NCBI GenBank assembly: GCA_003609755.1
Contig: AP017991.1
Span: forward strand, 1,753,501-1,817,500
Length of the DNA: 64,000 nucleotides
Origin: Planktothrix agardhii NIES-204
GTDB taxonomy: Bacteria; Cyanobacteriota; Cyanobacteriia; Cyanobacteriales; Microcoleaceae
Direction of reading: 5' to 3'
Shown here: positions 1-64,000 of the stretch, in pieces
Layout of the letters: every line of letters starts with the position of its first letter
Position numbering within the stretch: the first letter of the stretch is position 1
Notes under the pieces: model-generated
Seen by the model: the letters and a program-made list of their open reading frames with translations, nothing else
Told to the model about the DNA's origin: nothing
Databases searched by the model: none
Program-made: the position numbers and the translations under genes

Positions 1-1430
1 ATGAAGTCTTCATCCATCGGATGAGCTTCTTCATCCCCGGCATTTTTCTGGGTTAATTGTGCTTCAAATCGTTGGCGTTGGTCTTTGGGATCATTCAATT
101 CAGAAAAGCCATTAGAATATTCTGTCCCATGAATAAATAACTCAAAACGTTCTACAAATCCCGATTTAGAACGGTGACGTTTAGCTAATGGACTGACTTC
201 CACCGGAAATTCTGTAATAAAAGTGGGTTGAATTAATTTAGGTGAAACTAACTTATCAAAAACCGTATAAAGGACATATCCTAAACTTTGGATTTCTAAT
301 TTTGATAAATGTAACCCTAAACTTTCTACGGCTTTCAGGGCTTCATCTAACTCTAAAGTATCAAAATCTAACCCAGTTGTTTCTCGCACCGCTTCCACCA
401 TTGTTTGTACTTTCCAATGGCTTCCGGTAAAGGTGGGATATTGTTCAGAATAGTTATATTTTCGTTCTAAACTTATCACATCTCCCTGATATTCTAGTGA
501 AGTTTGTTCTCCTAAAACATCCTTAGCGATCGCACAAATCACATCTTCTACTAAAGTGATCACATCAAAATAATCAGCGTAGGCTTGATATACTTCAATC
601 GAAGTAAATTCGGGGTTATGGGTACTATCAATACCTTCATTTCTAAACACCCGCCCAATTTCAAATACCCGTTCAAAACCGCCACAAATTGCCCGTTTTA
701 AATGCAATTCCGTAGCAATTCGCAGATATAAATTAATATCCAAACTGTTATGATGGGTAACAAAAGGACGAGCCGCCGCCCCCCCATAAATTGCTTGTAA
801 TACAGGAGTTTCTAATTCCTCAAAACAATTATCCCATAAATAAGTCCGCATCCTTTTCAGAATGCGATTTCTAACCTTAAAGGTTTCTAAGGATTTAGAG
901 TTACTAACTAAATCAATTTCTCGATGACGACGACACAGTTCCGGGTCATTAACTCCATAATAGGAATCAGGAAAAGGCATGGTAGCTTTAGAAACAATAA
1001 AAATCCGTTCCACCTGTACGGATAATTCCCCTCGGTTAGTCCGACAACCAATCCCTTCGGCGGCAATAAAATCCCCCAAATCGAGATATTTTTTAACCTG
1101 ATTAAAGGATAATCCCGTTTCACCCGTAACTATTTTTTTCTCTAATTTGAGTTGAATTATTCCCGCAATATCGGTTAAACCAATAAATCCAATACTTCCA
1201 CTATCGCGTTTAAAAGTAATCCGTCCACAAACCTTTAAAGGAATAGCATCGGCGTCGCTTTCTCCATCATTTAATTCTTTCCCTGGTTGGGCGAATAAGT
1301 CTTTAATGTCCTGGGTTGTATGTGACCTTTGAACTGAATGACTGGGATAGGGTTCTATTCCCAATTCTCTCAACTCATCGACTTTTTGAGAACGAACTTC
1401 TACTTCATTGCGGGTTTCATTTGTAGCCAT
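1..1430 (-). CDS. lysS: Lysyl-tRNA synthetase, class II (partial, C-terminus outside window)
   Basis: Charges tRNA-Lys with lysine in the cytoplasm. The reverse strand reads from ATG at 1430 for about 476 codons and runs off the window edge. The N-terminal OB-fold anticodon-binding domain (about residues 55-150) is followed by the class II catalytic core. Motif 2 is visible as FRNEGIDSTHNPEFTS, preceded by RIATELHLKRAICGGFERVF. Near the edge the substrate-binding stretch EYSNGFSELNDP is present. Only the last part with motif 3 is missing. The N-terminus is short and lacks the extension of some LysRS forms. A second lysS elsewhere in the genome cannot be excluded, so this copy could be a paralogue. 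Confidence 0.93.
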   Translation of the reverse strand, partial: MATNETRNEVEVRSQKVDELRELGIEPYPSHSVQRSHTTQDIKDLFAQPGKELNDGESDADAIPLKVCGRITFKRDSGSIGFIGLTDIAGIIQLKLEKKIVTGETGLSFNQVKKYLDLGDFIAAEGIGCRTNRGELSVQVERIFIVSKATMPFPDSYYGVNDPELCRRHREIDLVSNSKSLETFKVRNRILKRMRTYLWDNCFEELETPVLQAIYGGAAARPFVTHHNSLDINLYLRIATELHLKRAICGGFERVFEIGRVFRNEGIDSTHNPEFTSIEVYQAYADYFDVITLVEDVICAIAKDVLGEQTSLEYQGDVISLERKYNYSEQYPTFTGSHWKVQTMVEAVRETTGLDFDTLELDEALKAVESLGLHLSKLEIQSLGYVLYTVFDKLVSPKLIQPTFITEFPVEVSPLAKRHRSKSGFVERFELFIHGTEYSNGFSELNDPKDQRQRFEAQLTQKNAGDEEAHPMDEDF

Positions 1431-1637
1431 GTTGATGATTTCCTATATCAATTTATGCTCAATCTTTTATAATAACAGTGATTTGCTATTATTTGGAAGA
1501 TAAATTTCTAGGTTATTGCTCATCGGGTCGTTTTTAGGTTTTTCCTAGAAAATATAGTCGTTAGGGTCATATCCATCTAGGCAAAATCTGAAAATGAGGT
1601 AAAATAGACATAGAGCAAAACTATCCTCAGACAATTT

Positions 1638-1880
1638 ATGCCAGCTTACAATGAAGTTTTAACTCAGGTCAAAAGTTTAACCGTTACCGAGCAACTTCGT
1701 CTTTTAAATGATCTAAAAGGCATGGTTGAACAAGGGATTAAAGTTGATGATGATGAGATTATTTCTATTGAAGATATTAATGAAAGTGAAGTTGCATTAC
1801 AAGACTATTTAGCAGGACGTGATTCTGGTAAATCCCTAGAAGACATCGAAATTGAATTATTTGGAGGACAACTTGACTAA
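1638..1880 (+). CDS. Antitoxin of a RelE/ParE-type toxin-antitoxin pair
   Basis: An 80-residue acidic, helical protein lying immediately upstream of and overlapping a RelE-like toxin gene. It has no recognisable zinc or ribbon-helix-helix motif. The composition (helical N-terminus with LTVTEQLRLLNDL, acidic C-terminus rich in E and D) resembles the small addiction-module antitoxins of cyanobacteria. A TAAAAT -10-like box lies about 35 bases upstream. In such modules the antitoxin normally binds both toxin and promoter. That role is inferred from position, not from a motif. Confidence 0.75.
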   Translation: MPAYNEVLTQVKSLTVTEQLRLLNDLKGMVEQGIKVDDDEIISIEDINESEVALQDYLAGRDSGKSLEDIEIELFGGQLD

Positions 1881-2130
1881 ATGGCGTTTAATCATTTTGA
1901 AACCCGCAGAACGTTACCTAAAACGGCTGTCATCAGAGCATCAAGCCCGAATAATTAGGGCTTTAAAACTTCTGCAACAAGATCGAAATTTAGTTGATAT
2001 TAAGTCTTTACAAGGTCGTCCAGAATGGCGTTTAAGAGTGGGAAATTATCGAATTTTGTTTGTTATTGATCCTGAGAATACAATTTATACTGTGACTCTA
2101 ATTAAGCCTCGTGGAGATGTTTATAAATAA
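1873..2130 (+). CDS. RelE/ParE-family toxin
   Basis: About 85 residues in the RelE/ParE fold. The sequence runs from WRLIILKPAERYLKRL to the family signature LQGRPEWRLRVGNYRILFVID and ends LIKPRGDVYK. RelE members cleave mRNA on the ribosome and ParE members poison gyrase; which applies here cannot be read from sequence. The start is taken as TTG at 1873, because GGAGG at 1863-1867 sits five bases before it. An upstream TTG at 1852 would have no ribosome site. The gene overlaps the antitoxin stop by 8 bases, which indicates translational coupling. Confidence 0.88.
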   Translation: MTKWRLIILKPAERYLKRLSSEHQARIIRALKLLQQDRNLVDIKSLQGRPEWRLRVGNYRILFVIDPENTIYTVTLIKPRGDVYK

Positions 2131-2148
2131 ATGGATCATTATTTTACT

Positions 2149-2263
2149 CGTTTCTAGGTTCTACCTAGAAACGCAATTAAGGTGGCTCTGCCACCAGAAC
2201 ACTATCATAATATTATAATAGAGGCAGAGCCTCTATTTAGCATTCCAAGGCAGAGCCTTGGAA
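2149..2263. repeat. Cluster of four short palindromes after the toxin gene
   Basis: Between the toxin gene and the next gene lie a perfect 11-bp inverted repeat with a 3-nt loop (CGTTTCTAGGT/ACCTAGAAACG, 2149-2173) and three shorter hairpins sharing a core of the AGAGCC type: GGTGGCTCTGCCACC (2181-2195), GAGGCAGAGCCTC (2221-2233) and CCAAGGCAGAGCCTTGG (2245-2261). The first may act as a transcription terminator, although no long T run follows. The others look like copies of a small interspersed palindromic repeat. Confidence 0.7.
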
Positions 2264-2325
2264 CGAGGATATTTAGGAGTTGATATTAATGATAAACTAA
2301 TACAAGGATAATTAAGAGGTGAATT

Positions 2326-3462
2326 ATGGACATCAAAGAATTTTTAGAGAAACGTTCTAAAGGTGAATCTAACTTTCAGAATGTACAATTATATAATGTA
2401 AACCTTGAAGGAACAGATTTAGGTGGTATTAATTTCTCTGGTGCTAATTTAGGAGGTGATAAATTAAGCCGTGCTAGATTATATGGGTCTAATCTCAGTT
2501 ATACCAGATTAACATCAGTTTATCTTGAGCAAGCGTATATCTCTAATGCGAATTTGACAGCAGCTGATTTAACAGGTTCTATTCTGAATAGAGCAGATTT
2601 TACAAGCGCAAATTTGACGGGAGCTAATTTAACAAATTGTAGTCTGAATAGAGCAGATTTCACTAGGGCAAATTTAAGTCGAACTGATTTAAGAGGAGGA
2701 AAATTTGAAGGCAGTAATTTTATATCATCTAACTTAAATTTTGCCAACTTAAGTGATGTAAATTTATCGTCAGTAAACTTTATAAATGCCAATTTGGAAT
2801 GTGCTAATCTGGAAAATGCTAATTTAAACAAAGCTATACTTAAAAATGCTAATTTAAAAAAAGCTGATTTGCGAGGAGCTAATCTAATTAATGCAAATTT
2901 AGAGGGTGCAAACTTAACTCAAGCTGATTTAACAAATGCTAATATTTATGGAGTCAATCTTGAAAATGTTAACTTAACAGATACAATTATGCCTAATGGA
3001 GAATGCTATAAACCTGAAGATAGCACTCCTGATTTACCAGACCCAATAGACACATTATCAGACACAGAAAAAACCATGACTCGAAAAATCATTAAAACCG
3101 AAAACGCTCCCAAACCCGTTGGCCCTTATAATCAAGCGGTAATGGTCAATAATATGATCTTTTTATCAGGACAAATTGCCATTGACCCCCGCGTTAACGA
3201 CATTCTTTATCCCGATGATGTCACCAAACAAACCGAAAGAGTCATGGCAAATTTAGAAGCAGTATTAACCGAAGCTGGCGCCACCTGGGAAAACGTAGTT
3301 AAAACCACAATATTCTTAAAAGATATGAACGATTTTACCCAAGTTAATGAAGTCTATGCCAAATATTTTAAACCCGAAACCGCACCCGCTAGGGCGACCG
3401 TTGAAGTGTCCCGTCTTCCCAAGGATGTATTAGTAGAAATTGAGTGTATCGCCGTCCTCTAA
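2326..3462 (+). CDS. Pentapeptide-repeat protein fused to a RidA/YjgF domain
   Basis: 378 residues. About residues 25-225 are A(D/N)LxX pentapeptide repeats forming a right-handed quadrilateral beta-helix. A linker rich in P, D and T follows, then a complete RidA (YjgF/YER057c/UK114) domain from residue 251. The RidA part shows GPYNQAV, IFLSGQIA, the catalytic-type arginine in ARATVEV, and VEIECIA near the end. Free RidA is about 128 residues and hydrolyses reactive enamine/imine intermediates of amino-acid metabolism. The domain here starts at an internal ATG (3076) with no clear ribosome-binding site, so translation as one fusion is favoured. A bidirectional hairpin follows the stop. Confidence 0.85.
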   Translation: MDIKEFLEKRSKGESNFQNVQLYNVNLEGTDLGGINFSGANLGGDKLSRARLYGSNLSYTRLTSVYLEQAYISNANLTAADLTGSILNRADFTSANLTGANLTNCSLNRADFTRANLSRTDLRGGKFEGSNFISSNLNFANLSDVNLSSVNFINANLECANLENANLNKAILKNANLKKADLRGANLINANLEGANLTQADLTNANIYGVNLENVNLTDTIMPNGECYKPEDSTPDLPDPIDTLSDTEKTMTRKIIKTENAPKPVGPYNQAVMVNNMIFLSGQIAIDPRVNDILYPDDVTKQTERVMANLEAVLTEAGATWENVVKTTIFLKDMNDFTQVNEVYAKYFKPETAPARATVEVSRLPKDVLVEIECIAVL

Positions 3463-3469
3463 AAAAATT

Positions 3470-3519
3470 CGTTGTTGGGCTTTAGCCCTCCAAATATTCA
3501 GGGCTAAAGCCCAACAACG
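3470..3519. terminator. Bidirectional hairpin terminator between convergent genes
   Basis: A perfect 20-bp inverted repeat (CGTTGTTGGGCTTTAGCCCT at 3470-3489 and its complement at 3500-3519) with a 10-nt loop. It is flanked by an A run on the left (3461-3467) and a T run on the right (3521-3525). It lies 8 bases after the pentapeptide/RidA gene and 14 bases from the stop of the convergent transporter gene, so it can serve both. Confidence 0.85.
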
Positions 3520-3533
3520 GTTTTTAATTTGTT

Positions 3534-4916
3534 TTATTTGATGTCTTCATCATCGAGTCCAGGTCTGGTAACATAACTAATATGATTTTGATCTTTAATG
3601 GGAATAAAGAAAATAGTTAATAACCCTGGAATTACCGCCATTGCACTCAATAAAAAGTAGTTTTGATAGCCTAAATCTGCTTGAATATATCCACTAAATA
3701 CCCCCGGAATTAATACTCCAGCCGCCATAAATGCCGTTGTAATTGCATAATGGGAGGCTTTATATTCAGGACGGACTGTTTGCATTAAAAATACAGTATA
3801 GGCGGCTACTCCTAAACCATAGGTAAATTGTTCCAGGGAATTAACCACATAGGCCCAAATAATTTCCGGTTGAGTTTTAGCTAATAGCCAATAAAATATA
3901 TTAGTAAAATTTTGGAGAATTGCCATCGGCCATATCCAGGTTTTTAACCCTTGTTTAGCAATTAAAAACCCTCCTAATAACCCGCCAAATAATAGGAAAA
4001 TTACCCCAACCGTCCCCGATAAAATCCCGATTTCGGCGGTTGTAATTCCTAACCCACCTTTTGCAGCCGTATCCATTAAAAACGGAGTTGCCATTTTGAA
4101 TGTTAAGGCATCTCCTAAACGAAATAATAAGATAAAAGCGAGAGTCCAACCAATTTTATATTGAGTAAAATAGGTTTTAAATGAGTTAATAAAATTAGCA
4201 GAATTGGAGAGATTTTCTGTTTCTGAAAAAGTTGCTTTTTGAGGCTTTGGTAAATATATTTTCTGAAATCCGTAGATGAATAAAAAGATTAAACTAGCGA
4301 TAGAAAAAGCAATTGACCATCCCCATTGTAATGCAGGAATTGAAAAATTAGACCCCAAAAAATTCAACTGAACCGGGTTATATAAAATTTCCCCCGTCGG
4401 ACTTTTTCCATTACTATATTTTTCAGCAATATTTCCTGCTAAAAATACTAACCCGCCACCTCCGGCTAAAACTGCCATCCGATAAGCGGTGTTTCTAACT
4501 CCTACATAAAACGCCTGTTGGTCTAAATTTAACACCGTCAAATAAAACCCATCAATTGCTATATCATGGGTGGCACTAATAAAAGCAATCAGGGCGAAAA
4601 TTGCAATAGAAATGGGAATAGCTTGCGGAAATAGTGCCCCCAATGCTAAAATCAAAAATAGGATTGTACATAAGATTTCCATTCTTAAAATCCATCGCCG
4701 TTTGGTTGAATAAATATCAACAATTGGCCCCCATAATCCCTTGATTACCCAAGGCAGGGATAAGAAACTGGTTAACCCAATTAATTCGTTACTCGCCCCT
4801 AAACCTTTTAAAAAAACCACCGACATGATATTAACAACGGTATAGGGAAATCCTTGGGCAAAATATAAAATTGAAATCCACCAACCGGGATGCAGTTTTT
4901 GTTCTTGATTTTTCAT
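3534..4916 (-). CDS. MFS transporter of the AmpG/PAT-like type
   Basis: 460 residues with about 12 hydrophobic membrane segments. The N-terminus HPGWWISILYFAQGFPYTVV is typical of AmpG-like major-facilitator permeases, which carry muropeptides or related sugars in proteobacteria. It is followed by a short basic motif (STKRRWILR) in the loop after TM2, and a cytoplasmic loop around residue 225 splits the two six-helix halves. The substrate in cyanobacteria is not known. The gene stands alone, convergent with the pentapeptide/RidA gene and divergent from the wecG-like gene. Confidence 0.8.
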   Translation of the reverse strand: MKNQEQKLHPGWWISILYFAQGFPYTVVNIMSVVFLKGLGASNELIGLTSFLSLPWVIKGLWGPIVDIYSTKRRWILRMEILCTILFLILALGALFPQAIPISIAIFALIAFISATHDIAIDGFYLTVLNLDQQAFYVGVRNTAYRMAVLAGGGGLVFLAGNIAEKYSNGKSPTGEILYNPVQLNFLGSNFSIPALQWGWSIAFSIASLIFLFIYGFQKIYLPKPQKATFSETENLSNSANFINSFKTYFTQYKIGWTLAFILLFRLGDALTFKMATPFLMDTAAKGGLGITTAEIGILSGTVGVIFLLFGGLLGGFLIAKQGLKTWIWPMAILQNFTNIFYWLLAKTQPEIIWAYVVNSLEQFTYGLGVAAYTVFLMQTVRPEYKASHYAITTAFMAAGVLIPGVFSGYIQADLGYQNYFLLSAMAVIPGLLTIFFIPIKDQNHISYVTRPGLDDEDIK

Positions 4917-5093
4917 GTTTAATGCTTAGTTTTAAGTTAAGATAATCAATGATCGTGAGAATTGTTTTATCCTACAACAATAGTGAATCTCTGCCAATGG
5001 TTAAAATTACCCAGAATCTCAAAAGTTTAGTCAGCAACGGATTATGCTCAAGTATCTTATTGATGAAAATATGGATTCCTAAAATGTAAAATT

Positions 5094-5122
5094 TTGGTCA
5101 CACAATCGGCTATTATTATAAT
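5094..5122 (+). promoter_or_regulatory. Candidate sigma-70 promoter of the wecG-like gene
   Basis: TTGGTC (5094-5099) and TATAAT (5117-5122) are separated by 17 bases, 29 bases upstream of the ATG. The -10 box is a perfect consensus and the -35 box is weak (3 of 6). Confidence 0.55.
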
Positions 5123-5151
5123 AATGTATGTGAGGTCGCCAAAATTTATTT

Positions 5152-5919
5152 ATGAGTCCAACTATTTTGCCTTATGATTCTGCTCTTAACGGTTTTCCGG
5201 TGTTGGGTTTACCTGTACATTTAACTAATAATTATACTAATTGGTTATTACAACGTTGCCAACAAGAGTTAGGAACTCACGTTATTACTTTGAATGCAGA
5301 AATGGCAATTCAAGCAGAAAAAGATCCTAAATTAGCAGAAATTATTCATTCAGCAGAGTTAGTAATTCCCGATGGTGCGGGGGTGGTGCTTTATTTACAA
5401 TATAAAGGTAAAAAAATTCAACGTTGTCCGGGTATTGAATTAGCAGAAACCTTGATAGAAAATATTGGTAAATTAGATAATTCTGAATTAGTCTTTTTCT
5501 ATGGGGGAAAACAGGGAATTGCTGAACAGGCGGCGGATAATATTCAACAAAAACTCCCAGGTCTGGGAATTTCTAGTTATCATGGTTATCTGTCTGCTTC
5601 TGAAGAAGAAGATTTAAAAATTACTTTAAAAGACCTACAACCCAAATTAATATTAGTCGGTTTGGGTGTTCCCCGTCAGGAATTTTGGATTAGTCAAAAT
5701 CGTCATCTTTGCCCGAATTCTATTTGGATAGGTGTGGGAGGAAGTTTTGATATTTGGTCAGGAATTAAACAACGGGCACCGGAATTTTTCTGTAAATATC
5801 ATTTAGAATGGTTATATAGATTATATCAAGAACCCTGGCGTTGGCGTCGGATGTTGGCGTTACCAGAGTTTGCGATTAAAGTGTTATTAAAGGGAACAGG
5901 GGTCACGGATTTAAGATGA
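5152..5919 (+). CDS. WecG/TagA/CpsF family glycosyltransferase
   Basis: 255 residues, the usual length of GT26 enzymes that transfer N-acetylmannosamine-type sugars onto lipid-linked intermediates at the inner face of the membrane. Conserved blocks are present: TLNAEM (46-51), IPDG with the catalytic-type Asp74, VGLGVPRQEFW (169-179), GVGGSFD (194-200) and HLEWLYRL with EPWRW towards the end. A C-terminal amphipathic, basic stretch may bind membrane as in TagA. It is probably used for exopolysaccharide or O-antigen synthesis. No other polysaccharide genes adjoin it. Confidence 0.92.
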   Translation: MSPTILPYDSALNGFPVLGLPVHLTNNYTNWLLQRCQQELGTHVITLNAEMAIQAEKDPKLAEIIHSAELVIPDGAGVVLYLQYKGKKIQRCPGIELAETLIENIGKLDNSELVFFYGGKQGIAEQAADNIQQKLPGLGISSYHGYLSASEEEDLKITLKDLQPKLILVGLGVPRQEFWISQNRHLCPNSIWIGVGGSFDIWSGIKQRAPEFFCKYHLEWLYRLYQEPWRWRRMLALPEFAIKVLLKGTGVTDLR

Positions 5920-5924
5920 TTACC

Positions 5925-5971
5925 CAGATTAACACAGATTAAAATCCGTGAAATCCTCTTAAATCCGTGAT
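5925..5971. repeat. 47-bp dispersed repeat, copy 1
   Basis: This segment matches 26581-26627 at 45 of 47 positions. It begins CAGATTAACACAGATTAAAA. Both copies lie just after the stop codon of a gene read on the + strand. Confidence 0.9.
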
Positions 5972-6023
5972 ATGCAATTGGAAAAAAGAGGGTTTGGAAA
6001 CCAAACTCCTACGATAGAATAAT

Positions 6024-6150
6024 ATATAGCAATCCTAAATCAGTTGTAATATTTCCATCTATCTCGACCCCTCCCAACCCTCCCCTTAGTAAGGGGAGGG
6101 CTAGGGTGGGGTTCTATATTCTGATCGCAAATCATTTAAGATTGCTATAT
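6024..6150. mobile_element. MITE-like element
   Basis: A 127-bp segment bounded by perfect 11-bp terminal inverted repeats ATATAGCAATC and GATTGCTATAT, with weaker pairing continuing inward. The interior holds a hairpin of the CCCTCCCCTT/AAGGGGAGGG type (about 6076-6101). It has no coding capacity. The architecture is that of a miniature inverted-repeat transposable element. A related shorter structure occurs at 55554-55634. Confidence 0.65.
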
Positions 6151-6155
6151 CTATA

Positions 6156-6809
6156 TTAGGAAAAAATAGCCCCGTTTAAGTTAGCAAATTTTAGGTCAAC
6201 TCCGGTTAAATTTGCTCCGGTTAAATTGGCTTTACTTAGGTTTGTCCCTCTCAAATTTGCGTAGGATAAATTGGCATTTTGTAAATTAGCTTTAATTAAG
6301 GTTGTCCCTCTTAGATTAGCTTTGGTTAAATTTGCTTGATAAAGATTAGCTTTGTTTAAATTAGCAAATCTCAAATCAGCTTCGCTCAAATCAGTTTCGC
6401 TCAAATTAGCCTGATATAAATAAGCTCCATTCAGATGTACTTTAATTAGTTTAGCATTATTTAATTCCGTGCGATATAGATAAGTTTCAATCAATTCTGC
6501 TCTATTTAATATGGCTGTGCTAAGATTAGCTTGACTTAAATTAGCTTGAAATAATACAGCTTTACTGAGGTTTGCTCGGTGCAATTGAGCCAAACTTAAA
6601 TCGGCTTGTTTTAGATTTGCCGAGCTTAAATCCGTGGCAATTAAATTGGCTTTACTTAAATCAGTATTTTGTAAATTAATTCCGTTTAAATCAGCGCCCA
6701 TTAAGTTGGCTTCGCACAAGTCCGGCTGAATATTAGGATTATTTGAACGCCAAATTTGCCAACGTTGAGATCCCCATTCTAATAAATCTAAATGTTCTGA
6801 ATTTGCCAT
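6156..6809 (-). CDS. Pentapeptide-repeat protein
   Basis: 217 residues. A short N-terminal helical stretch (about 30 residues, LDLLEWGSQRWQIWRSNN) is followed by roughly 37 consecutive A(N/D)LxX repeats to the C-terminus, all consistent with a quadrilateral beta-helix. There is no signal peptide and no extra domain. The molecular function is unknown for most cyanobacterial members. Some family members mimic DNA and inhibit gyrase, but nothing here points to that. Its promoter side adjoins a degenerate mobile-element region. Confidence 0.85.
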   Translation of the reverse strand: MANSEHLDLLEWGSQRWQIWRSNNPNIQPDLCEANLMGADLNGINLQNTDLSKANLIATDLSSANLKQADLSLAQLHRANLSKAVLFQANLSQANLSTAILNRAELIETYLYRTELNNAKLIKVHLNGAYLYQANLSETDLSEADLRFANLNKANLYQANLTKANLRGTTLIKANLQNANLSYANLRGTNLSKANLTGANLTGVDLKFANLNGAIFS

Positions 6810-6850
6810 ATTTTTTTACTAATTTATTCGGGATTAAAACTACCTAGTAA

Positions 6851-6976
6851 TTATGTCATTATAAGCTTTAGACAGTACATATTCTTTTTTTTGTCTGTCA
6901 AATATTGGTACAGGCGGACAATACGAATTGCAAAGGCATAACTCTTTTCTTGCACTAAATTATCAGGTTTCATCAT
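6851..6976 (-). pseudogene. Remnant of a four-helix-bundle (23S rRNA intervening-sequence type) protein
   Basis: The reverse strand from ATG at 6976 encodes a start typical of four-helix-bundle proteins (KPDNLVQEKSYAFAIRIVRL). After about 30 residues it hits a run of eight A and loses frame. In the +1 frame the homologous continuation KKEYVLSKA can be read before the sequence ends. Full proteins are about 115-125 residues, so about two thirds is missing. It is a frameshifted and truncated fragment. Confidence 0.65.
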
Positions 6977-7023
6977 TATACCACACCTCATTAATAGCTT
7001 TAGAAATTTTTCCCCGACATTCC

Positions 7024-7050
7024 TTAATTCGTAATTCGTAATTCGAAATT
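7024..7050. repeat. Heptanucleotide tandem repeat (AATTCGT type)
   Basis: About three to four copies of AATTCGT with drift to AATTCCC. The same unit recurs at 10131-10155 (complementary form GAATTAC) and near 26640-26655. Confidence 0.75.
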
Positions 7051-7055
7051 CCCAA

Positions 7056-7208
7056 TTATTCCTCTCCCCAAATACGATTAAGAGTATTTTGAATCTTTTT
7101 CTCAAAGCGGGTAATTAATTCGCGGTTAGCATTAACTAAGGTTTGCTCGGCTTCGATTTCTGCTACTATTGCTTTTTGTGTTTCGAGAGGTGGAAGACTA
7201 ACCTTAAC
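7056..7208 (-). pseudogene. C-terminal fragment of a type I restriction-modification subunit (HsdS/HsdM-like)
   Basis: The reverse strand encodes about 50 residues ending at TAA (7056-7058): VSLPPLETQKAIVAEIEAEQ, then TLVNANRELITRFEKKI and a tail ending RIWGEE. This PLExQ..IVxxIE coiled-coil ending is characteristic of HsdS specificity subunits and HsdM-HsdS fusions, which recognise the target of type I systems. The fragment is cut off precisely where the inverted repeat of an insertion sequence begins (7207), so the IS evidently interrupted it. No other hsd gene remains nearby. Confidence 0.75.
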
Positions 7209-8020
7209 AGGACTTACGCAGGCACACTATATATAGTGTGCAGTAAGCCAGCGAACGCTGCCAATTGTTCAAGTATTTGCGCCAGCAATATAAAATTTAG
7301 ACACAAAAATTATGCTGATTGACAGATATTTAACAGTCAATATTTATGCTAAACTGATTAAGTTAATTTGGGGTGAAAAATATGTCGTTTAGCCAACTAG
7401 ATTACTGCCAATATCTATTGAGCAGCCCAAACAATTATACCTTAAATAACTTAGCCAAACACTTAGAAAATGTTAGCCATGATACCATAAATCGTTACTT
7501 AACCAAAGAAAATTTCACCTCGGAATCTTTGTGGCAAAATGTCAAAAAAGATATCCAAATCAGTGAAAATAGTGCGATCATTTTTGATGATACAGTATTG
7601 GATAAAAGGTTCGGGGAAAAAATTGAATTAGTCCGTCGTCAATATAGCGGAACAGAACATCGTGTACTGTCAGGTATTGGGCTGGTTAACTGTGTTTATG
7701 TTAATCCAGAACTGGGTTTATTTTGGGTAATTGATTATCGCATATATGATCCATATTGCTTGTGCCCTTTTAGTTTGGAATCAATTGAAAAGATTAGCTC
7801 ATCTGACAAAGAAAACAGTCTATCAGTTAAAAGCTGAATCTTTGTCCAGTTATTTAATCAAAGAACTGAATTGTCCTTCGATAAAAATGGAACTTGTTTG
7901 ATTCTTTTGGGTTTATTTTTAAATGAATAATCAGGACTTTTTAGGGTGATTGCTATTATCATTGGTATGCGATCGCCTACTTTTAGTACGCTATATATAG
8001 CGTGCTTGCGTAAGTCCTGT
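7207..8020 (+). mobile_element. Internally deleted insertion sequence with intact ends
   Basis: An 814-bp element. Its ends are near-perfect inverted repeats of about 35 bp that start ACAGGACTTACGCA and continue with a self-complementary CTATATATAG core. If the terminal base is excluded from both ends, a TAA triplet flanks each side (7205-7207 and 8020-8022), a possible target duplication. The element contains one decayed transposase gene. It interrupted the HsdS-like fragment on its left and abuts a tnpB remnant on its right. Confidence 0.8.
7382..7901 (+). pseudogene. Transposase (IS4/IS701-like DDE), internally deleted and frameshifted
   Basis: From ATG 7382 the reading frame gives the N-terminal third of a DDE transposase, including IIFDDTVLDK with the first catalytic Asp and RRQYSGTEHRVLSGIGLVNC. 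It ends in WVIDYRIYDP, after which about 150 residues are absent. The C-terminal piece is found in another frame (LVWNQLKRLAHLTKKTVYQL to PSIKMELV, stop 7899-7901). The second catalytic Asp and the Glu are lost. It cannot be active, though its ends may still be moved by a full copy elsewhere. Confidence 0.8.
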
Positions 8021-8603
8021 AAGTCTCAAAATATCCAATCTAATGTCAATCCATTAAATGCTTTGATGATAGATCATGGCATGGATAATTGGTTAACCTG
8101 CGTTTCTAATGTGAGGACAAGCTTTATCGTTGATGGAAGACACTTAAAATCTATTAATCAATGGTATAACAAGCAAGTTGCATTATTGACAAAGGATACG
8201 CCCAACGGTTATTGGACTAAAAGGCTTCAGTCTCTAACAGAGAATCGTAATCGCACAATGCGAGACGCTATAAATAAAGCCGCCAGAAAAGTAATCAATC
8301 ATTGCCTTGACAACCAAATATGGAATTAGATTCGTCGAAACCGAAGAATCTTATACCTCCAAGGCAAGTTTTTTAGACTTGGATCTACTACCTAAATTCG
8401 GCGAAAAACCTGAAGGGTGGCAACCAAGTGGAAAACGAGTCAAGAGAGGCTTATATCGAACTGCTGATAATTGGTTGATCAACGCAGATTGCAATGGTGC
8501 GGCCAATATTGGGCGAAAAGTAGCGACAATACTAGGACTTGATCTTAGTGGAGTCAGTAGAGGGGAATTGACAGCCCCTTTGAGAGTCCCTTTGTGGGCT
8601 TAG
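8021..8603 (+). pseudogene. IS200/IS605-family TnpB remnant
   Basis: Two fragments of one TnpB (RNA-guided DNA endonuclease of IS605-like elements) in different frames. The first (to 8329) has NPLNALMIDHGMDNWLTC, with one RuvC-type Asp, and ends INKAARKVINHCLDNQI. The second (about 8320-8603) resumes with YGIRFVETEESYTSKASFLD and carries NADCNGAANIGRKV near the end. The N-terminus is removed by the neighbouring IS and the middle, including the catalytic Glu region, is deleted. The C-terminal region lacks the usual CxxC zinc pairs. Confidence 0.8.
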
Positions 8604-8611
8604 TCAAGAAT

Positions 8612-8632
8612 CCCCCGCATTTATGCGTGGGG
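8612..8632 (+). mobile_element. Right-end hairpin of the IS605-like element
   Basis: Nine bases after the tnpB stop lies a hairpin with arms CCCCCGCAT (8612-8620) and ATGCGTGGGG (8623-8632), followed by GAGTGTCAA. Such subterminal hairpins are what TnpA recognises at IS200/IS605 right ends, and in intact elements they lie in the region encoding the guide (omega) RNA. Confidence 0.65.
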
Positions 8633-8796
8633 AGTGTCAAGGATCTCGGTTGACCGGGACTGACCCCTTCCTAGAGACAGATAATTAAGGGTTGAAGGGC
8701 CAAAATCGCCAACTTTTGTAATTTTTGATATAAAATCAAATTTATGTGAAGATTTGTTTAGAATAACCGACATCCATTTAGAGAGGAGAAAATACA

Positions 8797-9399
8797 GTGG
8801 CTTTTGAACTTCCCGCCCTACCCTTTGCCGACGATGCTTTAGAATCTAGCAAAATGTCGGCCAAGACCTTTTCCTTCCATCATGGTAAGCACCACGCGGC
8901 TTATGTTACGAACCTGAATAAACTGATTGATGGGACAGGACTAGCGGATAAATCCCTAGAGGAAATTATCAAGGCAACCGCCAATGACCCGAATAAAGCT
9001 GGAATTTTCAACAATGCGGCTCAAGTCTGGAATCATACTTTCTTCTGGAATAGTCTGAAAGCTGGTGGCGGTGGCCAACCCACAGGCGCTTTAGCCGACA
9101 AAATTAATGCTGACTTTGGTAGCTTTGACAAATTTATTGAAGAATTCAAAGCCGCCGCGACTACTCAATTTGGTAGTGGTTGGGCTTGGTTAGTATTAAA
9201 TAATGGCACTCTGAAAGTTACCAAAACCGCTAATGCAGGAACTCCTATTGTGGATGGATTAACTCCTTTATTAACTTTAGATGTTTGGGAACACGCCTAT
9301 TATTTAGACTTCCAAAATGCCAGACCTGCTTACATTGAAAACTTCCTAAATCAATTAGTGAACTGGGATTTTGTGGCTGAAAACTTCGCTGCTGCATAA
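8797..9399 (+). CDS. sodB: Iron superoxide dismutase
   Basis: 200 residues, the full length of cytoplasmic FeSOD, which converts superoxide to oxygen and hydrogen peroxide. Metal ligands are His28 (in FHHGKHH), His80 (AQVWNHTFFW), Asp162 and His166 (DVWEHAYY). The pattern AGGGGQPTGALAD and the Gln in the active site (FGSGWAW region) fit iron rather than manganese. The start is GTG at 8797, supported by GAGAGGAG at 8781-8788. The gene is monocistronic with its own terminator. The upstream 156 bases contain an AT-rich inverted repeat (TTTGAT/ATCAAA, about 8726-8742). Confidence 0.97.
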   Translation: MAFELPALPFADDALESSKMSAKTFSFHHGKHHAAYVTNLNKLIDGTGLADKSLEEIIKATANDPNKAGIFNNAAQVWNHTFFWNSLKAGGGGQPTGALADKINADFGSFDKFIEEFKAAATTQFGSGWAWLVLNNGTLKVTKTANAGTPIVDGLTPLLTLDVWEHAYYLDFQNARPAYIENFLNQLVNWDFVAENFAAA

Positions 9400-9431
9400 T
9401 TGAGCATTCTTTCTGAAATAGATTGAACCAC

Positions 9432-9476
9432 AAGCAAGACAGTCATTCTATTTTTAGAACTGTCTTGCTTTTTTTA
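9432..9476 (+). terminator. Rho-independent terminator of sodB
   Basis: A perfect 12-bp stem AAGCAAGACAGT/ACTGTCTTGCTT (9432-9443 and 9459-9470) followed by seven T, 33 bases after the sodB stop. Confidence 0.92.
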
Positions 9477-9608
9477 TCATCCCAATTAATTCAATATATT
9501 CAAGAGTTAGCCCAACTGCATCAAGAATTAATGAATTTGGGGGAGTGGTGGTTGGGAATAGAAAATGAGGTTTTTGGTTAAAATTGATTCCTCATCATTT
9601 TTTAGGGT

Positions 9609-10052
9609 CTAATGCTTCCAGTTCACCCCCAAACGTTTGAGATAATCCCAACCCCTTTGGGGCCAAACATGAGGACGTCCCGTTTTTTCAGCAATCCATT
9701 CCGCCACCTTCGGGCCAGACCAAGATCCACCATCCGGTGCTGGCCCCTTTAACGCCTGCATCAGTTCATGTTGTTGACCTAAAGTGAGTAAAGATTTCGC
9801 TATCGGGGGTTGGCGCTCCCGGCTACGATTCTTAATAGAACTAGGCCCCTCGCGGTTATAGCGCCGGATAATTTCCTTGGCATAGTCGTAATTTAACCCC
9901 ACCACTTCAGCCGATTGTTTAATTGTCCAATCCCCTGCCACAAGGCAAAGCAAATGCCATCGACGAGCCTCTGTCGTGTCTCGTGCTTGACGATAGCGAG
10001 CTTTCAGGTCATCGGGCGTTAGATACGGTTCAATGTGTGCTTTAGGTGGCAT
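9609..10052 (-). CDS. Winged helix-turn-helix protein, IS630-transposase N-terminal type
   Basis: 147 residues matching the DNA-binding half of IS630/Tc1-like transposases. A first HTH (KQSAEVVGLNYDYAKEIIRR) is followed by a basic linker (KNRSRERQPP) and a second winged HTH region (WSGPKVAEWIAEKTGRPHVW). The DDE catalytic half is absent, and the ORF ends cleanly. Stand-alone proteins of this kind are widespread in cyanobacteria. They may be domesticated regulators or halves of frameshift-expressed transposases. No terminal inverted repeats were seen around it. Confidence 0.75.
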   Translation of the reverse strand: MPPKAHIEPYLTPDDLKARYRQARDTTEARRWHLLCLVAGDWTIKQSAEVVGLNYDYAKEIIRRYNREGPSSIKNRSRERQPPIAKSLLTLGQQHELMQALKGPAPDGGSWSGPKVAEWIAEKTGRPHVWPQRGWDYLKRLGVNWKH

Positions 10053-10453
10053 TCCTCCGATTCAGCATCAGGAAATTTGGTTAGTCTATCTGATCGTTTT
10101 AAGGGTTTTCCGGATCAATGCCAGAATTTCTAAGAATTACGAATTACGAATTACGAATAGGTAATAGGTAATGGGTAATGGGTAATGGGTAATGGGTGAT
10201 ACTCAACGAGCGAGGACGCTCCCCCTACCTCCCCTGCCTCCCCTGCCCCCCTGCTCCCCCTGCTCCCTCCCCTACCTCCCCTGCCTCCCCCTACCTCCCC
10301 TGCCTCCCCCTACCTCCCCTACCTCCCCTGCCTCCCCTGCCTCCCCTGCTCCCCCTGCTCCCCCCGCTCCCCCTGCTCCCCTACTCCCCCTACTCCCCCT
10401 CCTGGTGTTAAACTCTGATATGGGTATTTTAAGAATATGAGGAATAACAGAGT
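10053..10453. repeat. Gene-free repeat region upstream of gatA (STRR heptamers and C-rich tract)
   Basis: From 10131 to about 10155 GAATTAC is repeated three times. It then grades through TAATAGG into four copies of TAATGGG up to 10197. From 10208 to about 10405 follows a nearly pure pyrimidine tract on the + strand built from a 9-base unit (CTCCCCTGC and variants CTCCCCTAC, TCCCCCTGC). It could encode low-complexity proline- or glycine-rich peptides on either strand, but these are repeat artefacts. The gatA promoter must lie within or just after the tract (10406-10453). Confidence 0.85.
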
Positions 10454-11914
10454 ATGGCATCCATCCGTAAGTTGCACCGACAACTGATCAAAAAAGAACG
10501 CTCCGCCGTTGAGATCACCCAGGAAGCGCTGGATCGGATTGCACAACTTGAACCCCAACTAAAGAGTTTCCTCTATGTGACGGCGGATAGAGCCTTAGAA
10601 CAGGCCCGTCAAGTAGATGCCAAAATTTCCAGAGGAGAAGAAATAGGTCTGTTAGCAGGAATTCCCATCGCCATTAAGGACAATATGTGTACCGAGGGAA
10701 TTCGGACTACCTGCGGTTCCAAAATTTTAGAGAATTTTATCCCGCCCTACGAATCTACCGTCACCCAGAAACTCGCTGCGGCTGGGGCGGTGATGGTCGG
10801 AAAAACCAACATGGATGAATTTGCCATGGGGAGTTCCACGGAAAACTCTGCCTATCAGGTGACAGCCAATCCCTGGGATTTACAACGGGTTCCGGGGGGT
10901 TCATCGGGGGGGTCTGCTGCGGCCGTAGCAGCCGGAGAAGCGGTGGTTTCCCTGGGTTCAGATACGGGGGGTTCGATTCGTCAGCCCGCGTCATTCTGTG
11001 GGGTGGTGGGATTTAAACCCACCTATGGTTTAGTTTCTCGTTACGGCTTAGTCGCCTATGCCTCTTCTTTAGATCAAATTGGGCCCTTTGGACGCTCTGT
11101 AGAAGATGTCGCTATTTTATTACAAGCGATCGCCGGACACGACCCTAAAGATGCCACCAGTTTAAACCTACCTATTCCCGATTATGTTTCCGGGCTATTA
11201 CCTTCATTGAGAGCCAGAAGTGGGATTAAAATTGGAGTAATTAAAGAAACCTTTGGGGAAGGATTAGATCCCATTGTAGAAAAAACTGTCACCAAAGCTA
11301 TTAGTGTTTTACAGGAATCCGGTGCAGAAATTCAAGTGGTTTCTTGTCCTCGATTTCGCTATGGTTTACCGACTTATTATGTAATTGCCCCTTCGGAGGC
11401 TTCGGCTAATTTAGCCCGTTATGATGGGGTGAAATATGGTTTCCGTTATCCCGATGCCGATAATTTAATTGAAATGTATCAGAAAACCCGGGCGCAAGGG
11501 TTTGGGGCGGAAGTCAAACGCCGGATTATGATGGGAACCTATGTATTATCGGCGGGATATTATGACGCCTATTATTTGAAAGCCCAAAAGGTGAGAACTT
11601 TAATTAAGGAAGATTTTGATCGGGCGTTTAGTCAAGTGGAAATTTTAGTTTGTCCGACCGCACCTTCAACGGCTTTTAAAGCGGGTGAAAAAACGGCTGA
11701 CCCATTAAGTATGTATTTATCGGATTTAATGACAATTCCTGTGAATTTAGCGGGTTTACCAGGTATTAGTGTTCCCTGTGGTTTTGATGATCAAGGCTTA
11801 CCCATTGGGATGCAATTAATTGGGAAACCGTTAGGGGAATCTCGGTTATTAGAAGTTGCTAATACCTATGAAAAAGCGACGGATTGGCATAATTATAAAC
11901 CTCAAGGAATCTAA
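10454..11914 (+). CDS. gatA: Asp-tRNA(Asn)/Glu-tRNA(Gln) amidotransferase subunit A
   Basis: 486 residues, full length. GatA liberates ammonia from glutamine for the GatCAB complex, which converts Glu-tRNA(Gln), and in many bacteria Asp-tRNA(Asn), to the correct amide. The amidase-signature catalytic triad is present: Lys75 in PIAIKDN, Ser150 in PGGSSGGS and Ser174 in [11 protein letters not shown]. The start [11 protein letters not shown] is standard for cyanobacteria. gatB and gatC are not adjacent, as is usual in this phylum. The leader contains the long pyrimidine tract described separately. Confidence 0.97.
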
Positions 11915-11977
11915 TCTGTAAATATTAGGGTGGGCTTTGCTCACCTCTTTAATCCTTCTGTAATTTTTCTAACCATT

Positions 11978-12280
11978 ATGTCCTATAAAGTTAATGTTTC
12001 CATAGAAAAAACGGATTCAGGATATTTAGCCTATTGTCCAGAACTCTCTGAACAAACCTTTCAAGGAGATTCACTGGATTTAATTTTTTCTGAATTAAAA
12101 ACTGTTATTCAAGCCGATTATCAACATCTAGTTGCTTCTGAAACTAAAAGAAAACCGATTTGGGAAATTGCTCAGGATTTAACTCAAGATATAACTGAGG
12201 ATGAACTTAAACTTTTTCCTGTTGATGGTGCAGAACAGCATAATCATTATATTTATGGAACTCCCAAAGAAAATCTATGA
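11978..12280 (+). CDS. HicB-like antitoxin
   Basis: 100 residues from ATG at 11978 (upstream in-frame codons have no conserved sequence). The N-terminus resembles the HicB partial RNase-H fold: VNVSIEKTDSGYLAYCPELS followed by QGDSL and an amphipathic helix. The C-terminal half is acidic and is probably the part that wraps the toxin. It overlaps the downstream PIN-domain gene by 4 bases (ATGA), so the two are translationally coupled. HicB normally pairs with HicA rather than with a PIN protein. Confidence 0.7.
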   Translation: MSYKVNVSIEKTDSGYLAYCPELSEQTFQGDSLDLIFSELKTVIQADYQHLVASETKRKPIWEIAQDLTQDITEDELKLFPVDGAEQHNHYIYGTPKENL

Positions 12281-12687
12281 GGGTAATATTTGCAGATACC
12301 TTTTACTGGATTGCTTTAATTAATCCTCAAGATCAGTGGTATCCCAAAGTGATAAAAGTTAGTCAGTTTCTGGGAACGATGAAACTGGTAACAACGGATG
12401 AAGTTTTAACTGAACTCCTAACTTTTTATGCTAACTCAGGAATTCAGCAACGACAACGAACAGTTAATTTTGTCAAAAATATTATAAACGATCCAGATAT
12501 TCAAGTGATAGAGCAAACCCATCAATTTTTTTTATCAGGTTTTTCTTTGTATGAACAACGTATGGATAAAGGCTATAGTTTAACGGACTGTATTTCAATG
12601 CAAACGATGTGTAACTTAGAAATTCAGGAAGTATTAACCCATGACAAACATTTTACTCAAGAAGGTTTTACAATCTTATTACAATAA
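12277..12687 (+). CDS. PIN-domain ribonuclease toxin (VapC-like)
   Basis: 136 residues. The four acidic residues of the PIN active site are in place: Asp7 (FADTFYWIAL), Glu46 (EVLTELL), Asp104 (SLTDCISM) and Asp123 (LTHDKHF). PIN toxins bind Mg2+ and cleave specific RNAs, often tRNA or the 23S sarcin-ricin loop. The upstream HicB-like gene overlaps its start and should be the cognate antitoxin. The pair lies between gatA and the NACHT gene. Confidence 0.85.
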   Translation: MRVIFADTFYWIALINPQDQWYPKVIKVSQFLGTMKLVTTDEVLTELLTFYANSGIQQRQRTVNFVKNIINDPDIQVIEQTHQFFLSGFSLYEQRMDKGYSLTDCISMQTMCNLEIQEVLTHDKHFTQEGFTILLQ

Positions 12688-12819
12688 TTCTTAATTATTA
12701 ATTTCCAAACTGTAGGGTTGGCTTTGCTCACCTTATTTTTAATCCCATTTAGAATGGTATTGCGGTTATTGCGATCGCTTAGAAAAAGAACAGAACGCGA
12801 GGACGGTTTCTTGAGTTAT

Positions 12820-15800
12820 CTACAATGTTTCCTTATAACTAATTTCAGTTAACCAATTTTGCAGAATATTAACTAAATTATTTTGCATCGGAAACCCTCT
12901 TAAATCAGGTTCAATCTGCTGATCGGTAATAAAAGCAATATGAAACTTACCCAACAGTTGACGGCAAACATTAATTAATTCTGGATAGGGTTCGATATTA
13001 TAGATAATAAAGACTAAAGTTAATATGTTGAGTTGTCTTTTAAACTTGGGGAATAAGCGTTTTAATTCCGGTGCATTTTTAACAGGTGGAATATCATCAT
13101 CGGGAAAAATAGCTTCATAAATTTTGTTACAGAGTTCCTGCGCGATCGCACTTTCATCGGTTAAATTTTCTAAACTATATTTACCATCAATTAGAATCGG
13201 ATAAACTTGATCAGTTGGTTGCAGTTGTTTGAGGATTTCAGTTAGATCATTATAGGAGGTTTCTAGTTGTTCTTTTGTTGTATCTGATTCATGCCATGCT
13301 TGATAAAATTCGGGGTAACTCATGTGTTGAGCGCAATGCCATAAGAGGTTATCAATTTCATGAGAGTTCTTATAATCCTTGATCATGACTTGATTTGAAA
13401 GGTAGTTTCTATAACTATGAATAATTTTTTTTGCATTCTCACGGGTTATCATTCTCTGCAAATACAAACAAATAATTGTTAATTTTTTTGAACTGTCTTT
13501 TGCAAAAGTCAATTCTAATAATTTATTAAACAGTATGTTTTTCGCTTCTTTTATTTTAGATAAGTGATAAGCCAAGGTTAATATTTCTTCTTCAGTTAAA
13601 TCATTAAAATGTATATTTCCAATTGTTGAATTTACTAAATCATGATTAGGAATAAGAAGCGATAAATTATAAATTAATTTAACTTTAACTTGAATATTAG
13701 AATTATCGGTTGATTCTATCTTATTTTCCAACGCTCTAATTGCATCATCTTCTTTTATTTCTAATTTACCTAAAATGTTACTAGCTAAAATACACAGGGT
13801 CTTATCTTTACTATCTAACATTTCTACTAATGTCTGAGAATCTTTCTGATTCTCTCGATCAATCTGTTTTAATCCCTCGGCTACTGTAAGAAGAGTATAA
13901 TCATTAAATTTAGATTTACTCTCCAGCATTTTCTCAAAACGAGCTATAATGATAGGATGATTACCCATTCTCGCTAAACTTTTAATAATTTCTTGAATAA
14001 CTGTTCGATCAGAACATTGATAAATTAATTCAAACAATTCATAAATAATATTTGTTTGCTGATGAGGATTGTTTTTACAAATTTCTTCTAAAGCATCTAA
14101 TGCTATTTTCCTGTTTTTTTCAAAGCCTTGCATTATAGGTAATTCTAAATACACAAATTCTAATTCTAAATACTCGTTCTCTTCAAAATTATATTCTGAT
14201 TGTTGTAGAATTTTTGCTGACCTATCCCTTAAAGCAATTTCCTCTAAAGTTGGTGTAATGATATTAAGAAGCTCAGGAACTAAAATAGAATGATTAGGCT
14301 GAAGCTTTGCTAAAGCCTGAAGAGAATTAATTTTAGAATTACAATCATCATTTTGATTAATAATATCAATTAATACATTTACAATATTATCGTCCGATTC
14401 ACAATGGATCTCACTGATAGCTTTTAAGGCTTCATTGTTGCAACGTTTGGATAATTCTATTAAAATTCTAATTGCCTTGAAATTATTGAAATCAATTATC
14501 CCTAAAGTTCTTGCCGCTTCAATTAGAGTATTTTGGTACTTACAATATTGAACTCCATCTTCTTCTATTAGATGATTTTTTTCATCCTCAATTAATTTTT
14601 TTAACTCATCTATAAAGTTCCTAATTTCTTTAATAGCTGCATTATTACCATTTCCAATTAAAGCAATTAGTTTTAATAATTCACAACATTTATCTTGATT
14701 ATTATATTGTTTATTTTTTCTAAGCAACTTAATTAATTCATCAATGATATAAGGTTGATTACCAAGGCAGATTTTTTGTAGCGTGGAAAAAATTTTTCTA
14801 ATTAAGAGATAGGATGAAGTCTGTTCGCTAATCTCCAATAGCTTTAAAATAGCCAGGTTACTGTTTGTTTCTAATAAAATATTTCTGGATTCTTCTTTGA
14901 TAGGCTCTAGTATCTTTGTGTTATTATTGATAAATGCCCAGTTTACAACTTGAGTAACAATTTCCTTTCCTTTAGAAAAGTTATGAAATTCAGCCATCCC
15001 ATTAGCAGCTAAAAAATATGCTTTATACCAATAAAATCCATTACACCGATCATCAAAAAAAACTAACGATTCAATAAACTTTTCTTTTTCATTATCATCA
15101 ACATTCTTACGTCCTAACCAAAATAATATAACTTGTTTCCATTGAGGTTTAAAAATACGGTATATTCCCAATTTAGGATTATGAGGAACATGATTCAAAA
15201 ACTCTTTACGCCAATCATCAATAACTAACGCTGCAAAATATTCTTGAAAAGTTGAATGCAGAAACGCATAAGCATCTTCAAACGGATTTTCTGCACCTTT
15301 GCCAACACAATTGAGTAAATTTAACTTCTTACCTAAGTAAAATAAGGAGTCTTTATCATCGGGATGACCTAGATACTGTTCTATATCACTTTCAGGTAAT
15401 AAAAACTTTTTGTCATCTAGTGCTTTTTTGGATAATTTACCTAAACCTTTCTCTAGTTCTTTTCGCTTCGGAACTGGGATTGTAAAATTAGAGCCTTTTA
15501 ATTGGTATACTTTATAAAAATTTTCCACGAAAAGTTTATAGAGTTCTGCTTGGGTATCCGGTAATTGTCCTTCGCCTAAAATCCAAGCATAACATAACAA
15601 AAATAAACGTAATGGATTTTTAACTAAATCTCGAATCCTAGATTTATTTTCTAACCGGAGTTCTGTTTTTAACGTTTCTCCTAAATCTTTATTCTCTGTG
15701 GAGTTTTGAAAGAATTGATCAATAAACTGTTCAACTTGATTCGGATAATCAAAATCTAAATTCCGGTAAGCATCAAAACCAGGTAAAGCATAGTCTTCCC

Positions 15801-16773
15801 AAAGATTAAACCGACAGGTAAGAATCACTTGAACAAAATCAAAAATGTTAAATTGATTAATCTGTTCTCCTATCTTTTGTAAGGGCGATGTAGCAGTCAT
15901 TTCGTCTACACCATCTAACAATAGGAAAACCTGTTGTGTTTTTAATAGTTCTTCTAAGGCTGTTTTCCATTCTTCTGATACAGTATCAAGCACTTGTGCT
16001 GCATTCCTTAACCAATCTTCGATGAGATATTGATCTAAAGTTTGATTTCCTAAACGTTTTAAAGAAATCCAGATGGGAATATAGTTATTGTGAATTAACT
16101 GATCACCGATTTTCTGTAATAAGGTTGTTTTTCCTGCGCCAGCTTCTCCAATAATCGCTATTCTTCTTCCTTTACTGTTAGGAGTATTACAATCACGAAT
16201 AACTTGATCAAAGAATTGTTGTTGATCGTCAAATGTATTTTTTCCGTTTTCAGTCGGCTGATACAATCTTGATCCTAATTCTGCTGAGTCAATATCTTGA
16301 CGTTTAGAAGGTCGCTGACGTTCTACTAAACCCAATGGTACAAACAAATCATCAATCTTAAAGGTCATCCCCTGTTTAGCTATTAGGGAATTCGTAGTTA
16401 AAAGTTTTTCTTTGTTAAAGAGTTCAATACATCGATCACGAAGTTTATCAATAACATGGGTGATTTCAACATCTTGATCATTAAATGATTCAGAAGGAAA
16501 CTTAGATTGAAAGTATTCATTCTCTAACTGTTTTAGAAAGCGTTCACGCTTACCTCTTCCACCTTCAATTTTAAATTTGTCGTAAACCCTTTGCATTGCC
16601 TTTATATAAGCCGCATCATTGCTATCATTTGTCATTTGCCTAACTGTCTTGTTGAGATTCTCTCTTATAAAGCTTTTAACGAATGCTTCTGTTTCAGTAG
16701 GTGCTAATCCAAAATTATCAGCCTTATATCTCAAAAAATCGTTCCAACCTTGCCACTGGCTTTCCGCTTCCAT
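12820..16773 (-). CDS. NACHT NTPase with helical (HEAT-like) repeats, NLR-like
   Basis: 1317 residues. The N-terminal helical region (1-160) is of unknown type and has no nuclease or protease motif that I can see. The NACHT ATPase follows: Walker A GEAGAGKTT at 209-217, Walker B LLLDGVDE with Asp287 and the second acidic pair Asp290/Glu291, and a sensor-like CRF at 320-322. Residues about 330-640 include the winged-helix/helical part with LHSTFQEYFAALVI. From about 640 to 1180 are degenerate HEAT-like helix pairs that could sense a ligand. The last about 110 residues are a separate compact domain ending in FPMQNNLVNILQNWLTEIS. Bacterial NACHT proteins of this architecture include anti-phage NLR-like sensors. 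Anti-phage activity here is inference. It is transcribed divergently from the HTH/DUF2726 pair. Confidence 0.88.
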   Translation of the reverse strand: MEAESQWQGWNDFLRYKADNFGLAPTETEAFVKSFIRENLNKTVRQMTNDSNDAAYIKAMQRVYDKFKIEGGRGKRERFLKQLENEYFQSKFPSESFNDQDVEITHVIDKLRDRCIELFNKEKLLTTNSLIAKQGMTFKIDDLFVPLGLVERQRPSKRQDIDSAELGSRLYQPTENGKNTFDDQQQFFDQVIRDCNTPNSKGRRIAIIGEAGAGKTTLLQKIGDQLIHNNYIPIWISLKRLGNQTLDQYLIEDWLRNAAQVLDTVSEEWKTALEELLKTQQVFLLLDGVDEMTATSPLQKIGEQINQFNIFDFVQVILTCRFNLWEDYALPGFDAYRNLDFDYPNQVEQFIDQFFQNSTENKDLGETLKTELRLENKSRIRDLVKNPLRLFLLCYAWILGEGQLPDTQAELYKLFVENFYKVYQLKGSNFTIPVPKRKELEKGLGKLSKKALDDKKFLLPESDIEQYLGHPDDKDSLFYLGKKLNLLNCVGKGAENPFEDAYAFLHSTFQEYFAALVIDDWRKEFLNHVPHNPKLGIYRIFKPQWKQVILFWLGRKNVDDNEKEKFIESLVFFDDRCNGFYWYKAYFLAANGMAEFHNFSKGKEIVTQVVNWAFINNNTKILEPIKEESRNILLETNSNLAILKLLEISEQTSSYLLIRKIFSTLQKICLGNQPYIIDELIKLLRKNKQYNNQDKCCELLKLIALIGNGNNAAIKEIRNFIDELKKLIEDEKNHLIEEDGVQYCKYQNTLIEAARTLGIIDFNNFKAIRILIELSKRCNNEALKAISEIHCESDDNIVNVLIDIINQNDDCNSKINSLQALAKLQPNHSILVPELLNIITPTLEEIALRDRSAKILQQSEYNFEENEYLELEFVYLELPIMQGFEKNRKIALDALEEICKNNPHQQTNIIYELFELIYQCSDRTVIQEIIKSLARMGNHPIIIARFEKMLESKSKFNDYTLLTVAEGLKQIDRENQKDSQTLVEMLDSKDKTLCILASNILGKLEIKEDDAIRALENKIESTDNSNIQVKVKLIYNLSLLIPNHDLVNSTIGNIHFNDLTEEEILTLAYHLSKIKEAKNILFNKLLELTFAKDSSKKLTIICLYLQRMITRENAKKIIHSYRNYLSNQVMIKDYKNSHEIDNLLWHCAQHMSYPEFYQAWHESDTTKEQLETSYNDLTEILKQLQPTDQVYPILIDGKYSLENLTDESAIAQELCNKIYEAIFPDDDIPPVKNAPELKRLFPKFKRQLNILTLVFIIYNIEPYPELINVCRQLLGKFHIAFITDQQIEPDLRGFPMQNNLVNILQNWLTEISYKETL

Positions 16774-17018
16774 AGTTATTACAACGATTCCTAGTCTGTT
16801 CTAAATATGAGTCTAGCGTACATTTAAAAAAATTTATAGCATTTTACTCAATTTCTAAAAACCTTATGGTTAGACCGTTTCAGGAACTTAGTGGAAATAA
16901 ACTTCCACTATTTTTAGTCGATAGTGGAAATAAATTGGAATTTCCCTTTTGGAGATATCGAGATAATCTCAAATTAGTAGCCAGAAAGTTACTTACTAAT
17001 CTATAGGAGAAGAAAGCT
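16774..17018. promoter_or_regulatory. Divergent intergenic region with palindromic operator-like sites
   Basis: The only spacer between the NACHT gene and the oppositely oriented HTH/DUF2726 genes. It contains TAGTGGAA (16889-16896), a 6-nt spacer and TTCCACTA (16903-16910), which is a perfect inverted repeat. A third TAGTGGAA follows at 16922-16929, and a GGAAAT/ATTTCC inverted pair overlaps it. A strong ribosome site TAGGAGAAG lies at about 17004-17012. The sites could bind a dimeric regulator controlling both directions; this is inferred. Confidence 0.5.
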
Positions 17019-17279
17019 ATGACCGCTTATTACCAACTCAGTCTTTTCCCCAACGAACCCCCAACCCCTGTTGAACTTCTCAATAAAAAACGACAACCCA
17101 AACCCCAAATAATGATTATCGAAAATTGCTGTACGACTCAACGCGCAACAGAACTTTTAGACGTTTCCCCAACAACGCTTTATCGAGCGAGAAAAGCAGG
17201 TCAACCTTATCAAAAAGGGGGTTGGGTTGCTGAATCTATTGGTGATAATGCTTGGAAAGTTACATTTAACGCGGGTTAA
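17019..17279 (+). CDS. Small HTH-like protein of unknown function
   Basis: 86 residues. The central part TTQRATELLDVSPTTLYRAR reads as a helix-turn-helix of the excisionase/MerR kind, followed by a GGWVAESIGDNAWKV wing-like stretch. It is basic around the turn. It is the first gene to the right of the operator-like repeats and precedes the DUF2726 protein by 76 bases, so it could regulate this divergent locus. I do not recognise a named family. Confidence 0.55.
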   Translation: MTAYYQLSLFPNEPPTPVELLNKKRQPKPQIMIIENCCTTQRATELLDVSPTTLYRARKAGQPYQKGGWVAESIGDNAWKVTFNAG

Positions 17280-17355
17280 GTTTCATCGGTTTATTGATGG
17301 TGGGTGCGCTGCGCTTACCCACCCTACAAATAGAAATTTTTGGAGAAAATTACAA

Positions 17356-17883
17356 ATGAGTTACGCTTACAATTCAGAAGAATTTGATTTTAATTCAGAG
17401 GATGATTTTATCCTTAATTTTGAAAATGGAGAGATTATCAACGAATTGGAAATGATCGTGATGGAAATTGTAGAAATGATTTTAGGCGATCGCTTTCGCT
17501 ATTGTCCCCAGGTTCCATTAGGAGTAATTTGTTCCCATTCTGTGGGATGGCTACCGAATAATATTTGGAAATTTTGGGTGAATTCCAGAGTCGATATTGC
17601 CTTAATGGAACGGGGATTTAAAGCCAGTCGTAAAGCAAAATTAGCCATTGAGTGTCAATCTTATTATCATGATAGTTTAGAAGCCCAGGTGCGCGATCGC
17701 AAAAAAGCAAAACTCTTAGAAAAGGTGGGAGTTCCCTTAATTTATGTGCGTTCGGTTGAAACTGATAGAAGGTTTTATCGGTTTTATACCCCAGATGAAA
17801 ATACAGAAGTTTTTTATAATATTATTAATCAGGAGGGACGAACGGAATTAGAAACCTTTTTAACTGCCATTGTTACCCTTTAA
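17356..17883 (+). CDS. DUF2726-like PD-(D/E)XK-fold protein
   Basis: 175 residues from ATG 17356 (GGAGAA at 17342-17347 precedes it; codons upstream of the ATG read through repeat sequence). It shows a nuclease-like core: RYCPQVPLGVI, then SRVDIALM with Asp80, then LAIECQ with Glu99 and Gln101, then R..DRKKAKLLEKVGVPLIYVR. This order (D ... E-x-Q/K ... basic helix) is that of PD-(D/E)XK enzymes such as Vsr- and DUF2726-type proteins. The usual catalytic Lys is replaced by Gln, which is tolerated in some families. Function is unknown; nuclease activity is inferred. Confidence 0.65.
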   Translation: MSYAYNSEEFDFNSEDDFILNFENGEIINELEMIVMEIVEMILGDRFRYCPQVPLGVICSHSVGWLPNNIWKFWVNSRVDIALMERGFKASRKAKLAIECQSYYHDSLEAQVRDRKKAKLLEKVGVPLIYVRSVETDRRFYRFYTPDENTEVFYNIINQEGRTELETFLTAIVTL

Positions 17884-17912
17884 TATTACCATCGGGATTA
17901 AAAGCATAAATT

Positions 17913-17943
17913 AACCCCCTTTCTATTATATAGAAGGAGGGTT
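17913..17943. terminator. Hairpin between convergent DUF2726 gene and secG
   Basis: Arms AACCCCCTTTCTA (17913-17925) and TAGAAGGAGGGTT (17931-17943) pair with one or two mismatches. It lies 30 bases after one stop and 27 bases from the other. There is no strong T run, so efficiency is uncertain. Confidence 0.55.
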
Positions 17944-17969
17944 CAGGATTCAATCATAAATTGACAATC

Positions 17970-18197
17970 CTATTTAATCCAACCTGCACTTAAAATAACA
18001 GTAATTCCCATAAAAATAATTGCCAACATCCAAGTAATCCGATTTAAGGTAGTTTCGGCACTTTTGGCGCTAGTAAAGAGTTGAGCTTGTCCACCAATAC
18101 CCCCAATACCGTCGCCTTTAGGACTATGGAGTAAGACCAGAATAATAATCCCTACAGCCGATAAAGACCAAACCGCTTGTAATACTTGAGTAACCAT
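17970..18197 (-). CDS. secG: Preprotein translocase subunit SecG
   Basis: 75 residues with two membrane helices (about 4-24 and 51-71) joined by the conserved cytoplasmic loop LHSPKGDGIGGIGGQAQLF. SecG helps the SecYEG channel in protein export and thylakoid insertion. It follows gpmI by 77 bases in the same direction, an arrangement seen in other cyanobacteria, and is probably cotranscribed with it. Confidence 0.95.
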   Translation of the reverse strand: MVTQVLQAVWSLSAVGIIILVLLHSPKGDGIGGIGGQAQLFTSAKSAETTLNRITWMLAIIFMGITVILSAGWIK

Positions 18198-18274
18198 GTT
18201 AAGAAGTTGATAATTTGAACAGAAAAATTAAACCTTCAAACCTTTGATTATAACCTATTTTTCAAGGAATTAAT

Positions 18275-19873
18275 TTAAAGTTTTACCCGCATCGGAGTCC
18301 GATTTTCCCGAACTTCATAGGCGGCGGATTCAATCATAGAAACACCCGTCATTTCCGGGGGTTGAGGAATACCCAAAATCTGCAAAATCGTAGGCGCGAT
18401 ATCCGCTAAACAGCCATCTGTCCGTAAAGGAATATCGGTTCCATGACCTGGGATTTTGCGTTTTTCCCCTTCTACTAGGATAAAGGGAACGGGGTTAGTT
18501 GTGTGGGCTGTCCAGGGATTTCCTTCCGCGTCGCACATATATTCGGCGTTACCATGATCGGCAATAATAATCGCCGTCCCCCCAGCTTGACTAATACCTT
18601 GTAACAATATCCCTAAACAGTGATCAACGGTTTCAACGGCTTTTACTGCCGCCTCCATCATCCCCGTATGTCCGACCATATCAGGATTAGCGTAATTAAT
18701 TACAATTAGGGAGTAAATGCCCTTTTCAATACCTTCAATTGCCACATCTGTTACAGCTTCGGCCGACATTTCCGGTTGTAAATTGTATGTAGCAACGGAG
18801 GGACTGGGAATTAATTCTCGGTCTTCCCCCGGATAGGGTTGTTCCAAACCGCCATTAAAAAAATAGGTGACATGGGCATATTTTTCGGTTTCCGCCGTGC
18901 GTAATTGTTTTAACCCGTGTTCAGCAATAACTTGTCCGAGAATATTATTTAGATTTTGGGGTTCAAAAGCTACTAATACGGGAAAATGAGAGTCATATTG
19001 AGTTAAAGTTACAAAGCTCAGGGGCTGAATATAGGAACGTTCAAAATCCTTAAAATTAGCATCAATAAACACCTGAGTTAACTCCCTTGCCCGGTCAGGA
19101 CGGAAGTTAAAGAAAATCACCCCATCCCCGGCTTCCACCGACCCAGGCGCGATTCTACAGGGCACCACAAACTCATCGTTTATGCCTTCAGAATAGGAAG
19201 ATAACATCACATCGGCGGCGGATAATCCATTACCTTCGCCATCGGTAATTATGACATCATAAGCTTGTTTAACTCGATCCCATCGTTTGTCTCGATCCAT
19301 GGCATAATAACGGCCACTAATTGTTACAATTCGACCGATACCAATAGCATCAATTTGTTCTTGAAGTTGCTTAATATATTTAATTCCATCTTTAGGATTA
19401 GTGTCTCGACCATCCATAATGGCATGAACACAAACATCTCTAATATTTTTAGCTTTTGCTAAGTTTAAAAGTCCGTATAAATGATCTAAATGGGAGTGAA
19501 CACCACCATCAGAACATAAACCCATCAAGTGTAACTTGCCGTTTTTATCTAAAACATCTTGACAGACTTTTAACAATGCCGGGTTATTTTGAATTGTGCC
19601 ATCTTCAACCGCATCGGAAATTCTAACTAATTCTTGGGGAACAACGCGCCCCGCACCAATATTCAAATGACCCACTTCTGAATTTCCCATTTGCCCCACG
19701 GGTAAGCCCACGGCTTTCCCAGAGGTGCGAATTAAAGTTCGGGGGTAAGCCATCCATAGACTATCCATCACCGGGGTATTGGCAACGGCTATGGCATTTC
19801 CGTCGGCTTGTTCACGATAACCCCATCCGTCCAAGATAATCAGTACAACCGGAGATACAGATTTTGGTGCCAT
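18275..19873 (-). CDS. gpmI: 2,3-bisphosphoglycerate-independent phosphoglycerate mutase
   Basis: 532 residues. It interconverts 3- and 2-phosphoglycerate in glycolysis and carbon flow from the Calvin cycle. The alkaline-phosphatase-type active site is visible: Asp15 in LIILDGWG, the phosphoryl-accepting Ser65 in GQMGNSEVGHLNIGAGR, DGRDT in the substrate domain, and the second metal cluster in NYANPDMVGHTG and IADHGNAE. Length and motifs are standard. It is probably cotranscribed with secG. The divergent gene starts about 85 bases upstream. Confidence 0.97.
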   Translation of the reverse strand: MAPKSVSPVVLIILDGWGYREQADGNAIAVANTPVMDSLWMAYPRTLIRTSGKAVGLPVGQMGNSEVGHLNIGAGRVVPQELVRISDAVEDGTIQNNPALLKVCQDVLDKNGKLHLMGLCSDGGVHSHLDHLYGLLNLAKAKNIRDVCVHAIMDGRDTNPKDGIKYIKQLQEQIDAIGIGRIVTISGRYYAMDRDKRWDRVKQAYDVIITDGEGNGLSAADVMLSSYSEGINDEFVVPCRIAPGSVEAGDGVIFFNFRPDRARELTQVFIDANFKDFERSYIQPLSFVTLTQYDSHFPVLVAFEPQNLNNILGQVIAEHGLKQLRTAETEKYAHVTYFFNGGLEQPYPGEDRELIPSPSVATYNLQPEMSAEAVTDVAIEGIEKGIYSLIVINYANPDMVGHTGMMEAAVKAVETVDHCLGILLQGISQAGGTAIIIADHGNAEYMCDAEGNPWTAHTTNPVPFILVEGEKRKIPGHGTDIPLRTDGCLADIAPTILQILGIPQPPEMTGVSMIESAAYEVRENRTPMRVKL

Positions 19874-19958
19874 ACTTAAGTTACCTTTTCCTGCTTGTGG
19901 TGATTTCTGGCTAGATTATACCTTATGGGGGAAGTCTATTAATCACCAGAACTTGACA

Positions 19959-20960
19959 ATGCCACCTATAAAACTTAAAATTCAGCCTTTAAAAGCTGAT
20001 ACAAAATCTAAATTTTTAGGGCGTTTAATGAAATTTGCGATCGGTCTCCTCCGCTTCCTTAAACCTTATTTACGATGGATAGTCCTAGGAGGAACATTAT
20101 TTTTCTTGGCGGCAAATTTTAGAAAGCATTGGCAAGAAATTTCAGAAATTGATATTAGTTCAACGGGATGGCTCTATCTCGGATTAGCTCTGATTATTAC
20201 CCTTTGCGCCCATATTTGGTCAGCCTTTGTCTGGTTAATTATTGTTAAAGAGTTTAAGCAAATAATTAGACCCCGTTGGGGATTACAGCTTTATTTAATT
20301 ACTAATCTTGCGAAATATTTACCGGGGAATATTTGGCACTTTTATGGGCGAATTATGGCGATGAAAGACTATGGTATTGCCCTAGAAGCGGCAGCATTAA
20401 GTGTATTACTCGAACCCTTAATCATGGCATTCGCAGCATTAGGACTGGCATTAATCAGCTATCATAGTTCCTATTTGGTCATACAAATTCTAGGTTTAAT
20501 TGCTTTAGGAATTGGGATCCATCCTCGGATTTTAAACCCAATTCTGAAATATTTAGAAACCTCAAAATTTAAAAAACAACTGTCTGATTTTCCCCAGGAA
20601 GCCTCCTGTCAATTAGATCATTATCCCCTCAAACCCCTATTCGGAGGAGCAAGTTTCGTTTTATTAAGATGGTCGGGTTTTATGTTGACTTTACTCGCCC
20701 TAACTCCCCTAACTTTTGAGCAAATTCCGATATTATTAGGAGCCTATAGTTTTGCTTGGTTATTGGGGTTATTAATTCCGGGCGCACCCGGAGGGTTAGG
20801 GGTGTTTGAAGCCACTATTTTAGCTCTATTGAGTCAACAATTTTCCCCTGCTATTTTATTGGGTGCGATCGCATTTTACCGTTTAGTCAGTATTCTCGCT
20901 GAAACCCTGGGTGCATTATTAGCCAAATTAGATCAAAGATTTTTAGATAATTCTAATTGA
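19959..20960 (+). CDS. Lysylphosphatidylglycerol-synthase-TM/UPF0104-like membrane protein
   Basis: 333 residues from ATG 19959 (a TTG two codons earlier is possible). A basic N-terminus is followed by about seven to eight membrane helices. The pattern NLAKYLPGNIWHFYGR (the conserved KY.PG block of this family), LIPGAPGGLGVFE and YRLVSILAE marks the flippase-like transmembrane domain related to MprF. There is no soluble synthase domain. Members are thought to move lipids or glycolipids across the membrane; the substrate is unknown. Its 3' end overlaps the convergent nanE gene by 28 bases. Confidence 0.8.
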   Translation: MPPIKLKIQPLKADTKSKFLGRLMKFAIGLLRFLKPYLRWIVLGGTLFFLAANFRKHWQEISEIDISSTGWLYLGLALIITLCAHIWSAFVWLIIVKEFKQIIRPRWGLQLYLITNLAKYLPGNIWHFYGRIMAMKDYGIALEAAALSVLLEPLIMAFAALGLALISYHSSYLVIQILGLIALGIGIHPRILNPILKYLETSKFKKQLSDFPQEASCQLDHYPLKPLFGGASFVLLRWSGFMLTLLALTPLTFEQIPILLGAYSFAWLLGLLIPGAPGGLGVFEATILALLSQQFSPAILLGAIAFYRLVSILAETLGALLAKLDQRFLDNSN

Positions 20961-21622
20961 TAAGATTTAACTAATAAGTCAATTCCCGTAATCGCTGTAC
21001 CAACAACTACAGCATGGGCTCCTAAATCTAAGGCTTTTCTAGCCATTTCCGGTGAAGAAATTCCGCCTTCACAAATTACAGGAACTTGCAATTTTTTAAC
21101 CATTTGAGCTAATAAATCAAAACCCGGAGGAGATTGATTTTGGGTAGCTTTTGTATAACCATATAAGGTTGTTCCTACACAGTCTGCACCCGCTTCTACG
21201 GCTTCTATAGCTGCTTCTAAACTATCCACATCCGCCATCACCAATTTGCCTAATTCTTGATGGATTTTAGCAATTAAATTCTTAACGGTTTCTCCTTGGG
21301 GACGTTCTCGCAAAGTCGCATCAATCGCAATTATATCAGCCCCGGAGTTAGCGATCGCCACAGCATCTTCAAATCGTGGTGTAATATACACATCAAACCC
21401 AGGAATTTGTTGTTTCCATAGCCCAATAATCGGCTGAGAAACCCGTTTACGCACCGCTTTAACATGGTCTGGGGTATCTATTCTCACCCCTAATGCTCCT
21501 TGGTTAACGGCGGCTTTAGCCATGGCTGCAATGACAATGGGATCATGTAGGGGAGAATCAATTGGCGCTTGACAGGAGACAATTAATCCGTGAGTTAAGA
21601 GGGAAAAAATATTAGATTTCAT
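20933..21622 (-). CDS. nanE: N-acetylmannosamine-6-phosphate 2-epimerase (putative)
   Basis: 229 residues from ATG 21622; a GTG ten codons upstream adds a poorly conserved stretch. It has a TIM-barrel with NanE signatures: GLIVSCQAP near the start, GALGVRIDTPDHVKAVR, GLWKQQIPG, IIAIDATLRERP, VMADVDSLEAA, GADCVGTTLYGYT, PVICEGGISSPE and VVVGTAITG. The reaction converts ManNAc-6-P to GlcNAc-6-P in sialic acid or amino-sugar metabolism. No nanA or nanK is adjacent, so the cyanobacterial role may be cell-wall sugar recycling. Confidence 0.9.
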   Translation of the reverse strand: MKSNIFSLLTHGLIVSCQAPIDSPLHDPIVIAAMAKAAVNQGALGVRIDTPDHVKAVRKRVSQPIIGLWKQQIPGFDVYITPRFEDAVAIANSGADIIAIDATLRERPQGETVKNLIAKIHQELGKLVMADVDSLEAAIEAVEAGADCVGTTLYGYTKATQNQSPPGFDLLAQMVKKLQVPVICEGGISSPEMARKALDLGAHAVVVGTAITGIDLLVKSYQLELSKNL

Positions 21623-21694
21623 GAAGGATTTTTGAGGTAAACACAAAGGCACTAAGGCACAAAGAATATTAAACTTTGAGCCATCAAAAATTAA

Positions 21695-22297
21695 TTATTT
21701 TGAATTAAAACGGTCTATTTCTTGTTGAAATATTTCTTTAAAAATTTGGGTAGCTTGAGGTTGAATAATTTGGGAGAATAGTTGGATTGATTCTTGGAGT
21801 AATTGAGGCATAACAGTAATGGTTTTTTTGCCTGTGGGTGTTTGATAAAAGTCAATCATAGTTTGTAAATCTTTTTCTGTAAAGAATTTATCATACAGGG
21901 GATAATAAACTTTTTCCAGGATTTGGTTAAAATCAAGTTTTTCCATTAATCTTTGATTATATTGGGTGAGAATGCGACTCATATCTTGGTTAATTTGATT
22001 AATCATTTGTTGCTTTTTTTCTGAGGAAATTCCCGAATTTTCTGGGACAATAGATTCTAAAATCCCAGTAAATTCTTGTTGAAGTTGGGCGGTCGTAATT
22101 TGGCTAACCTGTCTAAATAGTTTTTCTCCTCCGGTGAGTTCTATTAATTCTCTGATCAGTTGACGTTTACTTTCAGAAACAGATGGTTGAGATAATTCTA
22201 ATTCAGGTTTGGGAGTAGATTCTGCTTTGACAGGTGTGGGGAAAATTACCCCTAAAGATAAAATAGTTCCCAGTAATAAAATTCGCTTTAAGAACAT
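21695..22297 (-). CDS. DUF2059 secreted protein
   Basis: 200 residues. The N-terminal signal peptide MFLKRILLLGTILSLGVIF is followed by a probable cleavage after VKA (residues 23-25). The mature part is all helical, with the DUF2059 features KQLIRELIELTGGEKLF at its start and YYPLYDKFFTEKDL plus MIDFYQTPTGKK towards the end. It is presumably periplasmic. The function of the family is unknown. It lies 72 bases upstream of nanE on the same strand. Confidence 0.85.
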   Translation of the reverse strand: MFLKRILLLGTILSLGVIFPTPVKAESTPKPELELSQPSVSESKRQLIRELIELTGGEKLFRQVSQITTAQLQQEFTGILESIVPENSGISSEKKQQMINQINQDMSRILTQYNQRLMEKLDFNQILEKVYYPLYDKFFTEKDLQTMIDFYQTPTGKKTITVMPQLLQESIQLFSQIIQPQATQIFKEIFQQEIDRFNSK

Positions 22298-22454
22298 AAA
22301 AAACTCTCCTGATTTTTGAGATTATATTACCAAAAATGCGATAGTGTTGGTGCCTGCGCGGGAATAGCCACATCCTACGGATTTTAACCAAAGATTGAAA
22401 TATATGATATAATCCAAAATTCGTTGTGTAATCTTTATACAGAATTTGATTAGA

Positions 22455-23771
22455 ATGGCAACACAGCCAACTATTGCGATCTCTCATCTCGGTTGCGAAA
22501 AAAATCGCATTGATACCGAACACATCTTGGGCTTATTGGTAGAGGCAGGTTATCAGGTTGATTCTAACGAAGAATTAGCGGATTACGTTATTGTCAATAC
22601 CTGTAGTTTTATTGAAGCCGCCAGGGAAGAATCGGTTCGCACCCTGGTAGAATTAGCCGATGCCAAAAAAAAAATTGTGATTACCGGGTGCATGGCCCAG
22701 CACTTCCAAGAACAACTGTTAGACGAACTCCCCGAAGCCGTTGCCGTTGTGGGAACCGGAGATTATCATAAAATTGTCGATGTGATCAGACGGGTGGAAC
22801 AGGGAGAACGAGTTAAAGAAGTTTCCGCCGAACCCACCTATATCGCCGATGAAACCGTCCCCCGTTATCGTACCACTAGCGAGGGAGTTGCCTATCTGCG
22901 GGTAGCAGAGGGTTGTGACTATCGTTGCGCTTTTTGTATCATTCCCCACTTGCGCGGAAACCAACGATCACGTACTATAGAATCAATTGTTACTGAAGCC
23001 CAGCAATTAGCCGAGCAAGGGGTTCAGGAAATAATTCTCATTTCTCAGATTACGACCAACTACGGACTGGATCTCTACGGTGAACCCAAACTGGCAGAAT
23101 TATTAAGGGCATTAGGAAAAGTTGATATTCCCTGGATACGGATGCACTATGCGTATCCAACGGGGTTAACCCCAAAAGTAATTGCAGCAATGCAAGACAC
23201 CCCCAACGTTTTACCCTATTTAGATTTACCGCTACAACATTCACACCCCGATGTGTTACGGGCAATGAACCGTCCTTGGCAGGGACGAGTCAACGATCAG
23301 ATTATCGAAACGCTGAAAACCGCTATACCAGATGCGGTGCTTCGTACCACATTTATTGTTGGTTTCCCAGGAGAAACTGAGGAACATTTTGAACACCTGC
23401 GGGAATTTGTGCAACGCCACGAGTTTGATCACGTTGGCGTGTTTACCTTTTCTCCCGAAGAAGGAACCCCTGCTTATAAATTGCCGAATCAACTGCCTCA
23501 AGGGATAATGGATGCCCGTCGGGATGCCTTAATGGAGATACAGCAACCCATTTCCTTGAAGCAAAATCAAAAATCCATCGCCCAGGCGGTGGATGTTCTG
23601 ATTGAACAACAAAATCCCCAAACCGGAGAATTGATCGGTCGTTCTTCCCGTTTCGCCCCAGAAGTAGATGGCTTAATCTATATTGAAGGCGATGCTCGTT
23701 TGGGTTCAATGGTGAAAGTCCAAATCACCGATGCTGATGTTTATGATCTCTATGGTTACGTCTTAGAATAA
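22455..23771 (+). CDS. rimO: Ribosomal protein S12 methylthiotransferase
   Basis: 438 residues. This radical-SAM enzyme methylthiolates Asp89 of ribosomal protein S12. The UPF0004 domain carries Cys14, Cys50 and Cys79 for the auxiliary cluster. The radical-SAM triad CDYRCAFC is Cys154, Cys158 and Cys161, and a TRAM domain ends the protein ([21 protein letters not shown]). The [13 protein letters not shown] start distinguishes RimO from MiaB. ATG 22455 is preferred over an in-frame TTG nine bases upstream. Confidence 0.96.
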
Positions 23772-24129
23772 AACGTTAGCCCTTAAAAGCTTACAGGTAA
23801 GCCATTTCACCGAAATCGCCGCAAATTTTAAGAAATTTGTTGTTATATTTCTGAATGTTAAGCGTTATCCTAGAGAGAGATGGTCTATAAAGAGTCTGAT
23901 TGACTAAACAACCTCAATGGTTGTGACAAAAAGTGAGTTCAGGAACTTTGAAGACCTTGGAATGTAAATAAGGTTCCAAGATGCCCAAGAGACAGCGTAA
24001 CTCAACGTTTGTAGAGAGCTGCGTCAAGCGTTATAGCAAAACTAATAAACCTCTGCATTGTAGTAAAAGTGTCTCAAATGAATAGGGCAAGGTCAGGAAC
24101 CGGGCAAAAAAACATAGATAGGAGAATGA
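23772..24129 (+). promoter_or_regulatory. Long leader region of the DEAD-box helicase gene
   Basis: A 358-bp gene-free region. It contains an inverted repeat CTTGGAA/TTCCAAG (23956-23962 and 23974-23980) and a CAAGCGTTATAGC stretch. It ends in an AGGAG ribosome site (24120-24124) six bases before the start. Cyanobacterial crhR transcripts have long structured 5' leaders that take part in cold control. By analogy this may be such a leader, but no transcript start can be fixed from sequence. Confidence 0.45.
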
Positions 24130-25536
24130 ATGAGTCCATCTTTTGCAAGCTTAGGAATTTCCGAAGAACGTGCTAGTTATCTGGAAACAATAGGCTTTAG
24201 CGAGCCAACCACCATTCAAGTCGAAGCAATTCCCCATATTTTGTCTGGACGGGACGTGGTGGGACTGGCTCAAACCGGGACGGGCAAAACAGCCGCCTTT
24301 TCATTGCCCATTCTGGAGCAACTGGATACAAGTGCAAAGGGCGTACAAGCGTTAATCCTGACCCCAACTCGGGAGTTAGCCATGCAGGTTAAAGAAGCGA
24401 TTCGGAAAATGACCGATGATCGCAGCTTGTATATTTTAACCGTTTATGGCGGTCAGTCGATTGAACGACAAATCCAACGGTTACAACAGGGCGTGCAGAT
24501 TGTTGTTGGCACACCTGGACGGATTTTAGATTTACTCAACCGGGGGAATCTGAAATTTGACCGGATTAAGTGGTTAGTGTTGGATGAAGCCGATGAAATG
24601 TTAAGCATGGGCTTTATTCAGGATGTAGAAAAAATTCTGGAATCCGTTGCTGAAGATCGGCAAACGGCGTTTTTCTCGGCTACGATGGAGCCTTCGATTT
24701 GGAAACTGGTGAAGAAATTCCTCAAAAATCCAGTCACCATTAAAGCTGAAAACCCCAAAGCTACCCCCAAACGCATTGAACAGCGTGCTTATATGGCTCC
24801 CCGTGGGTGGTCAAAAGCCCGGGCGTTGCAACCGATTTTAGAATTAGAAGATCCAGAATCAGCGATTATTTTTGTCCGCACCAAACAAGCTGCTGCGGAG
24901 TTAACCACTTTCCTGCAAGCCGCAGGTCACAGTGTTGACGAATATCATGGAAATTTGAACCAAACCCAACGAGAACGGCTGTTGCAACGATTCCGTCGCC
25001 GTCAGGTGCGTTGGATCGTGGCCACGGATATCGCTGCCCGGGGCTTAGATGTGGATCATCTCAGTCACGTGATTAACTACGATTTACCAGATAACGCGGA
25101 GAGTTATGTTCACCGGATTGGTCGTACAGGTCGCGCCGGACGCGAAGGAATTGCGATTACCCTGATTCAACCGATTGATCGCCGGAAACTGCGGTTAATT
25201 GAGCGCCATTTGAATCATAACTTTACGGTGTTGTCAGTTCCTAAGCGATCGCAAATTGAAGGCCGTTATATTGAACGACTTCAAGGACGAGTGCAGGAAG
25301 CCTTAACGGGTGAACGAGTTGCCTCTTTCTTACCGATTGTGGCCCAATTGAGTGAGGAATACGATCCCCAAGCGATCGCGGCGGCGGCTTTACAATTAGC
25401 CTACGATCAAACTCGCCCCAGTTGGTTAGATTCCGAATTCCCGGCTGAGGAAGAAGAAATGCCACTCCCGTCTTCTAAACCGAAATTAAATCGTCGGGTG
25501 GTTCCTCGTCCTTCGGTGTCCCAGGGCGTTGAATAG
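24130..25536 (+). CDS. DEAD-box RNA helicase, CrhR/CsdA-like
   Basis: 468 residues. All helicase motifs are present: Q motif GFSEPTTIQ, Walker A AQTGTGKT, PTREL, TPGR, DEAD, SAT, IIFVRTK, ATDIAARGLD and HRIGRTGRAGR. The C-terminal extension after about residue 360 (RSQIEGRYIERLQGRVQEAL) includes the CsdA/CrhR-type dimerisation region and ends in an acidic, proline-rich tail. CrhR unwinds and anneals RNA and is induced by cold or by reduction of the photosynthetic electron chain. A strong terminator follows. Confidence 0.93.
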   Translation: MSPSFASLGISEERASYLETIGFSEPTTIQVEAIPHILSGRDVVGLAQTGTGKTAAFSLPILEQLDTSAKGVQALILTPTRELAMQVKEAIRKMTDDRSLYILTVYGGQSIERQIQRLQQGVQIVVGTPGRILDLLNRGNLKFDRIKWLVLDEADEMLSMGFIQDVEKILESVAEDRQTAFFSATMEPSIWKLVKKFLKNPVTIKAENPKATPKRIEQRAYMAPRGWSKARALQPILELEDPESAIIFVRTKQAAAELTTFLQAAGHSVDEYHGNLNQTQRERLLQRFRRRQVRWIVATDIAARGLDVDHLSHVINYDLPDNAESYVHRIGRTGRAGREGIAITLIQPIDRRKLRLIERHLNHNFTVLSVPKRSQIEGRYIERLQGRVQEALTGERVASFLPIVAQLSEEYDPQAIAAAALQLAYDQTRPSWLDSEFPAEEEEMPLPSSKPKLNRRVVPRPSVSQGVE

Positions 25537-25575
25537 GATTCAACGAATGACGGTTTCTACCGATTAAAATAGATA

Positions 25576-25614
25576 CACCAGATGCAATTGATCGTGTCTG
25601 GTGGATTTTTTTTT
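25576..25614 (+). terminator. Rho-independent terminator of the RNA helicase gene
   Basis: Arms CACCAGA (25576-25582) and TCTGGTG (25597-25603), with further pairing inside the loop, then GA and nine T. Confidence 0.9.
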
Positions 25615-25639
25615 AGTAGGGAACAGGGAACACCCGAAC

Positions 25640-25680
25640 AGCCCCCCCCAAACCCCCCGTGCACGGGGGCTAGGGGGGAG
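25640..25680. repeat. GC-rich palindromic repeat (CCCCCGTGCACGGGGG family), copy 1
   Basis: The segment CCCCCCGTGCACGGGGG is flanked by further C and G runs. Related copies lie at 43770-43813, 44062-44097 and 49165-49205, each next to a GAACAGGGAACA-like or GCTGTTCCCT-like stretch. Confidence 0.8.
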
Positions 25681-25713
25681 GGAACACCAGAACACGGAAG
25701 GCAAACTCTTTCT

Positions 25714-25783
25714 ATTACCAATTACCAATTACCAATTACCAATTACCAATTACCAATTACCAATTACCAATTACCAATTACCT
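25714..25783. repeat. ATTACCA heptanucleotide tandem repeat
   Basis: Nine perfect copies of the 7-base unit ATTACCA (25714-25776) followed by one variant ATTACCT, just upstream of the membrane-protein pseudogene. This is the STRR type of short tandem repeat known from filamentous cyanobacteria. Confidence 0.97.
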
Positions 25784-25796
25784 AATTAGTAGACCC

Positions 25797-26579
25797 ATGC
25801 AGACTAATTCTCAGGACTCTCATCTTAACTCCCTCAGACAATGGGCAAATTTAATGGCGATTATCGCCGCATTTGGAATTAATGTATTAGCGAACTTAGC
25901 TCCCTTTAATGGTTTAACTATTGGATAAATTTCTAATACAGTTTTTAGAGATGTTAAAATTATTCCGGCTAATTATGCCTTTGCTATCTGGGGCTTAATT
26001 TATCTAGGATTATTCGGTTTTGCCCTATATCAATTTTTACCTCAAAACCAGGAAAATCCGCGATTAGAGAAGTTAGGTTTTGCCTTGGTTTTAGCCAGTA
26101 TTGCCCAAATAATTTGGGTATTTTTATTTCAATATCAGATGTTTTTTTTGTCCCTGGGGGCAATGATAGCCATTTTAAATTCTTTAATTGTGGCTTATTT
26201 AAGATTAAATATTGGTAGGGTTAAAGTCTCTAAACAAGAACGCTGGTATGTTGATCTTCCGATTAGTATTTATTTAGGTTGGATTAGTGTCGCAACCATT
26301 GTGAATGTCGCTTTAGTCTTGGAAAATTGGCAATGGAAAGGCGGGGGAATTTCACCGGAATTATGGACAGCAATTTTATTAGTAATTGCTGGAACTGTAG
26401 CGTCTATTTTAATTATTGAACGGAATGAAATTGCCTATCCTTTTGTGATTATGTGGGCACTTTGTGCGATCGCAGTTCGCCAAACTACCCAACCTTTAAT
26501 TTTAGTCACAGCGATCGCCGTATCTCTATCTTTAGGATTATTTGGATTAAGTTTAACTATTTTACGACGAAGGATTTAA
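25797..26579 (+). pseudogene. TspO/MBR-like (tryptophan-rich sensory) membrane protein with in-frame stop
   Basis: Reading from ATG 25797, the frame is open for 43 codons (MQTNSQDSHL to PFNGLTIG). It then meets TAA at 25926-25928, where homologues would be expected to have a sense codon such as GAA. The same frame continues without further stops to 26579 and encodes the rest of a 260-residue protein with about six membrane helices, including IIPANYAFAIWGLIYLGLFG. The break is a single base change. It may be a recent pseudogene, a strain polymorphism or a sequence error. Reinitiation at a later TTG is possible. Confidence 0.75.
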
Positions 26580-26580
26580 G

Positions 26581-26655
26581 CAGATTAACACAGATTAAAA
26601 TCCGTGAAATTCTCTTAAATCCGCGATCCCCATTACCCATTCGTAATTCGTAATT
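26581..26655. repeat. 47-bp dispersed repeat copy 2 plus AATTCGT heptamers
   Basis: 26581-26627 is 45/47 identical to 5925-5971. It is followed at about 26637-26655 by AATTCGT-type heptamers. It lies directly behind the membrane-protein pseudogene. Confidence 0.88.
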
Positions 26656-26662
26656 ACCCAAT

Positions 26663-27721
26663 TCAATCTTTTCGGGCGATGAGGAAATAGGTGAACATTT
26701 CGCCTTTGCCTTTAATTTCAATGATGCCGCGCTCCTCAAAAATGTATTTATCTTTTAAACGTTGGTAGGTAGTTTCTGTTACTTGAATTTTGCCTGCGAC
26801 GCCATGGGACTCCATGCGGTTAGCGGTATTTACCGTATCTCCCCAAAGGTCATAGGTAAACTTCTTGGTACCAATAACTCCCGCTTCTACCGCCCCGATA
26901 TTAATTCCGGTTCGCATTTGTACAGGTTCATTGCCTTCGAGACGAAATTGACCGATAATGCTTTGCATATCTAAGGCCATATTAGCGATCGCTTCTGCAT
27001 GGTCAGGACGGGGAGTAGGGAGTCCCCCAACTACCATATAAGCATCTCCGATAGTTTTAATTTTTTCTAAGCCATATTTTTCCGCTAATTCGTCAAAAGC
27101 CGAAAAAATTTCGTTGAGAACTTCCACTAATTGAGCCGGGGATAAATTAGCGGATAATTTAGTAAAATTAACAATATCTGAAAATAAAACCGTGACATCG
27201 GCGAAACTATCGGCAATGGTGCTTTCTCCCTGTTTTAGGCGTTGGGCGATCGCTTCGGGTAAAATATTTAATAATAATCGTTCCGATTTTTCCTGTTCTT
27301 CAGCTAACTTTTTTAAATAGGCTTGTTCTTGATCCCGTAAGCGTTTTTTTTCTAAACAGGCATTAATTCTAGCTTTTAATAAAACCGGATTAAAGGGTTT
27401 AGATAAATAATCTTCGGCCCCTAATTCAATACAACGAACAATACTATCAATATCATTAACCGCCGAAATCATCACCACGGGAATATGACGCAGGGCGGGA
27501 TCAGCTTTCAAAGTTTCCAAGACTTGATAGCCATTCATTTGAGGCATCATAATATCCAGTAACACTAAGTCCAGGGACATTGATGCCATCATTTCCAGGG
27601 CTTCAAAGCCATTAGAAACCACAGTCACGCCGTAACCTTGGCGCTGGAGTCTTTTAGCCAGGAGGTCACGGTTAACCTCATTATCATCAACAATTAGTAC
27701 GCGATCGGGTTGAGCTTCCAT
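26663..27721 (-). CDS. Response regulator with class III adenylate cyclase domain
   Basis: 352 residues. An N-terminal receiver domain has the acidic pair Asp12/Asp13 and phospho-acceptor Asp56 in LVLLDIMMP. A short coiled coil follows (about 125-150, EQAYLKKLAEEQEKSERLL), then a class III cyclase domain. VLFSDIVNFTK and TIGDAYMVVGG carry the two metal-binding Asp. IKTIGDA (Lys) and YDLWGD (Asp) fit ATP rather than GTP specificity, and VNTANRM supplies the transition-state Asn/Arg. It probably makes cAMP in response to a histidine kinase, most simply the hybrid kinase encoded upstream on the same strand. Confidence 0.93.
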   Translation of the reverse strand: MEAQPDRVLIVDDNEVNRDLLAKRLQRQGYGVTVVSNGFEALEMMASMSLDLVLLDIMMPQMNGYQVLETLKADPALRHIPVVMISAVNDIDSIVRCIELGAEDYLSKPFNPVLLKARINACLEKKRLRDQEQAYLKKLAEEQEKSERLLLNILPEAIAQRLKQGESTIADSFADVTVLFSDIVNFTKLSANLSPAQLVEVLNEIFSAFDELAEKYGLEKIKTIGDAYMVVGGLPTPRPDHAEAIANMALDMQSIIGQFRLEGNEPVQMRTGINIGAVEAGVIGTKKFTYDLWGDTVNTANRMESHGVAGKIQVTETTYQRLKDKYIFEERGIIEIKGKGEMFTYFLIARKD

Positions 27722-27888
27722 CTCTTATTCGTGGCTCCTACTGTCGTTTTGGGATAGTAACAACAAGTACCAGGCCCCCAGCTAAGGTTTTCATTAAATC
27801 AGTTGCTCAGATAAAAATTGAGATCGCTTTCAGCAGATTCTACAATATTTCCGTAAGAGTTAAGAGTAGAGATTTATAGTTTCTCTTG

Positions 27889-27931
27889 GCTGATAACTGT
27901 TGACTGTTGACTGTTTACTGATAACTGATTA
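27889..27931. repeat. Heptanucleotide tandem repeat (GTTGACT/GATAACT type)
   Basis: Degenerate 7-base units GTTGACT, GTTTACT and GATAACT between the cyclase and response-regulator genes. It is the same family as the repeat at 36187-36226. Confidence 0.8.
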
Positions 27932-28306
27932 GGGTGCGGTGGCTTTCTTTAAACAGACTTCTATTTTGTCCAATAGACGGGAAAATTCTACGGGTTTTGT
28001 ATCGTAATCATTGCACCCGGCGGCCAAACATTTTTCCCGATCGCCCGCCATAGCATGGGCCGTTAACGCAATTACGGGAATGGCTTTGGTTTTTGGATCG
28101 GCTTTAATTTGTCGGGTAGCTTCCCATCCATCCATCACGGGTAAACTCATATCCATCAGGATCAGATCGGGCATTTTTGAATGGGCCAGTTCCACACCCT
28201 CAGCCCCATCCACGGCAATAAATACCTCATATCCCTTGCGGAATAGGCGTCGTTTGAGCATATCCCGATTCATTTCATTATCTTCAACTAATAAAATCTT
28301 TACCAT
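27929..28306 (-). CDS. Single-domain response regulator (DivK/CheY-like)
   Basis: 125 residues consisting only of a receiver domain: Glu8/Asp9 in LLVEDNEMNRD, phospho-acceptor Asp52 in LILMDMSLPVMDGWEATRQI, the switch Thr in IALTAHAM and Lys in YDTKPVE. It has no output domain, so it should act by protein contact or as a phosphotransfer intermediate. It lies 38 bases after the hybrid kinase and 207 bases before the REC-cyclase on the same strand, suggesting a phosphorelay operon. Confidence 0.93.
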   Translation of the reverse strand: MVKILLVEDNEMNRDMLKRRLFRKGYEVFIAVDGAEGVELAHSKMPDLILMDMSLPVMDGWEATRQIKADPKTKAIPVIALTAHAMAGDREKCLAAGCNDYDTKPVEFSRLLDKIEVCLKKATAP

Positions 28307-28344
28307 GATCTGATCTCAACATTAATAGTTTAGGCTTAGAATTT

Positions 28345-31300
28345 TCACGATTTAGAATTTAATGGAAACTGTTTCAATCTGGCATTCAACAACGTATGAA
28401 TTTCTTGCAAAAGATCTTCACCGCTATAACTGCCTTTCTGAAGAATTTGCTCCACATATCCCCGCAATTGCATCCATTCTGTGGGGGTTAATTCCGCAGC
28501 CGTAATTACGATAACTGGGATATGCGCCCACTGTTCAGCTTTTTGAAGGTCGTGGATCAACTCAAAACCACTTTTTCGGGGAAGAACTAAGTCCAGCAGA
28601 ATTAGTCTGGGAGCGGACTGTTGGATCAATTGCAAAGCGACTTCACCATCGGCCGCCTCTTGAACTATCCAACCCTGTCGCTGTAATAATCCGCGTAACA
28701 TTTGTCGGATTATAGGATCATCTTCAACAACTAAAATGTGATTAGCTAGGGGCAGAATATCCGGTTTCCGATCAGGTTGATACTTACTTAGTAAAGTAGC
28801 CAGACGCTTCCCATCAAAAGGTTTTGTTAGATAGTCCGATGCACCTAAGGCAAACCCTCGGTTTTTATTGCTGATGAACGATAACACGATCACTGGAATC
28901 TCAGCTAGATTAGGATCGGCTTTTAATGTTGATAATACCGCCCAACCGCTCATTTTTGGCAGGATTATATCTAAAATCACGGCATCGGGACGCAATTCTT
29001 GGACACGCTGAAGTCCTTCTTCTCCTGTAGCTGCGGTTTCTACCCGCATTCGGTGCTCGATTAGCGATCGCTCGATTAAATTCCGGGTATCGGGATCATC
29101 ATCAATGACTAAGATCGTTGCCGATGAACTATTAACTGTCAAGGTAGGTTCAACCCAGATTAAATCCGGTTCTGCCAAAGGTTCCTCGGGTTCGGATTCC
29201 AATTCCGCTTCTGGGAATAGGGATTGAACCCAGAGGGGCAAATAGACGGTAAAGGTGGAACCCTTGGATAGTTCACTATTAACGCTAATCGAACCCTGCA
29301 TCATTTGACAAAAGCGTTGACTGATCGTTAGTCCTAATCCCGTTCCCCCATAACGGCGAGTGGTTGAGGCGTCTCCTTGGGTGAAGGGTTCAAATAGTTG
29401 TTTTTGTTGTTCGGGAGTAATGCCAATTCCGGTATCTTGAACTTGGAAAGCAATATAGCCTGATTTGGGATCGACGGTCAGATTTTGCGGGTGAACGTCT
29501 TCCCAGGGTAGGGTTTGGGCTAGACAAATATCGAGGGTAATTTGGCCTGCTGAGGTGAATTTAGCCGCATTACTAATCAGGTTCAATAAGACCTGTCGAA
29601 CTTTGGTTAAATCGGCGAGCATGGTGCTGGGGGTATTGGGGGCATAGTGAATGTCCAATGTGTTTCTATTTTGATCTACAAGCGGTTGAGCCGTGGCGAC
29701 GACACTTTCAATTAACATGGGAATCTCAAAGGTTTCCAAATACAAATCCATCCGCCCCGCTTCTATTTTAGAAATATCCAAAATATCATTAATCAAAGAT
29801 AGTAAGTTACGTCCAGCCGTGCGAATTCGTTCTAAATCAGGAACAATATCTTCATATCCTGAGTCTCCGGCTTCTTCTGCCAAAATCTCACTATAGCCAA
29901 TAATCGCATTTAAAGGAGTGCGGAGTTCGTGACTCATATTGGCTAAAAAGCTACTTTTAGCTCGGTTGGCGGCAACGGCGGCTTCCTTGGCTTGTTTCAG
30001 GGCTTCTGCGGCTTGTTTACTTTCGGTAATATCTTCGATTGTGCCTTCAAAACAGAGTAGTTGTCCGGTTTGATCTCGAACAGCCCTGGCATTTTCTGAG
30101 ATCCAAATAATACTTCCATCTCGGCGATAAACCTGGGATTCAAACCTGGATACGGAATTATTGTTTTGAATTGCTGTGATAAATTCGGTTCGACGGTGAG
30201 GATTAATATATAATTGACGATCAATATCTGTGATGGTTTGTAATAAATCCTCTGGGGAATTGTAGCCTAAAATTCTTGCCAATGCCGGGTTAGCACTCAG
30301 GTATTTCCCTTCTGGAGTGGTTTGACAAATTCCCTCGGCGGCATTTTCAAAAATACTGCGATATTTGGCTTCAGTTTGTCGTAAAAATTCTTCGGTTTGT
30401 TTGCGTTCAATGGCATTAGAAAACATTTCTCCTACCATTTTTAATAGGGCAATATTATCCGATGACCAGGTATAACTAGAATAGATAGAATCAAATCGCA
30501 GAAAACCTACCAGGGCGCGACGACAGACTAACGGAACTAGAATAATGGATGCAATTGCAGGTAAAGTATCGGTTTCGCAATAAGATGATAATTCTAAACT
30601 TTGATGAAATTGTCGTAAATATTCTAAATCCTTTAGTGCTTCTGGGGGTAAATCTTGAATCGCTAGATAAATATTTTCATAGCGGTTGAGTTGTTTTTCT
30701 AACCAAGGAATATCAAAAAGGTAGAGTTTTGAGGGTAATATTTTCTTTAATAAATCGGTTAATCTTGCGTTTTCTTGTAGGCCAAGATTTGGACTTTTAC
30801 TCGCTAACCACTGATAAACCGAATTCATCTGGATTTCCTGATCGGCGAATAAATATAAATAGCTTTGTTCTACCTCAATAAAGATACTAATTCGTTCTAA
30901 AGCCTGTTGAATACCATTTTCAATCCCATCGGTGGTTAAACTAATAAAGTGAGTCGATAAATTAGTAATTAATTGTTCAAATTCTACCCGATATTGTAGG
31001 GCTTTTTCGACTCGTTTTCTTTGGGTAATATCTCGAAAACTCCAGACTCGCCCAACTAATTTTTCTCCCATTTGGGAAGGATGGGAATATAGCTCAAAAA
31101 CTCTGCCGTCTTTGAATTCTACCACATCATAAGTTGGTGTTTGCGGTTCAGAAGAAAGCTGCATGACCGTTTTTAGAAATCGAGGCGGATCTTTTAATTG
31201 TCTTAACACAAAGGCTAGGGCGGATTGATCGTGAGGAGGCTTGAATAGGGTGGTGGGAACTTGCCACATTTCCACAAATTTCTGATTAAAATTTAAGATT

Positions 31301-32001
31301 TTTCCCGTGCGATCAACGGCTAAAATTCCGGCATCGGTGGAATCAAAAGTGGCGCGTAGGAGAGAGATCGAACGTTCGGCTTCTAACTGAGCTTGTTTGC
31401 GTTCGGTAATGTCTAAAAACACTAAGACGGCTGCTACAAAGGTGTTTTTCTCTAAAATCGGAGTTAATACATAGGAAACGGGTAAAATACTGCCATCGGC
31501 GCAGAGAAACTGATCGTCACTGGATTTGATCGGTTCTAGGAAAGAGGTTAACTCTGCGGGGGTGGAGGCGGATTCGGTAAGCTGTTGAAACCCATCTAAG
31601 GATAATTGCGATCGCCCTCCAATCCACTCTAAGACAGGGTTTCCCACCAATTCAACTTCCGACCATCCTAGGAGCCTTTCAGCTTCAGGATTCATTGATA
31701 ACAAACGGCCCAGGGGATTTAAAATACATAACCCCGCCCCGAGGGAACTAATCACCGATCGCGCTCGATCCCTTTCTGCTTGTAAACGAGCTTCTGATTC
31801 TTGAGTTTGTTGGTTATATAACTCCAACATTTCCCGGGAAGACAGGGTAAGGGAGCGCTCGATTAAATTTCGTTCTCGATCCGCTTCATTGTAGCTGTGG
31901 TTAACGACTTCCAGAAATTCTTGCCATGTAGCGATATCAACCGGAGGAGTTTGTCGATCAAGACCCAGGCGTTTGAGTTGGCGTTGGAGCGCGTAGTGCA
32001 T
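28345..32001 (-). CDS. Hybrid histidine kinase: PAS/GAF sensors, HisKA-HATPase, two receivers
   Basis: 1218 residues, no membrane segments. An N-terminal coiled region (1-85) is followed by two PAS domains (about 85-330), a GAF domain (about 345-530) and a third PAS domain (about 540-660). HisKA has His691 in MSHELRTPLNAIIGYSE. The HATPase has NLISNAAKF, DTGIGI and GGTGLGL. Two receiver domains complete the protein: ILVIDDDPDTRN with VILDIILPKMSG, and ILVVEDDPIIRQ with LILLDLVLPRKSG. It is a cytoplasmic multi-input kinase. It begins the transcription unit that includes the single-domain regulator and the cyclase. The signal is unknown. Confidence 0.93.
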   Translation of the reverse strand: MHYALQRQLKRLGLDRQTPPVDIATWQEFLEVVNHSYNEADRERNLIERSLTLSSREMLELYNQQTQESEARLQAERDRARSVISSLGAGLCILNPLGRLLSMNPEAERLLGWSEVELVGNPVLEWIGGRSQLSLDGFQQLTESASTPAELTSFLEPIKSSDDQFLCADGSILPVSYVLTPILEKNTFVAAVLVFLDITERKQAQLEAERSISLLRATFDSTDAGILAVDRTGKILNFNQKFVEMWQVPTTLFKPPHDQSALAFVLRQLKDPPRFLKTVMQLSSEPQTPTYDVVEFKDGRVFELYSHPSQMGEKLVGRVWSFRDITQRKRVEKALQYRVEFEQLITNLSTHFISLTTDGIENGIQQALERISIFIEVEQSYLYLFADQEIQMNSVYQWLASKSPNLGLQENARLTDLLKKILPSKLYLFDIPWLEKQLNRYENIYLAIQDLPPEALKDLEYLRQFHQSLELSSYCETDTLPAIASIILVPLVCRRALVGFLRFDSIYSSYTWSSDNIALLKMVGEMFSNAIERKQTEEFLRQTEAKYRSIFENAAEGICQTTPEGKYLSANPALARILGYNSPEDLLQTITDIDRQLYINPHRRTEFITAIQNNNSVSRFESQVYRRDGSIIWISENARAVRDQTGQLLCFEGTIEDITESKQAAEALKQAKEAAVAANRAKSSFLANMSHELRTPLNAIIGYSEILAEEAGDSGYEDIVPDLERIRTAGRNLLSLINDILDISKIEAGRMDLYLETFEIPMLIESVVATAQPLVDQNRNTLDIHYAPNTPSTMLADLTKVRQVLLNLISNAAKFTSAGQITLDICLAQTLPWEDVHPQNLTVDPKSGYIAFQVQDTGIGITPEQQKQLFEPFTQGDASTTRRYGGTGLGLTISQRFCQMMQGSISVNSELSKGSTFTVYLPLWVQSLFPEAELESEPEEPLAEPDLIWVEPTLTVNSSSATILVIDDDPDTRNLIERSLIEHRMRVETAATGEEGLQRVQELRPDAVILDIILPKMSGWAVLSTLKADPNLAEIPVIVLSFISNKNRGFALGASDYLTKPFDGKRLATLLSKYQPDRKPDILPLANHILVVEDDPIIRQMLRGLLQRQGWIVQEAADGEVALQLIQQSAPRLILLDLVLPRKSGFELIHDLQKAEQWAHIPVIVITAAELTPTEWMQLRGYVEQILQKGSYSGEDLLQEIHTLLNARLKQFPLNSKS

Positions 32002-32134
32002 AGAATTTCGGGGTTGAAGAAGTCGGGATGCGGTCAGGGGAAAACAGAGCTAGGGGGGCTAGTTTTCCCAATGTTTTTTGGGGCAACGGATCTAGTTTAG
32101 CCTCTGGAATTGGTAAGTTATCAAAATTGAAAAA

Positions 32135-32412
32135 TTAGTTTCTGGAGGATACCTCATCACCCGGGGCAGAACTTTCCTCTTGTTGTTCGGCGATTAGTTT
32201 GGGTTGTAGATACAGATTTTCAACTAATATCGAGGAACCTGTTTTGTTTCTGCCAAATTAACAATAGGAACAATAGAAGCGGCTAAAACCACAGAAATCA
32301 TTAATAGAACGATTAAACCTCGAATTTGCCAGAGCAGAATCAGTAGAAATACAGATGCTAAAATCAGCAGCAGACTAGAGAGGGAAAATGAAATACGTCG
32401 TTCAGATTTCAT
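32135..32412 (-). pseudogene. Remnant of an AI-2E/PerM-family exporter
   Basis: From ATG 32412 the first 62 residues give one or two membrane helices with the PerM-like start SSLLLILASVFLLILLWQIR followed by LIVLLMISVVLAASIVP, then stop. In a shifted frame a polar tail (VENLYLQPKLIAEQ to stop at 32135) follows directly. Full-length family members are about 350 residues, so the middle is deleted. The tail assignment is tentative. Confidence 0.6.
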
Positions 32413-32559
32413 AGATTTTCAGTAAGTTAGTCTCAGGGGTTGATCATGATCGAAAACTATGTTTTAATTCTATTTGCTGCCTTGATTTATTTTAATCATT
32501 AAGGGAACATTCGTCAAGAGAAATTATTCATTAATTTATATTTAAGGAAAAAAATATCT

Positions 32560-34929
32560 ATGAAAATTCATGTTGAAGGTTGGCGTTTTATCCCCCATGC
32601 TTATAGTATCACCAATCAATTCCAACTTTTGGAACTGTTAAAGCGATCGCAATTAGAAATAACCCATCAAGATATTCCCGGTTTAAAACCCCAGTGGAAA
32701 CATTTAAACGGATTATTTCCAACTCCATTAGAAACCCAGTTACAACAAATTACTCAAGCAATTAATCCCCCTGCTGATGTTACTATCCGTCTCTATCAAC
32801 CCTTTAATTTTAACTCATCTCAAAGTCAAAAAACCCTGATCTATACCACTGCTCCTTGGGGAATTTTAATTGATTCTTCGCCACAACTTAAACCCCTATT
32901 TCACTTAAAAAATCAAATAATTAATCCCGATGTTACTATGATTACGCCCTCCCAATGGTCACGGGAAGGACTGATCCGCAGTGGTCTAAATCCTCAACAG
33001 ATAAAGGTTATTCCCTGGGGTGTTGATCCTAAAATTTATTATCCCTTAGATGAAACCGAAAGAAATAGACTCAGAAAACAATGGGGATGGGAAGATTATT
33101 TTATATTTTTCCATGTCGGAAGTTTACAGGATCAAGATGGAATTAAACCAATTTTAAGAGCTTTTTCTAGTATTATAGAAAAATATCCCCAAGCTCGATT
33201 AGTCTTAAAAGGATCGGATTTTTTCCATGACTCTAACCAGTGGTTAACCAGTGCTAGTAAACAGGTATTAACCGAGGAAGAAGTTACTAAAGTTAAACAG
33301 CGAGTTGCCTATTTTAATCAAACCCTATCCTGTGCATCCCTAGCTCAATTATACCAAATTTCCGATGCTTATTTAGCGGTGGATATTGCCACTGCTTTTA
33401 ATTTATCAGTATTAGAAGCAGCAGCATCGGGACTACCGATTATTTATGCTTCTGGAGGAGCCACAGAAGAAATTATTAATCCAGAGTTTAGCTTAAAAAT
33501 AGATACTCGATTTAAAACTCGAATTATTCAAAATCAAAGTCAATTCTTTCTGCATCCAAATTGGAAACATTTGGCAGAATTAATGCAAGAGGTAATAGAT
33601 AATTCTGCTTGGCGAGAACAGGCTAGAAAAACTGCGCCCGAATGGATTAATCAACATTATACCTGGAAACATACCGTTGATCAACTCTTAGAAGTTTGCC
33701 AAGATCAAACAGCAATATCCTGGGCAAATCCCATAATTAAAGATTCTGTTTGTTTATCTGATTCCCATAGTATTATTGTCGAAGGATGGCGAGATATTCC
33801 CCATTCCTATTCCTTTATTAACAGTTATCAACTGTTAGAAATGGTTAAATATCCAGCTTTAAAAGTTTTTCATAAAGATATTAAATATGTTACCTCAGAC
33901 TGGAAACCTAGCAAACATTTATTAAGTATCGAAGCTGAAAATATATTAGACCAAATTACTGTTCCTAAAACCGAGGAACAAGTGGATGTTACCCTGCGGG
34001 TTTATTGTCCGTTTAATTTAACAGCTTCATCTAGTAAAAAAACCGCTATTTTTGGCTGTACAGAATGGGGAATTGTGCCACGTTCTATTTTAAATGGTAT
34101 GAAAATTGAATGTTTTAGAGAAGCTCATCGGAATTCTGATACCTTAATTATTACCTCCTCCCATTGGTCGAGGGAAGGATTTATTCGCAGTGGCGCTGTT
34201 CCTGAACGAGTAGTGGTAATTCCTTTAGGAATTGACCCTAATATTTATCATCCTTTACCCGAAGAAAAACGACAGGAATTAAGAAAAAAATTTGGCTGGA
34301 ATGATGGTTTTATCTTCCTGAATATTGGGGTAATGTGGAATGAACGTCAGGGAATTGATCGGATTTTAAAAGCCTTTGCTCAAATTACAGAAAAATATCC
34401 CCAAGCCCGATTAGTTTTAAAAGGGAGAGATGCAATTTTTCCTTCTAAAGACTATCTCAAACAAGCTACAAAAGACACATTAAACGAGACAGAAATACAA
34501 CGGATTTCCTCTCGAATGGTTTATATTGGTAATAACTTATCATCCTTAGAAATGGCACAATTGTATCAAGCCGCCGATGCTTATGTGTCTCCTTATGCCG
34601 CCGAAGGGTTTAATCTTCCGGTGTTAGAAGCGATGGCTTCTGGTATTCCCGTTATCTGTACCGACGGGGGGCCAACGGATGATTTTACCGATGAAAAATT
34701 AGTCTATAAAATCAGAAGTAAATTTGAGAAAATGACTTTAAAAACAGGAGAAACTCGATTCTTTTTAGAACCGGATCAGGAACATTTATTACAGTTAATG
34801 GAAATGGTAATTCAAAAAGAAACCCTTTATCAATTCCTCCAAAAAATCGGGCCTGATTTTGTCTCAAAAAGATTTACCTGGAAAATTGTTGTTGAGCAAT
34901 TATTAAAGGTTTTATTCCACAATCTTTAA
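32560..34929 (+). CDS. Tandem-duplicated GT4-like glycosyltransferase
   Basis: 789 residues made of two homologous halves. Each begins VEGWR.IPH.YS (residues about 5-17 and 406-418) and each contains an SxWSREG(L/F)IRSG block and a GT-B C-terminal half. In the second half the nucleotide-sugar site has the family E-x7-E pair, Glu682 and Glu690 (AEGFNLPVLEA). In the first half the equivalent first Glu is Thr278 (IATAFNLSVLEA), so that half is probably non-catalytic. It likely acts in surface glycan synthesis. It stands alone and has no signal or membrane segment. Confidence 0.85.
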   Translation: MKIHVEGWRFIPHAYSITNQFQLLELLKRSQLEITHQDIPGLKPQWKHLNGLFPTPLETQLQQITQAINPPADVTIRLYQPFNFNSSQSQKTLIYTTAPWGILIDSSPQLKPLFHLKNQIINPDVTMITPSQWSREGLIRSGLNPQQIKVIPWGVDPKIYYPLDETERNRLRKQWGWEDYFIFFHVGSLQDQDGIKPILRAFSSIIEKYPQARLVLKGSDFFHDSNQWLTSASKQVLTEEEVTKVKQRVAYFNQTLSCASLAQLYQISDAYLAVDIATAFNLSVLEAAASGLPIIYASGGATEEIINPEFSLKIDTRFKTRIIQNQSQFFLHPNWKHLAELMQEVIDNSAWREQARKTAPEWINQHYTWKHTVDQLLEVCQDQTAISWANPIIKDSVCLSDSHSIIVEGWRDIPHSYSFINSYQLLEMVKYPALKVFHKDIKYVTSDWKPSKHLLSIEAENILDQITVPKTEEQVDVTLRVYCPFNLTASSSKKTAIFGCTEWGIVPRSILNGMKIECFREAHRNSDTLIITSSHWSREGFIRSGAVPERVVVIPLGIDPNIYHPLPEEKRQELRKKFGWNDGFIFLNIGVMWNERQGIDRILKAFAQITEKYPQARLVLKGRDAIFPSKDYLKQATKDTLNETEIQRISSRMVYIGNNLSSLEMAQLYQAADAYVSPYAAEGFNLPVLEAMASGIPVICTDGGPTDDFTDEKLVYKIRSKFEKMTLKTGETRFFLEPDQEHLLQLMEMVIQKETLYQFLQKIGPDFVSKRFTWKIVVEQLLKVLFHNL

Positions 34930-35009
34930 TTCTAAAATTGTCATCTGGGAAAGAATAGGATACACTGAAAATTACCAGTTAAATTTTTGACGTTTTTGGT
35001 AGTACCCCT

Positions 35010-36128
35010 ATGCAGTCCACCGTCACACCTAAGACAGAATTAACCATGGATGACCCCAAGCGGGGAATGCCTGTCACCATTATTACAGGATTCCTAGGAA
35101 GTGGGAAAACCACCCTGCTGAATCATATTTTATCCAATCAGCAGGGAATCAAAACCGCCGTCCTGGTGAATGAATTTGGTGAAATTGGAATTGATAATGA
35201 ATTGATTATCAATACCGATGAAGATAATACAATGGTTGAGTTAAGTAATGGCTGCGTTTGTTGCACCATTAATGAAGATTTAGTTAATGCGGTTTATAAG
35301 GTTTTAGAACGTCCTGAAAAAGTGGATTATATGGTGGTAGAAACCACCGGACTCGCCGATCCGCTTCCGGTCGCTCTGACTTTTTTAAGTACAGAATTAA
35401 GGGATATGACTCGTTTAGATTCCATTGTAACATTAGTAGATTGTGCTAATTTTAGTTTGGATTTATTCAATAGTCAAGCCGCCAATAGTCAGATTGTCTA
35501 TGGGGATATTATTGTTTTAAATAAAACCGATTTAGTCGATGAAGCCGAGGTAGATTTATTGGAAGTCAGAATTCGGGATATGAAAAAAGATGCCCGAATT
35601 TTACGCACCACTAACTCTCAAGTTTCCTTACCTTTAATTCTGAGTGTTGGATTATTCCAATCCGATCAATATTTTGATGATCAATCCCATGAACATGACC
35701 ATCATGAGCACAAACATGATCACGACCATGACCATGATGATCATGTCTGTGATCCAGATTGTGAGCACGATCATGATCATGATCATCACCACCATTCTAA
35801 TCACTTAGAAAATGATGGTTTTACCTCCCTTTCTTTCCAAAGTGATCAACCCCTTTCTTTAAGAAAATTTCAATACTTTTTGGATAACCAACTTCCCGCA
35901 AGTGTGTTTCGAGCCAAAGGAATTTTATGGTTTGATGAAAGTCCCAAACGTCATATTTTTCATCTGAGTGGAAAACGGTTTTCAATTGATGATGATGAGT
36001 GGAAAACCGAACCCAAAACCCAGTTAGTTTTAATTGGTCAGGAATTAGATCATGAAATTCTACGATCTCAACTCAATCATTGTTTATGTCTTCCCTCTAC
36101 CAGTCGTGGAAAAGGATTTGGGAAATAA
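35010..36128 (+). CDS. CobW/COG0523 GTP-dependent metallochaperone with His-rich loop
   Basis: 372 residues. Walker A GFLGSGKTT (28-36) is followed by the metal-binding GCVCC (81-85), ETTGLADP and NKTDL for guanine specificity. About residues 225-265 are an extreme His/Asp loop with a CDPDC pair. The CobW C-terminal domain follows (LRKFQYFLD, ILWFDESPKRHIFHLSGKRF). Proteins of this family deliver zinc or cobalt using GTP hydrolysis; the His-rich loop argues for zinc. ATG 35010 or ATG 35046 could be the start. No clear Zur box was recognised. Confidence 0.92.
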   Translation: MQSTVTPKTELTMDDPKRGMPVTIITGFLGSGKTTLLNHILSNQQGIKTAVLVNEFGEIGIDNELIINTDEDNTMVELSNGCVCCTINEDLVNAVYKVLERPEKVDYMVVETTGLADPLPVALTFLSTELRDMTRLDSIVTLVDCANFSLDLFNSQAANSQIVYGDIIVLNKTDLVDEAEVDLLEVRIRDMKKDARILRTTNSQVSLPLILSVGLFQSDQYFDDQSHEHDHHEHKHDHDHDHDDHVCDPDCEHDHDHDHHHHSNHLENDGFTSLSFQSDQPLSLRKFQYFLDNQLPASVFRAKGILWFDESPKRHIFHLSGKRFSIDDDEWKTEPKTQLVLIGQELDHEILRSQLNHCLCLPSTSRGKGFGK

Positions 36129-36158
36129 AATATTAGTTAATAGGTGAACAATAGTAAT

Positions 36159-36226
36159 GGTGCGTGTACTGATAATACGCACCCTACTATTAACTGATGA
36201 CTAATAACTGATTACTGATTACTGAT
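36159..36226. repeat. Hairpin and heptanucleotide repeat upstream of dtd
   Basis: A hairpin GGTGCGT/ACGCACC (36159-36165 and 36177-36183) is followed by degenerate 7-base units ending in ACTGATT ACTGATT ACTGAT directly before the dtd start codon. The repeat family matches 27889-27931. The hairpin may end the CobW transcript. Confidence 0.7.
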
Positions 36227-36685
36227 ATGCGGGTAATTGTTCAACGAGTTAATGCGTCTCAAGTTACTGTCGGAGGTGAAATCATCGGTCAAATTGGGAG
36301 AGGACTCAACCTATTAGTAGGAATTGCTCAAACAGATACCGAAATAGAAATTAATTGGATGGTGCGAAAATGCTTAGAATTAAGATTATTTTCCGATCCC
36401 CAAACCAACACTGGAAAATGGGAAAAATCCATTCAAGAAATTCAAGGTGAATTATTAGTGGTAAGTCAATTTACTCTCTATGGGGACTGTCGCAAGGGTC
36501 GGCGTCCGTCCTTTGATCGTTCAGCACCTCCAGCAACGGCTGAAAAGCTTTATCAACAGTTTGTTGAACAATTGCGTTTGAGTGGTTTAAAAGTAGAAAC
36601 AGGGAAATTTGGCGCCATGATGCAAGTTTCAATCGAAAATGATGGCCCGGTTACGTTAATCTTAGAAAAAGAAGCAAACTCTTAA
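36227..36685 (+). CDS. dtd: D-aminoacyl-tRNA deacylase
   Basis: 152 residues, full length. It hydrolyses D-aminoacyl-tRNAs (and Gly-tRNA-Ala) for proofreading. The two cross-dimer active-site motifs are present: [17 protein letters not shown] (SQxxL) and the GPVT motif near the end (NDGPVTLIL), together with GKFGAMMQV. The ATG is abutted by a tandem repeat and has no good ribosome site, so expression may depend on upstream sequence. Confidence 0.95.
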
Positions 36686-36713
36686 TTATTTCTATTATAA
36701 AATATTTAGAAAA

Positions 36714-38303
36714 ATGACTATTTCGATTGATTTTGGAACCAGTAATACAGTGATTTCCCGTTGGAATTCGGCGACACAAAAACCCGAAACCTTAAAACTG
36801 CCTAATTTATCTCAAATTTCCAGCCAAAATCCTCCCCTAATTCCGAGTTTAGTTTATTTAAAAGATGCGAGTCAACCGGATATTTTATTGGGTCAACAAG
36901 TACGAGATGGAGGATATGATATTAGTAATAATCCTCGTTTTTTCAAGAATTTTAAACGGGGAATTGGGAGTAATATTCAGGGATTTTTACCCGAAATTGA
37001 TGGTCAAATTATTAGCTTTGAACGAGTGGGAGAATTGTTTTTAAGAGGAATTGTGAATGCTATTCGTCAAATACCTATGGAGGTTGATTCTTTGGTATTT
37101 ACCGTTCCAGTTGACAGCTTTGAATCCTATCGTTATTGGCTTGGAAAAGTATCTGAATCTCTTGATGTAGAACAGGTAAAACTGTTAGATGAACCCACGG
37201 CGGCTGCTTTAGGTTATGGATTAGCAGATCAAGAGCTTTTGCTGGTAATTGATTTAGGTGGAGGAACGTTAGATCTCTCCCTAGTTCGTTTAGAAGCAAA
37301 TAACAATAAAAAACCGTTAGGTTTTATTTTAAAATGGGGGCAAAAATCCTTTACAGAATCATCAGGACAACGGGTACAAACTGCTAGAGTTTTAGCGAAA
37401 GCGGGGCAAAATTTAGGGGGTTCTGATATTGATAATTGGTTATTAGATTACTTTACTAAAACCCAAGGTTTACCCAAAAATAGCCTAACTAATCGTTTAG
37501 CTGAACGTTTAAAAATTCAATTATCTTTACAAACTCAAGCGACAGAAGTTTATTTTGATGACCAAACCTTAGATAGTTATGAATTAACCTTAACGCGGAA
37601 CCAGTTTGAAACTATTCTTACTAATGCTAGTTTTTTTGAAACCTTAGATGATTCTATTGGTAAAGTTTTCCAACAAGCTCGCCGTCAAGGAATTGAAGTT
37701 TCTGATATCAATGCTGTTTTATTAGTGGGAGGAAGTGCTCAAATTCCATCGGTACAAACTTGGATTCAGCAATATTTTGAGAATGATAAAATTCGCCGTA
37801 AAAAACCTTTTGAGGCGATTTCCCATGGTGCTTTACAACTAAATCAAGGGACAAAAATAGAAGATTTTTTATATCATAGTTATGGGGTTCGCTATTGGAA
37901 TCGTCGGGATAATTGCCATAGTTGGCATTCAATTATAAGATCAGGTCAACCCTATCCGATGACGACACCCATAGAATTAATGTTGGGTGCATCTTTGGAA
38001 AATCAACCCAGTATTGAATTGATTTTAGGAGAATTGGGGGATGAAACCGGAGGAACAGAGGTTTATTTTGATGGCGATCGTTTGGTCACTCGTCGTTTAG
38101 ATCAAAGCCAAATTGTTCAATCTTTAAATGATACCCCAGGCGGTCGCACCATTGCTCAATTAGCCCCTCTAGGAAACCCAGGAAGTGATCGGATTAAAGT
38201 CTTATTTCAAGTAGATGAAAAACGATTTTTAAGAATTACGGTTGAAGACTTATTAACCGATAAACTGCTTTTAGAAAATCAAATTGTTGTCCAGTTAAGT
38301 TAG
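36714..38303 (+). CDS. Hsp70-family (DnaK-like) protein lacking a canonical lid
   Basis: 529 residues. The ATPase domain has phosphate 1 SIDFGTSNTVIS, connect 1 LLDEPTAAALGYG, phosphate 2 VIDLGGGTLDLS and adenosine VLLVGGSAQIP. After about residue 390 a short beta-rich region replaces the DnaK substrate domain, and no helical lid is seen. Cyanobacteria have several such divergent Hsp70s of unknown client. It lies 28 bases after dtd on the same strand and 57 bases before the MCE gene, so these may be cotranscribed. Confidence 0.88.
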   Translation: MTISIDFGTSNTVISRWNSATQKPETLKLPNLSQISSQNPPLIPSLVYLKDASQPDILLGQQVRDGGYDISNNPRFFKNFKRGIGSNIQGFLPEIDGQIISFERVGELFLRGIVNAIRQIPMEVDSLVFTVPVDSFESYRYWLGKVSESLDVEQVKLLDEPTAAALGYGLADQELLLVIDLGGGTLDLSLVRLEANNNKKPLGFILKWGQKSFTESSGQRVQTARVLAKAGQNLGGSDIDNWLLDYFTKTQGLPKNSLTNRLAERLKIQLSLQTQATEVYFDDQTLDSYELTLTRNQFETILTNASFFETLDDSIGKVFQQARRQGIEVSDINAVLLVGGSAQIPSVQTWIQQYFENDKIRRKKPFEAISHGALQLNQGTKIEDFLYHSYGVRYWNRRDNCHSWHSIIRSGQPYPMTTPIELMLGASLENQPSIELILGELGDETGGTEVYFDGDRLVTRRLDQSQIVQSLNDTPGGRTIAQLAPLGNPGSDRIKVLFQVDEKRFLRITVEDLLTDKLLLENQIVVQLS

Positions 38304-38360
38304 AGGGAAATACCAGATTTATGATGTTAAAAGTTTACCCTAATTGTGAGAGAGAAAACT

Positions 38361-39782
38361 ATGCGATCGCGAGCTATTCGGGAAGGTTCTGTGGGTTTAT
38401 TAATTTTGTTGGGATTGGGTTTACTCGGAGCCGTAGTTTTATGGCTGAAAAATATTAGTTTAGGAAGTCGTAGTTACACAATTATTGCAGAATTTTCTGA
38501 TGCGTCTGCATTACAAATCGGAACAGTTGTCAGATATCGAGGGGTTAAAGTGGGTCGATTGGTTCAACTTAAAGCATCCTTAAATGCTGTTGATGCCATT
38601 TTAGAAATTACACCGAGTAGTTTTATTATTCCTCGCAATGTGATCATTCAATCTAACCAAATTGGTTTATTAAATGAAGGATATATTGATATTATTCCCA
38701 AGGAAAAATTTTCTCAAAACTTCGCAGATGCAGATCCGCTTAGTCCCGATTGTCCTGAAACTATTCTTTGTAATAATACTCGCATTCCTGGAGAGCTAGG
38801 AATTGATATTATGAAACTAATTGGCAGTTTATATCAATTTGCAGAAATCTATGGAAATCCAGAGTTATTTGCTAACCTAAATGCCGCCGCCAAAACCAGT
38901 TCTAGTGCCGCACAAGAAGCCATCAATTTAAGTGGGAAAATATCGGATTTTTTAGCCACTACTGAGTCAGAAATTAGGCAATTAAATGGGTCTGTAGATA
39001 CTGGAATCATTGGTTTAAATCAATCAGTTAGTCAAGGAGTTAATGCTTTGACTTCAGAAATAACCAATCTTTCAACTGGTGTTCAAAGAGATACAGAAGA
39101 AGTCACTAAAGCTACTGTTAATTCTGCCAATTCTATCAGTCAGGCGGCGAATCAAGTTAGCGCTCTTAGTAATCAATTTAGTGGATTATTAGCGAATAAT
39201 CGATCTAGTTTAATTTCTACTTTAGAAAATATTAATCAAACCACCAAGGAACTCAGTGTTTTAGTCGGAAGTCTAACCCCGATCATGACTCAATTAGAAC
39301 AGGCTAATATTATTAAAAATTTGGAAGCCGCCTCAGCTAATGCAGAAGCCACATCAGCTAACCTCAGAGATTTATCAAAGGGAGTCAGTGACCCTGAAAA
39401 TTTAATCCTCATTCAACAAACTTTAAATTCAACCAGAAATACACTACAAACTATTCAAAAAATTAGTGAAGATGTTAACCAAGTAACCGGGGATGAACAA
39501 TTACAAAATAACCTGAAAAACTTAATTAATGGTTTGGGGAGATTATTTAACTCAACTCAAAGTTTAGAAAGACAAAAATCAATGTCGGAAAAATTAGAAC
39601 CTCTCGCAGAAGCCGTTAAAAAAACTCAGGTTACACTCTCAACTATTAATCAATCTTCAACCCTAAAACAGCCTGGTTTTGAAGCGAATGAAAGGGTAAA
39701 TCAACTGATGAATTCTGCTACAGATTATTCTATTGATCAAAATCAAAAATTTGTTTTTCCACCCCAATTTAATCAAGAATAG
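38361..39782 (+). CDS. MlaD/MCE-domain lipid-transport protein
   Basis: 473 residues from ATG 38361 (a GTG five codons earlier is in frame; GAGAGAGAAA upstream of the ATG favours it). One N-terminal membrane anchor (about 8-30) is followed by an MCE domain (YTIIAEFSDASALQIGTVVR, RGVKVGRLVQL, LLNEGYIDIIP) and a long helical coiled-coil region rich in S, T, N and Q. This is the substrate-binding part of an ABC lipid importer between outer membrane and inner or thylakoid membranes. The permease and ATPase are not adjacent. Confidence 0.9.
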   Translation: MRSRAIREGSVGLLILLGLGLLGAVVLWLKNISLGSRSYTIIAEFSDASALQIGTVVRYRGVKVGRLVQLKASLNAVDAILEITPSSFIIPRNVIIQSNQIGLLNEGYIDIIPKEKFSQNFADADPLSPDCPETILCNNTRIPGELGIDIMKLIGSLYQFAEIYGNPELFANLNAAAKTSSSAAQEAINLSGKISDFLATTESEIRQLNGSVDTGIIGLNQSVSQGVNALTSEITNLSTGVQRDTEEVTKATVNSANSISQAANQVSALSNQFSGLLANNRSSLISTLENINQTTKELSVLVGSLTPIMTQLEQANIIKNLEAASANAEATSANLRDLSKGVSDPENLILIQQTLNSTRNTLQTIQKISEDVNQVTGDEQLQNNLKNLINGLGRLFNSTQSLERQKSMSEKLEPLAEAVKKTQVTLSTINQSSTLKQPGFEANERVNQLMNSATDYSIDQNQKFVFPPQFNQE

Positions 39783-39790
39783 GAAATAGC

Positions 39791-40138
39791 TTAACTTAAG
39801 GAAAACATTTTATTATCTAGTGTTTTAAGCGGTTCAACTTTTATATCTTCGATTTGTGGAAAAACATCAATAAATCTTTCTCTAATTTGATCAAAAATAT
39901 CTAGCTGATTTTCATAAGTCAGATATAGTTTAGTTCTAATATCTTCCTCACTATTGACTATACTCTCTAAAGTTTTGTATTTACCTTTCAGAGAGTATAA
40001 AGGTTTTTCATGTATTCTAAGGCGAAGACCAGGGTTCCTTTTACAGTAGAAAATATGATTTTCCATATAACTTAAAAGTTTGTTATTTTTCAAAGTACCC
40101 AACCTATGTGCATTGTTGCAAGTAATATTGGCGATCAT
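39791..40138 (-). CDS. Hypothetical protein, possible fragment of an AAA ATPase
   Basis: Up to 115 residues; a second Met at 40066 would give 91. The part YLTYENQLDIFDQIRERFID and VFPQIEDIKVEPL resembles an internal region of AAA_15/AAA_21-type ATPases, but Walker motifs are absent and the protein ends soon after. It is probably a remnant sandwiched between the MCE gene and the 5S terminator. The assignment is weak. Confidence 0.35.
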   Translation of the reverse strand: MIANITCNNAHRLGTLKNNKLLSYMENHIFYCKRNPGLRLRIHEKPLYSLKGKYKTLESIVNSEEDIRTKLYLTYENQLDIFDQIRERFIDVFPQIEDIKVEPLKTLDNKMFSLS

Positions 40139-40163
40139 CTATGCAGAAACTATTATACAAACA

Positions 40164-40203
40164 AAAACACCCTTCCGATTTATCACTGGAAGGGGGTTTT
40201 TGA
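40164..40203 (-). terminator. Terminator of the 5S rRNA gene
   Basis: Arms CCCTTCC (40170-40176) and GGAAGGG (40188-40194). On the reverse strand the hairpin is followed by TGTTTTTGTTTG, just downstream of the 5S 3' end. Confidence 0.85.
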
Positions 40204-40210
40204 TTATTAA

Positions 40211-40327
40211 CCTGGCACCGAGCTATTTTCCCAGGAGGCTACCCTCCAAGTATCTTCGCCGTATCAGCGTTTCACTTCCGAGTTCGAGATGGATCGGAGT
40301 GGTTCCACTGAGCCATAGGCACCAGGA
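40211..40327 (-). rRNA. rrf: 5S ribosomal RNA, solitary copy
   Basis: On the reverse strand 117 bases begin TCCTGGTGCCTATGGC and end in GCTCGGTGCCAGG. These ends pair as helix I. The conserved loop CTCGAACTCGGAAGTGAAAC (40263-40282 region) and the GGAGGGTAGCCTCC stem are visible. No 23S gene lies upstream: the 234 bases before the 5S carry only a promoter, and valS starts beyond on the other strand. It is an independently transcribed 5S gene. Confidence 0.95.
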
Positions 40328-40399
40328 AAGCTCTACAAACTTTTACCTGGGTTTGAGGTTTGCAGCCGTTTGTGTTTTGCTTGCCTCTCACAATTTACT

Positions 40400-40428
40400 A
40401 ATCTACTCGCTTTTTCTGGGAATGTCAA
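40400..40428 (-). promoter_or_regulatory. Sigma-70 promoter of the solitary 5S gene
   Basis: On the reverse strand a perfect -35 TTGACA (40428-40423) and a -10 TAGATT (40405-40400) are separated by 17 bases. Transcription would start near 40393, about 65 bases before the mature 5S end. Confidence 0.75.
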
Positions 40429-40561
40429 CCCCTTTTTAAAACTTTTTTTTGATATCGCTAAAACCTATACTGTTCAGCGTTTCTAGGATTAGGGGGCAGC
40501 CCTCAACCCCAAATATGGCAGAATAGAAAAGATTGTCTAAAATTGCCCAACTTGTCGAAAC

Positions 40562-43500
40562 ATGACTGCAACGACCCCAACCCAAGCCACGAAATACGAA
40601 CCCTTTAGTACCGAGGCCAAATGGCAACAGTATTGGGAAGCTCATCAGGTGTTTAAAGCTGACCCCAACCAACCCGGAGAACCCTATTGTATTATGATTC
40701 CCCCCCCAACGTGACGGGAAATCTCCATATCGGTCATGCTGTTAATAATTCCCTAATTGATGCTCTGATTCGGTATCATCGGATGAAGGGTTATAACACT
40801 TTGTATTTGCCGGGGATGGATCACGCCAGTATTGCAGTCCAAACGATTTTAGAACGACAACTGAAAGCAGAAGGGAAAACTCGCGACGATTTAGGGCGAG
40901 AAAAATTTTTACAACGAGCTTGGGAATGGAAACAAGAATCTGGCGGAACAATTGTTAATCAGTTGCGACGTTTGGGGGTTTCTTGTGACTGGACACGGGA
41001 ACGATTTACCCTAGATGAAGGGTTATCAAAAGCGGTATTAGAAGCCTTTATTAGATTATATGAAGATGGGTTAATTTATCGGGGAAAATATTTAGTTAAT
41101 TGGTGTCCGGCTAGTCAATCGGCGGTATCGGATTTAGAAGTAGAAAATAAAGAAGTTGATGGGAATTTGTGGCATTTTCGTTATCCTTTAAGCGATGGTA
41201 GTGGTTATGTGGAAGTGGCAACCACCCGACCGGAAACGATGTTGGGGGATACGGCGGTAGCGGTGAATCCTAATGATATTCGCTATAAAGATTTAATTGG
41301 GAAAACAGTAATTTTACCGATTATTAAACGGGAAATTCCGATTATTGGGGATGATTTTGTTGATCCGAATTTTGGTACGGGTTGTGTTAAGGTAACTCCG
41401 GCCCATGATCCGAATGATTTTCAAATGGGTCAACGGCATCAACTGCCGATGATTAATATTATGAATCAGGATGGTTCCTTAAATGAAAACGCGGGGCCCT
41501 TTGCCGGACAGGATAGATTTGTAGCGCGAAAAAATCTGATTCAATTCCTGAAAGATAAGGGATTTTTAGTTAAAATTGAGGACTATAAACATACGGTTCC
41601 CTATAGCGATCGCGGTAAAGTTCCGGTAGAACCGCTATTATCAACTCAATGGTTTGTTAAAATTCGTCCCCTGGCAGATAAGGCGTTAAATTGTTTAGAT
41701 CAACAGGATTCTCCTGTCTTTGTTCCTGACCGTTGGACAAAGGTTTATCGAGATTGGTTAGTTAAATTAGATGATTGGTGTATTTCTCGACAATTGTGGT
41801 GGGGGCATCAAATTCCGGCTTGGTATGCGGTTAGTGAAACGGGCGGTAAAATTAGCGATAATACGCCGTTTGTAGTAGCTAGAACGGAAACAGAAGCCCA
41901 GGAAAAAGCGATCGCCAAATTCGGAGAAACTGTTATTTTAGAACAAGATCCTGATGTTTTAGATACTTGGTTTTCCTCCGGTTTATGGCCGTTTTCTACC
42001 TTGGGATGGCCGGAAGAAACTTTAGATTTAAGCAAATATTATCCTACCAGTACCCTATCAACAGGTTTTGATATTATCTTTTTCTGGGTTGCCCGGATGA
42101 CGATGATGGGAGCATATTTTACCGATAAAATGCCTTTCAAAACCGTTTATATTCATGGGTTAATTCGGGACGAAAATGGCAAGAAAATGTCAAAATCCGC
42201 CGGAAACGGTATTGATCCGTTATTACTGATCGATAAATACGGAACCGATGCGGTGCGGTTTACCTTAATGAAAGAAGTCATCGGAGCAGGGCAGGATATT
42301 CGTTTAGAATATAACCGAGAAACCGACGAATCTGCATCTGTTGAAGCCTCTCGAAATTTTGCCAATAAACTCTGGAATGCGTCTCGGTTTGTGATGATGA
42401 ATTTAGACGGAAAATCTCCCAAACAGTTAGGAGAACCAAATATTAATCAGTTAGAACTGAGTGATAAATGGATTTTATCTCGCTTTAACCAAACCGTAAA
42501 ACAAACCCGTGAGGATATGGATAATTACGGTATTGGTGAAGCGGCGAAAGGCATTTATGAGTTTATTTGGGGGGATTTTTGTGATTGGTATATTGAATTA
42601 GCTAAACCCCGTTTACAAGGAGAAAATAACGCCTCTCGTCAGGTTTCCCAACAAACTTTAGCCTATGTTTTAGAAGGGATTTTAAAACTTCTCCATCCGT
42701 TTATGCCGCATATTACCGAAGAAATTTGGCATAGTTTAACCCAAACGGGAGAAGAATCTTGTTTAGCGTTGCAACCCTATCCGGTGGTGGTAGAAGATAA
42801 TGTATTAGACCTGGAAGTGCAACGGTTAGGAAAGTTTGTTAATGATCCTGATTCAATTTTAGGTCAATCCATCACAATTTTGTTTGAATTACCGGAGGTT
42901 TTAGGAGGTTTCTTTAAACAATATCAAAAACCTCTAATTCTGACGGGTCTATTTTTCGTTGCTTTTTTAACGGTTAAATGTTTTGTGGCGGCGTTAAATG
43001 CCCTTAACGAGTTACCCTTAGTCTCTACCATTTTTGAACTAATTGGGATGGGATATTCGGGTTGGTTTGTGTATCGATATTTGCTAAAAGCGTCCCAACG
43101 GGAGGAACTTGGGAAGATTTTAGAGGAGTTGAAAACGGAATTTATCGGGAGTGCAAAAGCCGATAATAACCTTGAAATTCCTAACATTTATTCCGAAATT
43201 TATCAAGAGCAATCTAGTGAAATTATCAGCATTATTGATCCGAAACTAGAGGTGGATTTTGAGTTAATTATTGGGGCAATTCGTACCGTCCGAAATTTAC
43301 GCGCGGAGGCGGATATTAAACCCAAGGTTAAGGTTAACGCTATTCTGCAAAGCGAAAGCACCAAGGAACAAAAAATTTTGAAACAAGGACAAACCTATAT
43401 TCAAGAGTTAGGAAAAGTTGAAGCGTTAACTATTACAGAAAAGTTAACTGGAAATGAAGGACAAAGTATTGCGGGAGTCGTGGGAACTGTACAGGTATTA

Positions 43501-43722
43501 ATGCCTTTAGCCGGGGTGGTTGATTTAGCTGCATTTCAAACGAAATTACAGAAAAAATTAGCAAAAGTTGAAAAAGAAATTCAAGGGTTACAACGTAATT
43601 TGAATAACTCTAATTTTGTTAACCGTGCCGAACCGGAAGTTGTAGAAAATACCCGCAATAGTTTAGCTGAAGCGGAAAAACAAGCGGAAATTCTCCAACA
43701 ACGGTTAAGTCAATTTAACTAA
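40562..43722 (+). CDS. valS: Valyl-tRNA synthetase with CAAD membrane domain; frameshift in a C run
   Basis: Reading from ATG 40562, the first 50 codons encode the ValRS N-terminus ([15 protein letters not shown] to YCIMIPPP). An 8-C run (40700-40707) then throws the frame into TGA. One extra C restores [17 protein letters not shown] and the rest of the protein, about 1053 residues. HIGH is in GNLHIGHA and KMSKS in [10 protein letters not shown]; the editing domain and anticodon-binding domain are complete. Between the latter and the C-terminal tRNA-binding coiled coil lies an inserted CAAD domain with two membrane helices (coded by about 42840-43160), which in cyanobacteria anchors synthetases to thylakoids. 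Because valS is essential, a sequence error or slippage at the run is likelier than a dead gene. Confidence 0.93.
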
Positions 43723-43731
43723 CTTTTTAAT

Positions 43732-43813
43732 CCCCCTAACCCCCCTTAGAAAAGGGGGAATCGAGGGCTGTTTCCTCCCCCCCTAGCTCCCCATGCACGA
43801 GGGGTTTGGGGGT
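43732..43813. repeat. GC-rich palindromic repeats behind valS (family copy 2)
   Basis: A hairpin CCCCCTTAG.../...AAAGGGGGA lies at about 43738-43770. It is followed by the CTCCCCATGCACGAGGGG member of the CCCCGTGCACGGGG family at about 43783-43803 and a GGGGGTCTGTTCCCTGTTC tail. Confidence 0.7.
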
Positions 43814-43852
43814 CTGTTCCCTGTTCTAAGAGTGCGTAGAGCTATAGACTGA

Positions 43853-43960
43853 ATGAATCAAGATTTAGGTTTATTTTTGTTGGGAATTGCTGTTTTAACT
43901 CTGTATTTAATCCTATCTGCATTAACAGAAATGGGAACAAAACTTCCCTGGAAAAAGTAG
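43853..43960 (+). CDS. Small single-helix membrane protein (35 residues), unrecognised
   Basis: ATG 43853 to TAG 43960 encodes MNQDLGLFLLGIAVLTLYLI followed by LSALTEMGTKLPWKK. The sequence has a short polar N-terminus, one membrane helix (about 5-25) and a basic tail, the shape of the tiny subunits of photosynthetic or NDH complexes. It does not match the PetG, PetL, PetN, PsaM, PsbX or Ycf12 sequences that I know. No strong ribosome site is seen. It may be a real small gene or chance. Confidence 0.4.
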   Translation: MNQDLGLFLLGIAVLTLYLILSALTEMGTKLPWKK

Positions 43961-44049
43961 AGCTATTTTCCTAGTTTATGGGATTATAGCAACGGCCAAG
44001 GCAGTTAGGACACCAGACCGATATTGGAACTCAGACAGTGAAGTATTTC

Positions 44050-44100
44050 CCTCCTGTTCCCTCCCCCCCAATCCCCCCGTGCACGGGCGGGGGCTGTTCC
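44050..44100. repeat. GC-rich palindromic repeat, copy 3
   Basis: CCCCCCGTGCACGGGCGGGGG (about 44074-44094) is preceded by a C-rich run and followed by GCTGTTCCGGTGTTCCCTGC. It abuts the 3' end of the response-regulator gene. Confidence 0.75.
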
Positions 44101-44111
44101 GGTGTTCCCTG

Positions 44112-44474
44112 CTATAACAAGGCTTTTTGAACAGCTTTAATCACCTCTTGAGCTTTAAATGGTTTAATTAAATATCCAGAAGGATTAGTTTCTTGGCTGC
44201 GTTCAATCATTGAATTATCAGAATAAGCCGTAATATAAATAATCGGAATTTGATGATGTTCTCGAATGCGTTTAGCTGTTTCAATACCATCTAATTCCCC
44301 GCGTAAATGAATATCCATTAAAATTAAATCCGGGGGATTTTTCGCAACCTGTTCTAAGGCTTTTTCTCCAGAATTAATCCGAGAAATAACTGTATACCCT
44401 TGTTTTTTCAAACTTCTGGCGATACTTTCAGCGGCAATTAACTCATCTTCTACAATTAAAATAGTAGCTGTCAT
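44112..44474 (-). CDS. Single-domain response regulator
   Basis: 120 residues, receiver domain only. Glu9/Asp10 are in LIVEDELIAAES, phospho-acceptor Asp54 is in LILMDIHLRGELDGIE, then YITAYSD and YLIKPF. The LxGxxDGIE pattern is typical of regulators paired with HisKA_2-type kinases. It sits 130 bases after such a kinase on the same strand and is its probable partner. Confidence 0.93.
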   Translation of the reverse strand: MTATILIVEDELIAAESIARSLKKQGYTVISRINSGEKALEQVAKNPPDLILMDIHLRGELDGIETAKRIREHHQIPIIYITAYSDNSMIERSQETNPSGYLIKPFKAQEVIKAVQKALL

Positions 44475-44604
44475 TTGGTTAAAACCCTCTGATTGTTAAA
44501 ATTATGGCTGGGAACACCGGAACAGGAAAAACAAGATTTCACCATCTAGGTTTCAGAATCTGTTTATGTCCTAACTGTTTTGAAGACTGCCATATATTCA
44601 TAAA

Positions 44605-47600
44605 TTAATTATAGCTTTGTTCTTGAAAAGTGAGGGTAAAACTTGTACCATTGCTACAATCAACTTCCATGGATGCCTCTAATTGATCTGCTAAAATACT
44701 GACTAATCTTAATCCCAAAGAGGGACTATCTTGCCAATCAAAATTCTTGGGAATGCCTATACCATTATCACTGATTTTCAGAAAAATTTGTTTTTGTTTT
44801 TCAAGTTTTAACTCGATTTTAATGGCTCCATATTGAGAATTTGGAAAAGCATATTTAAAAGAATTTGTGACTAACTCATTAATTAAAAGTCCACAGGGAA
44901 TCGCACTTTCTAAACTTAATGTGACGGGTTGAACATCGAGAATGATTTCAACCTGACAGTGTTTTGTTTGATAGGATAACGATAATTTTTCTACAAGATT
45001 TTGAATATAATTGGCAAAATTCACCTGTGATAAATCATTTGATTGATAAAGCTGTTCGTGAATTAGTGCCATTGTTTGAATTCGATTTTGACTTTCGGCA
45101 AATAAATTGCGTTGTTCCTCCTGTTCCAAGGTATCTGCTTGTAAATCTAATAAATTAGAAATTACATAGAGATTATTTTTAACTCGATGGTGAATTTCTC
45201 GCAATAAAACTTCTTTTTCTAGGAGTGAGGCTTTAATTTTTTCTTCCGCTTTTAAGCGCTCCGTAACATCTCGACAGACACAAATTAATAAATCATCATC
45301 GGTTAAAGTTAGTGAGACTTCTTCTGTAAAAATACTGCCATCTTTGCGTTGAGCAGTGGCTTTTCCTTGCCAATGACGTTGTTCGGATAAAATCGGAAAA
45401 GTATGCTGTTGAAAATAGTCTAGTTGTTCGGGTTTATACAGTGCCGTCCAACTTTTTCCTAATAATTCTTCAGGATAAGTATAACCAAAGAGTTCAAGAT
45501 GAGCTTGATTCAAATAAATGTATTGTCCATCTTTTAAAATAGCAATGCCATCAATGGCGGCTTCAATGGCGGCTAACTGTTGTTTTAAGACTTCTTGAGC
45601 TTTTTGAAGTTCTGTAATATCCGTATGGGCTCCCACCATGCGGATGACATTTCCCTGGTCATCTTTAAGATGAATTGCTCTGGATAAAATATAGACGGTG
45701 GAGCCATTTTTATGATGAAAACGTTGAACCGCTTGAAACCGATCAATTCGACCTTGGTTATAGTTTTCAATTAATTTTATCGCCTCAATTTTATCCTCGG
45801 CAAAAATGACTTGCTCCCAGGAGGATAATTGATTCGGTAATTCGTCATTATTATAGCCTATCATCTCTTTCCAACGGGGCGATAAATAAAAATTACCTGT
45901 GACAAAATCCCAATCCCAAAATCCATCTTGGGCGGCTTGAATGGCTAAATGAAACCGTTCTTGAGCGACTTTTATTTCGGCTTCTGTGCGTTTGTGTTCT
46001 CTTAAATCTTGAGCAATACCTAAAAATCCGCTAATATTTCCCATTTGATCTCGTAAGCTAGAAATAGACAGTAAGACTGGAAAATGTGTGCCGTCTTTAT
46101 GAACATAAATCCATTCTCGTTCTTCTTTTTGTCCGAGACGAGATTTAGCAACAAATACTTCAAATCCGGGTTCAATTTCTGTTCCTAGTTCTAAGGATAA
46201 ACTATAGGAACGTTCTATAATTTCTTGAGAATTGTGAATGATAGCTGGAGTTTTTTTACCGATAACTTCTTCAGCTTGATAACCGAGTAAATTTTCTGCC
46301 TCCCGGTTCCAAACTTGAATAATGCCATTCATATCTGTAGAAATAATCGCGTAATTTGCCCCATCTAAAATCGCTTGTTGAAACTGATTTAATTCTAAAA
46401 GTTTAGCTTCTGCTAATTTGCGCTCTGTAATATCTAACATAATTGATAAATATTGGAACGGTTTATCCTCCTGATTGACAAAGGGAACAATCGTACTATC
46501 TACCCAATAATAGTCTCCATTTTTAGCTTGATTTCTGATTTCTCCCTGCCAAACTTTGCCTTGAGAAATGGTTAACCAAAGTTGTTGAAATAAACTCGAA
46601 GGATGATAGCCAGAATTAATTAAATTATGGGTTTTGCCTAAAGATTCTTCAGGAGAATATTGAAAGAGTTGACAGAATTTATCATTAACATAAGTGATCA
46701 ACCCGTTAGCATCTGTAATTACGACGATTGCCATTTCATCGAGGGCTAATTTATGATAAGTTAATTCTTTGAGAGCTTTTTGTAGCTGTTCTTCTGCCTG
46801 TTTTTTAGCGGTGACATCGTGGAAAAATGATTGAATAACCGTTGGTTTACCATCCTTAATTTGACAGTTAGCACTGCCTTCTAAAATCACAATTTCTCCG
46901 GTTTTTGTTAAAAATCTTGTTTCAATTAAATTCTGTTTGGTAATAGTTCCATTTTTTAACTGTTCAAAAATTTGACGCCATTTAGGAGTCTGGTTAAAAT
47001 CAATTATATCAAAAACTGATAAATTTTTAATATCTTCATCGCTATATTTTAAGGTTTCTTTCCAAGCTCGATTTACATAAATAAAATGTCCATCTTCAGA
47101 GGAAATTAGTTGAATTAAATCACTGGCATTTTCAAATAAATCCTGCAACTGTTCTTGACTTGCTTGTAAATCTATTAATAATTGAGCTTGAGCAAGCGCA
47201 ATTCCCACTTGATCGGAAATTTGCTGCATGATCTCAATTTCAAACTCTGTCCATTTATGGGGTGCAAAGCATTGATGCGCTAACATTAATCCCCAGAGTT
47301 GCTGATTTTGAAAAATCGGAATAATTAATTTTGATTTCACCTGTAACTGCTGCATTAATGCTCTCATACACAAACTTTCAGGTCTGTCCGATGGATAAGC
47401 TGCTTCGATATTATCAATCACTTTCACTTTTCTTTGTTCATAAAAGCGTTCACACTCACTTGAAAAAGTTTCGTCGGTAAAATATTGATCAAGTATTGAT
47501 AAGTCAGGAAAAATAACTGATTCTGTAATTGTTTTTCCCGATCCGTTGGGGAAAATTCGATAGATTAATACGCGATCGCAATCTAAAATCTGGCGAATTT

Positions 47601-49110
47601 CTGTCACGGCGGCTTGCAAAATATCTCCTAGTTGCAAAGATTGACGAATATTGAGGGTAATATCAGCCAATAACTCTAATTTCTGATTTTGATCATGTAA
47701 TTTTTTTTCTGTTCGTCTATATAATATTTTTTCTAATTTGACTTGCTGATGCAGTTTTTCTTCTAACTGTTTTTGGGGAGTAATATCCCTAGAAATTCCC
47801 AAAAAAGATATTAAAATGCCATCGGGTGTATATTCAGGAACCAGTCGAGTTTCATACCAGTTTGAACTTGACATTGTGGGAAAGGGATATTCAATCAGTT
47901 GCTCTTTCTCTGTTTCTATTCCCTTTTGAAACACGGTTTTCCAAAGATTGACTAGCTCTTGATCATATCCTACATCCTCTAAAGATTTACCGATTAAATC
48001 TTGAGGGGGAACTTGGATAAATTTTTGAATTGCAGTATTAACATAGAGATACCGATAATCTAAATCAATTCTAAATATAATATCAGGATTGGTTTCAACA
48101 ATAACTTGAAACTCTTTTTCTCGATAATACAATTTTTCATTGCTTTCTTGGACTTGTTTTTCCAAGTTAAGGTTACGGTCTTCTAGCAGTTCAATTATTT
48201 CATCTTGTAAGTATTTAACTTGTTTATGTAAGACTTCAATAACATTATAAACTTCTAAGGGCTGTAACACTTGTAAAATATTAGTTCGGGTCACCAGTCC
48301 CACTAATTCCCCCTGATTTCCAGTCACAATTAAGCGACCAATGTGATGGGATTCTATTGTTTCATAGGCAATATTCAAAGTATCTTCACCACGCAATGTT
48401 AACAGGGGTGAACTCATAACCTTTGCCGATGGAGTATAATTAAAATCGAGTTTTAACGTTTTAAACTGGACTAAATCTCGTTCTGTGATGATTCCAAGCG
48501 GAATGGGTTGTGGGGTTTCCTCAACAATCACTACACAACTAATATGATGCTTTGACATCAGTTGTGCTATATTTAATAAAGGAGTTTGAGGAGTCGCACA
48601 AATCACCTGGAGATTCATCACTTCAAAAACTTTTCTGAACCGCAACAAATTTGCTGGTTCTATAGAGCTTATAATCGTATCATAGGTGATTAATCCCACC
48701 AGTTTATCTTGATTAACTACCGGGATATGACGAATGGAATTCCGGTGAAACTGCTCGATGACAGAGAAAATATCCTGCGGTTCTAAATATTGAAGCGTCA
48801 CAACAGGTTGACTCATTACCTCTGCGACCTTAACCCCGGTTGTGTTTTTTCCTGTGGCGATCCAGTGAATTATATTTCGTTCTGTAACAATACCAATGGG
48901 TCTATTATTACTATTATTATCCACAATAATTACACAACTTCCCCGTCCTTCTGTTTTGGCATTTTCTAGGAGGTTAAATTCCGGTGAGGTAGGATAACAA
49001 ATGCTTCTGGTGTGAGTAATTAATTCGATCACCTGATCTAACGGGGTATCGGGTGTTACTGTTATCGGATCGGGGATCACCGCAGTTTCTAAGTTTTCTG
49101 ACCAAATCAT
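44605..49110 (-). CDS. Multidomain sensor histidine kinase: CBS-PAS-GAF-PAS-HisKA_2
   Basis: 1501 residues, soluble. Four CBS repeats (about 10-290) are followed by a coiled coil (about 295-325), a PAS domain, a cyanobacteriochrome-like GAF domain (about 485-660; DRVLIYRIF and WGLMLAHQC), about five PAS/PAC units, and a HisKA_2 histidine block HHRVKNN (1307-1313) with a HATPase (NELVTNSFKYAF, DNGIGIP, SLGLRLV). CBS pairs usually sense adenine nucleotides and PAS domains small ligands or redox. In the GAF a Cys (581) occupies the bilin-attachment position, but the following His is Met. The output is probably the adjacent receiver protein. Confidence 0.9.
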   Translation of the reverse strand: MIWSENLETAVIPDPITVTPDTPLDQVIELITHTRSICYPTSPEFNLLENAKTEGRGSCVIIVDNNSNNRPIGIVTERNIIHWIATGKNTTGVKVAEVMSQPVVTLQYLEPQDIFSVIEQFHRNSIRHIPVVNQDKLVGLITYDTIISSIEPANLLRFRKVFEVMNLQVICATPQTPLLNIAQLMSKHHISCVVIVEETPQPIPLGIITERDLVQFKTLKLDFNYTPSAKVMSSPLLTLRGEDTLNIAYETIESHHIGRLIVTGNQGELVGLVTRTNILQVLQPLEVYNVIEVLHKQVKYLQDEIIELLEDRNLNLEKQVQESNEKLYYREKEFQVIVETNPDIIFRIDLDYRYLYVNTAIQKFIQVPPQDLIGKSLEDVGYDQELVNLWKTVFQKGIETEKEQLIEYPFPTMSSSNWYETRLVPEYTPDGILISFLGISRDITPQKQLEEKLHQQVKLEKILYRRTEKKLHDQNQKLELLADITLNIRQSLQLGDILQAAVTEIRQILDCDRVLIYRIFPNGSGKTITESVIFPDLSILDQYFTDETFSSECERFYEQRKVKVIDNIEAAYPSDRPESLCMRALMQQLQVKSKLIIPIFQNQQLWGLMLAHQCFAPHKWTEFEIEIMQQISDQVGIALAQAQLLIDLQASQEQLQDLFENASDLIQLISSEDGHFIYVNRAWKETLKYSDEDIKNLSVFDIIDFNQTPKWRQIFEQLKNGTITKQNLIETRFLTKTGEIVILEGSANCQIKDGKPTVIQSFFHDVTAKKQAEEQLQKALKELTYHKLALDEMAIVVITDANGLITYVNDKFCQLFQYSPEESLGKTHNLINSGYHPSSLFQQLWLTISQGKVWQGEIRNQAKNGDYYWVDSTIVPFVNQEDKPFQYLSIMLDITERKLAEAKLLELNQFQQAILDGANYAIISTDMNGIIQVWNREAENLLGYQAEEVIGKKTPAIIHNSQEIIERSYSLSLELGTEIEPGFEVFVAKSRLGQKEEREWIYVHKDGTHFPVLLSISSLRDQMGNISGFLGIAQDLREHKRTEAEIKVAQERFHLAIQAAQDGFWDWDFVTGNFYLSPRWKEMIGYNNDELPNQLSSWEQVIFAEDKIEAIKLIENYNQGRIDRFQAVQRFHHKNGSTVYILSRAIHLKDDQGNVIRMVGAHTDITELQKAQEVLKQQLAAIEAAIDGIAILKDGQYIYLNQAHLELFGYTYPEELLGKSWTALYKPEQLDYFQQHTFPILSEQRHWQGKATAQRKDGSIFTEEVSLTLTDDDLLICVCRDVTERLKAEEKIKASLLEKEVLLREIHHRVKNNLYVISNLLDLQADTLEQEEQRNLFAESQNRIQTMALIHEQLYQSNDLSQVNFANYIQNLVEKLSLSYQTKHCQVEIILDVQPVTLSLESAIPCGLLINELVTNSFKYAFPNSQYGAIKIELKLEKQKQIFLKISDNGIGIPKNFDWQDSPSLGLRLVSILADQLEASMEVDCSNGTSFTLTFQEQSYN

Positions 49111-49154
49111 AAATTCACCGCTATAAGTACCTAAACAAAATTAATTACACATCC

Positions 49155-49215
49155 TCCACCCTGTTCCTTCCCCTCCTATCCCCCCACGGGGGGTTTGGGG
49201 GGCTGTTCCCTCTCT
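49155..49215. repeat. GC-rich palindromic repeat, copy 4
   Basis: CCCCCCACGGGGGG with flanking C and G runs and GGCTGTTCCCT, in the 117-base spacer between the sensor kinase start and the cbiA stop. Confidence 0.75.
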
Positions 49216-49227
49216 CAACTAGGTAAT

Positions 49228-50637
49228 TTATTTTGTGTAACTACTTAATTGTGTACAAGACTTTAAAAAACGGGTAGGAATATCAATTCTATTTCCCCAA
49301 TGGAGATGTAAATAAGACCCATGAACATTAGAACAATTTCCCCAACCTTCTAATACGGGGGCAGTGGTTTGCGAGGACATAAAACGCTGCATTTCATATA
49401 AAGGATCAGACGGATTTTCTATCAGTTCAGACCGATGAAACTCATGTCCGGTGATGATTTCTCCCTCTAATAATAAAGGAGTATTTTTTAAAACCTTTGC
49501 TTGATAATACCCTAATTTTAAGCGTTTTCCCATAACCGCAGTGGTCGGTAAGATTCCCACCATTGACCAAGCATTATTTTCAAAGTCAATAATCTTTTCA
49601 CACAAATACATTAACCCCCCACATTCTGCATAAGTCGGTATCCCTGATAAAATAGCCGTTTTAACTGCGTTTAAAATTAACTGATTTTGACTTAATTCTT
49701 GAGCAAATACTTCGGGAAAACCTCCGCCAAAATATAATCCTTTAATATCGGTCGGAAGTTGCTCATCCTTTAAAGGACTCCATTCGATTAATTCTGCACC
49801 CAACTGTTGTAAAATCTCTAAATTATCGGCATAATAAAAATTAAATGCCGCATCTTTGGCGATCGCAATTCTAATCGGTTGATAGTTATGTTCAAACCGT
49901 AAGGTAGGGATAGAATTTTCCCGCTTAACTGAATTACTCAGATCAGAAATTAGAGTATTTTTTAATAAGGGTAATAATTTTTCCCAATCAAACCAAGTTT
50001 GGGCTAATTCAGCTAACTCTTGAATGAATAAATCCATCTGCGGCAGTTCATTCGTGGGAATTAACCCCAAATGGCGATCGGGAATCACAATATTTTCCTG
50101 TCTTTTAATTATTCCAATAATCGGAATATTCACAGGTTCTAAGAAGGCTTTTAATAGTTCTAAATGGCGATCACTTCCCACTTTATTTAAAACTAAACCC
50201 TCCAATTTTATATCAGGATTAAAGTTTTTAAACCCTAGGGCGATCGCAGCAATAGAACCCGATAATCGACTACAATCTAAGACTAAAATTACAGGTAAAT
50301 CAAGAATCAAAGCAATTTGAGCCGTGGAAGCAATCGGAACTTTTTCCCCATTAGGAATCCCATCAAACAGACCCATAACTCCTTCAATTAAACCATAATC
50401 ACAGGTCTGAATATGTTGATTATAACAGGCTTTAATATAGGATTCTGAAGTTAAAATCGAATCTAAATTATAACAAGGTTTACCCGTAACATAGTGATGA
50501 AACATGGGATCAATATAATCGGGGCCAACCTTAAAAGATTGGATATTAGAATTGTGTTTTTTTAAATAGGATAAAATAGCTAGTGTAATAGTTGTTTTAC
50601 CAACTCCACTCCTTTCTCCAGCAACAATCAGCGTCAT
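49228..50637 (-). CDS. cbiA: Cobyrinate a,c-diamide synthase
   Basis: 469 residues. It amidates cobyrinic acid at positions a and c with glutamine and ATP during cobalamin synthesis. The N-terminal dethiobiotin-synthetase-like domain has the P-loop GERSGVGKTT and FKVGPDYIDPMFH. The C-terminal class I glutamine amidotransferase-like domain has GLYFGGGFPEVFAQEL, AECGGLMYLCE with the catalytic Cys, and YLHLHWG. Length and order are standard. No other cobalamin gene is adjacent. Confidence 0.95.
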   Translation of the reverse strand: MTLIVAGERSGVGKTTITLAILSYLKKHNSNIQSFKVGPDYIDPMFHHYVTGKPCYNLDSILTSESYIKACYNQHIQTCDYGLIEGVMGLFDGIPNGEKVPIASTAQIALILDLPVILVLDCSRLSGSIAAIALGFKNFNPDIKLEGLVLNKVGSDRHLELLKAFLEPVNIPIIGIIKRQENIVIPDRHLGLIPTNELPQMDLFIQELAELAQTWFDWEKLLPLLKNTLISDLSNSVKRENSIPTLRFEHNYQPIRIAIAKDAAFNFYYADNLEILQQLGAELIEWSPLKDEQLPTDIKGLYFGGGFPEVFAQELSQNQLILNAVKTAILSGIPTYAECGGLMYLCEKIIDFENNAWSMVGILPTTAVMGKRLKLGYYQAKVLKNTPLLLEGEIITGHEFHRSELIENPSDPLYEMQRFMSSQTTAPVLEGWGNCSNVHGSYLHLHWGNRIDIPTRFLKSCTQLSSYTK

Positions 50638-50712
50638 AATCTAACAATTTGAGTTAATAAGGTCATAGAAACAGGGTTTTGGGGCGAGTCTGATTTTTAC
50701 CCCTAAAGCTGA

Positions 50713-51495
50713 TTATAAAAATCGCCAAAGATAAGCGAAAAAGATCGCCGTAATTGCCCCAATTAATGTATTAATAAAATTCACAATTTCATTAGTTAAC
50801 CATGTCCATTTTGTCTGTAAGGTTGCCCCAATCACACTTTCCAAATTAGTAGCAATAAACGCCGCTATCACACTCCAAATAATCCCCCAACTATCAATTA
50901 AACCCGCACTCCAAGCTAACACAGAAACCACAATAGAAGCCACCACCCCGGCTAAAGTCCCCTCCAAACTCACAGCCCCTTCCGTACCTTTAGGTACAGG
51001 TTTTAATGTAGTAATTAAAAAAGTCTGTTTCCCGTAGGCTTTGCCAATTTCACTACCACAGGTGTCGGATAATTTTGTACTAAAACTGGCAACATATCCT
51101 AATAATAATAACGGAATCCAAGATTGTATTCCAACTGTATCAGGAAAAAATAATTGTAGGGAAAATACCCCTAACCCACATAACATTCCCGTTAACGCCG
51201 AACCCCAGACATTTTCGGGCCCCCGGGCTCCCCCGCGTTTTTCCGCAATTCCAGAGGCTTCCTTTTCGGCTTTACCAATTCTGGTAACACCCGAACCCAC
51301 CAAAAAATAGAATACCACAATCAGATAACCTCGCCAACCCAAACATCCCCAAATCAGCACTCCCAATATCCAAGCATGAATCCATCCGGCGGGGGTTAAT
51401 AACTTTTTGGCGGCAATCACCCCTAAACTAATTAAAACTGTATTTAAAGCGATCGCAAATAACCAAGGATTAAGCGACACTAATTCATAAATCAT
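50713..51495 (-). CDS. DUF92/VTE6-like phytyl-phosphate kinase
   Basis: 260 residues with about six to seven membrane helices. DUF92 (TIGR00297) hallmarks: ANRGW-like start replaced by LLTPAGWIHAWILGVLIW, the cytoplasmic loop RIGKAEKEASGIAEKRGGAR, and SDTCGSEIGKAYGK followed by TEGAVSLEGT. VTE6 in plants and its Synechocystis homologue phosphorylate phytyl phosphate for tocopherol and phylloquinone synthesis. It starts 18 bases from the divergent VOC gene, so their promoters overlap. Confidence 0.85.
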   Translation of the reverse strand: MIYELVSLNPWLFAIALNTVLISLGVIAAKKLLTPAGWIHAWILGVLIWGCLGWRGYLIVVFYFLVGSGVTRIGKAEKEASGIAEKRGGARGPENVWGSALTGMLCGLGVFSLQLFFPDTVGIQSWIPLLLLGYVASFSTKLSDTCGSEIGKAYGKQTFLITTLKPVPKGTEGAVSLEGTLAGVVASIVVSVLAWSAGLIDSWGIIWSVIAAFIATNLESVIGATLQTKWTWLTNEIVNFINTLIGAITAIFFAYLWRFL

Positions 51496-51513
51496 AAATT
51501 TGATCTCAAAACC

Positions 51514-51942
51514 ATGAATAAAACATTATTCCATCTTGCCTTTCCCGTGAACAATATCGAACAAACTAAAGCCTTTTATGGGGAGGGTTTAGGGTGCGAA
51601 ATCGGTCGAGAAACCCGCAATTCCATCATTATGAACCTCTACGGCCATCAAATTGTCGCCCATGTCGGTCAAGAACCCCTAACACCCCAAAATGGGATTT
51701 ATCCCCGACACTTTGGGTTAATCTTTACTTCCGAGACAGACTGGGAAACTCTCTTAGACCGTGCCCAAAAAAAACACCTGAAATTTTACCAAGAGCCCAA
51801 ACGCCGTTTTCCGAGTTTACCTACAGAACACCGCACTTTTTTCCTAGAAGATCCTTTTTATAATCTCTTGGAATTCAAATATTACTGTCATCCCGAAGCC
51901 GTATTTGGCTGTAACGAATACGCCCAGGTTGGCGACATTTAA
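51514..51942 (+). CDS. VOC-family (glyoxalase/dioxygenase-like) protein
   Basis: 142 residues. The N-terminal beta-alpha-beta unit HLAFPVNNIEQTKAFYGEGL, HFGLIFTSETDW and the final FFLEDPFYNLLEFKYY are typical of the vicinal oxygen chelate fold. Possible metal ligands are His8, His72-type and Glu near the end. Such proteins act on small molecules. The substrate is unknown, though this subclass is frequent in cyanobacteria. The stop overlaps the convergent lipase gene by 4 bases. Confidence 0.85.
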   Translation: MNKTLFHLAFPVNNIEQTKAFYGEGLGCEIGRETRNSIIMNLYGHQIVAHVGQEPLTPQNGIYPRHFGLIFTSETDWETLLDRAQKKHLKFYQEPKRRFPSLPTEHRTFFLEDPFYNLLEFKYYCHPEAVFGCNEYAQVGDI

Positions 51943-52574
51943 AGGGTAGCGGGTGACACCGAACGGGTCAAGGTTTTTAGAGGTGAATTTAAGGCTTTCT
52001 CTACCATAGCTAAACTTTTGGGATCGTTTACCATCCAAGCATGGAGAAAAACATTAACCGTGAATTCTTCACCAATAGAGATATGAGAACTTTCAGCCGG
52101 GACAATCATCCCATCCAAAGGTGTCCAAATGGAGGTAAAATTGATCGAGTCTAGGACTTCTAAATCCCGATTTAAGTCTTCTAAAAACGGACTATGGGAA
52201 CGCATTTGGGATGCAGCCAAGGTGGGGTAAAGATATCCCGTTAAGGTTCCGTTGTGGGGGGAGGAAATCGTGATCAGACGTTGAACTCGTTCAATTCCTC
52301 CCAAGCGTTGGACATAATAACGACTAACAATTCCTCCCATACTAAACCCGATTAAATCAATCGGTTGTTCCGGGGGGAAGGTTTGATTCACATAAGCTGT
52401 AATTTGTTGGGCTAAGGCTTCTAAGCCAAATCGACCATCATTAGGAATCAGATTCAGACTGTGAATATCCCATCCCCGTTTAGTTAGATGGGCTGTCATG
52501 GTTTTAAAAATTGCTTTGGTATCAAATATACCGTGAATCAATAAAACCGGATGGCGAGGGCTGCTGTTATCCAT
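51939..52574 (-). CDS. Alpha/beta-hydrolase, lipase/esterase type
   Basis: 211 residues. The oxyanion-hole block VLLIHGIFD (10-18), the nucleophile elbow GFSMGG with Ser78, PHNGTLTGY, and an Asp (PLDGMIVP) followed by His (FLHAWMVND) complete a lipase-like triad. There is no signal peptide, so it is cytoplasmic or membrane-peripheral. The gene is convergent with the VOC gene. The natural ester is unknown. Confidence 0.87.
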   Translation of the reverse strand: MDNSSPRHPVLLIHGIFDTKAIFKTMTAHLTKRGWDIHSLNLIPNDGRFGLEALAQQITAYVNQTFPPEQPIDLIGFSMGGIVSRYYVQRLGGIERVQRLITISSPHNGTLTGYLYPTLAASQMRSHSPFLEDLNRDLEVLDSINFTSIWTPLDGMIVPAESSHISIGEEFTVNVFLHAWMVNDPKSLAMVEKALNSPLKTLTRSVSPATL

Positions 52575-52743
52575 GGGATTTTAAATTGGATTAATATTGG
52601 TTCCAACTTAGACTATCACGGGAGATTCTGGATGCAACTAGGGGAACTGGTCATTGATTAACTGCTCACTCCTATTCTGAGAAATTTGTAAATAAATGCA
52701 AACAGATGAGAGATTTTTTACCGAAACCTAGGAAAATCGGGAG

Positions 52744-52759
52744 TTTTGTTTAAACAAAA
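52744..52759. promoter_or_regulatory. 16-bp perfect palindrome upstream of the Pro-rich protein gene
   Basis: TTTTGTTTAAACAAAA, 105 bases before the start codon at 52864, in an AT-rich spacer. It has the form of a binding site for a symmetric regulator; the factor is unknown. Confidence 0.45.
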
Positions 52760-52863
52760 TGTAACAATATGTAAATTTTTGTAGACAAATCTTTCATTTT
52801 TCCCTAGTCTGAATTCAGGGCTCAGGCTTGAAACTTCCTAAAAATACCCACGGAGTAAGTATA

Positions 52864-53235
52864 ATGTTAAATAAATTTTTTGGTTCTAAGAAAAAAGATG
52901 GATATTATTTAGAGTTTGGCGATGCTCAAGATAAACAAGCATCTCCAGCCGAGTCTAAACCCGCACCTAAAGCAAAAGCAGCATCAGCAAAAGCAGCAAA
53001 AGATCAACCCGAAACTGTGGCTGTGGCTAAACCCCAAACCACAACCGTTGCTCCTCCTGCCCCTCAACCCCCCCCAGTTGAGGAACCCGCCCCCCTTAAC
53101 CCCCAGGTAAAAACCCCTGCTGGTATGAACTTTTCTACGGAATATTTAACCTCCTCATCCCCTACCCCCCGTCGTCGGCCCGGGCCGAGTCTGGCGATGT
53201 TCACAGATATGGCAAATCAGATGAATCGCTCCTAA
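52864..53235 (+). CDS. Small Pro/Ala-rich cyanobacterial protein, unknown function
   Basis: 123 residues from ATG 52864, preceded by CGGAG (52851-52855). The N-terminus MLNKFFGSKKKDGYYLEFGD looks like a short conserved unit. A long disordered stretch rich in A, K, P, Q and V follows (about 25-85). The C-terminus RRRPGPSLAMFTDMANQM is again well ordered in composition. It is probably a cytoplasmic or thylakoid-associated protein. I do not recognise a function. A strong terminator follows. Confidence 0.75.
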   Translation: MLNKFFGSKKKDGYYLEFGDAQDKQASPAESKPAPKAKAASAKAAKDQPETVAVAKPQTTTVAPPAPQPPPVEEPAPLNPQVKTPAGMNFSTEYLTSSSPTPRRRPGPSLAMFTDMANQMNRS

Positions 53236-54551
<1,316 letters not shown>

Positions 54552-54666
54552 TCCAAAAGGTTTAAGGTTGAAAGTGGTGGGGGAACTCCGTCACTCAAAA
54601 AAGCCTTTGGAAAAAAAGAAAAAGAAGCCTACGGTCTAACGTTACTCCGTTGACCGTCAGGTTCGT

Positions 54667-55428
54667 TCACTCTTGAATATTCAGGGTGATTTTAGCGGAT
54701 TGTAGTTGTTGATTCAACCACTGATCAAATAATTCGTTTTGCAGCCGTTGTTTAACTTGAGGGTTGTCTAAGGAGGCTTCTAAAAACTCGTCTACTCGGA
54801 AAATACACCAACCGCCCTCGACTTCCATCGGGCCAACAATTTGTCCGGGTGGGGTTTGCTGTAAAATCACCTTGAGATTATCGGGAATGGTTGACCAACC
54901 CACAGCCCCCATCATGCCGCCAAAAGAGCGTTCATTGGTAATGGAATACTCTCGGGCTAATTCTTCAAATCGGCTTTCCTGTTCTTTTAAACGGGATACT
55001 AATGTTTCTGCAAGTTCATAGTCATTTAAGGAAATTCGTGATAAGACCACTGCATCTAAGGCGGGTTTTCGTTGCTGAAAATACTCCTCAAGTTGAGGTT
55101 GTACGATTGAAAGTTTGAGTTTTTCCCGTTTGAACCCAGAAACAATTTGTTCGTGAAAGGCTTCGTAGGTCATGCGGTTACTTTCCAACCACTGTTGAAA
55201 GGCTTGGGGGTCGCTGAGATTACGTTCTAATCTAAAATTCACTACGGATTGTTCAATACTAGCAGCAGGGATATCCAAATCCGTTCGAGATTGCAATTCC
55301 CGATCCAGAATATATTCTCGCAAAATATCAGTTACCATGGGCTGTAGTTTTCCAGCCGCTTGCAAGTATTTTAGGGCTTGACCTAAGATAATGGGTTCGT
55401 CGTTAACGGTTAAAAATGGATTAGCCAC
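54667..55428 (-). CDS. Parvulin-type peptidyl-prolyl isomerase
   Basis: 253 residues. A SurA-like helical N-terminal part (1-125) is followed by a parvulin domain (about 130-225: DAVVLSRISLNDYELAETLV, SFGGMMGAVGW, GQIVGPMEVEGGWCIFRVDE) and a C-terminal helix. There is no signal peptide, so it is cytoplasmic. Similar cyanobacterial proteins sit beside peptide-export genes, but none is present here. The gene is convergent with hetR and separated by a purine-rich spacer. Confidence 0.87.
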   Translation of the reverse strand: MANPFLTVNDEPIILGQALKYLQAAGKLQPMVTDILREYILDRELQSRTDLDIPAASIEQSVVNFRLERNLSDPQAFQQWLESNRMTYEAFHEQIVSGFKREKLKLSIVQPQLEEYFQQRKPALDAVVLSRISLNDYELAETLVSRLKEQESRFEELAREYSITNERSFGGMMGAVGWSTIPDNLKVILQQTPPGQIVGPMEVEGGWCIFRVDEFLEASLDNPQVKQRLQNELFDQWLNQQLQSAKITLNIQE

Positions 55429-55792
55429 TGAAATTCACATCCTAAACGCGATTCTACTCACAAATATTGTACGGGTTTAGGCTCTCGGTGCTATCAGATT
55501 TACCGACAGTCCCCACTACTCCCCGTCTCAATATTCAGCCACGGCTTAGTCAATATGGCAATCCGTGTAGGATTTTTGATCAGATCCTACGATAAAATCT
55601 TACAATCTCCGTCTCGAAGGCAGCGATTGCTATAGTTGTTACGCAGATAGGCTATGTTAAGTACAATGAGGATTAAACCCAATAGAATGTCAATTAAGCC
55701 CTTAACTGCTTTTGATGAATCTCGGTAGTGGCTAATTGTCCATTTTCCGTCCTATTTGGAACCCCACAGTCCTAATTGTTTGGGAGATAGCT
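55429..55792. other. Gene-free region with an inverted-repeat element
   Basis: 364 bases. They contain an 81-bp segment with imperfect ends TATGGCAATC (55554-55563) and GATTGCTATA (55625-55634), resembling the MITE-like element at 6024, and an internal hairpin GTAGGAT/ATCCTAC (55567-55573 and 55584-55590). The remainder must hold the promoter of the downstream small gene. Nothing else is recognised. Confidence 0.6.
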
Positions 55793-56047
55793 ATGTCAGA
55801 ACGCGATGATTTTCTTTACCCCCGTAGTCGTTACCAGGGAGAGTTTACGCCAGAAAAACTGATTTTCAATTCCAACTTGCAGGAATTTGCCCAGCGAGTT
55901 AACTATATTTGTGGATTGGAAACGAATGGGAAAGTAAGTTCAGAGGAAGCCTATCAACAAATCAAACAACTTTGGAAAAAATTACGTTCATCGAAAAAAA
56001 GTCTAGGAATTAGTAAACCTCCTGATGAGACTCCAGAAAATAGTTAA
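55793..56047 (+). CDS. Small conserved cyanobacterial protein (DUF7219-like)
   Basis: 84 residues from ATG 55793, preceded by GGGAGA (55782-55787). The sequence FLYPRSRYQGEFTPEKLIFN, then LQEFAQRVNYIC and a basic helix LWKKLRSSKKSLG, matches a family found across cyanobacteria and annotated only as a domain of unknown function. It is soluble and mostly helical. No partner is evident. Confidence 0.75.
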   Translation: MSERDDFLYPRSRYQGEFTPEKLIFNSNLQEFAQRVNYICGLETNGKVSSEEAYQQIKQLWKKLRSSKKSLGISKPPDETPENS

Positions 56048-56388
56048 TTAGCAACGCCATCAGAGAGTCTTGCAAGGAAGGTTAATTCTTTCAATAAAAA
56101 TTTAATTTCAGGCAAACTTTACCAAATAGTTTATAGCAGGGAACACCGCAATGGGCTGCATCGTGAGCCCTTCGACTTCGCTTAAGCATCAACTTCAATC
56201 CATATAAGAAATCGGGTTTCTGCGACAATTTTTGCGGCTTACCCAAGATTAAATTAAGAAACCCGGTTTCTGTTCAGGGGAAAAACAAGATCCGCACCTG
56301 ATTCAAACTATTATTACTTGGCTACAAAAGACTATTTTAGAAGATTAATAATCTCAACTATCCCTAAATTTAGGACATACTTCAAACG
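56048..56388. repeat. Gene-free region with AGAAACCCGGTTTCT repeats
   Basis: 341 bases. Two related palindromes, AGAAATCGGGTTTCT (about 56207-56221) and AGAAACCCGGTTTCT (about 56258-56272), flank a 36-base spacer. Each can fold alone, or the two can pair. A GCAGGGAACACCGC stretch related to the GC-rich repeat family lies at about 56137-56150. No ORF stands out. Confidence 0.65.
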
Positions 56389-56778
56389 CTAATTGTGACC
56401 CAAAAAAACAAACATCAAACTCAGTAAAAAATTAGTCCGTCCTAAAATAATTGGAATATTATTTACCCTAGTCCAAGCAAAAGCCAACTGAACTGGCTCA
56501 AACTCCCCTACTGTTGCCAAAACTAATAACGCTTTTGCTTGAGCACTTGCTAAATTACCCGCTAAAGCAATAGAAAATCTTTGTTCTTCCCAAATTGCTC
56601 CTAATTGTATTCCAATATTATAAGGCAACACATTAACACTAGCTCCTGTATCGAGCAAACCCATAACCTCAACCGAACGATTTTGATAAGTTAGTGTTAA
56701 AGGCAGATAGGGAACATCAGCTAAAACGCCAAACTCATCCCGTTTAGGTTGAAAAGGATATCGCCTAATATTAAACAT
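56389..56778 (-). CDS. Retropepsin-like aspartic protease domain protein
   Basis: 129 residues. The hallmark LLDTGASVNVLPY has the catalytic Asp43 in DTGA, and the partner hydrophobic-Gly motif is IILGRTNFL near residue 110. This is a single-lobe fold that would need to dimerise like retroviral proteases. There is no signal peptide. Its start overlaps the upstream 72-residue ORF by 8 bases, which indicates tight translational coupling. Proteins of this size with DTGA occur widely in cyanobacteria; their substrate is unknown. A toxin-like role is only inferred from the two-gene layout. Confidence 0.8.
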   Translation of the reverse strand: MFNIRRYPFQPKRDEFGVLADVPYLPLTLTYQNRSVEVMGLLDTGASVNVLPYNIGIQLGAIWEEQRFSIALAGNLASAQAKALLVLATVGEFEPVQLAFAWTRVNNIPIILGRTNFLLSLMFVFLGHN

Positions 56779-56989
56779 TTTGAGTTTGCTTTTTTTCTGT
56801 TTCTAGTAACTGCATCAATTGTTCTGCTGCACCATTAGATGTATGCACTGCACCAATAATTTCTGCTGCTTCATTCCCTAATATAATTCCTTCTTCTTTT
56901 GCCAATTCAGCCGTTAAAAACTGCATCATTTGAAACTTATCCGCACGGGATAATTGCCGCAGTTGAGCTAATAATTCAGGATTTGACAT
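56771..56989 (-). CDS. Small helical partner of the retropepsin-like protein
   Basis: 72 residues: SNPELLAQLRQLSRADKFQM, then MQFLTAELAKEEGI, and an E/Q-rich C-terminal helix. The helical start LRQLSRADKFQMMQFL is reminiscent of small cyanobacterial antitoxins of addiction modules. It overlaps the downstream protease gene by 8 bases. It could be an inhibitor or adaptor of the protease, or its substrate. No family is recognised with certainty. Confidence 0.65.
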   Translation of the reverse strand: MSNPELLAQLRQLSRADKFQMMQFLTAELAKEEGIILGNEAAEIIGAVHTSNGAAEQLMQLLETEKKQTQNV

Positions 56990-57186
56990 AAAACAACCTT
57001 GAATTTACTTTTCTATCTTACCACTACTCCAAAGATTTTACCCAACCCTCGCGGAGCTGTTAGTCTAGGAAAATCAGTACGTCGCGCGGCAAACAGCAGA
57101 CAAGCCCCTACATAAATGCAATCGGGGTTAAGGCATTGACTTATGGTTAAATCTAGGGGTATTATATTTTTAAATTCATTGACAAC

Positions 57187-57438
57187 TTATTCCTTATTAC
57201 TTAAATACTCCTGAGAATAAACCTCTGCCATTAACTTCGGCCAGATTAATACAAAAAATCCCATCCAGGCCAACAAAGGAATAGCGACTAAAATTGTAAT
57301 CCACAGGGTTTTAAATAGAAACCAACTCCCTGAAATTAGGGTAATTCCAGTTAATAGAATTGACCAAGGTTGACACCACCAGGGTTTATAATTCCAGGGG
57401 TTAAAGGTTGGGGTTTCAATCGGTGTTTGATCGGTCAT
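57187..57438 (-). CDS. Small two-helix membrane protein (DUF6737-like)
   Basis: 83 residues. A conserved start TFNPWNYKPWWCQPWSILLTG is followed by two membrane helices (about 27-47 and 50-70) and a short polar tail. This pattern is found in many cyanobacteria as an uncharacterised family. It lies 32 bases downstream of the MazF-like toxin gene on the same strand and may be read with it by chance. Confidence 0.7.
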   Translation of the reverse strand: MTDQTPIETPTFNPWNYKPWWCQPWSILLTGITLISGSWFLFKTLWITILVAIPLLAWMGFFVLIWPKLMAEVYSQEYLSNKE

Positions 57439-57470
57439 TGTATTTATTAACTCTATGATTAAGAAAATGA

Positions 57471-57800
57471 TTACTGAATAATTTTAACTATTGTAGCAAT
57501 AACTTCTACTAACTTTTGGGGTTTAATTTGACCCGCTTTATACAGTATAATTCCTTTATCAGCAGTAAACAAACGATTAGGTCTAATATTGCTATTTTGG
57601 TTGAGTCCTCCCTCACTAAAATCGCTATTTTCAAGGGTAATACCATAGCAATCACCGATAGTTTGGCTAGTAATCTGGCAAAGAATTAGATCATCTCCTG
57701 TTAAGGTTGCTATTACTAATGCAGGCCGTCGCTTGGCTTGTGTTAAATCAGAAAAGGGGAAAGGGACAATAACTACATCACCTTTTACAAATTTTTCCAT
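57471..57800 (-). CDS. MazF/PemK-type endoribonuclease toxin
   Basis: 109 residues from ATG 57800. The family features are clear: KGDVVIVPFPFSDLTQAKRRPALVI, then LILCQITSQ, the NSNIRPNRLFT block, and the terminal helix KLVEVIATIVKI. MazF/PemK proteins cut mRNA at short sequences. The Arg in the first strand-loop (RRP) and the Ser/Thr of QITSQ correspond to the active site. It overlaps the antitoxin gene by 16 bases. Confidence 0.9.
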   Translation of the reverse strand: MEKFVKGDVVIVPFPFSDLTQAKRRPALVIATLTGDDLILCQITSQTIGDCYGITLENSDFSEGGLNQNSNIRPNRLFTADKGIILYKAGQIKPQKLVEVIATIVKIIQ

Positions 57801-57979
57801 GCTTCCTCCTCCGCCGGCTGTAACCAATCTTTTTGTAGGGAAGATTCACTCAGTATACTAATTTCTAACTGTTCTTGCTGATATTTGGTTTTAAGAAATT
57901 GCAGAAAATCCCAAACCTCTTGTAAGATGAAATCAGGACTATTTTCTACTTCTTTAATTAATAATTCTTTAGTGTTCAT
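57785..57979 (-). CDS. Antitoxin of the MazF-like pair (DUF2281-like)
   Basis: 64 residues from ATG 57979. The helical start MNTKELLIKEVENSPDFILQ and EVWDFLQFLK match DUF2281-type antitoxins. The tail (LQPAEEEAWKNL) is the acidic segment expected to block the MazF active site. Translation upstream of 57979 would run into the mfd gene end and is unlikely. Confidence 0.85.
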   Translation of the reverse strand: MNTKELLIKEVENSPDFILQEVWDFLQFLKTKYQQEQLEISILSESSLQKDWLQPAEEEAWKNL

Positions 57980-58029
57980 GTTTTTGACCTTGATTTTTTG
58001 GGTTTGAAAATTCAGAAAAACGGGATTAT

Positions 58030-61000
58030 CTAAACAACAGAATTTTCCGGTAAAGCGGTTTGCATTTGGGCTAACCAACCTATTAAAGATTCTAACTGTT
58101 TATCCGCACTTAATACCGCTAATCCCCTCACCGTAACTTTACCTTTACTATACACAAACCGAGTATGTAAACTTTCTGATAAATTGGCTTTTAATAAATT
58201 CCATGCGGGTTCTTCCATGGGGGTTTCTAATAAAATATGTTGTTTTCCGTCGGGTTTAATCCGAGAAAAGCCTAATTTCTTAGCAATTTGTTTGAGTTCC
58301 ATAATTCTAATTAATTGACGCGCCGGGGTAGGAACTGGGCCATAGCGATCGCACCAATCTTCTTCAATTCGAGATAATTCATCCCGACTTTTACAAGCAG
58401 CAACTGACCGATAAGCACTCATTTTTTGATCTAAATCCGGTATATAATCGGAAGGAATAAAAGCTGTTAAACTCAAGTCAATTTGAGTATCATCAACCTG
58501 GGGAATTTCTTGACCCCGGACTTCTTGAATTGCTTCTTGTAACATTTCACTATAAAGATCGAACCCTACCACATCCATTTGACCCGATTGTTCGGCCCCT
58601 AAAATGTCTCCCGCGCCCCGAATTTCTAAGTCTCGCATAGCTAATTGATAGCCCGATCCTAACTGGGCAAATTCTTGAATTGCTCTCAATCTTTTGCGAG
58701 CATCATCGGTTAAATTAACCCGTCCGTCGGCCGTTGTCGGATAGAATAACCAGGCGTGAGCTTGCACCCCAGAACGTCCAACCCGACCGCGTAATTGATA
58801 TAATTGACCTAGGCCGAAACGGTGGGAATCTTCAACTAAAATCGTGTTAACTCTGGGAATATCTAACCCCGATTCAATAATGGTTGTACAGACTAAAACA
58901 TCCGCATCCCCGGAACTAAATGTTAACATAATTGATTCTAATTCGGAGGCATCTATTTGTCCGTGGGCGATCGCTAATCTCACCCCAGGAATCATCTCTC
59001 GAATTTGGGCAGATTTTTCTTCAATTCCTTCAATTCTAGGCACAACATAAAACACCTGTCCCCCCCGATCTATTTCTTGACGAATTGCTGTTCTAACTAT
59101 TTCTAAATTCAAAGGAGATAAATGGGTTTGAATTGGGCGACGGGAAGGAGGAGGAGTGGTAATTAAACTCATTTCTCGAATCCCAGATAATGCCATATAT
59201 AAGGTACGAGGAATGGGAGTAGCGGTTAAAGTTAAGACATCAACATGGGTTTTTAATGTCTTAATTTTTTCCTTTTGATTCACTCCAAAACGTTGTTCTT
59301 CATCAACGACTAATAACCCTAAATCCTTAAAATGTACCCCTTTTCCCAGTAAGGATTGAGTGCCAACAATTATATCAATTTCTCCCGTTGCCAACCGTTT
59401 TAATATCTCTTGTTTTTCGGAATTGGTGCGAAAACGATTAATTAAAGCAACTTCTATGGGATAGGGAGAAAATCGTTCTTTTATGGTATGATAATGTTGT
59501 TGGGTTAAAATTGTAGTGGGGGCTAATAATGCCACCTGTTTTCCAGCAGTAACGGCTTTAAAAATAGCCCGAATTGCGACTTCTGTTTTGCCAAATCCTA
59601 CATCTCCACAAACTAACCTATCCATGGGGCGATCGCTTTCCATATCCCGTTTCACGTCTTGGGTTGATTTAATTTGATCGGGGGTTGGTTGATAGGAAAA
59701 GGAGTCTTCTAGTTCCTGTTGCCAAGGCATATCAGGGGGGAACGCATAGCCAGTTTGTTGGGCGCGTTGGGCATATAATTTTAATAGATCTACGGCTAAT
59801 TTCTTTAAGGTTTTTTTGACTTTTTCCTTGGTTTTTTCCCAAGCTTGTCCGCTAAGTTTATTCAGTTGGGGAACTTTGCCCCCGGTACTTCTAAATCTCG
59901 ATAAACTGCCAACTTGATCGGCGGCAACTCTTAACGTACCATCGTCATATTGTAAGACCAAATATTCCCTAGTTTCGTTATTAATCACTAGACTTTCTAA
60001 TTTAGTAAATCTCCCTACCCCATGTTGACGATGAACCACAAAATCCCCTGGTCGGAGTTTATTCAGTTCAACCTGTTTTGATGCCGCCCGTCGTCGTTTT
60101 CTAATATAACCATGGGTGGCTAGGGAATGCTGACCATAAAATTCTCGGTCAGTAATTAAAACTAACCGAAAAGTGGGTAAAATAAACCCTTCTAATTCGG
60201 CAAGTCCGGTATATTTTAAGGCGACGGGGGTATTTTTAATTAAGCTATCAATGGCGGGATAATCACGGGGGTTAGGAATGAATTTTGAGGGGCAATCATG
60301 TTCTGATAATAGGGCAACCGATCGACTAGGTTGGGCGGAAACAATAAATATAGAAAAATATCGTTGTCGCTCATAACGAATTAATTCCGCCAGTTTAGCA
60401 AATTGATGGGGAGTTGCCGGAACTGGACGAGAAGATAGGTTTAAACTGGGAACATTGGTAATATTAACTAGGCTGGGTTGATAATCCCCTATTTCAGATA
60501 AATAGAGTTTATCAAAGGATTCAATTTGTTGCAAAGATTCGGTAAATAAACGATGAATTTTAGGCGGTTTTTCGGGTAAGGCTTGCCATTGTTCTTCAAT
60601 ATGTTCTAACCAGCGATCGCTATGGGCACAACATTGATCAATTTCATCAATCACAATTAAAGTTGTATCGGTTAAATAGTCTAATAAACAAGCGGGTTGT
60701 TCAAAAGCTAAACCTAATAATGGATGATAGGATTTAGGGGATTTATAGTTATTATTATCGAGTTGAAATTCTGGTTTAGGGATGGGGGGAATAATTTGGG
60801 AAATTAAGGTTTCAGCCGAGGCTAAATTACCTTGAATAATTACATCAAAATTGGTCGGGGTGAGAATTAGATTTTCAATTTTATCTAAGGATCTTTGGGT
60901 GATGGGATCTAGTTCTCGAATTTGTTCTAACTCATCCCCAAACCATTCTAAACGCACAGGCCATTCCGAGGCCACCGGGAAAATATCCACAATATCCCCC

Positions 61001-61545
61001 CGCCGACTCCATTGGCCCTCGGTTTCCACCAAGGATACGCGCTCATAGCCTAACTTGGCGAATTGTTCATCAAGGGTTTTTCCGGCCGAGGTCATCCCCC
61101 GATACAGTTTTAAACAATAGGGTTGAAACGCCGAAACCGGAGGTAAATGGGGCTGTAAACTCCGTTCTGTGGCCACAATTGCCATCGGTACGGCCGAAGG
61201 TGTCTGCAACCGTCCCGCCAACTCCGCTAACACCTGCATTTGTCCCCAGGTCATCTCCTCGGAAGTCACCGACTCGTAGGGCGACGCTTCAGAAGTGGGG
61301 TAAAACTGAACTGTGGCCCATCCCATCGCCTCCAGTTGAGTCGCCCACCGTCCCGCTTCCTCTAGGGTCGCCGTCACCACAAATAAATTTAATCCCGACT
61401 CCTGAGCTAAAGTTGAAGCGACTAACCCCTTGGGAATGCGAGACAGACCATTGAGGTAGAGGGACTGGGATTTATTCAGTTTGGTCAGGAGTTCAGCCGT
61501 TAAGGGCGATCGCCCCAATGCACGCACGATGGAGGAAAATGTCAT
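58030..61545 (-). CDS. mfd: Transcription-repair coupling factor
   Basis: 1171 residues. Mfd removes RNA polymerase stalled at DNA lesions and recruits UvrA. The UvrB-homology region (1-340, with [20 protein letters not shown]), the RNA-polymerase-interacting domain ([16 protein letters not shown]), the RecG-like translocase ([41 protein letters not shown]) and the C-terminal D7 TRCF domain are all present. It is full length with no anomaly. Confidence 0.97.
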
Positions 61546-61678
61546 ATTGGCAGGGAACGGGGAACAGGGAATGCAGTCGTTTTAATATTTTAAGCAATTC
61601 TTTGAAAATCCGATAGGATAATTAGATCTTGATAAGATCAGTTATTCTAATCTTTTATCTTCCTATTCTGACCTCAAA

Positions 61679-63007
61679 ATGTCATCTGTATTCCAAGAAA
61701 TTCTAATCGTTTTCCTTCTGATTGTCGCCAATGGCGTATTTGCGATGTCAGAAATTGCGATTCTTTCGGCGCGGAAAGTTCGTTTACAACAGTCAGCCAA
61801 TCGAGGCAATAAAAAGGCAAAATTTGCTTTGGAATTAGCCAACTCTCCCAATAGTTTACTCTCAACGGTGCAAATTGGAATTACCCTGATTGGCATTTTA
61901 GCCGGGGCTTTTGGAGGATCGGCAATTTCAGCCCGATTAGCCATCCAACTAAACAAAATTCCGATTTTAGTTCCCCACAGCAATGCAATTAGTTTTACAA
62001 TTGTTGTGATCATTATTACCTATTTATCATTAATAATCGGGGAATTAGTTCCTAAACGGTTAGCTCTGAATGCTCCTGAATCCATCGCAACTAGCGTTTC
62101 AATTCCCATGCGTTGGTTATCTAATTTTAGTTCCCCGATTGTACATTTATTGGGTATGTCTACGGAATTAATTTTAAAGCTTTTGGGTAGTAACACCTCG
62201 ACGGAACCGGAAGTTACCGAGGAGGAAATTAAGATTATGATTGAGCAGGGAACCCGATCAGGAATTGTGGAGGAAGCGGAACAAAGTATTGTCGGACGAG
62301 TGTTTGAATTAGGCGATCGCCAAGTCAGAAGTTTAATGACGCCTCGCCCTGAGATTTTTTGGCTTGATATTGATGATTCTGCCGAAGAAAATCGTCAGAG
62401 TATTGCCCAAAATAGTTACACTCGCATTCTAGTTTGTCAGGAAGATTTAGATCATGTTTTAGGGTTTATTAAAGTCGCGGATTTATTAACTCAATCCCTA
62501 TCCGGTCATCCCTTAGATTTAACTGCAAATTTACGCCGTCCCTTATTTGTTCCTGAAACCACTTCTGTTTTAAAAATTTTAGAATTATTTAAACAGGGAG
62601 AAACCCATTTTGCTGTAGTTGTTGATGAATATGGCGTAATTCAAGGATTAGTAACTTTAAATGATATTCTAATGGAATTAGTCGGCGATATGCCCTCCTG
62701 GGATAATCCCGAAGAACCCCAGAAAGTGCAACGGGAAGACGGATCTTGGTTATTAGATGGAATGTTGCCCGTTGAGGAATTTTTTGAGTTATTTGATTTA
62801 GAAGATTTATTAGAACAATCAGAAGGAAATTATCATACAGTTGGAGGATTTGTGATTACTCAGTTAGGGCGGATTCCGGCTGCTGCTGACCATTTTGAAT
62901 GGCAAAATTTACGCATTGAAGTGATGGATATGGATGGCAACCGCGTTGATAAAGTATTAATTGTTCCTCCTTCTTTGAATAAAAATAATCAGCTTATTGA
63001 ACCTTGA
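61679..63007 (+). CDS. CNNM/CorC (DUF21-CBS-CorC_HlyC) membrane protein
   Basis: 442 residues. An N-terminal DUF21 domain with about four membrane helices (VFLLIVANGVFAMSEIAILS, VQIGITLIGILAGAFGGSAI) is followed by two CBS domains (about 195-330: RSLMTPRPEIFWLDIDDSAE, HFAVVVDEYGVIQGLVTLND) and a CorC_HlyC domain (about 345-440). Family members export Mg2+ or Co2+, with nucleotide binding to CBS as a gate. The name haemolysin is historical. The start at ATG 61679 (MSSVFQEIL) fits the family. Confidence 0.92.
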   Translation: MSSVFQEILIVFLLIVANGVFAMSEIAILSARKVRLQQSANRGNKKAKFALELANSPNSLLSTVQIGITLIGILAGAFGGSAISARLAIQLNKIPILVPHSNAISFTIVVIIITYLSLIIGELVPKRLALNAPESIATSVSIPMRWLSNFSSPIVHLLGMSTELILKLLGSNTSTEPEVTEEEIKIMIEQGTRSGIVEEAEQSIVGRVFELGDRQVRSLMTPRPEIFWLDIDDSAEENRQSIAQNSYTRILVCQEDLDHVLGFIKVADLLTQSLSGHPLDLTANLRRPLFVPETTSVLKILELFKQGETHFAVVVDEYGVIQGLVTLNDILMELVGDMPSWDNPEEPQKVQREDGSWLLDGMLPVEEFFELFDLEDLLEQSEGNYHTVGGFVITQLGRIPAAADHFEWQNLRIEVMDMDGNRVDKVLIVPPSLNKNNQLIEP

Positions 63008-63145
63008 AAAAAATAAATTATTCTCTTAATTAAGCTAGAATTTAGTAAGTTTGCGATCGCTATAACCAGAAACAGGTTAGTGTTTAAAACTTCTTTGTGT
63101 CTTTGTGGTTAAATTAATCTTTTATGCTGTAGTTTTAGATTATTT

Positions 63146-64000
63146 ATGATTAAAAAATCTCTATCCAAAATCTTGCTATTATTATTCTGTTGGACAATTG
63201 TACCATTATTCTTAGTAGAAATATTAATGATTGTCCTCGAACCCCAGTTATCCCAAGGACTCTATCAATATGATCCCGATTTAGGATTTAAAATTCGTCC
63301 CTACGCCAATGGAAATAATCAATTTGGGTTTAATGATCGAGATTATCCCCTACAAAAAGAACCGGGAAAATATCGAATTTTAATTCTGAGTGATTCCTTT
63401 AATTGGGCGGGGGGAAAAGAAGGAAACTATACCGCTTTATTAGAACAGAAATTTGCCCAATATTATCAAAATTCTCAAGTTGAAGTTATTAATGCTGGAT
63501 ACCCCGGAACTCACACCGGAGAACAATTAGCCCTGTTAAAAAAATATGCCCTAGAATATCATCCTGATTTGGTTATATTAGGTTTTTTTGTTGGCAATGA
63601 TTTTATTGATGCTAAACCCAACCGAAAACGGATTATTGTGAATGATATTTATATTGATATTGATAAACGCAAGGAGTTAAAATTATTCGGTTATCCGATT
63701 ATTAATCAATCTCGTTTGTTACTCTTTATCCAGCAAAAATACAAAGTATTTCAGGAAGCTGCAAAGGCAAAAAAACAATCGGTTTTACCGTCTTCTTCCC
63801 CTTATTCGTTACAACTCGTTGCTAATAATTCTCAAGCAGACAAATCCCCTGGTATTTTATCCCCAGAAACCTTTCTGGAGATAGAAAAAAGCCGCTTAGA
63901 ATTTTGTAAACGTCAAGATTTGCAAAAAGGAGTTTGGAATGGTAATATTAATTATATTCTCCAAAGCATTGACGAAATGAATCGGCTGTTAAAACAACAA
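63146..64000 (+). CDS. SGNH/GDSL hydrolase-like membrane-anchored protein (partial)
   Basis: At least 285 residues, running off the window. One N-terminal membrane helix (about 8-30) is followed by a beta strand with ILILSDSFNWAGG, where Ser is in the GDS-like block I position. ALLEQKFAQ, VEVINAGYPGTHTGEQLALL and VILGFFVGNDF (block III, Asn) follow. The catalytic Asp/His block lies beyond the edge. Similar proteins modify extracellular polysaccharides (deacetylase/acyltransferase partners) in cyanobacteria. Confidence 0.8.
   Translation, partial: MIKKSLSKILLLLFCWTIVPLFLVEILMIVLEPQLSQGLYQYDPDLGFKIRPYANGNNQFGFNDRDYPLQKEPGKYRILILSDSFNWAGGKEGNYTALLEQKFAQYYQNSQVEVINAGYPGTHTGEQLALLKKYALEYHPDLVILGFFVGNDFIDAKPNRKRIIVNDIYIDIDKRKELKLFGYPIINQSRLLLFIQQKYKVFQEAAKAKKQSVLPSSSPYSLQLVANNSQADKSPGILSPETFLEIEKSRLEFCKRQDLQKGVWNGNINYILQSIDEMNRLLKQQ

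Follow-up and report, generated by a model that had tools for sequence, protein, structure and literature searches.

A possible exchangeable cassette of a STAND sensor and a clamp-motif nuclease in a filamentous cyanobacterium

In characterised antiviral STAND proteins, the killing domain is usually found on the same chain (PMC10907252, PMC12169576; these and the other papers are cited here from excerpts of their text). For instance, bNACHT25 and bNACHT32, which belong to clade 6 of the bacterial NLR-related proteins, combine a NACHT sensor with a PD-(D/E)XK DNase that is fused N-terminally, and their C-terminus is NCH1 (PMC12169576). Separate sensor and effector genes, together with a variable sensor, are described for the EAD/DGR STAND systems, in which the effectors are peptidases linked through homotypic adaptors (PMC10907252). 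In Synechocystis PCC 6803, the STAND protein XssQ carries an N-terminal HTH and, according to EMSA and expression data, activates its target genes, which are exopolysaccharide genes (PMC8205485). DUF2726 has been named a REase-fold DNase in predicted abortive-infection proteins, where it is fused to AbiJ-NTD3 (PMC3710099). Transposases and replication proteins dock on the sliding clamp through QLxLF-type motifs (PMC4549789, PMC12309361).

The window, that is, the whole stretch of 64,000 nucleotides analysed here, comes from a filamentous cyanobacterium and carries a NACHT sensor gene back to back with a small HTH gene and a nuclease gene (table 1). When ORF coordinates were rechecked, all three ORFs lay where the first-pass annotation had placed them. 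In contrast to bNACHT25/32, the DNase is encoded by a gene of its own, divergent from the sensor, a clamp motif is present in its unit, the N-terminus of the sensor looks HTH-like and the sensor ends in NCC-H and NCAB1. The likeness to XssQ would be one of architecture. Unlike the AbiJ-NTD3 fusions, the nuclease stands alone with no AbiJ part recognised, and unlike the EAD/DGR systems, no adaptor domain was recognised as common to sensor and nuclease. The motif resembles that of the clamp-binding transposases and replication proteins, but in the cassette it lies N-terminally, either in the small HTH protein or in the nuclease, next to a STAND gene. Titles and abstract openings of the open-access papers listed gave no STAND/NACHT sensor joined with a clamp-motif nuclease. 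A known PADLOC system was rejected, since the models gave weak matches only (best mad8, 17.7 bits, P-loop only); the NCBIfam antiphage model EruA scored 29.3 bits, where the cut-off is 1000. A plasmid search with the 456-aa relative L203 returned none from Synechocystis among the best 10 of 37 records. Our main reading, to which we give a probability of roughly 45%, is an exchangeable three-gene cassette in which a STAND sensor controls, probably through transcription, a clamp-addressed PD-(D/E)XK nuclease, probably against phages. Such a cassette suggests another plan, with the clamp-addressed nuclease as the constant part and a sensor that is replaceable, even between NACHT and NB-ARC.

Table 1. 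Positions of the sensor, the HTH-nuclease unit and the intervening element in the window
Feature	Position	Strand	Details
NACHT STAND sensor	12820..16773	-	1317 aa; ORF and Pfam
NCAB1 domain	12841..13269	-	Residues 1169-1311; Pfam 3.6e-22
NCC-H motif	13291..13371	-	Residues 1135-1161; Pfam 7.6e-13
HEAT-like region	13444..15243	-	Residues 511-1110; replaced between sister loci
NACHT NTPase domain	15793..16167	-	Residues 203-327; Pfam
Type-i domain, predicted LuxR/sigma-4-like HTH	16474..16773	-	Sensor residues 1-100
Operator-like element	16889..16934		TAGTGGAA-N6-TTCCACTA and a direct half-site 33 bp on
Small HTH protein, proposed clamp-binding adaptor	17019..17279	+	86 aa
QLSLF codons, consensus beta-clamp-binding pentapeptide	17034..17048	+	Residues 6-10
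DUF2726-type PD-(D/E)XK nuclease (predicted)	17356..17883	+	175 aa
Predicted catalytic residues D80 and E99-x-Q101	17593..17658	+	Alignment

The nuclease ORF in full extends over 17227-17883 (+), and its start is most likely the ATG at 17356, preceded by GGAG, a choice which is our own reading. The protein matches Pfam DUF2726 with 27.3 bits (cut-off 24.7), and 9 of the 12 aligned members do so at E <= 0.1. D80, E99 and Q101 are identical in all 18 intact cassette nucleases and form a D...(D/E)-x-K/Q set. The replacement of K by Q in the PD-(D/E)XK set is a variant known from BglII. By alignment, these residues are the predicted catalytic set, and the protein would cleave DNA. Weak matches to MTES_1575 and DUF559, both of which we take to be related to Vsr, were also obtained, and the best match in the PDB by sequence was a weak one, the Holliday junction resolvase 1ob8 (E=0.43).

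Close relatives of the nuclease were found in 15 of 388 genomes of the order. With three loci from named genomes and one truncated copy (in genome G332), they make up the 19 loci compared. In 18 of them, the nuclease is divergent from a STAND or TPR sensor and the 19th ends at a contig end, so that the sensor-nuclease partnership proposed from the window alone is supported by co-occurrence. The 18 sensors comprise 15 NACHT proteins, one NB-ARC-TPR and two HTH-TPR proteins (L082 and L083) without an NTPase recognised at E <= 0.01; seven cassette sensors were compared by BLASTP instead of Pfam. In the case of the seven more distant DUF2726 loci (L067-L073), none showed a match to the window sensor, and no long ORF resembling a sensor runs divergently next to the nuclease. 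The nuclease module thus persists while its sensor is replaced, even NACHT against NB-ARC. For instance, the nucleases of the window and of G140 are 91% identical, and their sensors fall in different clades. Nevertheless, the cassette sensors group together on the NTPase tree, where 4 changes were counted and shuffles gave 13.2, and a single origin is still compatible with the well-supported branches taken alone. What is seen is replacement of the sensor at some loci rather than free exchange. Sensor modules may have been exchanged by recombination around the clamp-nuclease module, and the recurrence with a changing sensor hints at an infection-triggered switch that has so far gone unrecognised.

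If the protein were instead a DNA-repair nuclease under regulation that works at the fork, similar to Vsr, MutL or NucS and not a defence effector, the MTES_1575 and DUF559 matches would fit, and clamp-coupled repair nucleases, namely MutL and NucS, do exist. However, the patchy spread among the genomes of the order, the diversified repeats of the sensor and the other cargo that a same-species genome holds at the same place make this explanation very improbable. The site next to gatA carries other cargo in relatives. In G126, a DUF433, a DUF5615 and an AAA_15 protein are located there instead of the cassette, and the HicB-like gene is run together with DUF433. In the window, the HicB-like gene (11930-12280) accompanies gatA, as it also does in relatives without the cassette at that site.

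The sensor has the central module of bNACHT-type proteins. Both Walker motifs were confirmed close to where the first-pass annotation had read them, with GEAGAGKT starting at residue 209 and LLLDGVDE at residue 284, and Pfam NACHT matches with 6e-10 (39.6 bits, cut-off 26.7). A C-terminal repeat region, as in the same proteins, is also present and consists of HEAT_2 (1e-6; 29.1 bits, barely above the cut-off of 27.7), the variable residues 511-1110 and the NCC-H/NCAB1 end. Comparison with the sister sensor of G255 showed 78-97% identity over residues 1-510, but 56% in residues 46-100, and 76-97% over residues 1111-1317, against 19-46% over residues 511-1110. The DNA similarity to G255 and that to G140 both stop at 13344 (residue 1144), within NCC-H. 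The HEAT-like region is likely the ligand-reading part of the sensor and, as we propose, would read an infection signal. With their swaps, the sister loci serve as natural experiments for finding the part of the sensor that reads the signal. The C-terminal domain, which had been regarded as unique, consists of known Pfam families, and its last 110 residues or so find no support as a mark of the partnership. The same end occurs on the NACHT protein L180, from a genome without this nuclease (G147, not among the nuclease matches), and other partners of the nuclease have no such end, that is, the sensors of G053 (no NCAB1), G055 (NB-ARC-TPR) and two Nostocaceae loci (TPR). The sensor had no match in the PDB by sequence.

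Pfam recognised no effector domain in sensor residues 1-165. The N-terminal domain (type-i) of the window copy has no Pfam match, and among 29 relatives of the region weak matches were found to GerE in one (7e-4), HTH_10 in three (0.011) and Sigma70_r4 in one (0.045). The best PDB match by sequence is weak (E=0.0089, to a chain named X55). GerE is above the cut-off in the TPR sensors L082 and L083, and HTH_26 and HTH_31 match below the cut-off in the sensors of G053 and G033. The type-i domain is predicted to be HTH-like and may bind DNA. Its profile matches in 108 of 195 sampled genomes, far more than the nuclease does, so it is not specific to the nuclease.

The repeated palindromes reported in the divergent spacer are present, with arms at 16889-16910 and a third half-site at 16922-16929; AGTGGAA-N6-TTCCACT with at most one mismatch has no second copy in the genome. 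Across loci, a palindrome of the GAA-N6-TTC type (arm of at least 7, one mismatch) lies upstream of seven of the 12 genes with a type-i domain, where 0.11 would be expected in the 12 by shuffling, and of none of the 14 other cassette sensors. In the remaining five it is absent or degenerate; one of these is the closely related G255, whose sensor carries a type-i domain as well. The palindrome tracks the N-terminal domain of the sensor and not the HTH protein. The HTH protein of G140 is identical to that of the window in 79 of 86 residues, and its locus has a different sensor N-terminal domain and no palindrome. Those of G332 and G033 are identical in 89 of 90 residues, their sensors share 87% in the NTPase region, and only G332, with its type-i domain, has the palindrome. 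On these grounds, a role of the HTH protein as palindrome-binding repressor is rejected. The shared control suggested by the first-pass annotation gains support, with the difference that the element goes with the sensor. As a conserved site at a controlled promoter, of the kind expected for XssQ or MalT, it is a candidate operator. A terminator-like hairpin with a T run is another possible reading of the window copy; by eye, the G060 copy has no T run. An RNA element was rejected, as positions 9000-22000 of the window gave no Rfam match at the gathering score.

By analogy with XssQ, the HTH-like domain would occupy the operator in the shared spacer, and the activated sensor would raise expression of the HTH-nuclease unit. 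On the other hand, a ligand-bound NACHT oligomer might directly switch on a pre-made nuclease or HTH-nuclease complex, with the HTH-like N-terminus as adaptor or autoregulator and the palindrome controlling the sensor gene only. The fused DNase of bNACHT25/32 (PMC12169576) and the separate effectors that adaptor-domain STAND proteins are proposed to recruit (PMC10907252) speak for such direct activation. Autoregulation would also predict what is found at four type-i NACHT genes (two of them near copies), which have the palindrome upstream although their genome, or their place in it, lacks this nuclease. However, the order is strictly divergent in every locus with room for a sensor, and such an order is more typical of a regulator and its target than of the subunits of one complex. 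Moreover, three sensor architectures with differing N-terminal domains occur with the nuclease, which is hard to reconcile with a single specific protein interface. Direct activation is consequently possible but unlikely, and transcriptional coupling would be the better account. The operator result, with type-i domains as widespread as they are, opens a route to testing such STAND proteins as regulators.

The assignment of the small protein to HTH is weak (HTH_17, E=0.0024, 18.5 bits against a Pfam cut-off of 27). New here is that it starts with QLSLF, a consensus beta-clamp-binding pentapeptide. The common clamp-binding consensus is QL[S/D]LF (PMC12309361, PMC4549789), and for a peptide of the sequence QLSLF, the KD with DnaN of B. 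subtilis is 3.8 uM (PMC12309361). Full-length relatives of the protein were found in nine of 388 genomes, all nine adjoining the nuclease (truncated in G332), and QLSLF is invariant in the alignment of the nine. Seven weaker matches lack the part with the motif, and neither the nuclease nor a NACHT protein is matched within 1.5 kb of them. In five loci without the HTH gene (G055, G305, G311, G314 and L084), QL[SN]LF is fused to the N-terminus of the nuclease at residues 5-9, and these fusions occupy three places on the nuclease tree. A clamp-type motif near the terminus, starting at residue 5 or 6 and reading QLNLF in two cases, is thus present in 14 of the 19 loci. In the other five (G139, G178, G152, L082 and L083), the HTH gene is absent and neither nuclease nor sensor shows a clamp motif, so it is either dispensable or has been lost.

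The HTH-nuclease pair could also be a toxin-antitoxin or selfish mobile unit, which travels with STAND genes by chance. Transposases often bear QLxLF motifs (PMC4549789), and TA-like genes are also located at the site next to gatA. However, 10 of the 19 nuclease loci have no HTH gene, which rejects it as an obligate antitoxin; the regular accompaniment of toxin by antitoxin seen in type II systems is not found. On inspection of the ORF lists, no transposase shared by the loci was noticed. Furthermore, all 18 loci with room have a sensor next to the nuclease, and no relative of the nuclease was detected in plasmids, phages (E <= 1e-5) or IMG/VR, by which a phage or plasmid origin is rejected. 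For the HTH protein, phages gave no match and plasmids two partial, weak ones. A toxin-antitoxin or selfish unit is on these grounds improbable.

Under the preferred reading of a sensor-controlled, clamp-addressed nuclease, the N-terminal QLSLF of the HTH protein would attach it to DnaN, the sliding clamp of the host; the HTH protein may contact the nuclease and would bring it to replicating DNA, which would then be cut. In its fullest form, which we advance tentatively, an NLR-type sensor, triggered by infection, is the transcriptional switch of a replisome-addressed nuclease, the HTH adaptor steers the nuclease to forks and sensors are exchanged by recombination; the function would be anti-phage defence. 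Replisome targeting by the QLSLF tag is testable with a short peptide. Among 1829 distinct ORFs of the fetched loci, QL[SDN]LF occurs 18 times at any position and 13 times within the first 20 residues, every one of these in a cassette. In the genome of the window, a protein of the CyRepA1 family has QLSLFMPGNS as its C-terminal end.

The sensor-nuclease linkage is firm in the genomes compared (G and L numbers denote genomes and individual loci from them). In the 5.08-Mb genome containing the window (G000), the gatA-secG interval holds a HicB-like gene, a PIN gene and a minus-strand gene for a 1317-aa NACHT protein, the sensor, from which the genes for a small HTH protein (86 aa) and for a nuclease of 175 aa are divergent; the names gatA, secG and HicB are readings of the sequence. 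Pfam domains of the sensor are NACHT, HEAT_2, NCC-H and NCAB1, the nuclease matches DUF2726 above cut-off, and the HTH_17 match of the 86-aa protein is weak. Genome-wide, a threshold of E <= 0.001 gives 21 matches to NACHT, of which 13 exceed the Pfam cut-off.

Positions of features in the window and in compared loci
Feature	Sequence	Position
gatA-secG interval (also L144, L145, L146)	window	10454-18197
End of DNA similarity to G255 and to G140	window	13344
CTCAAA(T/C)TA element	window	16968-16976
Stretch with 122 bp similar in G075	window	17229-17350
G314 sensor	L121	4605-7365
CyRepA1-family protein (L174)	G000:C1	near 1054373

The partnership of a NACHT sensor with a divergent HTH/nuclease unit, proposed in the first-pass annotation, recurs. 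A 12-member nuclease alignment matched 38 of the 388 genomes of the order at E <= 1e-6, with a clean gap between 15 loci (window included) at 207 bits or more and the remainder at 97 bits or less. Scanning named genomes yielded 11 nuclease loci; judged by the length and content of their contigs, three of these (L082, L083 and L084) are additional to the census. Counting 18 intact loci and G332 (= L086, truncated nuclease), with the decayed G346 excluded, the sensor gene is divergent from the nuclease unit in 18/19 loci, 85-422 bp away (longest ORFs); in the other (G365) the contig stops 237 bp ahead of the HTH start. Across a phylum sample, a strong nuclease was present in 4/386 genomes, all of the same order as the window. 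The L084 contig, binned as Flavobacterium sp. UBA8409, is probably misbinned; its nuclease differs little from that of Planktothrix, at a tree distance of about 0.05.

An HTH profile reached at least 115 bits in 9/388 genomes, and the nuclease adjoins in all nine. Seven weaker matches (<= 55 bits) begin at model position 16 or beyond, and therefore are without the QLSLF motif described below; no nuclease or NACHT match lies within 1.5 kb of them. As a control, seven more distant DUF2726 loci (L067-L073) showed no match to the window sensor, in a search that NB-ARC or TPR sensors would escape. Their nuclease is instead preceded, in 7/7, by a directly adjoining, conserved gene of ~235 aa on the same strand. 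The nucleases of this DUF2726-like group have about 30% identity, and the upstream protein starts MSK(I/L)IYDV.

Residues D80, E99, Q101, S102, H105 and K117 are identical in 18/18 intact nucleases of the cassette (sensor gene and divergent nuclease gene, with or without the HTH gene). Replacement of E-x-K by E-x-Q is a known variant (BglII). DUF2726 has been termed a REase-fold DNase in abortive-infection fusions (PMC3710099).

QLSLF, a consensus for beta-clamp (DnaN) binding, starts at residue 5 or 6 in 9/9 HTH proteins with differing codons, and is invariant across seven aligned ones, though identity to the window copy drops to 35%. In five loci without the HTH gene (G055, G305, G311, G314 and L084), QLSLF or QLNLF occupies nuclease residues 5-9. 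These nucleases sit on three separate branches of a tree with some moderate supports and flagged long branches, whose starred branches alone are compatible with a single origin. In G139, G178, G152, L082 and L083 there is neither an HTH gene nor a motif in nuclease or sensor. Among 1829 distinct ORFs (>= 60 aa) of the compared loci, QL[SDN]LF occurs 18 times, 13 within the first 20 residues, and 13/13 of the latter are cassette proteins; the set is non-random, as 30 loci were chosen by a QLSLF-like DNA pattern, a bias working against the contrast, and the G053 HTH is missing from the 13 because its longest ORF begins earlier. That degenerate pattern has 151 matches in the window's genome; in the 30 examined as loci, one ORF carries QL[SDN]LF, a CyRepA1-family replication protein with the motif starting ten residues from its end. 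This protein (L174), of a plasmid replication family but encoded on the chromosome, terminates in QLSLFMPGNS. QL[S/D]LF is described as a clamp-binding consensus, with a KD of 3.8 uM for the QLSLF peptide and B. subtilis DnaN (PMC12309361), and QLxLF as common in transposases (PMC4549789). On these grounds, clamp binding by cassette proteins is likely, the motif being strong but unproved.

The sensors of 18 loci comprise 15 NACHT, one NB-ARC-TPR (G055) and two HTH-TPR proteins (L082 and L083), the last two with no recognised NTPase. Eight NACHT assignments are by Pfam and seven by the Walker A motif, present in all seven, and BLASTP to the NTPase region of the window sensor, which six match; the G311 sensor matches at the C-terminus only and is sister to G305 on an NTPase tree whose profile seeds included G311 and G152. 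Between the sensors of the window and G255, identity is 78-97% for residues 1-510 (56% within 46-100) and 76-97% for 1111-1317; for the intervening residues 511-1110 it falls to 19-46%. The G140 sensor is 92-97% identical to that of the window over 1168-1317 only and 11-43% elsewhere. In each of the two pairs the HTH proteins and the nucleases share 91-94% identity, and DNA similarity ends within the NCC-H motif. On the NTPase tree (53 rows), the window and G255 lie outside a supported clade (100/99) of G140 and eight other cassette sensors. These comparisons indicate that the sensor is exchanged between some loci. Counting against free exchange, the cassette label requires 4 changes and is more clustered than in all 500 shuffles (mean 13.2), and the starred branches alone force only one change. 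The G314 sensor, of only 546 aa, ends beside a DDE_3 transposase gene and was probably cut by insertion.

Of 18 spacers compared, those of the window, G332 and G060 have three half-sites (GTGGAA/TTCCAC/GTGGAA), that of G255 retains one and the remaining have none. GAA-N6-TTC palindromes (arms >= 7, up to one mismatch) lie upstream of 7/12 genes whose sensors share the N-terminal domain of the window sensor (type-i; residues 1-100, predicted LuxR/sigma-4-like HTH), with 0.11 expected from shuffles, and of 0/14 other cassette sensors. Four of the seven are non-cassette genes, including two near copies (G081 and G011); the palindrome was not found for the type-i genes of G255, G147:C6, G076, G074 and G093. 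Another 28 NACHT loci, type-i members not removed, gave two matches, G081's gene again and a different palindrome (L019). The palindrome is mostly absent from a wider set of 38 type-i genes including remote ones, and therefore belongs to the nearer type-i relatives.

Two natural swaps separate the candidate binders. G332 shares its HTH (89/90) and NTPase region (87%) with G033 but has the type-i domain, and the palindrome is present; the G033 spacer is without it. Similarly, G140 has the HTH of the window (79/86), a different sensor N-terminal domain and no palindrome. The palindrome thus tracks the sensor N-terminal domain, which points to the sensor as its putative binder and makes plausible the shared control suggested earlier. 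XssQ, a cyanobacterial STAND protein whose HTH is N-terminal, is an activator tested by EMSA (PMC8205485). Transcriptional coupling of sensor and nuclease is favoured; direct activation of the nuclease by the sensor is a serious rival. By eye, a CTCAAA(T/C)TA element, which could be a shared promoter element, precedes the start of the HTH-nuclease unit, or of the nuclease itself, in the spacers of five loci whose sensors differ (window, G255, G139, G152 and G178).

Gene content between gatA and secG is exchanged among relatives. The interval contains the cassette in G000 and G255, and in G140 the cassette follows gatA. In G126, of the same species, gatA is followed by DUF433, DUF5615 and a 633-aa AAA_15 protein with an OLD-like TOPRIM match below cut-off; in G075, from the same genus, a similar protein of 633 aa is accompanied by what is, by sequence, a DUF433-like gene. 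G140 and G075 retain gatA, with secG on another contig, and in G234 a DUF433 gene occupies the space between the HicB-like gene and secG. The site behaves as one for cargo, as is seen with defence genes, which is short of proof of defence; from architecture and site, we infer an anti-phage function of the cassette. The 122 bp retained in G075, similar to the HTH end and nuclease leader of the window, may be left over from a cassette or may belong to a dispersed repeat.
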